IMG/VR virus record: IMGVR_UViG_3300012919_000023
Coordinates: 1 to 31,140 of that record
Reading direction: 5' to 3' (one strand)
Origin: a virus
Length of the DNA stretch: 31,140 bases
Shown here: positions 1 through 31,140 of the stretch, piece by piece
How the letters are laid out: each line of letters begins with the position of its first letter
How positions within the stretch are numbered: position 1 is the stretch's first letter
The notes under the pieces: model-generated
Seen by the model: only the letters and a program-made list of their open reading frames with translations
Databases searched by the model: none
Told to the model about the DNA's origin: nothing
Program-made: the position numbers and the translations under genes

Positions 1-174
1 AATACCTGCGACAGTCGAAATGTTAGCATTGTTACCTGCAACCGTGTTGATGTTCGCGTTGTTACCAGCAACCGTGTTGATATTTGTGGCATTACCTGCA
101 ACAGAATTGACGTTAGCGATTGCACCAGCAACCGTGTTGATGTTCGCAATATTAGTTCCCGTTGTATTAATGTT
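1..174 (-). repeat. 10-residue (30-bp) tandem repeat in the tail fibre
   Basis: Six successive units with consensus [I/V]NTVAGNNAN are visible, the last one cut by the window edge. DNA identity is highest between the units nearest position 1, which suggests recent unit duplication. Asn/Thr/Val/Ala/Gly repeats of this kind are typical of beta-helical or coiled fibre shafts. Unit number may vary between relatives. Confidence 0.8.
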
Positions 175-642
175 TGTGATGCTGGCGGGAGTTAGGTAGG
201 TAGTGGTTAGCCAGTTCTTCGTTACTGCATCCTGTGCATCTACAGGGTCTGCCATGTTCACAATACGTCTTGCAGTACCGCTTATGGTAGCCTCAAACTG
301 GTTGGCATTATTCAGAGCCATCGCCCTGTCTGCGGTATCCACAGCTTCCTGAGAAATGAAGAACAACTGGTTAGCGTTCTTATCAAGGTCAGCTTCTGAC
401 AAGATAGCCCCGTCACTGAAGTCAACTAGGCGACTTGCCTTGGGTGTATCTCGTTCAATCAGAATAGATGTTTGAGATGCTGGAGCAGAGTTGAACGTGA
501 GGGTTTGTCCATTAACGCTGAAGGCTGTTGTCGCTGTTCCGTTGAGGAATGCTTTGACATCTGCCGTAGCAAGGTAGTCAAACGTGATGGTGTAGGCTGT
601 GGTTGAGCCATCACCTGTGTATTCAATAAATGAGTTTGCCAT
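1..642 (-). CDS. Tail fibre protein, N-terminal part (cut by window edge)
   Basis: The reading frame starts at the ATG ending at 642 and stays open to position 1, so 214 residues are visible and the C-terminus is missing. The first ~150 residues (MANSFIEYTGDGSTTAYTITFDYL...) resemble the virion-attachment domain of T7 gp17-type fibres, including the segment with a conserved 'SEADLDKNANQ' that is common in podovirus and myovirus fibres. A regular 10-residue repeat follows from about residue 157. The family anchors six trimeric fibres to the tail and recognises the host surface; the receptor-binding tip is not in the window. It directly follows the gp16-like gene, with an AGGTAA Shine-Dalgarno-like stretch at the gp16 stop. 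The assignment to fibre is confident; host specificity cannot be read. Confidence 0.88.
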   Translation of the reverse strand, partial: MANSFIEYTGDGSTTAYTITFDYLATADVKAFLNGTATTAFSVNGQTLTFNSAPASQTSILIERDTPKASRLVDFSDGAILSEADLDKNANQLFFISQEAVDTADRAMALNNANQFEATISGTARRIVNMADPVDAQDAVTKNWLTTTYLTPASITNINTTGTNIANINTVAGAIANVNSVAGNATNINTVAGNNANINTVAGNNANISTVAGI

Positions 643-650
643 TTTTATTA

Positions 651-3600
651 TTACCTATTACTAGCTAAAAGGTCTAATCCCTTCGTCATTTTCTTATGCG
701 TCATTATTGCATCTCTAAGTTCTGGATACTTTTTCATTAGTTCTTCTCTAGCCGCCCTTTTATATGCGCCCATTATCCGTGATACTGACCTTAGTTCTAC
801 AGTCATAACTTGCCCGTTTGCGCGATACCGCTTCCGTTCCTCCGATAGGTTTTGCCAAGCAGGACTTGCAAAATACTCATTAAGCGTCTGCTCTAGGGTC
901 TTTCCATTTATTGTGAGTGAACCTGTAAGACGGGCATAATCTGAGAACTGCTCTGAGGTCAGTTCCTGTTTTGACAGCCTCTTTTCAGGCCCACTAAATC
1001 CATAGCCAATTTCACGCAGTTCTCTCATTACTCTGGTATTGTGTACCTCTTGGCTTTGGAAACCCAAGGTGTTTGCAATCACTGGAGATTCGATGGGTTT
1101 GCCTGTAACCCAGTTGTACTTCTTTGGAAGACTGTCTTTCAGTATTGGTATTCTCTTTTTCAGTTTATCTGCAAGGCCAATAGCTTCGACCAGCGCATCC
1201 TGCCCTTGAGCAACATCTGTTGTCTGTGTCAAAGCCGCTGGGATAAAGGAGGCTACAAAGTTGCTTGCGGTGTTTCCTACTCTGCTAAGAGCCTTTTCGT
1301 CTTCAGAAGACAATAAGGTCAGCAGGTTTGATACCCCCTGAAAGTATGCCTTATTCTTAAATGTTTGAGTGATACCCAAAAGTAACGCTGTAGCTACTTC
1401 ATCAACTTGCTCAAGTGTTTCCGCATCTGCATCTTCTAATACTGGAGACATGGCTTCATAAGCTGTAGCAATAGCACCAACCATAATGAAGTTAGGGTCA
1501 AGGCGATTGTAGCTATAATAGTTATCGCCAAGTTTGATGCTATATGGTTGCCAGCCAGCGTTACGAAGGAAGCGTCTAGCTTTAGGGTCTGTTGGCCCTG
1601 CTCCCGTAATCTTTCCTTCACCAAAGGCAAAGAACATAGAAGTCATAACAATAGCACCCATTGACTGTCGGCCTAATGCTTCTGCACGGCGTATACCGCC
1701 TGCTTTTATATCTTCCCTTACGCTTTTGGAAATCATCGCCAGCACGGGCGTTCTTTGTCCCGCACGTTTCAGAAGGTTCGTAGGAGTACGAATAAACGGT
1801 AAAACAAGTTGCATCGCTGGGTATCTAACCGCAAGACGCTGAAGGTCACCAAAGAAGTTGTTGCCTAAGTCTTCAGTAAATGTAATCCGTTGTGAGTATT
1901 CAAGAGCTTCCGTATCGACACCACGACCCGCGCTATCGAAGGCTTCATCCATGCGTTTGGCTACATAAGCGTCTAGGTCTTCTACGCCTGTTTCCAATCC
2001 TTCACGGGTAGCTTTGGCTTTCATAAATGAGCGATAGTTCATTTGTTTCAAGAACTCATCAGAACTACCCAGCGCACGGAGAGACAATCGGGAGCTTTTA
2101 CCGATAAAGTCCACAAACCGTCCCATAACGCTATCTTGCTCTACACCCAAGTATTGAGAACTTATTCGGTGCTGTGTGTTCTCTGTTGTTGTTCTAAGTG
2201 GGTCAAGAATGTTTCTCTCTTCTTTGAATGATGCTACGGCGTAAGAAAGCGCATCGTTTGTTGCGTGTTTTAATCCAGCAAGTTGCGCCCGTGCATCTGC
2301 ACGAACCGCCGCACCATCTGCCCCCTTGACAAACATCGAACCCAGTATTCTCTCTGAGGGAACAAGGAAGCTTTCTACAACACCACTTAAAGCGTTGGTT
2401 ACTTGCGTCTTGTAGTTAAACAAAATCATTGAGCGGAAAAACTCACCCAACGGCCCTGCAATACGCTTGTTGCTGGTAAGCCGCGCAAGCTTTGCTACAT
2501 CGGAGGCATTCTGTGAGTTACGAATGGCTATCCGAAGCTTGTCGGGATTTTGCATTGTTGCTCTTGCGGTTCTTCCTGATATGTCAAATACACCGCCCGT
2601 AAGCTCATCATACGACTTGATACCCATTTGGCGTGACTTGAGCGCACGGCCCATTTCTGTACGAATACCTGTTGCACCTTGGATAAGACGCTCAAGCTTC
2701 TCAAACTCCACAAGCAGTGACATACGAGCCGTATCGTCAAATGCTTCATCAGCAACATTGGCTAAGTTAAGAAGGTCATCGTACTGCTTCCTAATCATGG
2801 CATCTGTAGCCGCTAGGAACGTATAAGAGTCACGAGTGTTGTCTGCGTGTTTTGCAAGTAGCGAAGCAACCTCATCGGTTGACAGGTCTGCCGTCTGAGC
2901 TAACTGTGCCGCCGCACGTTGAGAAAGCTCATCAAAGGTTTCTTTACGCTTTACAGTTTTCTGTGCGTCTTGGGTCAAGTCCATAACTTGCCGCCCAACG
3001 CTCGAATAGAATACATCCATATCTTCGTATAGGGAGATATGTTCAGCCTGTCCTTGTGACCGCCTTGTTTGAAGAATGTTGTACATGAAGCTGTCTACAC
3101 TCTCTTGTAGTTCATCAAACGATTTCTCATCGCCCTCCGCAGTACGCAGAGCTTTCACTACTTCATCAGCTTTCTTCTTAGTTAGCTTTGGGGTTTTGGG
3201 TAACGCGGCATCTACAGTTTCAGGACTATCTTTCTTCGGAGTGTCGCTTTTGGTCTTAGCTGTGGGTGTTTCTTGAACTTCGGCTTTGGTGGCAGTTCCA
3301 GCTTCCGAAACGTCTTCGGTGGCCTCTTTGGTAGCATTTTTCTTGCCCTTTCCAGCAGTTCGTTTAACAGTCTCCTCTGCTTCGGCTTTTGCGGCTGGGC
3401 CAGCCTCTTCTAGCTGTTTGCTAGCCTCTTTTAGTTCTGCTTCAGCGGCTTCATCAACTTTCCCTGTATCGCGCCAAGTTTTCCAACCCTTTGCAGTAGC
3501 TTTACCCCCAAGTACTAAAGCCCCAGTTATTGCACCGTTTGCAATTACATCCTCCAAAGCCATTTTCATACGAAGCTCAAACATTGAGTCATCGTCTTTG

Positions 3601-4094
3601 CCTTGTAACCAATCAGTTATAGAATTTGCGGTTGCTGGGTACTGTTGCATAATGTCAGCTAACCGTTTGTCATAAGGATTGTGAGCAACTGTTGATGATA
3701 AGGCAGAGTCAATCGCCCCCTTTGCCACTTTACCTTTTAAGCCTGCTTCCTTTAAGCTTCTAACAATCTTAATAGAGTTAGTAAGCTTACCTGCACCCGC
3801 CATCCCAACTACAAATTGTGTCATGTCATCAGTAATTTCACCAACTGCTGTAACAGGGCGGTCAAACTCAGGAAGAATGCGTCCTGTATCTGCCCCTACT
3901 AAGCTACGTCCGAAGTTTAATGTTTCATCAACAGCATCAGCCGCGCCTGCTAATGCTCCTTCAAGCATATCGCCAACGTATCCTGTGCCAGAGACTTCAT
4001 CGGCTAAACTTGTTCTTAGGTTTCCAATGAACTGGTCTGTTTCATCACTACCAAAAAGCTCTTGTAGTTCTTCTTCATAGGCATCTGTATTCAT
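651..4094 (-). CDS. Internal virion protein D, T7 gp16-like
   Basis: The gene encodes 1147 residues (T7 gp16 has 1318) and sits between the gp15-like and fibre genes, as in T7. In T7-like phages this protein is in the internal core and is ejected to form part of the trans-envelope channel. Residues ~210-310 form a Lys/Glu/Ala/Thr-rich low-complexity linker. Hydrophobic stretches are present around residues 820-840 (MGAIVMTSMFFAFGEG) and in the C-terminal half. I do not see the N-terminal lytic transglycosylase motifs of T7 gp16, so this version may lack peptidoglycan cleavage. An AGGTGA Shine-Dalgarno sequence lies inside the end of gp15, 6 bases before the ATG. The gene ends in three consecutive in-frame TAA codons. 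Identity rests on position, size and composition. Confidence 0.8.
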   Translation of the reverse strand: MNTDAYEEELQELFGSDETDQFIGNLRTSLADEVSGTGYVGDMLEGALAGAADAVDETLNFGRSLVGADTGRILPEFDRPVTAVGEITDDMTQFVVGMAGAGKLTNSIKIVRSLKEAGLKGKVAKGAIDSALSSTVAHNPYDKRLADIMQQYPATANSITDWLQGKDDDSMFELRMKMALEDVIANGAITGALVLGGKATAKGWKTWRDTGKVDEAAEAELKEASKQLEEAGPAAKAEAEETVKRTAGKGKKNATKEATEDVSEAGTATKAEVQETPTAKTKSDTPKKDSPETVDAALPKTPKLTKKKADEVVKALRTAEGDEKSFDELQESVDSFMYNILQTRRSQGQAEHISLYEDMDVFYSSVGRQVMDLTQDAQKTVKRKETFDELSQRAAAQLAQTADLSTDEVASLLAKHADNTRDSYTFLAATDAMIRKQYDDLLNLANVADEAFDDTARMSLLVEFEKLERLIQGATGIRTEMGRALKSRQMGIKSYDELTGGVFDISGRTARATMQNPDKLRIAIRNSQNASDVAKLARLTSNKRIAGPLGEFFRSMILFNYKTQVTNALSGVVESFLVPSERILGSMFVKGADGAAVRADARAQLAGLKHATNDALSYAVASFKEERNILDPLRTTTENTQHRISSQYLGVEQDSVMGRFVDFIGKSSRLSLRALGSSDEFLKQMNYRSFMKAKATREGLETGVEDLDAYVAKRMDEAFDSAGRGVDTEALEYSQRITFTEDLGNNFFGDLQRLAVRYPAMQLVLPFIRTPTNLLKRAGQRTPVLAMISKSVREDIKAGGIRRAEALGRQSMGAIVMTSMFFAFGEGKITGAGPTDPKARRFLRNAGWQPYSIKLGDNYYSYNRLDPNFIMVGAIATAYEAMSPVLEDADAETLEQVDEVATALLLGITQTFKNKAYFQGVSNLLTLLSSEDEKALSRVGNTASNFVASFIPAALTQTTDVAQGQDALVEAIGLADKLKKRIPILKDSLPKKYNWVTGKPIESPVIANTLGFQSQEVHNTRVMRELREIGYGFSGPEKRLSKQELTSEQFSDYARLTGSLTINGKTLEQTLNEYFASPAWQNLSEERKRYRANGQVMTVELRSVSRIMGAYKRAAREELMKKYPELRDAIMTHKKMTKGLDLLASNR

Positions 4095-4096
4095 TA

Positions 4097-5920
4097 TTAT
4101 TCACCTAACCAATTACGGATTTCATTATGAACGGAAGTCACGGTTATTGTGGTATCTGGGTTCACGTTTTTTTCTGCCTCAACAAAAGCAATCATAAGTT
4201 TCCCAAGGTCAGTCTCATGAATTTTTTGTCCTCTTTTTTTTGCGTCTTGGGCGTACCTATACAGTGAGTAGATGTCTTGTCTCTCATATTTAGATGTGTC
4301 TTCCCAAAACTTCGGGATTTCTGTTTTTGTTACAGGCTTGGCTCTGTTGATAATGTCAGCCATCGTCTTCTGATGCCACTCAAAGAACGCCGCTTTACCT
4401 TCTGGTGTTGATATATCGTTTTGACCCCGCCAAGCTTGAAACTTCACAGTGTATTCATTTGTGAACTGTTCAGCTTTTGCAACAGCGTCTGGAAGGAAGC
4501 CTGATGAAAAAGGATTCTTGTATAGGTCTTTAATTTGAGCGAAAGGAGCAGTTGCCCCTGTGTCTGTAAATAAGCTCTTCAACACAGCACTGTCTTTTGC
4601 ATCCTTACGAAGTCGATTTATGTCTGTGGTAGACAGTCGGTCACGAAATTCATCAATCGTTCTGTTAATATCAGCCTCACTTGCGCCGCTAAAAATCATA
4701 TTATCAATCATCGCAAGCGTGGACTTGTCTGTTTTGATATCTACGCTGTCGTAGTCAGTGCCATATGTTTTAAGGGCATCATGCTCAACACGGTCAATAA
4801 TGAACAGTCGCCGCATTGCACTTCCCAGTGTCATTGTGCGACCATCTACTTCTATTACTGCCTTTGACCGACTATTGTACATCTCCTTACCAATATTAGG
4901 ATTAGCATCAATAGCGTCTACAACACCTTGTCTTATTGCCCTAGCCTCAAGCTCGTCAGCGGCTTTTTGTTCTTTTAGAATATCATCATCTGCGGCATCT
5001 TCAGCGGCCTCAAACTGCTGACGAAGCTTTTCAATATTTAGCCGACCTGTTGTGGTTTCGCCGTAAGTTCCAAAACGGTTCTTAATATTAGCCATAACAT
5101 CAAGAACGGTTTCCCAATCGCTCAAGCCGTTATCAGCCATGTTAGAACCAATGGCTGTCAGGCCGTTTACTGTAGAGTCAATAATGTCTGAGGCTTTACC
5201 GCCTGTAGCTATACGATGCTCAACAAGAGCATTGATGCTTCCAGACAACGTATCGAAGTTGACACCACCGTCATCATTTATAGCCCCCTCGAATGCCCTA
5301 CTAATGTCGTTTTCATATAACGCTTCACGTTCTTCTGTGACTTTAGCTATCTGTTTTTCGTTAAAGTTCTGCCGCCGTTGGGCAATGATACCGTCAATTC
5401 GTCCATAGTAATTATCTATAAGAAGGTCATCATCAAACGCATCAAGACCGTTTTGTAGCGTGTAGTTTCTAACGTATTCATCAGCAAACTTGTCGTAGTC
5501 AAAATTGGGATTGTCACTTTGTTCTGCAAAGGCAATACCAAAGTCAGTTGCCATATTGTCAGCTTTGTCCTCAAGATAGGAACGAGCATAGCCTTCCATC
5601 CAGAACTCAGATTGTCGAGGGTCACCGCTTTCTATTAGTTTTATGTCAGCTTTACGCTCTTCTGGTGTGGCATTCCTGTAGCGGGTAATGCCCTCTTGGA
5701 GTCCCTCTTCACGCTGTTGTTCGCCTTTTGCCTTAAAATACCCAGCAATAACTGGTGAAAGCTGAGAAAGTCCTCTTTCTATTTCCCGCGCACGGGTGCT
5801 TTCCGTTACTGCCGCTTGTCTTGTAAAGGTATCTACTGGACTAGCAACAACAGCCGTATCCTGTTCTAACGCTCGCAAGCGTCCAAGGCTCTGAGAGAGC
5901 CTTTGAGGTTTTTTAGCCAT
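4097..5920 (-). CDS. Internal virion protein C, T7 gp15-like
   Basis: 607 residues (T7 gp15 has 747), hydrophilic and largely helical by composition, with no signal peptide. The N-terminus (MAKKPQRLSQSLGRLRALEQ) and the segment ~60-130 (FKAKGEQQREEGLQEG...GYARSYLEDKADNM) are typical of gp15-type core proteins of marine T7-like phages. In T7, gp15 forms the periplasmic tube of the ejection machine with gp14 and gp16. The gene follows gp14 after a 32-base gap that holds one copy of the genome-wide palindrome, and it has an AGGA Shine-Dalgarno 8 bases before the ATG. It therefore probably heads its own transcription unit with gp16 and the fibre. Confidence 0.8.
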   Translation of the reverse strand: MAKKPQRLSQSLGRLRALEQDTAVVASPVDTFTRQAAVTESTRAREIERGLSQLSPVIAGYFKAKGEQQREEGLQEGITRYRNATPEERKADIKLIESGDPRQSEFWMEGYARSYLEDKADNMATDFGIAFAEQSDNPNFDYDKFADEYVRNYTLQNGLDAFDDDLLIDNYYGRIDGIIAQRRQNFNEKQIAKVTEEREALYENDISRAFEGAINDDGGVNFDTLSGSINALVEHRIATGGKASDIIDSTVNGLTAIGSNMADNGLSDWETVLDVMANIKNRFGTYGETTTGRLNIEKLRQQFEAAEDAADDDILKEQKAADELEARAIRQGVVDAIDANPNIGKEMYNSRSKAVIEVDGRTMTLGSAMRRLFIIDRVEHDALKTYGTDYDSVDIKTDKSTLAMIDNMIFSGASEADINRTIDEFRDRLSTTDINRLRKDAKDSAVLKSLFTDTGATAPFAQIKDLYKNPFSSGFLPDAVAKAEQFTNEYTVKFQAWRGQNDISTPEGKAAFFEWHQKTMADIINRAKPVTKTEIPKFWEDTSKYERQDIYSLYRYAQDAKKRGQKIHETDLGKLMIAFVEAEKNVNPDTTITVTSVHNEIRNWLGE

Positions 5921-5936
5921 TCTTATTATCCTAAAT

Positions 5937-5951
5937 CGTTACATTGTAACG
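5937..5951. promoter_or_regulatory. Dispersed palindrome, copy 1 (CGTTACATTGTAACG)
   Basis: A perfect 7+1+7 palindrome lies in the short gap between the gp14 stop (5953) and the gp15 start (5920), 16 bases upstream of the ATG. It is one of eight copies in the window. Flanking AAT and GTT extend the near-symmetry. Probable protein-binding operator; function inferred. Confidence 0.75.
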
Positions 5952-5952
5952 G

Positions 5953-6561
5953 TTATGTAAATGTTGAGTCGAAAGTGTTGTTATATCTTTTACTACTGCT
6001 ACCGCTGGTTTTTGTTGTCTTCGGTGTGCTGAAAGGCCCATCAGCATCAAAAGCACCAAAGTTTGCGGCTGTTCCTGCAATATTTGCTCCTGTTGTAAGA
6101 AGAGCCGCTGTTGCACTTGGTTTGACACCACGAGCTACTGAGTTGATACGCGAGTTTATTCGGGACGTTATTCCAGCGCGTTCAAGGTCAAGTTGGTTTT
6201 CTCTAGCTTCTAGGTTTCTTGCTATTGAGTCTGCATTCCTCAAACCTTGGCGCGTAATCTCACGCTCAAGCACATTGGCGTTTTGAATTACGCCACTTTC
6301 ACTAGCCTGCGCCCGTCCTTTTGCTCGAAGGCTTTCCAGTCTAGCCTCTAGCTTCTTATCAAATGCCTGACCACGAACTTGCTCTCTTTGCAACGCAAGT
6401 GCGCGCGCTTCTTGCATACCAGAGCGGATAGCTTCCTCACGGTTTCTCTTGAATGCCGCTTCCTGCTGTTCAGCATTGAACTTGCCTTCTTGATAAGCGG
6501 CATAACCAGAGGCCGCTTGGAGGCCACCTAAAATTGCCATGCCAGTTACTGGGTCACACAT
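5953..6561 (-). CDS. Internal virion protein B, T7 gp14-like
   Basis: 202 residues (T7 gp14 has 196). The N-terminus MCDPVTGMAILGGLQAASGYAAYQEG is a short hydrophobic, glycine/alanine-rich segment as in gp14 proteins. A long charged helical region (residues ~25-125, rich in Arg, Glu, Gln, Ala) follows, then a Ser/Thr-rich tail. In T7, gp14 enters the outer membrane during DNA ejection. The start overlaps the stop of the upstream gp13-like gene by 8 bases (ATGTGTGA), indicating translational coupling, with an AAGGA motif upstream. Confidence 0.82.
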   Translation of the reverse strand: MCDPVTGMAILGGLQAASGYAAYQEGKFNAEQQEAAFKRNREEAIRSGMQEARALALQREQVRGQAFDKKLEARLESLRAKGRAQASESGVIQNANVLEREITRQGLRNADSIARNLEARENQLDLERAGITSRINSRINSVARGVKPSATAALLTTGANIAGTAANFGAFDADGPFSTPKTTKTSGSSSKRYNNTFDSTFT

Positions 6562-7024
6562 TATTATTAATCCTTACAAACTCGTAGAACGGTTTTTTAC
6601 CGACACCAAATTCCTCAATCTTGTTAATGAACATAAAGCCCAAAGACTTGAGCCAGCGTATTGCTACGCGATTATCTTCTGACACCCAGTTGTTTAGAAT
6701 GGGCGTTTCTTCTTGCATACGGTCAACCCATTCCTGCGCTTGCGGGATGAACTGCCGTGCAAAACCTTTTTCGTAAATACCATCGGACATCAGAAGCCAA
6801 GGGAAACCATTGGTATCTGTAGCCTTTGCGACACCAAACATACCGATAATGTCCTCTTTGTCGCTGATGATAGTATTGCACTCGTAAGAAGCCCAATACG
6901 AATACGCTAATGATTGGAAACCATTAGAGCCGCTGGATGCTTGAACTTCTCTCAAGTCAACATCGCGTAGTCGTGGGGCTAGGACTTTGCAATCCTCGTA
7001 AACTGAAGGTCTATAGTATGCCAT
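6554..7024 (-). CDS. gp13-like protein (DUF2833 / acetyltransferase-like fold)
   Basis: 156 residues starting at the ATG that overlaps the upstream tail-tube stop (TGATG); an in-frame TTG one codon earlier is less likely. The order tail tubular B - this gene - gp14 is that of T7 gp12-gp13-gp14. Residues ~55-150 (IISDKEDIIGMFGVA...NNWVSEDNRVAIRWLKSLGFMF) read like a GNAT fold, with the typical 'N..A.RWL.SLGF' C-terminal motif. T7 gp13 and its DUF2833 relatives are needed for virion morphogenesis. Whether this protein still binds acetyl-CoA cannot be told, and no clear Q/RxxGxG/A loop is seen. Confidence 0.7.
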   Translation of the reverse strand: MAYYRPSVYEDCKVLAPRLRDVDLREVQASSGSNGFQSLAYSYWASYECNTIISDKEDIIGMFGVAKATDTNGFPWLLMSDGIYEKGFARQFIPQAQEWVDRMQEETPILNNWVSEDNRVAIRWLKSLGFMFINKIEEFGVGKKPFYEFVRINNNV

Positions 7025-9594
7025 CAAAGCCTACGGGTTCTGTCCTTGTACATAGCTTCATATTCTGCCGACTGGAACGCACATGGTAGGTGACTGTCAG
7101 ACTCAAGGGTGATTGTTACCTTTGATGACTCAGCCAGCACAGGAACTTTGAAAGAGCCTGTCGAAATAGGCGTAATCCCAACCTTGTTCTGCTCTGACCC
7201 CAGTACGCGACCAGTAAATGTCTTTATGGTTTCGTTGCGGTTGTCAGGCCTAATCTTGACCTTGAAGAACGAAGTGTCAGAGAAAACGATGTGGAAGTTG
7301 CGTATCTGCATTCGTCCTGTGGTTATAGCCACATTGTTATTCTTTATGACCTGCTCTGAGAACTGGTACTTGAAGGTGTACTTCAGCCCACCCCAAACTT
7401 TCTTACCATCTGTAATTGCCTGCGGCACATCTTTTGCGGGTATCTCTGAGCCATCCTGTGACACAAAGGTTAGGAAGTCATCTATGTGAGCCGCAACACT
7501 TGTGGGTATAGGCGAACCAGCATTAGCCTGACCGACAGGAAACCTTGGGGCTACACCATCGTAAGCCACGTTGAAACTTTGCCGTGACCCTGCATCATCT
7601 AAGTAGTAGTAGGGAACATTGTGTCCTGTTGTATAAGAACCACCAGACCCGACCTCGAAACGTCTGTCGAGTAACACGGGTATTTTGTCATCTGTTTGGT
7701 CTTCGGTAATATCACGAGAAAGCTGAAGACGCTCAAGGGTTACTTCTGTTTTTGTGCCTGTTACAACATTGCTTCCGCTTAGTGTTCCTTCAGCATATGA
7801 GTATTTAACAAGCATCACAATCTCTGAACCATCAAACTCTGCCTGTAGAATTTCTATAGTTGCGCTAGTGTCTTTTGCTTTGAACACTTCACCTATCTTG
7901 AACTTTGACCAAGATGATTGGAGCTTTTCATTTTTGTTGAAGTACCACTTGTATACATACACAACATCCTTCTCACCATCCGTCAGCATCAGAAGCAAAT
8001 CTTCGTTTGATGAGGCGGCAAGCTTTCTTATCTGTCCTTCGATATATGTTGGAACGTGTGCGGTGATGTCTGCGGCATCGTTGGTTTCTGTATCTGTCTC
8101 AACGAAGTACTCGCGCACCCCTCCAAAGTCTCCCCGCTTGGTGGCAAAGTAAACATACTTACCAGCCCCCACGGGCTTCGATAGAAGGTCTGCCTCAAAC
8201 TGCGTGGTCACATCCACCGCTACGGTATCGGCGGCAAGTATCTCGCCAGCCGACAAACGGAACTGGTTAAGGTCAGAGAACAGCAGGAGAGATTCTGAGA
8301 ATGGTATTGCTTGCTTTAGTATTGATATCTGGTTGTTTGATACCGCAACATCAATCGGGTTGCTTTCCACAAAGGTGAGCGTAGTTGTATTGAAGAAGTT
8401 GTAATACTCTGCCGACTGGCTGAAGATGACATTCTCATCTGACAAAAAGCCCAGCCTGTTGCGGTGAAAGAAGATGTCATTGATTTTGAAACCAATGAAA
8501 CTTGGGAATGGGTTGGTATCTTCATCCCCTACCTTCCGCTCATCCCAAGTGTTTGGCTTAAACGTAAACGTGCCGTTAGCCTCCCGTATGAGAACATGGG
8601 GCATGGTTGTATTATCAAAGTCTTTTTCTGAGTCTGGTTTGGCACACTCTTTGTAGAACTTTGTACCGTTAGTGCCGACAGCAAGTTGGACGTAGTAATC
8701 ATCTTGGTTCTTGGCGTTGTCACCAATGACTTGAACTACAAATCCCTCTGGGCCATCGGGTGGAAGTTTCTTAAAATCACCTGTCTGACCTTTGTAAGCA
8801 AAGATGTCTTGGTTACCGTTGGAGTCCTTAACCGAAACCTCAAAATCGTCTGAAGCTGAGTTGCCCTGAATATAAATGACGTTGCCAAACAATGTGTATG
8901 TTAAGCCTGTGTGGGCTGTAGCGTTTTGAATACTGTCGTAATGTGAGGTAGCTACAGCAACATTGTGACGTAGGTTTGCGGCTATTCTGTCAGTCTGGAT
9001 GCTCTGTTCCGCAGTTTGCGTTGCGGCAGTATCGGCTTGTGAACTAGACTTTGTGGTTAGCTTTTGAGTTCTAGTGCTTCCACCTTTAGTTACGGTTAGT
9101 TCATATTCTGAGCTATAGTCAGCTTGTTTTATGTATACCAACGCTTCTGGATTTCGAGCGGGATGTTTAGCTGTGCTTTTAGCAACAGTCTTGTTTTTAT
9201 TAACGATGAAGGTGAAATCAGCAATCGTTGTTGCTGTTACTTGGCTAGCTGGGTCTGAGATACCCGACAGGTAATTTAATGCACCAGTTGTTGGGTTAAC
9301 TGTTTGTTGTACCCCTAGTTCATCGTAAACGAAGATAGAGCCAGAAGTTATAACCAGACTATAGAACTCTAGGTTATCTCCACGCCTAATAGTATGCAGA
9401 AAAGCTGAAGAAATAGACGCAGGTATATTTGGGAGAGTAGCAATGTGTCGGGACGCTGGTCTTTTGGTTAGACCGTCAACAACACTTGATAATCCGTTTT
9501 CTTGAACCTCACCTTGAGATGGTAAGCGCAAAGCTGGCGGCTGTTGCGAAACCCCATTGATAAGGTTTGGCAGAGCCGAAGATATGAGCGGCAT
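7024..9594 (-). CDS. Tail tubular protein B (nozzle), T7 gp12-like
   Basis: 856 residues (T7 gp12 has 794). The N-terminus MPLISSALPNLINGVSQQPPALRLPSQGE is close to the hallmark of gp12 proteins ('...NLIGGVSQQP...R...Q...N'), and 'HRNRLGFLSDENVIFSQSAEYYNFF' (~residues 375-400) is another conserved block. In the family it forms the hexameric tail nozzle that carries the fibres and opens for DNA ejection. The ATG directly follows the tail tubular A stop (TAA ATG, no overlap), and the gene ends in a one-base overlap with the gp13-like gene. Confidence 0.93.
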   Translation of the reverse strand: MPLISSALPNLINGVSQQPPALRLPSQGEVQENGLSSVVDGLTKRPASRHIATLPNIPASISSAFLHTIRRGDNLEFYSLVITSGSIFVYDELGVQQTVNPTTGALNYLSGISDPASQVTATTIADFTFIVNKNKTVAKSTAKHPARNPEALVYIKQADYSSEYELTVTKGGSTRTQKLTTKSSSQADTAATQTAEQSIQTDRIAANLRHNVAVATSHYDSIQNATAHTGLTYTLFGNVIYIQGNSASDDFEVSVKDSNGNQDIFAYKGQTGDFKKLPPDGPEGFVVQVIGDNAKNQDDYYVQLAVGTNGTKFYKECAKPDSEKDFDNTTMPHVLIREANGTFTFKPNTWDERKVGDEDTNPFPSFIGFKINDIFFHRNRLGFLSDENVIFSQSAEYYNFFNTTTLTFVESNPIDVAVSNNQISILKQAIPFSESLLLFSDLNQFRLSAGEILAADTVAVDVTTQFEADLLSKPVGAGKYVYFATKRGDFGGVREYFVETDTETNDAADITAHVPTYIEGQIRKLAASSNEDLLLMLTDGEKDVVYVYKWYFNKNEKLQSSWSKFKIGEVFKAKDTSATIEILQAEFDGSEIVMLVKYSYAEGTLSGSNVVTGTKTEVTLERLQLSRDITEDQTDDKIPVLLDRRFEVGSGGSYTTGHNVPYYYLDDAGSRQSFNVAYDGVAPRFPVGQANAGSPIPTSVAAHIDDFLTFVSQDGSEIPAKDVPQAITDGKKVWGGLKYTFKYQFSEQVIKNNNVAITTGRMQIRNFHIVFSDTSFFKVKIRPDNRNETIKTFTGRVLGSEQNKVGITPISTGSFKVPVLAESSKVTITLESDSHLPCAFQSAEYEAMYKDRTRRL

Positions 9595-10191
9595 TTAGAT
9601 AACCTTCCCGCCCAGCCTGTCTATGACTGAGCCGACACTGTAGTTGTCAAAGATTGAGTGGTCAGCATTTTCAGCATCAGAGTCTCGTAGCTCAACCAAA
9701 GCCATTTGCTCATCTCTAAGTTGGAAACCATGAAGCTCTTGTGAGCCAATAGTTCTGTCTTGGAATATACGAGCGGCACGGATAGTAATGTACCTACGAG
9801 CGGCTTCAGGAAGAAGCGTGTAATCAAGAAAGACAACGATATCTAATTTGATTGGGCCGTCTGTAAGGATATATGTACCTTCGGCTCTGTTGTACATCTT
9901 TGTGCCACGCTGGACTAAGTCAAAGGTTTCTGTGCGTGTTGCACACATATCAGCCTTCAGTATGTCGTTACCTAGCAACAACTCTCCTGCATTATCTAAA
10001 GCATATGACCTGTTGTATTCTGTATTGAAACTCCACCCTGCCGCCTGTACCTCGCGGCTCACATTATGAAGGGTAGTTTGAGCAAGCTCTGCATCTACCA
10101 ACCCAGAACTCAAAGAGTTCACAGGTGCTTCGCCAATAGACGAGAGCATGATGTTTACAGCTTCTAGCTCCGTGGTTGTTGCGTTAGCCAT
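9595..10191 (-). CDS. Tail tubular protein A (gatekeeper), T7 gp11-like
   Basis: 198 residues (T7 gp11 has 196). Family features are present: an N-terminal 'ELEAVNIMLSSIGEAPVNSL', 'VSREVQAAGWSFNTE' at ~45-60, and 'LPEAARRYITIRAARIFQDRTIGS' at ~128-151. The protein forms the dodecameric adaptor ring between portal and nozzle. It is separated by three bases from the upstream basic protein gene and abuts tail tubular B. Confidence 0.93.
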   Translation of the reverse strand: MANATTTELEAVNIMLSSIGEAPVNSLSSGLVDAELAQTTLHNVSREVQAAGWSFNTEYNRSYALDNAGELLLGNDILKADMCATRTETFDLVQRGTKMYNRAEGTYILTDGPIKLDIVVFLDYTLLPEAARRYITIRAARIFQDRTIGSQELHGFQLRDEQMALVELRDSDAENADHSIFDNYSVGSVIDRLGGKVI

Positions 10192-10194
10192 TGT

Positions 10195-10524
10195 CTAAGC
10201 CTTTTTCTTTTTTAGGTTTTGATAACGGGCAAGAAGTCTGCGGCCTTTTGCTACGGCAGAGGCTTTGTCACCAAAGTGACCCCATGCCTCTAAACTGAGC
10301 TTCAAACGGGTCTTCTTCCCATCCTTCATCAGTGGCCCTTTTGCGCTCCCCATCCGTACTAGGAAGCTTCCCTTCCGTTTGATTTGTTCTGGAGTTTTCG
10401 GTGCGCCTCTTACGGGAGCTTTCAGTGTCCCGCCTGTTTGAGCTTTGTATGATGCTCTGCCCTTGGCGTTCAGACCGCCCTTTGGGTTCTTCCCTGCTTT
10501 GCGTTGCCATGCAGGTGTACTCAT
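10195..10524 (-). CDS. Small basic protein, DUF6321-like
   Basis: 109 residues, strongly basic (many Lys/Arg), ending in KKKKA. The N-terminal 'WQRKAGKNPKGGLNAKGRASYK' matches my recollection of a short Lys/Gly-rich family (DUF6321) found in phages and giant-virus relatives, followed by 'KRKGSFLVRMGSAKGPL...TRLKLSLEAWG'. Function is unknown. The charge suggests DNA or RNA binding, possibly inside the virion, since it is expressed with the late genes between capsid and tail tube. It overlaps the preceding gene's stop by 4 bases. Confidence 0.75.
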   Translation of the reverse strand: MSTPAWQRKAGKNPKGGLNAKGRASYKAQTGGTLKAPVRGAPKTPEQIKRKGSFLVRMGSAKGPLMKDGKKTRLKLSLEAWGHFGDKASAVAKGRRLLARYQNLKKKKA

Positions 10525-11168
10525 GTAGCAACCGACTCAGGCTTTTTCTTCTGGTTCTTCTTGAGCATGGCCTGAAGTTTCTTGCCATACTTGCCACCAG
10601 CCCTTTTAAGCTCTTCTTTTGTAGCAACGGTGTAGGTTTTGTCATTGAACTTGAAGGTTGCCTTGCCGCCTTTTTTGTAAGCCGCCCGTGCTTTTGCATA
10701 GGCTTGTTGGAAAGCGGAGCGACCTGATTTACTAGATGCCTTGGGAGAAGTGGCTGGACGAGGCATAGGCTTTGGAGTGGCCTTTGGTGCTTCTGCCTTT
10801 TTCTCTGGCTTTCTGTTTGGGTTTACCTTTGGCCCTGCGAGGACTTCGCGTCCACGGCGTGAATCAGTAGGGCTAGGTCTTTTTGCGATGGTAAAGTCAC
10901 GGCCTCCTCGTTGCCCTTGCTTTGGGTTTATGGATGGCCCAATACCGCTTCGCATGTTTACACGCTTGTATCTCGCGGGTTGACCCTTCCTATGTGAAAT
11001 CAGAAACACCGCCCCTGACTTGGGGTCGCGTCCGTAATACTTTTTGAACTGGTCAGTTTGCTGAAGCGTTTTACCAATCTGGTTGCCTCGTGCGCGGGTA
11101 GCTTGATTTCTCAGTCGTTTACTACCACCTACTTCGCTGAACGGGCCTTTATGACCTTTCTCATGCAT
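10521..11168 (-). CDS. Large basic Lys/Pro/Ala-rich protein, unknown function
   Basis: 215 residues, very basic throughout. Residues 1-100 are Arg/Gly/Lys-rich (GNQIGKTLQQTDQFKKYYGRDPKSG). Residues ~105-145 are a Lys-Pro-Ala linker resembling histone H1 or other DNA-compacting tails (EKKAEAPKATPKPMPRPATSP). Residues ~147-185 (SGRSAFQQAYAKARAAYKKG...FKFNDKTYTVATKEE) are a compact motif that recurs at the ends of many phage structural proteins. Start chosen at ATG 11168, overlapping the stop of the 41-residue gene by 8 bases. Role inferred only from charge and late-gene position: possible DNA-condensing or packaged protein. Confidence 0.7.
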   Translation of the reverse strand: MHEKGHKGPFSEVGGSKRLRNQATRARGNQIGKTLQQTDQFKKYYGRDPKSGAVFLISHRKGQPARYKRVNMRSGIGPSINPKQGQRGGRDFTIAKRPSPTDSRRGREVLAGPKVNPNRKPEKKAEAPKATPKPMPRPATSPKASSKSGRSAFQQAYAKARAAYKKGGKATFKFNDKTYTVATKEELKRAGGKYGKKLQAMLKKNQKKKPESVAT

Positions 11169-11286
11169 TTCTACTATTCCTTCTTAAATAACGGCGATTA
11201 CCTGCCATTTTTTTCTGCTTGTCTTGCTTGTATTTCTGCATACCTGCTTTGTTGTATGCGTAACTTTTTCCGTCTAGATTTGGCAT
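11161..11286 (-). CDS. 41-residue basic small protein
   Basis: A short frame beginning MPNLDGKSYAYNKAGMQKYK and ending RRNSRNA. It fills the 117-base gap between two basic protein genes exactly: the start overlaps the upstream stop (TAATG) and the stop overlaps the downstream start (ATGCATGA). Similar 'MPNV.GKKF.YT..GM..A' miniproteins are, as I recall, common in tailed phages. It is highly basic with no visible Shine-Dalgarno, so translational coupling is expected. Function unknown. Confidence 0.7.
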   Translation of the reverse strand: MPNLDGKSYAYNKAGMQKYKQDKQKKMAGNRRYLRRNSRNA

Positions 11287-11657
11287 TATGCTGTTCTATA
11301 CCTTCTTGTTTTTTGAGCGATAGCTCTGGGTTGTCTTGAATATTGTTTTCCAGCGGCAGTGTCTTCTCGCTTCTTTCTATTCGTTGCCGCCCTTTCGGAT
11401 GGTGAAAGATTTGCAATCGCTTTCTTTGGTAAGTAGCGGGACGCACCACGCTTTCCTGCATACGTCCACCCTTGTTTCGACCATCGCCGTAATTTGTTAG
11501 TGGATTTCTTCGGGCCAGAGTAAGTCCCCCCTGCATCCTTGTAGTATTTCACGGCAAGTTGCATCGCACGGGCAGAGTGCTTTCCACCCATTCTTGCCCT
11601 TGCACGAGCCTTTGCCCTCGCCCATTTTTCAGGGTCGCGCTTCGTAGCTGTAGACAT
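11286..11657 (-). CDS. Basic protein, DUF5872-like
   Basis: 123 residues, rich in Arg/Lys/Ala. The N-terminal half (RDPEKWARAKARARARMGG..SARAMQLAVKYYKDAGGTYSG) matches the small DUF5872 type known from phages and large algal viruses. 'GPKKSTNKLRRWSKQGWTYAG' and 'RYLPKKAIANLSPSE' resemble a conserved motif of viral basic proteins. It is the first gene after the capsid terminator, so it may need read-through or its own promoter; the sequence just before its ATG (AATATAGATGTC) partly resembles the candidate phage promoter core. Function unknown; nucleic-acid binding is inferred from charge. Confidence 0.75.
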   Translation of the reverse strand: MSTATKRDPEKWARAKARARARMGGKHSARAMQLAVKYYKDAGGTYSGPKKSTNKLRRWSKQGWTYAGKRGASRYLPKKAIANLSPSERAATNRKKREDTAAGKQYSRQPRAIAQKTRRYRTA

Positions 11658-11672
11658 CTATATTCTCAAATG

Positions 11673-11709
11673 AAAAAAAGGGGGACACCCTCAAAAGAGA
11701 GCATCCCCC
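11673..11709 (-). terminator. Intrinsic terminator downstream of the capsid gene
   Basis: On the minus strand, a hairpin with outer arms GGGGGA and TCCCCC, extended inward by TGCTCTC/GAGGGTG (with G-U pairs) around a TTTT loop, is followed directly by seven T residues. It lies 36 bases after the capsid stop. This corresponds in position to T7's T-phi terminator after gene 10, which lets capsid mRNA accumulate over downstream tail mRNA. Confidence 0.88.
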
Positions 11710-11744
11710 ACACTGTAACGAACGAGGTTAAGCGTTCAGTTCAA

Positions 11745-12854
11745 TTATACACTTAGTAGTGCAATAGAGCAAGCAGGACGTAGGATATTATGTCCCATTG
11801 CATACTTGGCAACCATCAGAGTTCCCTGACGATTGATTTGGTATTCGCTTTCAACACCAAGGTCGAGAAGCTTCACGGTTGCTACAGCATCTTTCGTAAG
11901 AACCAAGCCTTTGACTTTAGCGGCAACGTCAACGAGGTTGACACCGTCAGTCGTGGTGTTGGTGATGTCGTAAGCAGTCGTGCGGCCTGAACCAGCAGTG
12001 TTGGCAAGCGGACGATTACCTTTAGATTGACCTTTAGAACCACCAGAGGTTTCGACAAGGTCAGACACAACGAGGTTGTTGCTCATGTATACAGGCATAC
12101 CAGCGATTTGCGGTACAACAGCAGAGGCCACAGAGCCTGTGCCACCGAAGTCGCGGTTCATGTATACGAGCTTGTTACCATCAGTTACGTCTAACAGAGC
12201 GTAGTACTGGTCTGGGCCAAGGACAACGAAAGCACCTTCTTGCGGTACGTTTTTCTTGTCCATTTCTTTACGAGCGTCAAAGATTGACTTAGCCAATTTA
12301 GCTGGGTCAGTCACATCACCAGAAGCCGCACCGATAGTAATGTTATCAGTAAAGTCTTCTTCGGAGAACGCTGTGTAGTCCTGAACGAGAGCCGCCGCAC
12401 GAGTGGCATTAGTAGCCAGCGAAGCTTTCAGAGCTTGACGCAGGATGTTCTTGTCAGCTTCAGTAGCCAACGCGATACCTGCTTCTTTCGAGTACGTTGA
12501 ACGTACATCGTAGTGGTTGATGGCTTCATCAATGCTGGCAATAAACTGAGAGCTAATCAGCAAATCGTCAATCGTGACGATACGCTCAGAAGCGCGTACC
12601 TGACCGCCCGTGATTTCATTTCCGGGCGTATGGTACTCAGCAGTTGTACGGCCCAACATTGGGAACGAAGCTGATTTGCCTTTGCTGATGGTACGAGTAC
12701 GCATCAGAGGCATCATGATGTTTTTGGCCTCAAAGGAAGTCAGAACCTCGCCTGCATATAGTTTCAGGAAGAGAGAACGGACATCACCTGAGAGGTTTGT
12801 TTGACCTAGACGGGATACGTCATAGGCTGGATTGGATGCACCTTGCATTGCCAT
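11745..12854 (-). CDS. Major capsid protein, T7 gp10-like
   Basis: 369 residues (T7 gp10A has 345). The N-terminus 'DVSRLGQTNLSGDVRSLFLKLYAGEVLTSFEAKNIMMPLMRTRTISKGKSASFPMLG' is characteristic of HK97-fold capsid proteins of T7-like phages. 'FVVLGPDQYYALLD' (~residues 205-220) and 'MPVYMSNNLV' are further family blocks. I chose the ATG at 12854 because GAGGTG lies 7 bases upstream; an in-frame GTG three codons earlier falls inside that Shine-Dalgarno. It has its own long leader with a palindrome copy, and a terminator follows. This fits a strongly expressed single-gene transcript plus read-through into the tail genes. Confidence 0.95.
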   Translation of the reverse strand: MAMQGASNPAYDVSRLGQTNLSGDVRSLFLKLYAGEVLTSFEAKNIMMPLMRTRTISKGKSASFPMLGRTTAEYHTPGNEITGGQVRASERIVTIDDLLISSQFIASIDEAINHYDVRSTYSKEAGIALATEADKNILRQALKASLATNATRAAALVQDYTAFSEEDFTDNITIGAASGDVTDPAKLAKSIFDARKEMDKKNVPQEGAFVVLGPDQYYALLDVTDGNKLVYMNRDFGGTGSVASAVVPQIAGMPVYMSNNLVVSDLVETSGGSKGQSKGNRPLANTAGSGRTTAYDITNTTTDGVNLVDVAAKVKGLVLTKDAVATVKLLDLGVESEYQINRQGTLMVAKYAMGHNILRPACSIALLSV

Positions 12855-12870
12855 TTTTATCACCTCATAT

Positions 12871-12884
12871 GATATTCTAGTGTT
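12871..12884 (-). promoter_or_regulatory. Weak candidate phage promoter before the capsid gene
   Basis: The minus strand reads AACACTAGAATATC, similar to the ACACTATAGAT core found before the RNA polymerase gene but with one base missing. It lies ~17 bases upstream of the capsid ATG, where T7 has its strong phi10 promoter. The match is partial, so this rests mainly on position. Confidence 0.3.
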
Positions 12885-12895
12885 GATGTAGGTTT

Positions 12896-12910
12896 CGTTA
12901 CATTGTAACG
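12896..12910. promoter_or_regulatory. Dispersed palindrome, copy 2 (CGTTACATTGTAACG)
   Basis: A perfect 15-bp palindrome in the capsid leader, 41 bases upstream of the chosen capsid ATG. This is the longest palindrome-to-start distance of the eight copies. Confidence 0.75.
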
Positions 12911-12952
12911 ATTAAGTGTTCCTGCATTCACTACTCACTTCACCAAGGATTG

Positions 12953-13020
12953 TCCCGCGCACGGGGTCAAAGGTTCTGCTTTGGCTTCAGACAAGTTGCG
13001 GCAGGGGGCATAAAGCCCCC
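12953..13020 (-). other. Non-coding scaffold-capsid gap with GC-rich hairpins
   Basis: The 195-base space between scaffold and capsid has no credible ORF. It holds a small hairpin (CCCG-CGGG arms, 12953-12964) and a stronger GGGGGC/GCCCCC hairpin with a 5-base loop at 13004-13020. Neither is followed by a T-run on the minus strand, so they are not ordinary intrinsic terminators. They could be RNA processing or mRNA-stability structures at the 5' end of capsid mRNA. Confidence 0.5.
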
Positions 13021-13049
13021 CACCGACTGACACTTGAAATGGAGACAGC

Positions 13050-13853
13050 TTAAATTACCGAAGACCGCTGAAGCTTGGCTTCAACAGCACTCCGATAAGC
13101 GGGGTCTTTCTCGTACCTTGGGTCTGACATCGCCGCAGTAATCTCTGCAACCGACTGAAAAGCACCCGCCGTGACATCAGCGGCCTGACCTTGTACGAGG
13201 GTCGGGTTATCGCCATATTCACTACGGAAACGAGCATTAAGACCTTGCACCGCAAGCATAACGGATTCTGTATCTCCGCTATTTACTGCCGCGTTATAAG
13301 CGTCCTGTTCGCGCTCAGAAAGCGTATTACTTGCCCAGTTCATCATTTGGGCATAGCCTTCCTCGCCACCTGCGGCATCAAAGACAGCCGCCTGTGTTTG
13401 GTTAACGACAGCCATTTGACCGTCAATATATTGGTCTACGATATCTGAAGGAATACCTACTGCTTCGAGTAAGTCATATTGCTCTTCAGATAATCCGTTG
13501 TTTTCCCAGAAGGAGTCAGACAGTTCTTGAAAATCAACGCCGTTTTCTTTCAGATATTCATCTGCGGCTTCTACATTTTCAAAGTCTTCGTCATCGTCCT
13601 CTTCAAGTTCAAATTCATATTCTTGTTCTTCTTGAGGTTCACGAGAACTAAACTGCTTTTCTAGCTCTGAATATGCTTGAGCTAATTGTTCAGGGTCTTG
13701 GAACTTCTCAGGAAGCCAGTCGGGACGTTGTTCTTGTTGTTCGTCCTGACCAGCATTAAGTGCCGCCTCGCCTTTCGCAACCATGTTATCGACATACTCT
13801 TGCGACTCAGGGGCGGGTTCTTGATGTGTATTAAGTGTTTCTGTCTCAGCCAT
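13050..13853 (-). CDS. Capsid assembly scaffolding protein, T7 gp9-like
   Basis: 267 residues (T7 gp9 has 307), very acidic and rich in Gln/Glu, with an N-terminal disordered stretch and 'RPDWLPEKFQDPEQLAQAYSELEKQF' at ~45-70. That is the conserved motif of T7-type scaffolds, in which WLPEKF and the AYxELE helix are typical. An extremely acidic run (EEQEYEFELEEDDDEDFE) follows. The C-terminus is mixed-charge helical (SDPRYEKDPAYRSAVEAKL), as in proteins that bind the capsid shell. The gene lies between portal and capsid, the usual T7 order. Confidence 0.93.
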   Translation of the reverse strand: MAETETLNTHQEPAPESQEYVDNMVAKGEAALNAGQDEQQEQRPDWLPEKFQDPEQLAQAYSELEKQFSSREPQEEQEYEFELEEDDDEDFENVEAADEYLKENGVDFQELSDSFWENNGLSEEQYDLLEAVGIPSDIVDQYIDGQMAVVNQTQAAVFDAAGGEEGYAQMMNWASNTLSEREQDAYNAAVNSGDTESVMLAVQGLNARFRSEYGDNPTLVQGQAADVTAGAFQSVAEITAAMSDPRYEKDPAYRSAVEAKLQRSSVI

Positions 13854-13857
13854 CTTA

Positions 13858-15450
13858 TTAGTTTTCCATTTCTTGCTGTTGCCCCTCTAAATAATCCATG
13901 CCTCTTTCAGCGAGATTAGGGGCGGCACGTTCAGCCATGCCTTTCATGGCCTCTTGCATCATGGCTTGCTGATTGGCCTGTTGTGCGGCTTCTTGTTCAG
14001 CTTGCCGTTGTTCTGGGGACTTGATTAGTCCACCAGTATCAATTCCCAAGGAAGCCGCTAATCTGTCTATGTAATCGGCTACGTTTAGTTCTTGAGAAAT
14101 GACATCTTGTCCTAGAGGTTGCAGATATTGCAGAAGTTGAGCCAACTTGCTCAAGTCCTGTCCGCGCCCAAGAGCCTCTAGTCCTGTTACAATTTGTGGT
14201 TTGACTGTGTCCTTTGGCATCTTAGGCATCTTGCCTTGTTGCTCCAGACGAGCCAGCAGTAGATTTACGAAGGGGCGTTGGAACTCCATAGAAAGAATGC
14301 TGTACACACCACCAAGAGCAGTCTCTAGCTCCTGCGCCATGAAACGCACTTCTTCAGCGGTTACACGCTCTGCCTTACGTTGTACTGAGTTGTTAAGAAG
14401 GAAAGCAAAGCTAAGTCGCTTACCTATTTCTAACGATGTTTCTTGGGCTACCCTAAAGTCGCCCTGCTTCTGCACCTGTAAGGTGCTAACATCATTGCTG
14501 TCACCTGACACAATACCACCGTTGGGTGCTTGCGACAGGACGCGTTGTTTCGTAGTCCCGTTAGGACGCACTAGGAACAATACCTTGGCTGATGCCGCCG
14601 CGCCCTCAACGATTGCACGGGTCAGAGCTTCTAGACTTCTGAGGTCACCTATATATTCTTCTACATAACCACGACCATAGTCTTCACCGTCAATACGGGT
14701 AAACCGTAGCGGTATAAATGGTAGACGTTCTGTTGGGTATGAGCCACGGGTCTTAGGTATCTCAATACCTTTTACCTCTTGGTGTATGTCAAACTTGTCA
14801 CCACGGCGACAGACATGTGTGTAGAGGTCGCAGTCTTTTGCGTTGGTTATGTCTTCCTTATTGTAGTTGTTGCCCTCACCGTAGATTATATCCTGTGCGG
14901 CCTTGGGTAGAACTTGTGGAGACACACTTTCTTTAGTGATGATTTCCATCACGTTACCCATTGTGTCACGTTTAACAACATAGCGGTCAAGGCGATACAC
15001 CTTCATGCCGCCTTCCTGTGGCATATAGACTAGGGCGTTACCAGTGACGATTAGTTGTTTCAGTGCTTCATGAATGGGGACACGAACAGCCAAGGCTTCA
15101 ATGTCTTGCTGTGCCGTGCGCTCAAGCCGTGCCAATGCCTCTTCGACAGCACCACGAGCGTCTTTACGTCCCGCTAACTCTTCAATATCAAAGTCATCAA
15201 TCGTCAAGCGAAAGAAAGGTGAGTTGGGGGGTAGCAGAGTCATAAGTAGCTTCGAGGCTAGATTGTTGACCCCCCGCGCCCCTACGGATTGGTAGGGTGT
15301 TTTGTAAACCGTAGCACTGGAATGCCCTTGCGGTGGCAGAAGCGTTGGGAGTGTTAGCTCCGAAGCATCTCGCCCCCTTTCAAGGAACGTGTGCCGCTCT
15401 GACTCTAGTTGAGCGTAGCGATGAGCTACAGTTTTCTTTTTATTATCCAT
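13858..15450 (-). CDS. Portal (head-tail connector), T7 gp8-like
   Basis: 530 residues (T7 gp8 has 536). Family motifs are visible: 'LPTLLPPQG' (~33-41), 'SVGARGVNNLASKLLMTLLPPNSPFFRL' (~55-82), 'VTGNALVY', 'GRGYVEEYIGDLRSLEALTRAIVEGAAASAKVLFLV' (~258-293) and 'ERVTAEEVRFMAQELETALGGVYSILS' (~360-386). The dodecameric portal is the DNA channel of the head and the motor docking site. The C-terminal ~50 residues are Gln/Ala/Met-rich. The gene lies four bases before scaffold and directly after the glycine-rich small protein. Confidence 0.95.
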   Translation of the reverse strand: MDNKKKTVAHRYAQLESERHTFLERGRDASELTLPTLLPPQGHSSATVYKTPYQSVGARGVNNLASKLLMTLLPPNSPFFRLTIDDFDIEELAGRKDARGAVEEALARLERTAQQDIEALAVRVPIHEALKQLIVTGNALVYMPQEGGMKVYRLDRYVVKRDTMGNVMEIITKESVSPQVLPKAAQDIIYGEGNNYNKEDITNAKDCDLYTHVCRRGDKFDIHQEVKGIEIPKTRGSYPTERLPFIPLRFTRIDGEDYGRGYVEEYIGDLRSLEALTRAIVEGAAASAKVLFLVRPNGTTKQRVLSQAPNGGIVSGDSNDVSTLQVQKQGDFRVAQETSLEIGKRLSFAFLLNNSVQRKAERVTAEEVRFMAQELETALGGVYSILSMEFQRPFVNLLLARLEQQGKMPKMPKDTVKPQIVTGLEALGRGQDLSKLAQLLQYLQPLGQDVISQELNVADYIDRLAASLGIDTGGLIKSPEQRQAEQEAAQQANQQAMMQEAMKGMAERAAPNLAERGMDYLEGQQQEMEN

Positions 15451-15451
15451 T

Positions 15452-15793
15452 TTAACTTGGTATGTTTACCGATGCACTTGGCGCGGGAATATTAAGTCCT
15501 GTCATTCCCCCAGCAAGCTGAGTTCTCAACCTACGTTTTCCTCTGCGTTTACGTCTTGCTAGAGCATTTAATGTATCTGCAATGGTTTCTGCGGTATTTT
15601 GTTCGGTTCTAGCGCGATAATTTGCTGATGTACTGCTGTAATCAAAAGAGCCGCTATCGCTTAGAGAGCCGCCCCCGCCGCCCATACCGCCGATATTGCC
15701 GCCCATACCTCCAAGGCTACCGCCTCCGCCTCCGCCGAAGCCCCCGCCTCCGCCTCCGCCGAAGCCACCTCCGCCTCCGCCGCCGTCACACAT
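15452..15793 (-). CDS. Glycine-rich small protein with KRRGKRRLR...GLNIP tail
   Basis: 113 residues. Residues 4-42 are almost pure glycine with Phe, Ser and Met spacers in ~8-residue DNA-level repeats. Residues ~60-80 are helical (ARTEQNTAETIADTLNALARR), and the end is 'RRKRRGKRRLRTQLAGGMTGLNIPAP'. A basic KRRG.. motif followed by GLNIP is, as I recall, typical of small tail-assembly or structural proteins (T7 gp6.7/gp7.3 type) lying just before the portal. The upstream 86-residue protein has the same architecture, so the two look like diverged paralogues. Probable minor virion component; function inferred. Confidence 0.7.
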   Translation of the reverse strand: MCDGGGGGGGFGGGGGGGFGGGGGGSLGGMGGNIGGMGGGGGSLSDSGSFDYSSTSANYRARTEQNTAETIADTLNALARRKRRGKRRLRTQLAGGMTGLNIPAPSASVNIPS

Positions 15794-15796
15794 AAT

Positions 15797-16051
15797 TTAT
15801 GCCGCCGACTTTGGAATGGAAAGGCCACCAGTATTGGTTGAAGAGCCAGTACCGCCAAAATTAGCATTACCAGCCATCATGACGCTTTCCTCTGGCTTGA
15901 TTTTGAATCTCTTTTTGCCCCTTCTTCTCTTGTTCTGAGTAGCCAAGTTAGTCTCGAACTCAAAGGTTTGTATATCTTCTGGGCCAGCCGCCGCCGCTTT
16001 TGGTGGAGAGGGAGGGGGCGGGGGTGGCGGTGGAGCTTTAGGGCGACTCAT
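15797..16051 (-). CDS. Proline-rich small protein, paralogue of the glycine-rich neighbour
   Basis: 84 residues from the ATG at 16051 (an in-frame ATG two codons earlier is possible). It begins MSRPKAPPPPPPPPSPPK, so it has a polyproline N-terminus. The middle (FEFETNLATQNKRRRGKKRFKIK) and the end (TGGLSIPKSAA) match the basic motif and GL[N/S]IP motif of the 113-residue protein next door. It overlaps the upstream 67-residue gene by 14 bases. Likely a T7 gp6.7/gp7.3-type virion protein; inferred from architecture and place. Confidence 0.65.
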   Translation of the reverse strand: MSRPKAPPPPPPPPSPPKAAAAGPEDIQTFEFETNLATQNKRRRGKKRFKIKPEESVMMAGNANFGGTGSSTNTGGLSIPKSAA

Positions 16052-16241
16052 GCACATTTTCTTCTTCGTCCTCGTTATTATGGAGTTGTCTAAGTTTTTC
16101 GATAACCATTTGTTGCCCTTGTAAAATACGCAAAGAGTCTATGGGTATCTGAGAATCCTTTGGAAGTTTGTCAGGGAACTGCTCTTCCATGTAGGTAAGC
16201 AGTTCCACAGAGACAAACGGAGTACTAGAAAACACTTTCAT
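16038..16241 (-). CDS. Small acidic protein, unknown, first gene of the morphogenesis block
   Basis: 67 residues, MKVFSSTPFVSVELLTYMEEQFPDKLP..., with a hydrophilic helical middle (LRILQGQQMVIEKLRQLHN) and an acidic end (NEDEEENVHESP). It follows a leader with a palindrome copy (27 bases upstream) and a promoter-like GGACATTATCGG motif, so it probably opens the block through to scaffold. Similar small proteins are, as I recall, common at this site in marine T7-like phages. No function recognised. Confidence 0.65.
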   Translation of the reverse strand: MKVFSSTPFVSVELLTYMEEQFPDKLPKDSQIPIDSLRILQGQQMVIEKLRQLHNNEDEEENVHESP

Positions 16242-16250
16242 GATGTTTTT

Positions 16251-16263
16251 CCGATAATGTCCA
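16251..16263 (-). promoter_or_regulatory. Candidate phage promoter, variant (TGGACATTATCGG)
   Basis: The minus strand reads TGGACATTATCGG, which shares TGGACATTAT with the motif before the SSB gene but has CGG in place of AGA. It lies ~10 bases upstream of the first morphogenesis gene and 5 bases after a palindrome copy. Moderate support from the motif, stronger support from position. Confidence 0.4.
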
Positions 16264-16268
16264 AAAAC

Positions 16269-16283
16269 CGTTACACTGTAACG
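16269..16283. promoter_or_regulatory. Dispersed palindrome, copy 3 (CGTTACACTGTAACG), overlapping the RNR stop
   Basis: A perfect palindrome 27 bases upstream of the 67-residue gene. It also encodes the last residues (VTV) and TAA stop of the ribonucleotide reductase gene. The element is therefore kept even where it must serve as coding sequence. Confidence 0.75.
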
Positions 16284-18175
16284 ATATCGACAACTTCACA
16301 GCTATCGCCACTACAGGCCAAGGTCTGACTACCCATTGTATTGTCTTCCTTCTCGTATTCACGAAGGCGTGACCAATCAACGCTGGCAGGCATTTTTGCC
16401 ATTAGTTCCTTGTAGGTTTCCTCATCAATATCTTGGTAAGGAGCTTGGCGATATACATGGTCGCTATAGGGCAAGAACGAGATGCCAGATAGGATGCTGA
16501 AGTTATCGTAAACCCATGCGCCAACATGCATCCACTCTTCATCCTTAACTGAAATAGTCACAGACGGCTTATGTTCACAGAAGTGGATAGCATACAGCTT
16601 CCAGACCTCTAGCTGTTCTATGGCACTCATTTCGGTGCGAGTTATTGCACCGTCAGGTGAACGCATAGGAAAGCTAAAGACAGTGGTGTTGTCTGGTTTG
16701 AGGTACTCAGGTTCTGAAGGTATGCCCTGCTCAATCATAAACTGTGTTAGCGGGTCTTTGTTATCGCCGCGAACATTGCGAATATAGTAGTTAGAATGAC
16801 GAGCATGAATGCCGCTGGCGGAATCAACAAGCTGTGAGACAGTACCACTAGGCTTGACACAGGTGATAGCCGTACTCTGAGGGATTGCAAGTAGCTCTGC
16901 ATAATCCCTGTTTGTTTGTACTGCCACACTACGAAGGCTCTCCAGAAGGGATGGTTCAGGATTTTTCGTGTATTCATTGTCCATAATACCTGTCAGGCTT
17001 ACGCCCAACAGCCTTTCTTCATCGGTGTTTTTGTTCCAAATGGGACGTAGGTAAGGCATGTAGGTAAACATCGACTGCACCGTCCCAATGATTGTTGCAA
17101 TCTTAACCTTTTTCTTGAGAGTCTGCGGTGTGTCTGTAGCTCTTACGACTACCTCAGACAGGTTGCAGAACTGATAAGGACGCAACAGGATTTCAGAGCA
17201 TGGGTTGCACCCAAACTCGTGGTCATGTTCTCGCCGTCCGTTGTTTTCTACATGTGCTTGTGCGGCTACGCGGCTGAATATGCCCCGCTCACCTGACTTG
17301 CTTTCTACCAAGGCAACCCATTCACGCATGAATGCTTCCATGTCAGGGGTCTTGGTATAGACAACTGAGTTGTTTGCCAAGGCCATCTCAGGTCGGTGTT
17401 CCCACCAGTTGCCTGATTTGGCGGTACGCATTTTGTCATCTTGCAGGTTGCTGAGACTAATCATTGCACTGCGGCGTACACCGCCTACGACAACAATTTC
17501 ACCAATCTTGCACATGATGCTGTGGCACTCGAAGCTGTCCAGACGGCGACCAGCGGCCTCTTTGAACTTGTCCACTGTGTAGCGGAACAACTGGTCAAGC
17601 GGCTCTGGGCCACTAGCGCGGCCTCCGAAGGTCTTCAGTCGCGCACCCGCTGGGCGTATCTTGTCTAAGTTCCACTGTGGTATGTCACCACCATACAGGA
17701 ATGAGATGAGCTTGCGGTATGCTTTAGACCAGCCCTCTTTACTGTCTTGGACAACAATAGTGTCATCTGACGGCGCAAGGTCGGCAGGGATTGTTGGTAG
17801 AGCATCTATATACTTACGCTCTACACTAAATCCTACCCCAGTCCCGCAAAGCAAAATAAACATTGCTTCATCAAATGCGCGTGGATGATTAACAGGGAGA
17901 TAGGAACAATTATATATACAAGTATTGTCACGGTCTGCGGCTTCTCCTGCTGTCATTAAGGCTCTCATGGAAGGCATTACATCCAGATTGAGTATAGCCT
18001 CACGAACCTGTTTGACAGTCTTCTTATCAGTTATGTGTCTTTCAATAATGTTTGCCATGAAACGGTCAACGGTTTCACCCCATGACTCGCGGCGTTCCTC
18101 TTCAGGAAGCCAACGAGCGTAACGGGAAGTGGCGATAAATGTTTGGTAGTCTGTGGGTAGATAATTACTTTTCAT
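16271..18175 (-). CDS. Adenosylcobalamin-dependent (class II) ribonucleotide reductase
   Basis: 634 residues, shorter than the ~740 of the Lactobacillus leichmannii enzyme, consistent with monomeric phage forms. Reduces ribonucleotides to deoxyribonucleotides using B12 as radical source. Visible active-site features: the first redox cysteine in 'DNTCIYNCSYLPV' (C86 or C90), the radical cysteine and glutamate in 'NPCSEI' (C326, E328), the second redox cysteine C337 in 'FCNLSEV', and a C-terminal CSGDSC pair (C621, C626) for thioredoxin-type re-reduction. Most relatives I know have NPCGE; here it is NPCSE. The site between exonuclease and portal is the same as in cyanophage P-SSP7. The start overlaps the DUF1599-like gene by 11 bases. 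Confidence 0.93.
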   Translation of the reverse strand: MKSNYLPTDYQTFIATSRYARWLPEEERRESWGETVDRFMANIIERHITDKKTVKQVREAILNLDVMPSMRALMTAGEAADRDNTCIYNCSYLPVNHPRAFDEAMFILLCGTGVGFSVERKYIDALPTIPADLAPSDDTIVVQDSKEGWSKAYRKLISFLYGGDIPQWNLDKIRPAGARLKTFGGRASGPEPLDQLFRYTVDKFKEAAGRRLDSFECHSIMCKIGEIVVVGGVRRSAMISLSNLQDDKMRTAKSGNWWEHRPEMALANNSVVYTKTPDMEAFMREWVALVESKSGERGIFSRVAAQAHVENNGRREHDHEFGCNPCSEILLRPYQFCNLSEVVVRATDTPQTLKKKVKIATIIGTVQSMFTYMPYLRPIWNKNTDEERLLGVSLTGIMDNEYTKNPEPSLLESLRSVAVQTNRDYAELLAIPQSTAITCVKPSGTVSQLVDSASGIHARHSNYYIRNVRGDNKDPLTQFMIEQGIPSEPEYLKPDNTTVFSFPMRSPDGAITRTEMSAIEQLEVWKLYAIHFCEHKPSVTISVKDEEWMHVGAWVYDNFSILSGISFLPYSDHVYRQAPYQDIDEETYKELMAKMPASVDWSRLREYEKEDNTMGSQTLACSGDSCEVVDIVTV

Positions 18176-18554
18176 TTTCGTCTTTTTTCGTCTTTATATA
18201 TTGGTGGAACAGGACGGCGTAGTTGATTATGTCAATCAAAGTGTCCTCGACTGACTCATCCTTCACTGCCAACTCATTGTTTTCGGTGAACGAAGCCAAC
18301 CGACTAAACTTGTCGGTCATGCGAACCAGAAAGCCCTTCTCTGTAGAGGTGATGCCCATATCTTCAGTCCGCCGAAAGTTGGCAAAGATGTCTTCGTCAC
18401 CTGCATAGTCTTGGTTTTTCTTGTCCATAAGAACTCGCGCCTTGGCACACATGGCTTCATGTGCAACCATAAGATTTTGGCGTTTGCTATTGATACTTTC
18501 CCGCATCTCTTTCATGGAGCGGCCCATGTAGTCATGGTAACTTTCACGAGCCAT
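18165..18554 (-). CDS. DUF1599-like protein (nucleotide modification associated domain 1)
   Basis: 129 residues. The block 'DKKNQDYAGDEDIFANFRRTEDMGITSTEKGFLVRMTDKFSRLASF' (~44-90) and 'VEDTLIDIINYAVLF' (~104-118) match what I know of DUF1599/Nmad1, an all-helical family found near nucleotide and DNA-modification genes in phages. The E/D-rich helices resemble MazG-like pyrophosphatases, so a role in nucleotide pools is plausible next to ribonucleotide reductase. The start overlaps the exonuclease stop by 11 bases, with AAGGAG well placed upstream. Confidence 0.75.
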   Translation of the reverse strand: MARESYHDYMGRSMKEMRESINSKRQNLMVAHEAMCAKARVLMDKKNQDYAGDEDIFANFRRTEDMGITSTEKGFLVRMTDKFSRLASFTENNELAVKDESVEDTLIDIINYAVLFHQYIKTKKDENEK

Positions 18555-19326
18555 GTGTCATCTCCTTCGTGTAGCCTTCGTCTGCGGTCAAAGGTGGCTC
18601 CCATAGCTTGACGTTGCCAAAGGATATATTCACATCACCAGAGCGAAGCAGATAAGCCATACGCGCATTCATCAGTGCGTCTTCGCTAGGCTGTTCAGCT
18701 TTGGTGTATGCACCAAGAACGGCTTGCCACATATCAAGTGATGTCTTACATCCAGCAAGGATGCGCTCTGCTTTGACTGGCCCAACGCCACGACAACCTT
18801 TGTAGTTGTCAGCCGTGTCGCCCGTCAGTACTTGGGTATAGAAGTTCTTGAGGGCTTGTTGTTTAGATACCTCAACAACCTCACCTTTGCTGTAGTGAAA
18901 GCCAGCAATCGTTTGTAGGTCTTTATCGTCAGAAACGATGATTGTTTCTTCGTCAAAGCTTTGGGTAGCCATGATTCCCAGAACGTCATCTGCCTCAAGC
19001 GTAGGCCATACTACCGCTAGGTATTTAGTTTTGAAGAAGTCCTGTGCAACTGCCAAGCCCATAGGCTTTCGAGTGTTGGCACGATTGGCTTTGTACTCAG
19101 GATTTAGTTCCTTCCTGAAGTTCTTACGGTCAGACAAGGCAATGATTACCTCTTCCGTTTTGAACTTATCTTTCAAAGCCTCAATGCTCTTCGTCAGTTC
19201 AGCCATAACCTCTGCTTCACTGGTGTGCAAAGTCCAGAGGTCTTCATCCCATTTTATTGGGTGTTCGCAAGCCGCCGCTATGCGGTATGCGATGATGTCT
19301 CCATCAACAAGTAGTCTTACATTCAT
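18544..19326 (-). CDS. 5'-3' exonuclease (flap-endonuclease family), T7 gp6-like
   Basis: 260 residues (T7 gp6 has 300). The acidic metal ligands of the FEN fold appear in order: D8/D10 (LLVDGD), D66 (ALSDRKNFRK), E111-D113-D114 (LEADDVLG), D133-D134-D136 (VSDDKDLQ), and D170/D173 (GDTADN) leading into a helix-3-turn-helix 'CRGVGPVKAERIL'. 'ELNPEYKANR' is the conserved basic arch motif. In T7 the enzyme removes RNA primers and degrades host DNA. The gene overlaps both neighbours by a few bases. Confidence 0.93.
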   Translation of the reverse strand: MNVRLLVDGDIIAYRIAAACEHPIKWDEDLWTLHTSEAEVMAELTKSIEALKDKFKTEEVIIALSDRKNFRKELNPEYKANRANTRKPMGLAVAQDFFKTKYLAVVWPTLEADDVLGIMATQSFDEETIIVSDDKDLQTIAGFHYSKGEVVEVSKQQALKNFYTQVLTGDTADNYKGCRGVGPVKAERILAGCKTSLDMWQAVLGAYTKAEQPSEDALMNARMAYLLRSGDVNISFGNVKLWEPPLTADEGYTKEMTHGS

Positions 19327-19766
19327 GTGTCAGTTTCCTCAATAGATAGGTCAGCGTACAACTTGACCGTATCCGTACTAAACAGCTTCGACAGGTTCAC
19401 GAGAAACATGCGGGACGCATTATGGTCACCGCCGCTTACCACGCGATGATGGTCGAGGCGTTCAACAATTTTCTTCAGGTTATCTACGCTAAACACCAAG
19501 GTGCAAAAAACGTCATCACCCAAAGCAAGATTATGAAACCAGAAATCGGCTTCGGTTGCTTTTATGCCGCTAGGCTTTCCGTAGGATTGGAACTCAATGC
19601 AGATATTCCCAGTTTTTGCCCACTGGTCACGCTCTGTCTTGACCTCGATTTTTTTGTTCTGAAGCATGTCCGCAATGCGGTCTTCATGAAGCTGTCCATA
19701 TGCGAGGTCGATATCGAACTTCTTACGGTTCTCTTTAGTGGGTTTCAGCCCAGTTTTTTCCGACAT
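19323..19766 (-). CDS. PD-(D/E)XK-like nuclease-related protein, unknown role
   Basis: 147 residues from the ATG at 19766, chosen because GGAGAG precedes it by 4 bases; a longer in-frame start exists 5 codons upstream. 'DIDLAYGQLHEDRIADMLQNKKIEVKTERDQWAKTGNI' shows a glutamate in a helix (E28) and an ExK pair (E41, K43), with 'IEFQSYGKPSGI...ADFW' following. This spacing is that of PD-(D/E)XK nucleases and is, as I recall, common in a phage family of unknown function. It overlaps the 3' end of the DNA polymerase gene by 32 bases. Holliday-junction or restriction-like nuclease activity is possible but unproven. Confidence 0.6.
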   Translation of the reverse strand: MSEKTGLKPTKENRKKFDIDLAYGQLHEDRIADMLQNKKIEVKTERDQWAKTGNICIEFQSYGKPSGIKATEADFWFHNLALGDDVFCTLVFSVDNLKKIVERLDHHRVVSGGDHNASRMFLVNLSKLFSTDTVKLYADLSIEETDT

Positions 19767-21501
19767 TATACTCTCCGTCAAGTCTTAGTCGGAAGTTGTA
19801 GGCTTCTCCCGCGTCCTTGATGGCTTCCACACACAAAGCTCCTACGCGCTCTGTAATGCTCTCTTTGGCGATAATCTGAAGCTCATCATGAACAAATGCC
19901 GCTTGGTAATAGTCCTCTCCAAGCACAAAGCCTTCAGCCTGCATCTTGCGATGGAACTCAACGAGCCACCGCTTGCAGATAATTGCACCTGTGCTTTGAA
20001 GAAGCGTATTCAAGCTTGCGTGTTTATGTCGGACAGGCACTCTTCGCCCGTCCAACACTTTTAGGTAGCCCCTGTTTTCTGCCGCCCTACTCACGTTGTC
20101 ACGAAGCTTGGCAAGCGCAGGGGTCTTTTTTAGGAACTGGGCTTTGAGCCTTCGTCCCGCTTTAGCATCTTTACCAACGATGCTCCCGATTTTTTCATCA
20201 CCTCCACCATAGAGGAAGCCGTAGATGAAAGTTTTGGCAAGGCTTCTTGAAGGAAGACCAGCGGCTTCCATGTTGGTGGTGTGTATGTCCCCTGTGAGTA
20301 GCTGATTAGCGTATTCGCCGCTGTCGTACAGAGCCATATAGTGAGCCAAACAGCGTAACTCCAGACCGCTAACATCACAGCCAACCAAGCGAAACCCGCG
20401 AGGAGCAATAAAAAGGCTACGGCAAGCACTGCCGTAAGTAGCCCCCGCGCTAGGTATCTGCCCACAGTTGGGGTGTGAGTGAGTACAGCGTGACGTATGC
20501 GTTCCCATATGATTAACACGTCCATGTATTCTTCCTTTCTTAACGAGCTTGAGCCAAGCTTGCTTTCCTTCTCCAAGCTGTCCCAGTCGTTTCTGGAGCA
20601 TCAGGTATTCGGATAGAAGCTTTGCCTCTGGATAATTCAAGGCAGAGAGAACAGTCTCGTCCACCTTTGCAAGTCCTGTTTCTGTGAACTCAGCGGGTTG
20701 CCAGTCGTATCGCTCTCGAAGCGCACGAGCTATGTGTTCACGCGAACAAGGGTTGAAAACAGTTTCTTTGACTTTGATGAAAGGCTCACCCTTCACATAG
20801 CCAAGTTTCTTATTGTTGACCTTGGGTATGAACTCTGTCTCTTCCCGCCACGGCAGAAAGACTTCCTGAAGTTCAGCCTCAATCTCTGTGCGGCGGTTAG
20901 ACAACTCGCCATACAGCTTCCATCCAGCTTCTTCATCGAAGGGAAACCCAAGGTACTCTTGCACCAGCAGATGGTGGTGTACCTCATGCTCCAGCTTGAT
21001 GGCATCCTCGCTGTAGTTCTTGCTCTCAATCTTTGAGAACAGGCGTTTGTTTACCACAACGTCTTGGCGGCAATACTCAAGCATCTGCTCACTGAAGACC
21101 TCAAAGTCCTCTTGCTCACCAAACTCACCCTTCAGTTTTCCAAGGCGGTAGCCCCATGCCTTTAGGCTGTGTGAGCCAATCATCTTCGGCGGTAGTTTGC
21201 CTGTATGATATAGCGTAAAGTCCGTGTTCTTAACGTCAGACCAAATGAGGCGACACATTACTAGCGTGTCACGCACTTCACCTTTGTAGTCGAAGTCAAA
21301 GATGTTTTTAAGGGCGGGTAAATCGTAGCCCATTATGTTATGCCCAATCAGGCAGTCAGCCTGTGCAAGCAGTTCAAGCCCTGCCTCAAGCTGGTCAGGA
21401 CGAAACACATACTCTTCGTTTGTGTCGGCATCCCGTGCGACAATGCAATGAACAATGTCGGGTGTTAGGCTATTAGCCTCTATGTCAAATATCAGTCTCA
21501 T
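19735..21501 (-). CDS. DNA polymerase, family A, T7 gp5-like
   Basis: 588 residues (T7 gp5 has 704). Proofreading domain: D6/E8 in IFDIEAN, D60 in HNIMGYD, and 'YCRQD' (D147). Polymerase domain: motif A 'GCDVSGLELR' (D376), motif B 'RSLAKTFIYGFLYGG' (~419-432), motif C 'FVHDE' (H538, D539, E540). The shorter length and the thumb region around residues 285-330 leave little room for the ~75-residue thioredoxin-binding loop of T7 gp5, so the processivity factor may differ. The start lies only 3 bases after palindrome copy 4, whose AAGG supplies the ribosome binding site. Confidence 0.95.
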   Translation of the reverse strand: MRLIFDIEANSLTPDIVHCIVARDADTNEEYVFRPDQLEAGLELLAQADCLIGHNIMGYDLPALKNIFDFDYKGEVRDTLVMCRLIWSDVKNTDFTLYHTGKLPPKMIGSHSLKAWGYRLGKLKGEFGEQEDFEVFSEQMLEYCRQDVVVNKRLFSKIESKNYSEDAIKLEHEVHHHLLVQEYLGFPFDEEAGWKLYGELSNRRTEIEAELQEVFLPWREETEFIPKVNNKKLGYVKGEPFIKVKETVFNPCSREHIARALRERYDWQPAEFTETGLAKVDETVLSALNYPEAKLLSEYLMLQKRLGQLGEGKQAWLKLVKKGRIHGRVNHMGTHTSRCTHSHPNCGQIPSAGATYGSACRSLFIAPRGFRLVGCDVSGLELRCLAHYMALYDSGEYANQLLTGDIHTTNMEAAGLPSRSLAKTFIYGFLYGGGDEKIGSIVGKDAKAGRRLKAQFLKKTPALAKLRDNVSRAAENRGYLKVLDGRRVPVRHKHASLNTLLQSTGAIICKRWLVEFHRKMQAEGFVLGEDYYQAAFVHDELQIIAKESITERVGALCVEAIKDAGEAYNFRLRLDGEYNVGKNWAETH

Positions 21502-21504
21502 AAT

Positions 21505-21519
21505 CGTTACCTTGTAACG
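21505..21519. promoter_or_regulatory. Dispersed palindrome, copy 4 (one-base variant) containing the DNA polymerase Shine-Dalgarno
   Basis: The minus strand reads CGTTACAAGGTAACG, one base off perfect symmetry. The change creates AAGG 9 bases from the polymerase ATG, so the element and the ribosome binding site are the same DNA. A protein or RNA fold on this site would directly affect polymerase translation or transcription. Confidence 0.7.
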
Positions 21520-21526
21520 GTTTTAG

Positions 21527-21799
21527 TTACAGTGTCTGTCCACACAAGTTTGCTAGGTCATCAGCAAGGTCACGAAGTTGGTGAGCAATACTTAGAACAG
21601 TTTCTTTATCGTCAGGGTCACTAATCAGACCCCCACGCCCGTTGCCATATATCTCATCAACTTCTTCATAAAGAGCGTCATAGCTGATGTGAAACATCTG
21701 CGGTGGAGTTTCAGGGTCAGTGAATGCAAGCGCACCCAACCCATCTTTTTCCAGAGTCACATCAACTGTGATTTCTAATTCGCTCTTTATTTTTGCCAT
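21527..21799 (-). CDS. Small acidic protein between helicase and DNA polymerase, unknown
   Basis: 90 residues, MAKIKSELEITVDVTLEKDG..., acidic, with a predicted beta-rich first half and a helical end (ETVLSIAHQLRDLADDLANLCGQTL). No motif recognised. It lies two bases after the primase-helicase stop, immediately before the DNA polymerase leader, where T7-like phages often carry a small accessory gene. Possible replisome accessory; inference from location only. Confidence 0.65.
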   Translation of the reverse strand: MAKIKSELEITVDVTLEKDGLGALAFTDPETPPQMFHISYDALYEEVDEIYGNGRGGLISDPDDKETVLSIAHQLRDLADDLANLCGQTL

Positions 21800-21801
21800 T
21801 G

Positions 21802-23424
21802 CTAGTACCCCTTGTTATCCAGCGTTTCAAAGTCGGTTTGTAATTCCGCTAGGTCTACTTCTACCATACGACCAGTGTCTTTGTCCCACGCCAGCGAACA
21901 ACACTCACCTGTCTCACCTGTCCAACGGTTCTTGAGAACACGCAGAGTGGTGATATGTGCGTGAGTGTTGTCTTGCTGATTGCGTTCACAGCCGATTACG
22001 ATGTCACTTAGTTGACCAAGTGAAGCAGAACCACGAAGCTGTGAAAGGGATGTCTGTGCGCCTTCCTCATGGCCTTTGCCGTCAGGACGCTTCAGGTGAC
22101 TGACCAGTATGAGGCCGATATCTAGCTCCTCAACCAACGCACGAAGCTTGGTCATGGTGTTGTCAATCATGCGGCGTTCATCGCCACCTTCTAGGCCACT
22201 CACAACGATTGATATGTGGTCAAGAACAATGAAGCTACACTCACAGCCATTTGCCAGATAGCGGATTTTGCTGATGAGGTTTTCACTGTCAGTCGAACCC
22301 CAGTGGTCATACAGGTAGACGCGACCAGTACCCAAGGTGCTGTCGAAAGCTTCTTTCATGTCCTTGTCAGACACATCCTTGCTACCCAAGTGCAGGGGCA
22401 GGTTGACGGCAATCGACATCAATCCAAGCGCAGTTCGGCGTACACTCTCTTCGAGGGCGATGTAACCAATAGTCTCGCCTTGGGTCAGTAAGTAGTGAGC
22501 GAACTCACGGCATAGCTGTGACTTGCCTATGCCAGAGCCAGCAGTCACCGTGACAATCTCTCCACGCCGTAGCCCAAGGGTCTTCTGGTTCAGCCCATCG
22601 TAAGGATATGGAAACGACTTGGTGTTGTCTTCGCGGGTCACAACGTCCCAAAGGTCAGCACCATTCAGGATGCCGTCTGGTCGGAACTCTTTTGCTCCCC
22701 ACATACAATTAATGAGTTCATCCACTCTGTTTGCCACTAGCATCTCGCTGGCATCTTTGAGCGGTAGGTTGGCAATCTTTGCCTTGTTTGGTGGGAGCAG
22801 TGCCGCGCATTCTTTCGCCGCCTTGCGACCAGCGTCATCATTGTCAAACATAAAAACGACAGTCTCAAACTTGTTGAGCCACTCCAGAGATTCTTGGATG
22901 TCTCTTTTCGCTCCTGCCGCGCCACGCTTGATGCTCACGCAAGGCCACTTGTTACCCATAGCCTGCGATAGGCTCAAGGCATCAAGTTCACCTTCCGTAA
23001 TGGTGACCATCTTACCGCCATCCCGCCACAGGCTCTGCCCATACAGGCCAGCCTGTTTGCTGTCTCCAAGAAATAAAAAGTCCTTGTTGGGAAAGCGTAG
23101 TTTCTGAGCGACAATGCTCCCAGATGCGTCCGTGTAATTTGCTACTTGGACGGTCTGATTGTTGTAAGATGAAACTGCATAGTTCCATTTCTTACAGGTT
23201 TCCAGCGACAGTTGTCGCTTTTTAAGTGCGCGGGGTTCTCCCGCTTCAATTAGATTTGTCAATTTTGTTTCTTTCGGTTTGCTAGGCATGAAGCCGCCGC
23301 TGGAGTGGTAGCCGCACACAAAGCAGTAACCGTGACCGTCAGTATATAGCGCAAAGCCGTCTGACGAGGGGCAACTTGGACAAGCTACATGCTGTACGAA
23401 CTCACTATCGTTTCTTTCCACCAT
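21802..23424 (-). CDS. Primase-helicase, T7 gp4-like
   Basis: 540 residues (T7 gp4 has 566). The N-terminal zinc finger CPSC...CFVC uses C15, C18, C34 and C37 (full-length gp4A form). The TOPRIM primase core shows E144 in 'TITEGELDAL' and D194/D196 in 'FMFDNDDAG'. The helicase domain has Walker A 'AGSGIGKS' (~295-302), a Walker B-like 'FIVLDHISI', and 'LRGSASLGQLSDIVIG'. It unwinds DNA as a ring hexamer and primes the lagging strand. The start overlaps the amidase gene by 40 bases and has only a weak Shine-Dalgarno, so coupling is likely. Confidence 0.95.
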   Translation of the reverse strand: MVERNDSEFVQHVACPSCPSSDGFALYTDGHGYCFVCGYHSSGGFMPSKPKETKLTNLIEAGEPRALKKRQLSLETCKKWNYAVSSYNNQTVQVANYTDASGSIVAQKLRFPNKDFLFLGDSKQAGLYGQSLWRDGGKMVTITEGELDALSLSQAMGNKWPCVSIKRGAAGAKRDIQESLEWLNKFETVVFMFDNDDAGRKAAKECAALLPPNKAKIANLPLKDASEMLVANRVDELINCMWGAKEFRPDGILNGADLWDVVTREDNTKSFPYPYDGLNQKTLGLRRGEIVTVTAGSGIGKSQLCREFAHYLLTQGETIGYIALEESVRRTALGLMSIAVNLPLHLGSKDVSDKDMKEAFDSTLGTGRVYLYDHWGSTDSENLISKIRYLANGCECSFIVLDHISIVVSGLEGGDERRMIDNTMTKLRALVEELDIGLILVSHLKRPDGKGHEEGAQTSLSQLRGSASLGQLSDIVIGCERNQQDNTHAHITTLRVLKNRWTGETGECCSLAWDKDTGRMVEVDLAELQTDFETLDNKGY

Positions 23425-23822
23425 TGTTCCACATCAAAGCTGGGGCAAGCTTTTGAGGAGTGTTTGTTGTGACCTGTGACTTCCGCATGTGAATATGGAA
23501 GTAGTAAGTCTTTGATGCACTCTTCGAGGCTTGCCCATTGTTTATCGGTAAAGTTACTTTCGGGTTCGCCTTCCGCATTGACACCACCAACGAGACAGAC
23601 ACCTACGCTCGTGGAGTTTAGTCCACGGCAGTGTGCGCCAATCTCGTCTAGCTCTCTGCCCTGCTGAATGTCTCCATCGCGGGTGATGACAAAGTGGTAT
23701 CCGATTTTTCTCCAGCCGCGCTGGCGATGCCATTTATCAATCTCCTTCGCACCCACATCCATAGACGGGGGTGTGGCAGAACAATGAATGATGATGTAGT
23801 CTGTATCTTTTCTCTTAGCCAT
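23385..23822 (-). CDS. N-acetylmuramoyl-L-alanine amidase, T7 lysozyme-like (gp3.5)
   Basis: 145 residues (T7 lysozyme has 151). Zinc ligands H13 (IIIHCSAT), H118 (TGHNKHSS) and C126 (KACPSFDV) are all present, as are Y42 (GYHFVI) and K124 at the T7 catalytic positions. T7 lysozyme cuts peptidoglycan and also binds and inhibits the phage RNA polymerase; the second role here is inferred from orthology. I chose the ATG at 23822, which overlaps the endonuclease stop by 8 bases, over a 75-residue in-frame extension that merely shadows the endonuclease. Confidence 0.93.
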   Translation of the reverse strand: MAKRKDTDYIIIHCSATPPSMDVGAKEIDKWHRQRGWRKIGYHFVITRDGDIQQGRELDEIGAHCRGLNSTSVGVCLVGGVNAEGEPESNFTDKQWASLEECIKDLLLPYSHAEVTGHNKHSSKACPSFDVEQWWKETIVSSYSM

Positions 23823-24231
23823 TTTGGTTTTTCTCCAGAGTCCATTCTTCGGGGACTTCTCCTTCTGCATACAGGAATCCAAACTTCTCGCACCATTCGG
23901 CGCAGGTGAGTTTGCTACCTTGAACACGGACACTAGCTTTCTGAAACACGAACCGAATGTCTTTTTCGGGATGTTGTTTTTTGATGAGCTTGTGTTTCCG
24001 TTGGTCAGCAGATTTGAAATAACCTTTAGCTTCACAAATAATACCATTGGGAAGGATAAAGTCTGGGTTGTAGTTTCGCTCCACGATGTACGGAATACGC
24101 ATTGTTTCGTATTCGTAATCAGGACAAACCTTTCCCAGACTTTCTGCTACCGTTTCCTCAAACTTAGAACGGAACTTAGTAGTCGCCGTCTTCTTCGTTT
24201 TCTTCTGAGAAGATGTCTTCTTCTTCGTCAT
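23815..24231 (-). CDS. Endonuclease I (Holliday junction resolvase), T7 gp3-like
   Basis: 138 residues (T7 gp3 has 149) from ATG 24231; a longer in-frame start would add residues that only shadow SSB. Catalytic residues fit T7: E25 or E26 (KFEE), D57 (YNPDFIL), E67 and K69 (CEAKG), with the same 10- and 2-residue spacings as D55-E65-K67. The N-terminus is Lys-rich (TKKKTSSQKKTKK). The enzyme resolves branched DNA and breaks down host DNA. It overlaps the 3' end of SSB by 56 bases. Confidence 0.92.
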   Translation of the reverse strand: MTKKKTSSQKKTKKTATTKFRSKFEETVAESLGKVCPDYEYETMRIPYIVERNYNPDFILPNGIICEAKGYFKSADQRKHKLIKKQHPEKDIRFVFQKASVRVQGSKLTCAEWCEKFGFLYAEGEVPEEWTLEKNQNG

Positions 24232-24802
24232 CGTCTTCTGCACCTGTGTTGCTATTATTATTATTAGCTTCAACAACGAAACTGCCATCCTCTTCACCAA
24301 ACCCAAAACCACCTGTTTCGGAGTTTACGAGGTCAACAATCTGCACAGCCTTCAAACGCAAGGATGCTCCGATACCAATACTGGCGACATCATACCCATA
24401 AGGCTCAAATGCAATCTTAATGCGTGAGCCATTGCCTACAAGCATCTGCTCAACAATCGGCTTGCCTTTGCAATCAAATACCTTGGGTTGCATCTTCATG
24501 TCGCCCTTCTTGGTTTTGATGACAGCCTTCTGTTTGAACTTAAATTCAATCTCGCCTGTCTCGTTGCCTTCAGAGTCGGTTGCTTTGAAGTATGGCTTTG
24601 GTGCTAGTTTCTTCTTCTTGGATTTAGAAGCTTCCATTGTTTCTTCGATGGTGTTGTCGATGACCTTAACCAAGGGTTTGGCATCTGACTTCGACATACG
24701 AAGGTTCACTTGGTACACACCATTCTCGTCAAATTTCGTGTCTGGTGTGAAGATGTAGGCAAAATAAGCCGTGCCTAACGGCGTAGTTACTGTGTTCGTC
24801 AT
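24176..24802 (-). CDS. Single-stranded DNA-binding protein, T7 gp2.5-like
   Basis: 208 residues (T7 gp2.5 has 232). The N-terminal OB-type region (TPLGTAYFAYIFTPDTKFDENGVYQVNLRM) and a central Lys-rich strand region lead to a C-terminal tail that is almost all Asp/Glu (from ~185) and ends in aromatic Tyr. That matches the acidic, aromatic-ended tail that recruits polymerase and helicase in T7. It is the first gene of the replication block, with both a palindrome copy and a promoter-like motif in its 91-base leader and a GGAG Shine-Dalgarno. Confidence 0.9.
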   Translation of the reverse strand: MTNTVTTPLGTAYFAYIFTPDTKFDENGVYQVNLRMSKSDAKPLVKVIDNTIEETMEASKSKKKKLAPKPYFKATDSEGNETGEIEFKFKQKAVIKTKKGDMKMQPKVFDCKGKPIVEQMLVGNGSRIKIAFEPYGYDVASIGIGASLRLKAVQIVDLVNSETGGFGFGEEDGSFVVEANNNNSNTGAEDDDEEEDIFSEENEEDGDY

Positions 24803-24828
24803 CTGTCTTTTTTCTCCATTTCGACAAT

Positions 24829-24843
24829 CGTTACAATGTAACG
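24829..24843. promoter_or_regulatory. Dispersed palindrome, copy 5 (CGTTACAATGTAACG)
   Basis: A perfect palindrome 26 bases upstream of the SSB ATG, lying just downstream of a candidate phage promoter. A protein bound here would sit in the path of, or at the start of, transcription into the replication block. Confidence 0.75.
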
Positions 24844-24850
24844 GTTAATG

Positions 24851-24866
24851 ACATCTATAATGTCCA
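24851..24866 (-). promoter_or_regulatory. Candidate phage RNA polymerase promoter before SSB
   Basis: The minus strand reads TGGACATTATAGATGT, identical to the copy before the RNA polymerase gene except C/T in the middle. The ACAYTATAGA core is like the T7 (CACTATAGGG) and especially the SP6 (GACACTATAGAAG) promoters. It lies in the 91-base gap between the RNA polymerase stop and SSB. Confidence 0.6.
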
Positions 24867-24893
24867 CAAAGGTGTAAGTACCAATGTAGATAA

Positions 24894-27311
24894 CTAAGCG
24901 AAAAAATAATCGCTTTTCAGGACTTCTTCGATATCGAAGTCGCCCCTTTTCGGTGGTGTTGGTACTTCTTCAAGCACCTCTTCCGCCGCTTTTTGGAATT
25001 GTTCTAAAACATCATTGTCTTTGTACAATTCCACAAAGGCTTCACGAGTCGCCGCGAACAGCGCATCGGTATCACAGGCGTGAGTACCATACGAGTCATG
25101 TATCATCGCAAAGTCCGTAATACCAAGCTTCACGCACCGATTGATTGTTTTCGTCATTGCTGACGAATCCATCGAATGCACGAAGTTTGGACTACTTCCA
25201 TTGACTGCCCTTCGGCGGTCAGTCTTTTGGTGGTTTGGCTCACGCAAGCTAGGCTTGATGAGCGTGTTGTCGATTGTGGTTGTGATACGCCGTGAACGCA
25301 TCTCTGGATACATCTGGTGTACCAGAAACCCAGTCGGGGTTTCCCAAATTAGTGGGATATTCTCACTGGACACAAGATAGCTTACTTCTTGAAGCCAGTC
25401 CATAACTTGCCGCGCTGACTGAATGACACCACCAATGGCTTGCCAAACAAACTCCGACAGGTATCTGCTAGGCTCGAACAGGTCATCGCCCCACGGATTG
25501 GTATGGCCCAGTTCAATACGCTCTTGGATGTAGTCCTCAATGTACTGGCGTGTGGAATATAGCTGACCACCGTATGGCACGACCATAACAGGCCGCTTGG
25601 TTGTCTTGCGGTTGACACCAAAGTCCAACCACTGACGAGCCATCGGGTCATCCTCACGCTTCAGCATGTCAATCACAGCATCCGCTACGTCTTGGTAGAT
25701 GTCCTGCGGCACATCTGAGTTTCGCAGGTTCGTTGCAAGCGCACCACGGGTATCTCTGAGCATGGCTGAGAGATGTTGTAGGCCGTTATTTGAGCCATCA
25801 AGGGACACAGGTAGGTAGCTGATACCACCATCAACCACACACCGCTTCCATTCGTGACAAAACGCAAGGAAGCACCAAGGCTTGTCAGCTTTAGTCCATC
25901 CCCGTGCCTGAAACGGGTCACGAGCGTAGTCAAGAATACTTTCTTCGTTTTCCTCAACCCACTTCACACGGTCATCGAATGAGACTTTGTCATAACCAAA
26001 GACATTCGCCCCATGAACAGCAAGCCAGTATAGCCCCCTTTTGCCCAACGGTTTCCCATCTCCAAACTCCAGCAACGCACGAGCATAGTCTGGCCCTTGC
26101 GGAGATAGGAAACTGCTGGTCACATACTTACGACCACGGAAATCCATTTGGTACACAAAAAAGAACTTTTGATATTCGCTGAACTTTTCTGCCATGTTCA
26201 TCGTCCGTACAAGTTGCATACGCTTGCTGGTCATACGGGCGTTTGTCTGATGCACACGAGAGGCCGCATGTTTCCATTGCACAAACCGACCAAGCTGGGC
26301 TTCGTCCATATCCGACTTCTTGATGTTAGGAAAGGGTGACGGCGGCAATGGAAACGGATTACGGGCTGGTAGACCACCCCAATCTTCGCCAGACTCCCAG
26401 CACTGTTGCATGACATCCAGAATCCACTTGTTCACTCTCCAGCCTGTGTTCTGCAATGCGTTGATGGCATCGTATTCTTCAGGCATCTCATGAAACTCAA
26501 GCTCATCGAAATAACGCTTGTTGGTTGTCTTGACCAACGGCAGAGGGTGTATGTGCTTTGTGTGGTAGCCGCCAGAAAATGCAGATGACCACGGGCGCGG
26601 CGGGATGACACAAGGCATGAAGCGAGGCGATAAAGCCTCACTTCGCTTGTTCACACGACTCACCCAGTCCAGCGTTTCATCGGTGGCTGTGACATGTAGC
26701 ATTCTACGGTTACGCCCATAGGTATGCGTGACAAGCTTGCAGATGCCCGTGGATTGGACAATCAGGTCAATGACCTTGCAACCCAGATGCATTTTTTCCT
26801 GTTTCGACCACGGCTCGTATTCGATGAGAGCTTTCTTGTTCATCGTGTGGATGATTGCGTACCGCCGATACAGGCGATTGGATGTTCGCTTGTTTACATC
26901 ACGAGCAATCTTGTTGAACCACTTCGGTTCTTGTTCCTTGAAACAGCCAAACTTAAACTCGTCTTCTAAAGCTCCAGCAATCTTCATTGCGACTTTGGTC
27001 AGAGAGTGCTGGTGACTAATGCCATCCATCACAAACTTGAGGCCAAGATAAGCGGCTACTTCTTCGTCTAGCATCTTCAGCAGGTATGCGGCAGACGCTC
27101 CACGACTTGGTTTGCCGTTGAAGCTGTCATCAAGGAATACCCTGATGGCTTCTGTAACGGCATCTACGCTTTGTTTCATGGCAAGAATGCCATACAGCGT
27201 GTTGCTTTCACCGCCGCTGGCGACAGCTTTGGCTACTTGAGATTTATAGTATTCTACGCCTGTAGAACGCATCTCACTTTCTAACTCGTATTGTTGTTCA
27301 ATTAGTTTCAT
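24894..27311 (-). CDS. Single-subunit DNA-directed RNA polymerase, T7 gp1-like
   Basis: 805 residues (T7 has 883). All catalytic landmarks are present: 'DFRGRKY' (~390), motif A 'LDGSNNGLQHLSAMLRD' with D505 (T7 D537), motif B R568-K572-Y580 with the same spacings as T7 R627-K631-Y639, and motif C 'MIHDSYG' with H738-D739 (T7 H811-D812). It ends in ...DYFFA, like the FAFA foot of T7 polymerase. It transcribes the middle and late phage genes. It follows integrase and the 42-residue gene, whereas T7 encodes it near the left end without an integrase. The leader has repeated TATAG motifs that may give autoregulation. Confidence 0.97.
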   Translation of the reverse strand: MKLIEQQYELESEMRSTGVEYYKSQVAKAVASGGESNTLYGILAMKQSVDAVTEAIRVFLDDSFNGKPSRGASAAYLLKMLDEEVAAYLGLKFVMDGISHQHSLTKVAMKIAGALEDEFKFGCFKEQEPKWFNKIARDVNKRTSNRLYRRYAIIHTMNKKALIEYEPWSKQEKMHLGCKVIDLIVQSTGICKLVTHTYGRNRRMLHVTATDETLDWVSRVNKRSEALSPRFMPCVIPPRPWSSAFSGGYHTKHIHPLPLVKTTNKRYFDELEFHEMPEEYDAINALQNTGWRVNKWILDVMQQCWESGEDWGGLPARNPFPLPPSPFPNIKKSDMDEAQLGRFVQWKHAASRVHQTNARMTSKRMQLVRTMNMAEKFSEYQKFFFVYQMDFRGRKYVTSSFLSPQGPDYARALLEFGDGKPLGKRGLYWLAVHGANVFGYDKVSFDDRVKWVEENEESILDYARDPFQARGWTKADKPWCFLAFCHEWKRCVVDGGISYLPVSLDGSNNGLQHLSAMLRDTRGALATNLRNSDVPQDIYQDVADAVIDMLKREDDPMARQWLDFGVNRKTTKRPVMVVPYGGQLYSTRQYIEDYIQERIELGHTNPWGDDLFEPSRYLSEFVWQAIGGVIQSARQVMDWLQEVSYLVSSENIPLIWETPTGFLVHQMYPEMRSRRITTTIDNTLIKPSLREPNHQKTDRRRAVNGSSPNFVHSMDSSAMTKTINRCVKLGITDFAMIHDSYGTHACDTDALFAATREAFVELYKDNDVLEQFQKAAEEVLEEVPTPPKRGDFDIEEVLKSDYFFA

Positions 27312-27319
27312 TTAGTCTC

Positions 27320-27400
27320 CCATCTATAGGTTTCCTTTAGGGTACTACTACCTACAAAGCCTATAACATCTATAGTGTCCATTTTGTTGTACACCTATAA
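27320..27400 (-). promoter_or_regulatory. Cluster of TATAG promoter-like motifs upstream of the RNA polymerase gene
   Basis: The minus strand contains, in order, AAATTATAGGTGT, GGACACTATAGATGTT (the best match, 27366-27381), TGTTATAGGC and AACCTATAGATGGG, all in about 80 bases before the polymerase start. TATAG is the melting/start core of T7-family promoters. Two of the four continue as ATAGATG. The first and second overlap the end of the 42-residue gene. Confidence 0.5.
27366..27381 (-). promoter_or_regulatory. Candidate phage RNA polymerase promoter before the polymerase gene
   Basis: The minus strand reads TGGACACTATAGATGT. It shares 15 of 16 bases with the motif before SSB and contains GACACTATAGA, as in the SP6 promoter. 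It encodes the last residues (WTL) and TAG stop of the 42-residue gene. An autogenous promoter for the polymerase is plausible; no transcript start is known. Confidence 0.6.
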
Positions 27401-27498
27401 TTTAGACAAGGTTCATGGTCTAGGGGTAGTTCGGGTTGTTCTTCATGCTTCAGGCTGGGATTGTTGTCCAGCGGTAGCTCGATTTGCTCTTCATTCAT
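27370..27498 (-). CDS. 42-residue protein with two tandem beta-clamp-binding-like motifs
   Basis: Starts MNEEQIELPLD at 27498 with GGAG 6 bases upstream, overlapping the integrase stop by 8 bases. It is a 16-residue (48-bp) tandem duplication: EEQIELPLDNNPSLKH then EEQPELPLDHEPCLNY, followed by a short tail whose last codons coincide with the promoter-like motif. Each unit has QxxLPL (Q5-L10 and Q21-L26), which fits the hexameric bacterial sliding-clamp binding motif QxxLx[L/F] and closely resembles QLSLPL of Hda. It has no other domain. A bivalent DnaN-binding peptide acting on host replication is my inference. An unrelated acidic linker peptide cannot be excluded. Confidence 0.6.
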   Translation of the reverse strand: MNEEQIELPLDNNPSLKHEEQPELPLDHEPCLNYRCTTKWTL

Positions 27499-28489
27499 AC
27501 TTGTCTCCAAGCATGGAGATTGCATCTGCCAGATTGCGAGGTGCAAGCTTGGCATAGCGCATGGTTACAGCAATAGTTTTGTGACCCAGAAGCTCTTTGA
27601 CAACTTGAAGAGTCACCCCCCTTTGAACCAGTCGGCTGGCGAAGGTGTGACGCAAGGTGTGCCATACTACGTCTTCACCAAGGCCTGCTTTGGTGCGGGT
27701 TCTATCCCATGCAGAACGTGCATATCCATCTTTGAAGATTAGACTGTTTTGCTGTTTTACAGAGGCTTTCCTGCGCTCCAAGATTTTTCTGGAACGTGGG
27801 GTTAGAGGGATTGTTCGAGCTACATCATTCTTGCTTTCCCATACCACTAGCCCCTCTGGTATGAGGTCAAGGGCTTTGATACGCCCTAGCTCACCCTGAC
27901 GCACCCCTGTGTCCAGTGACACAACGATAGCGTCTTGTAGGTTCGCATATCCAAGTTTGCCAGCCGTGTACACAACACGACTTATTTCATCATCATTTAA
28001 CCAGCGTAGGCGGTGTTCGCCTTCACGCTGTCGCCTGAATACTATGTTACCAAAATATTTGTCATACTCCCTAGCAACCCTGAAGGTTTTACTAAGCACT
28101 GCCAAGCGGCGATTGATGGTCGCCCCCGACAGGCCAGCTTCTTTCATGTGGATAATATAATCGTCCACATCGGATGTGGTCATGTCAGTGATTAACTTCT
28201 GGCGACCAAAGAAATCCATAGCCTTGGTCATGTTAATAAGCATCATTCTCTCAGACCTACCGCCCTCCCAATGCAGGGCGAAGGTTCGATTGAATGCTTC
28301 TCTCAGTGTCCACCCGTTTCCAACGCCGTTTTTAGGGGGATTTGGTACGGGCTTGTCATTTTCTAGTGCCTCTCGTGTCAGTGCTTCCCACGCCACAGCT
28401 TCAGCTTTGCTTTTGAAACTGCGCCGTAATCTCTGGGATGCATGAGACACATAGGCTTGATAAGAATTACCTCGTTGTACAACCGTCAT
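27491..28489 (-). CDS. int: Tyrosine recombinase / phage integrase
   Basis: 332 residues from ATG 28489 (GGAG about 12 bases upstream); a TTG eight codons earlier is possible but lacks a better ribosome site. The N-terminal arm-type domain (~1-50) and SAM-like core-binding domain (~62-145) precede a full catalytic set: R197 (DTGVRQGEL), K220 (WESKNDVARTIPL), H277-R280 (HTLRHTFASRL), H303 (LLGHKTI) and nucleophile Y312 (MRYAKL). It should catalyse attP-attB integration. Integrases are found in P-SSP7-like cyanophages and HTVC019P-like pelagiphages at this site. No excisionase, repressor or attP was recognised nearby. Confidence 0.95.
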   Translation of the reverse strand: MTVVQRGNSYQAYVSHASQRLRRSFKSKAEAVAWEALTREALENDKPVPNPPKNGVGNGWTLREAFNRTFALHWEGGRSERMMLINMTKAMDFFGRQKLITDMTTSDVDDYIIHMKEAGLSGATINRRLAVLSKTFRVAREYDKYFGNIVFRRQREGEHRLRWLNDDEISRVVYTAGKLGYANLQDAIVVSLDTGVRQGELGRIKALDLIPEGLVVWESKNDVARTIPLTPRSRKILERRKASVKQQNSLIFKDGYARSAWDRTRTKAGLGEDVVWHTLRHTFASRLVQRGVTLQVVKELLGHKTIAVTMRYAKLAPRNLADAISMLGDKYE

Positions 28490-28505
28490 TTTTAAGTTTG
28501 CTCCG

Positions 28506-28769
28506 TTAATCAATATTGTCGTTACTGCTTACAAGTTCTAGCGTCACATCAATGCGTCTAAAACTGTCAAAGTTGCAGACCATCGCGTCAGCCATTATGA
28601 GGAATAGTGGACTCAGTCCAGTAAACTGAAATGGTTCACCTTCGATACGTCCATCCACAATATGTGCTACCTCAACCACACCTGTCTCTTCATCTTGAAA
28701 GAGACTAAGTGCATGGTTTCGCCCATCATCGTTTTTTTCGGGCTTAAAGTGTATGTGTACGTTGCTCAT
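28506..28769 (-). CDS. Small acidic protein, unknown
   Basis: 87 residues starting MSNVHIHFKPEKNDDGRNHALSLFQDEETG. It is acidic with a beta-rich pattern; 'VVEVAHIVDGRIEGEPFQFTGLSPLFLIMADAMV' suggests a compact mixed fold. It overlaps the upstream gene by 26 bases and ends 16 bases before the integrase ATG. A longer in-frame extension to 29186 is a shadow of the upstream gene. No family recognised. Confidence 0.7.
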   Translation of the reverse strand: MSNVHIHFKPEKNDDGRNHALSLFQDEETGVVEVAHIVDGRIEGEPFQFTGLSPLFLIMADAMVCNFDSFRRIDVTLELVSSNDNID

Positions 28770-29331
28770 CTGAAAAATCGCCTTTCTGCACCGCTCGTTG
28801 CAATTCAAGCCTGTTCTTGAACCAAACAGGCATACCCTTGCGACTACGTTTCCAAGAGGCAAAGCGTTGCTTCTCGAAGAAGTAATAGGCGCGGTATGCT
28901 TCAATACGAGAGGGTGCGTCCTTGTACTGGTCAGGCATACATAAGGGTGGTTCAGACCACGGGTTCGAGTAGAACGGGTGGTCACTAGGTGGGTCAGGAA
29001 GTCTGCCAAGCTCTGGTCGTAGCTTCTCCGCAGAATGAATGTTGTCGAAACGGTCACGATACTGCGTACACAGGTCAAGGTACAGGCAGTACGCCCATGT
29101 GTAGTTGTGGATAGACTCACGCACCCACCTAGTGGATGGGTGGTTTGGATACGCCGCCTCATAAATACCACCAGCCTGCAATGCATGATAGTCCCGCTTC
29201 GGACACAGCAGTCGCTTGGCGGTGGACAGCATCTGGGCTGTCTCCAAAATCATCTTGGGAACGTGCTTGTCGCAATGATACAGAGCAGCTTTCTCTGTGG
29301 TTTTGTCTAGATAGAATATATTCATGTTCAT
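28744..29331 (-). CDS. Conserved phage protein with HCDKHV motif, unknown function
   Basis: 195 residues from ATG 29331 (a second ATG two codons later fits the AGGA site about equally). The N-terminus MNMNIFYLDKTTEKAALYHCDKHVPKMILETAQMLSTAKR is a strongly conserved-looking block that I recall from many marine phage proteins. It is followed by 'YPNHPSTRWVRESIHNYTWAYCLYLDLC' and a 'P..H' rich middle; several His, Cys and Trp residues could bind metal or form an active site. Some relatives are labelled pyrimidine-dimer glycosylase-like, which I cannot confirm here. It opens the integrase transcription unit after a terminator and a palindrome copy. Confidence 0.75.
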   Translation of the reverse strand: MNMNIFYLDKTTEKAALYHCDKHVPKMILETAQMLSTAKRLLCPKRDYHALQAGGIYEAAYPNHPSTRWVRESIHNYTWAYCLYLDLCTQYRDRFDNIHSAEKLRPELGRLPDPPSDHPFYSNPWSEPPLCMPDQYKDAPSRIEAYRAYYFFEKQRFASWKRSRKGMPVWFKNRLELQRAVQKGDFSDEQRTHTL

Positions 29332-29348
29332 AAATCCTGTTTTAGAAC

Positions 29349-29363
29349 CGTTACAATGTAACG
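29349..29363. promoter_or_regulatory. Dispersed palindrome, copy 6 (CGTTACAATGTAACG)
   Basis: A perfect palindrome directly after the T-run of the terminator at 29364-29409, 17 bases before the ATG at 29331. Terminator followed at once by palindrome suggests that a new transcription unit starts or is controlled here. Confidence 0.75.
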
Positions 29364-29409
29364 AAAAAAAATGCCCCACAGTGGAAAAGGAGATAAACCA
29401 CTGTGGGGC
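29364..29409 (-). terminator. Intrinsic terminator after the 138-residue gene
   Basis: On the minus strand, a perfect 12-bp stem GCCCCACAGTGG / CCACTGTGGGGC with a 13-base loop is followed by an A and then eight T residues. It lies 20 bases after the stop at 29430. Strong intrinsic terminator for host or phage polymerase in the early region. Confidence 0.93.
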
Positions 29410-29429
29410 TACGCACTTCTTGGGAGGGT

Positions 29430-29846
29430 CTAGTGCGTGTTCTTTAAATCGGGGAAGGGGTCAGCGAACATCTCTTCAAGTAACTTGGCGAGAGAGTTAG
29501 CCTCTTTGTCGCTGTAGGGACTTTCGGTCATGTCCAACGGGTGGTCATTGTGGTGATGTTTCCACTCTGTAGTGAACCCGCTGAGTTTGCCACACGCGCT
29601 GTCGCGTCTTTCAAAAGGCTTTTCGCCTATTACGTCCTTGATATACACATCACCATAGTCATAAGTGCCGTGTGTGAAAGGTGAAGAAACAGCGCAGAAC
29701 CAACGGGCTAAGTGATTGCCATTGGCGTTGTCAGGGTGTTGGTAAGTTTTTAGCACTCGCCATTCCCAGCCTTCGCTGTTTCTATAAATGGCGTATGGGT
29801 TATCGACTTTTCGGCCTTTGCCGAATGGGTTAGTTTTACGAGCCAT
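29430..29846 (-). CDS. Early phage protein, unknown (138 residues)
   Basis: MARKTNPFGKGRKVDNPYAIYRNSEGWEWRVLKTYQHPDN... is the kind of small hydrophilic protein ('NPY.IY....WEWRVLK.YQ') I recall from many marine phages, with no known function. It is rich in His, Trp and Tyr with 'WKHHHNDHP' (~94-102), and its end is helical and acidic. It is framed by a near-consensus sigma70 promoter and a palindrome upstream and a strong terminator downstream, so it appears to be a single-gene early transcript. GAGGAGG precedes the ATG by 8 bases. Confidence 0.8.
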   Translation of the reverse strand: MARKTNPFGKGRKVDNPYAIYRNSEGWEWRVLKTYQHPDNANGNHLARWFCAVSSPFTHGTYDYGDVYIKDVIGEKPFERRDSACGKLSGFTTEWKHHHNDHPLDMTESPYSDKEANSLAKLLEEMFADPFPDLKNTH

Positions 29847-29865
29847 ATCTTGGCCTCCTCATAAT

Positions 29866-29880
29866 CGTTACAATGTAACG
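29866..29880. promoter_or_regulatory. Dispersed palindrome, copy 7 (CGTTACAATGTAACG)
   Basis: A perfect palindrome between the sigma70 promoter (-10 at 29926-29931) and the 138-residue gene, 19 bases before the ATG. It sits in the transcribed leader, about 40-55 bases after the predicted start site. Confidence 0.75.
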
Positions 29881-29918
29881 GTTGGACAGCATCCTTCTCC
29901 AAAGCACTACCCAACCGT
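29878..29918 (-). other. Inverted repeat at the predicted 5' end of the early transcript
   Basis: Arms ACGGTTGG and CCAACCGT (8 bp, 25-base loop) on the minus strand. The first arm starts where the sigma70 promoter should begin its transcript, and the second arm overlaps palindrome copy 7. The leader RNA could fold either as this hairpin or as the palindrome's own short stem. Confidence 0.5.
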
Positions 29919-29925
29919 CACACTC

Positions 29926-29953
29926 ATTATACCAAATTGTCATTGTTTGTCAA
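29926..29953 (-). promoter_or_regulatory. Sigma70-type promoter, near consensus
   Basis: The minus strand has TTGACA (29948-29953), a 16-base spacer and TATAAT (29926-29931), both hexamers perfect. The -35 overlaps the last codons and stop of the 165-residue gene. It points at the 138-residue gene. The only promoter of this quality I noticed, suited to immediate transcription by the host polymerase after infection. Confidence 0.85.
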
Positions 29954-30435
29954 TGACTTACATAGGTAACCCTGTTGTCATCAGACGTGACCTCTTTTGG
30001 CAAACGCCACACACGATAGTCACCATTTGGTGTCTTTTTGACATGCACTTTGACCCCCGCTTCATCTGCGAGTAAGTAGACAAAGCTTGTGTCACCCGAC
30101 ACATGCCGTATGACTTGGTGTGGGATATCAAAGCAGTCACCAACAATCACCTCACCAGTCACATCGGAAATGGCAAGGTTTTTGAGGGCAATGACCAGTG
30201 GGCTGGACGCGTTGAACTCACGCTTGCGCGACTTCACAATCTTCTTATGCACAGGTATATCACGCATGATTATCTGTGGTTCAAAGTCTGCCAGACTGCC
30301 AATGGTCATCTCAGACTGCCTCTGCAAAGTCAGTTGAGGCTGGGCGAGTACACGCTTGACCTCTTCCTGAACCGTACGCGGCTCTTCTTGGGTTTCAGTT
30401 TTGGGTTTAGTAAACGGATTATCAAATAACGCCAT
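29950..30435 (-). CDS. Early phage protein, unknown (161 residues)
   Basis: Starts MALFDNPFTKPKTETQEEP at 30435 with GGAG upstream; an ATG four codons earlier is possible but would place the start two bases from the palindrome. Residues 1-60 are charged and flexible. The C-terminal ~90 residues (SPLVIALKNLAISDVTGEVIVGDCFDIPHQVIRHVSGD...FVYLLADEAGVKVHV) form a compact beta-rich domain with no recognised family. It carries the -35 of the next unit's promoter in its stop region. Confidence 0.7.
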   Translation of the reverse strand: MALFDNPFTKPKTETQEEPRTVQEEVKRVLAQPQLTLQRQSEMTIGSLADFEPQIIMRDIPVHKKIVKSRKREFNASSPLVIALKNLAISDVTGEVIVGDCFDIPHQVIRHVSGDTSFVYLLADEAGVKVHVKKTPNGDYRVWRLPKEVTSDDNRVTYVSH

Positions 30436-30449
30436 CTCAATCTCCATAT

Positions 30450-30464
30450 CGTTACAGCGTAACG
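30450..30464. promoter_or_regulatory. Dispersed palindrome, copy 8 (variant, with an extra half-site)
   Basis: CGTTACAGCGTAACG, one base off symmetry. The right half continues into a second overlapping palindrome, GTAACGGTTAC (30459-30469), giving three half-sites in a row. It lies 14 bases before the ATG at 30435 and directly after the stop of the 59-residue gene. Confidence 0.65.
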
Positions 30465-30465
30465 G

Positions 30466-30645
30466 TTACTGTGAAAGTAATTCATAGGGAACGCCGCCAG
30501 TAACCTCTACAGCATTCTCTAGGTTTTGTTCAGTCGCCATTACCCATAGCGTCTGCACAATCTCTGCATCAGTCGTGGTTGTCATGCCAGACTGAATACG
30601 TTTAATTAAAGCTTGGATGTCAAAGTTCATCATGGTTTTAGACAT
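30466..30645 (-). CDS. Small early protein, unknown (59 residues)
   Basis: MSKTMMNFDIQALIKRIQSGMTTTTDAEIVQTLWVMATEQ... starts at 30645, where ATGTCTAA overlaps the upstream stop by 8 bases, with AAGGA about 11 bases before. An ATG four codons earlier is also possible. It is a predicted helical small protein with no recognised motif. The stop lies within the extra half-site of palindrome copy 8. Confidence 0.6.
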   Translation of the reverse strand: MSKTMMNFDIQALIKRIQSGMTTTTDAEIVQTLWVMATEQNLENAVEVTGGVPYELLSQ

Positions 30646-30811
30646 GGCGTGTTTCATCCTTCATCCATTCCATGTGAAGCTCTGTCGCTTCCTTCTTGTC
30701 CAAATCGAAATTATGCTGGATATGCGGTCTTGCACCCATCATGTTGATTTGTCCGCTATCGCGGAGCGCATCAAGGTAAAGAAACACATCTTCCTTATCA
30801 ACTTTACTCAT
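30638..30811 (-). CDS. Small early protein, unknown (57 residues)
   Basis: MSKVDKEDVFLYLDALRDSGQINMMGARPHIQHNFDLDKKEATELHMEWMKDETRHV, helical and charged. The start at 30811 overlaps the upstream stop (TAATG) with GGAGG 5 bases before it, so start and coupling are well supported. 'LYLDALRDSGQINMMGARPHIQ...FDLDKKEA' is, as I recall, a frequent small phage protein pattern of unknown function. Confidence 0.75.
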   Translation of the reverse strand: MSKVDKEDVFLYLDALRDSGQINMMGARPHIQHNFDLDKKEATELHMEWMKDETRHV

Positions 30812-31077
30812 TATGACCTCCATTTTTTCGCATACGGATGGCGGGAATTGTACGAGCGGAAATGCATTCGCATACGCAAGTCATCTTGTAGCGATTGGAT
30901 ACGCTTGGGATACCGCTTTAACCGCGACTGATTCCAGTGTCTCATGGCTTTTATTGACCGCTTCAGCGGGTCATATGCATGCCCCGCGCTCAATATAGGC
31001 ATCCACCCTCTACGATATGATATTGAATGCCACATAGCCCCATAACTTGGGCGTGTGTATTTGAATATTCTACTCAT
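30811..31077 (-). CDS. Small basic early protein, unknown (88 residues)
   Basis: MSRIFKYTRPSYGAMWHSISYRRGWMPILSAGHAYDPLKRSIK... is very basic and rich in Arg, Tyr, Trp and Ser, with no membrane segment or recognised domain. ATG 31077 overlaps the preceding stop (ATGA), with AGGAAGAGG just upstream. Early T7-like genes in this position often encode host-takeover proteins; the role here is unknown. Confidence 0.65.
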   Translation of the reverse strand: MSRIFKYTRPSYGAMWHSISYRRGWMPILSAGHAYDPLKRSIKAMRHWNQSRLKRYPKRIQSLQDDLRMRMHFRSYNSRHPYAKKWRS

Positions 31078-31140
31078 TCCTCTTCCTTTCCAAAAAGCTC
31101 ATCTTGGCAGACCTGACACAGGCCGCTGATTGTGTATTCC
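31074..31140 (-). CDS. 3' end of an upstream early gene (cut by window edge)
   Basis: A frame open from the window edge ends EYTISGLCQVCQDELFGKEEE and a TGA that overlaps the next start. The CQVC pair suggests half of a zinc-binding knuckle; the rest of the gene lies outside the window. Confidence 0.55.
   Translation of the reverse strand, partial: EYTISGLCQVCQDELFGKEEE

Follow-up and report, generated by a model that had tools for sequence, protein, structure and literature searches.

The 31,140-bp virus fragment analyzed in this study (the window) carries, at the position where its close relatives have a tRNA-Leu/attP region, a gene for a 42-residue miniprotein with two units of the form EEQxELPLD. 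This location had escaped the first-pass annotation. The evidence weighs about equally for and against what we consider the best explanation of the gene, namely that it encodes an early, largely disordered acidic peptide that competes for the pocket in which DnaN, the sliding clamp of the host, binds peptides. The window has a T7-like podophage gene set, which includes the single-subunit RNA polymerase, SSB, the primase-helicase, the family-A DNA polymerase, and the integrase.

The miniprotein gene (27370..27498, minus strand) has an ATG start and a TAG stop, and its translation from 27498 to 27370 is MNEEQIELPLDNNPSLKHEEQPELPLDHEPCLNYRCTTKWTL, followed by the stop codon. The translation bears out the earlier description of the product as a 16-residue duplication carrying QIELPL (residues 5-10, 27469..27486) and QPELPL (residues 21-26, 27421..27438). 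The two motifs are 16 residues apart and stand in the contexts EEQIELPLD and EEQPELPLD, respectively; the flanks of QIELPL, EE before and D after, are acidic, as read directly from the translation. A GGAG Shine-Dalgarno-like site (27505..27508), also read directly, is located 6 nt 5' of the ATG. The start overlaps the stop codon of the integrase gene (27493-27491) in ATGAATGA (27491..27498), an arrangement of translational coupling, and the RNA polymerase gene begins downstream at 27311, in agreement with the proposed coupling to the integrase and position before the polymerase. Both neighbors, the tyrosine integrase (27491..28489; Phage_integrase, phrog_1) and the T7-type single-subunit RNA polymerase (24894..27311), are encoded on the same minus strand. 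AlphaFold2, applied to the miniprotein as a single sequence without alignment, predicted no fold (pLDDT 61).

The main evidence for function comes from the comparison of the two repeats. Over the few sites that this one sequence, known from a single contig, offers, the two 15-codon units show 8 synonymous differences per 9.8 synonymous sites (pS 0.81) and 7 nonsynonymous differences per 35.2 nonsynonymous sites (pN 0.20); thus the miniprotein behaves as a coding sequence selected for the motif. Eight of the nine EEQxELPLD residues are the same in both copies, four of them via synonymous codons. Since the synonymous sites are nearly all changed and the motif is intact, EEQxELPLD appears to be what selection has kept, and the comparison argues strongly, if not finally, that both copies are maintained. 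When the residues of the miniprotein were shuffled at constant composition, 0.05% of the shuffles had a pair of QxxLx[LF] motifs and 0.0005% a pair of QxxLP[LF] motifs; such a QxxLP[LF] pair occurs in none of the other ORFs of the window. We conclude that the ORF is very probably a real gene. No homologue was found in PHROGs, Pfam, or PDB; a tblastn search of INPHARED with an E limit of 10 gave nothing better than a chance match (E 3), and a protein search, run without a positive control, did not find it in 33 related virus records. With its two copies exactly 48 nt apart, the tandem motif has seven matches in IMG/VR, none of them homologous; with variable spacing, it was found in three virus records (L158, L159, and L160) and, among genomes, in two simple-repeat or chance matches.

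The surroundings of the gene point to an exchange of DNA between the integrase and RNA polymerase genes. Five records are approximately 90% identical to the window (L002, L003, L004, L005, and L015), and their RNA polymerases share 96-97% protein identity with that of the window. The four of them that reach the integrase (L003, L004, L005, and L015) contain a complete tRNA-Leu(TAA) between the integrase and RNA polymerase genes, with a CGTTACA-N-TGTAACG palindrome beside it. The same tRNA is present in all 13 scanned relatives that reach this junction, including the more distant ones with a 41-64% identical polymerase; it is likely the attP site. The window has non-homologous DNA at 27397..27492 (minus strand) instead of this region and the palindrome, and contains neither a tRNA nor, anywhere along its length, a match of more than 11 nt to the attP of the relatives. 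Homology, as detected by blastn, restarts at approximately 27396, and the last 8-9 codons of the miniprotein are inherited promoter DNA.

Two further differences flank the exchanged segment. Directly upstream of the integrase, the same four relatives have a gene for a MarR/winged-helix-like HTH regulator (with weak Pfam scores), and at 28490..28505 (minus strand) the window lacks the approximately 520 bp that include this gene. Directly before the RNA polymerase, all five relatives have a 57-aa ORF, of which the window retains the 3-codon scar ATGGGAGACTAA (27312..27323, minus strand). The window state is derived, since the state with the tRNA prevails, and because the window lacks the tRNA-Leu, the palindrome, the HTH gene, and the 57-aa ORF, the miniprotein gene appears to have been imported in exchange for the attachment site. 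The synonymous divergence between the window and its nearest relatives is 0.34-0.42 in the RNA polymerase and integrase genes, well below that between the repeats (the probability of at least 8 of 10 sites being changed at pS 0.35 is 0.005); the duplication therefore probably predates the exchange, and the gene was probably imported already duplicated. The deletion of approximately 520 bp (relative to L003) next to the integrase and the loss of attP suggest that the lysogeny module has been lost. Compared with the nearest relatives, the integrase is 91% identical at the protein level and evolves under purifying selection (dN/dS 0.08-0.10); thus any loss of its function is recent, or else the att site is located outside the fragment. 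A search of 84,980 genomes for the host, with 60 nt of the tRNA-Leu of the relatives as an exact query, gave no match.

The promoters place the miniprotein among the early genes. A perfect sigma70-type promoter, TTGACA-16-TATAAT with TG (29926..29953, minus strand), lies over a short inverted repeat and heads the early block, the end of which is formed by the integrase and the miniprotein; L004 and L005 have a weaker version of this promoter at the same place. The sequence GGACACTATAG (27370..27380, minus strand), a probable promoter of the phage RNA polymerase, is conserved in relatives and resembles the T7 promoter core, and its TAG is the stop codon of the miniprotein. A second copy of this sequence, GGACATTATAG, separates the RNA polymerase gene from that of SSB. 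Because the miniprotein gene follows the sigma70-type promoter and precedes the first phage promoter found (27380), we infer that it should be expressed early, by the host RNA polymerase.

Two other candidate regulatory signals were observed. The short inverted repeat GTCATTGACAAACAATGAC (29939-29957), overlapping the -35 box of the perfect sigma70-type promoter, is a possible repressor operator, though the window lacks the relatives' HTH gene. The palindrome CCGTTACANTGTAACGNTT occurs at eight intergenic sites (5934-5952, 12893-12911, 16266-16284, 21502-21520, 24826-24844, 29346-29364, 29863-29881, and 30447-30465), giving 16 matches over both strands against 0.09 expected. Each site is located 0-29 nt before a minus-strand gene, and the palindrome is also present in the approximately 90% identical relatives; it could be an operator, an RNA processing hairpin, or a terminator. 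The site at 16266 is followed by T5 and the promoter-like sequence GGACATTATCG.

Two canonical clamp motifs have been published, Q-phi-x-[L/M]-[F/L] and the hexameric Q-phi-x-[L/M]-x-[F/L], and their flanks tend to be acidic (PMC11139829). Of the two motifs of the miniprotein, initially matched to QxxLx[L/F], QIELPL satisfies the hexameric form and QPELPL, through Pro at position 2, only the looser QxxLxL. Proline was suggested to hold Gln out of its subsite in the MutL motif QPLLI (PMC11139829), and by this comparison QPELPL is probably the weaker site, so that the peptide would have one good site and one weaker one. Binding of the miniprotein to the clamp is plausible, and we lean slightly toward it; inhibition of host replication, as a part of clamp binding, is proposed more tentatively.

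The scenario that we favor is as follows. A lineage of T7-like phages that integrate at tRNA-Leu acquired the miniprotein gene, probably pre-duplicated, in place of the attP/tRNA segment. Each motif would then, most likely, bind host DnaN in its peptide pocket, in the fashion of Hda. High early expression and two sites per chain, acting through rebinding or by linking two clamps, could make the miniprotein an effective competitor that displaces Pol III along with other clients of the clamp and slows host replication, while the clamp-independent T7-type replisome of the phage itself would continue. Bridging of both pockets of one DnaN dimer had been suggested at first. The DnaN pockets lie outside the channel, across the two-fold axis from each other. 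As the 10-residue linker between the motifs (residue 10 to 21) spans at most approximately 40 Å and the channel itself is approximately 35 Å wide (PMC11139829), bridging of a single dimer is probably impossible, and this variant was abandoned. The proposed inhibition of the clamp also has to be weighed against the fact that the nearest relatives manage without the gene, and that many carriers of EEQxELP[LF]D are not obviously replication proteins.

The distribution of this pattern in IMG/VR bears on the nature of the docking partner. As an indication rather than a measurement, given that the patterns also allow F at the first hydrophobic position, the clusters are loosely defined, the start sites are guesses, and the database contains redundant records, EEQxELP[LF]D has 52 matches in 18 protein clusters, 10 of them with the match within 11 residues of a protein end, whereas the reversed control pattern has 12 matches in five clusters, none within 12 residues of an end, and a control with Q replaced by E has eight matches, three of which are in credible ORFs. 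This recurrence fits a short motif of the clamp type. In one case (L159), an unrelated phage protein of 102 aa starts with MKEQFELPLEVSGEQLELPLEF, an independent N-terminal tandem.

Several other carriers were observed in the same scan. A DUF927/Cch-HTH protein of 639 aa (L106:8526-10445), the C-terminus of which is exactly TEEQIELPFD, is a good candidate for a C-terminal clamp tail. A family of zinc-ribbon-like phage proteins of approximately 56-64 aa (RWKDDLCPxCK...; L087, L094, L105, L138, and 11 others), which has no clear PHROG and matches nothing in INPHARED, ends in EEQLELPLDFE. Very large phage proteins in L158, L160, and L142 have a low-complexity stretch in which QxELP[LF] is repeated, with 3-5 copies.

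The enriched EEQxELP[LF]D motif could serve another docking partner, and a rather unlikely alternative for the miniprotein is that it carries a real, selected short linear motif, the partner of such tails not being DnaN. The enrichment of the motif in unrelated phage proteins, including the very large ones and an SSB-type protein, for which clamp binding is no obvious need, would agree with this; however, the enrichment depends on Q (52 versus 8 matches), and the L-x-L/F spacing agrees with the rules of the clamp pocket (PMC11139829). We also consider it unlikely that a broader proposal applies, in which phages repeatedly use EEQxELP[LF]D as a portable clamp-docking tag, present alone in miniproteins, doubled at protein ends, and multiplied in large proteins; the window would then hold the minimal free-standing two-tag form, which took over a temperate-type attachment site and blocks the clamp pocket.

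Improbable, in our estimate, is that the miniprotein recruits the clamp, either for processivity of the phage polymerase or for placing the co-translated integrase at host forks, as transposases do. The first-pass annotation was right that the family-A polymerase seems to lack the thioredoxin-binding loop, since T7 residues 267-318 are matched by only about 13 residues; the coupling of the miniprotein to the integrase and the many transposases that bind the clamp via such motifs (PMC4549789) also speak for recruitment. As a general need of this polymerase, however, it is contradicted by L003 and L015, which share the polymerase region (approximately 90.7% DNA identity) without the miniprotein ORF, and the sequenced portion of these two fragments contains no QxELPL coding pattern; a role as general processivity partner of the T7-type polymerase was rejected for this reason. 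Relatives with the 91%-identical integrase also do without the miniprotein, which is a separate peptide with no domain able to bind polymerase or integrase, and, with attP missing from its usual place, the integrase may here be without substrate.

The idea that the miniprotein is a non-functional chance ORF in recently inserted DNA, ended by a stop within the phage promoter, would explain a singleton without database match and final codons made of inherited promoter DNA, but it is very improbable given the Shine-Dalgarno site, the coupled start and stop, and a shuffle probability of 0.0005 or less, and was dropped because of the selection signal between the repeats.

If clamp inhibition by the miniprotein is true, a natural two-motif peptide of this kind would be among the smallest clamp inhibitors and could serve as a template for antibacterial peptides directed at the clamp. 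Few ways in which phages attack the sliding clamp are known so far, and the best described of them uses the DNA channel, not the peptide pocket. The enrichment of EEQxELP[LF]D provides a concrete list of phage proteins for clamp-binding tests, and the swap of an attachment site for a probable host-directed gene clearly illustrates how an integrating lineage may gradually turn purely lytic.

Several known systems resemble parts of this picture. The phage proteins Twort gp168 and G1 gp240 target the sliding clamp of S. aureus and stop host replication (PMC3594737), whereas for the miniprotein a link to DnaN is a prediction; moreover, Twort gp168 occupies the DNA channel of the clamp, and phage DnaN inhibitors thus need not use the peptide pocket (PMC11139829). 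Database searches gave no PHROG, phage-record, or PDB match that would relate the miniprotein to known DnaN inhibitors. No description of a phage peptide that docks in the canonical clamp pocket turned up in the literature searched; since few subscription journals were covered, this negative carries little weight.

One close parallel is the N-terminal QLSLPL of E. coli Hda, the peptide PAQLSLPLYL of which binds E. coli DnaN with a KD of 0.38 uM (PMC11139829). The miniprotein likewise has the hexameric QxxLPL, in a probably disordered segment, and by analogy may work like the Hda tail. Hda is, however, an AAA+ protein with one motif, whereas the miniprotein carries two, apparently without a folded domain; membership in the Hda/HdaA family was rejected, as the product has 42 aa, no Pfam match, and no DnaA-like AAA+ domain. 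IS transposases are comparable as mobile-element proteins with a short clamp motif, many of them binding the clamp via C-terminal motifs of the Q-L-x-L-F type that evolved convergently (PMC4549789), but their motif recruits the attached enzyme, and the miniprotein carries none.

The locus itself has counterparts in T7-like cyanophages, which have attP at this same integrase-adjacent place (PMC8776855), and in a pelagiphage-type genome, where the integrase is accompanied by a tRNA-Leu fragment (PMC3861242). Their module, the integrase followed by an attP identical to tRNA-Leu, is the arrangement seen in the relatives of the window. The window differs from it in having the miniprotein in place of attP/tRNA and in the absence of the upstream HTH gene, and two of the 13 integrase-bearing T7-like cyanophages are also without attP (PMC8776855).
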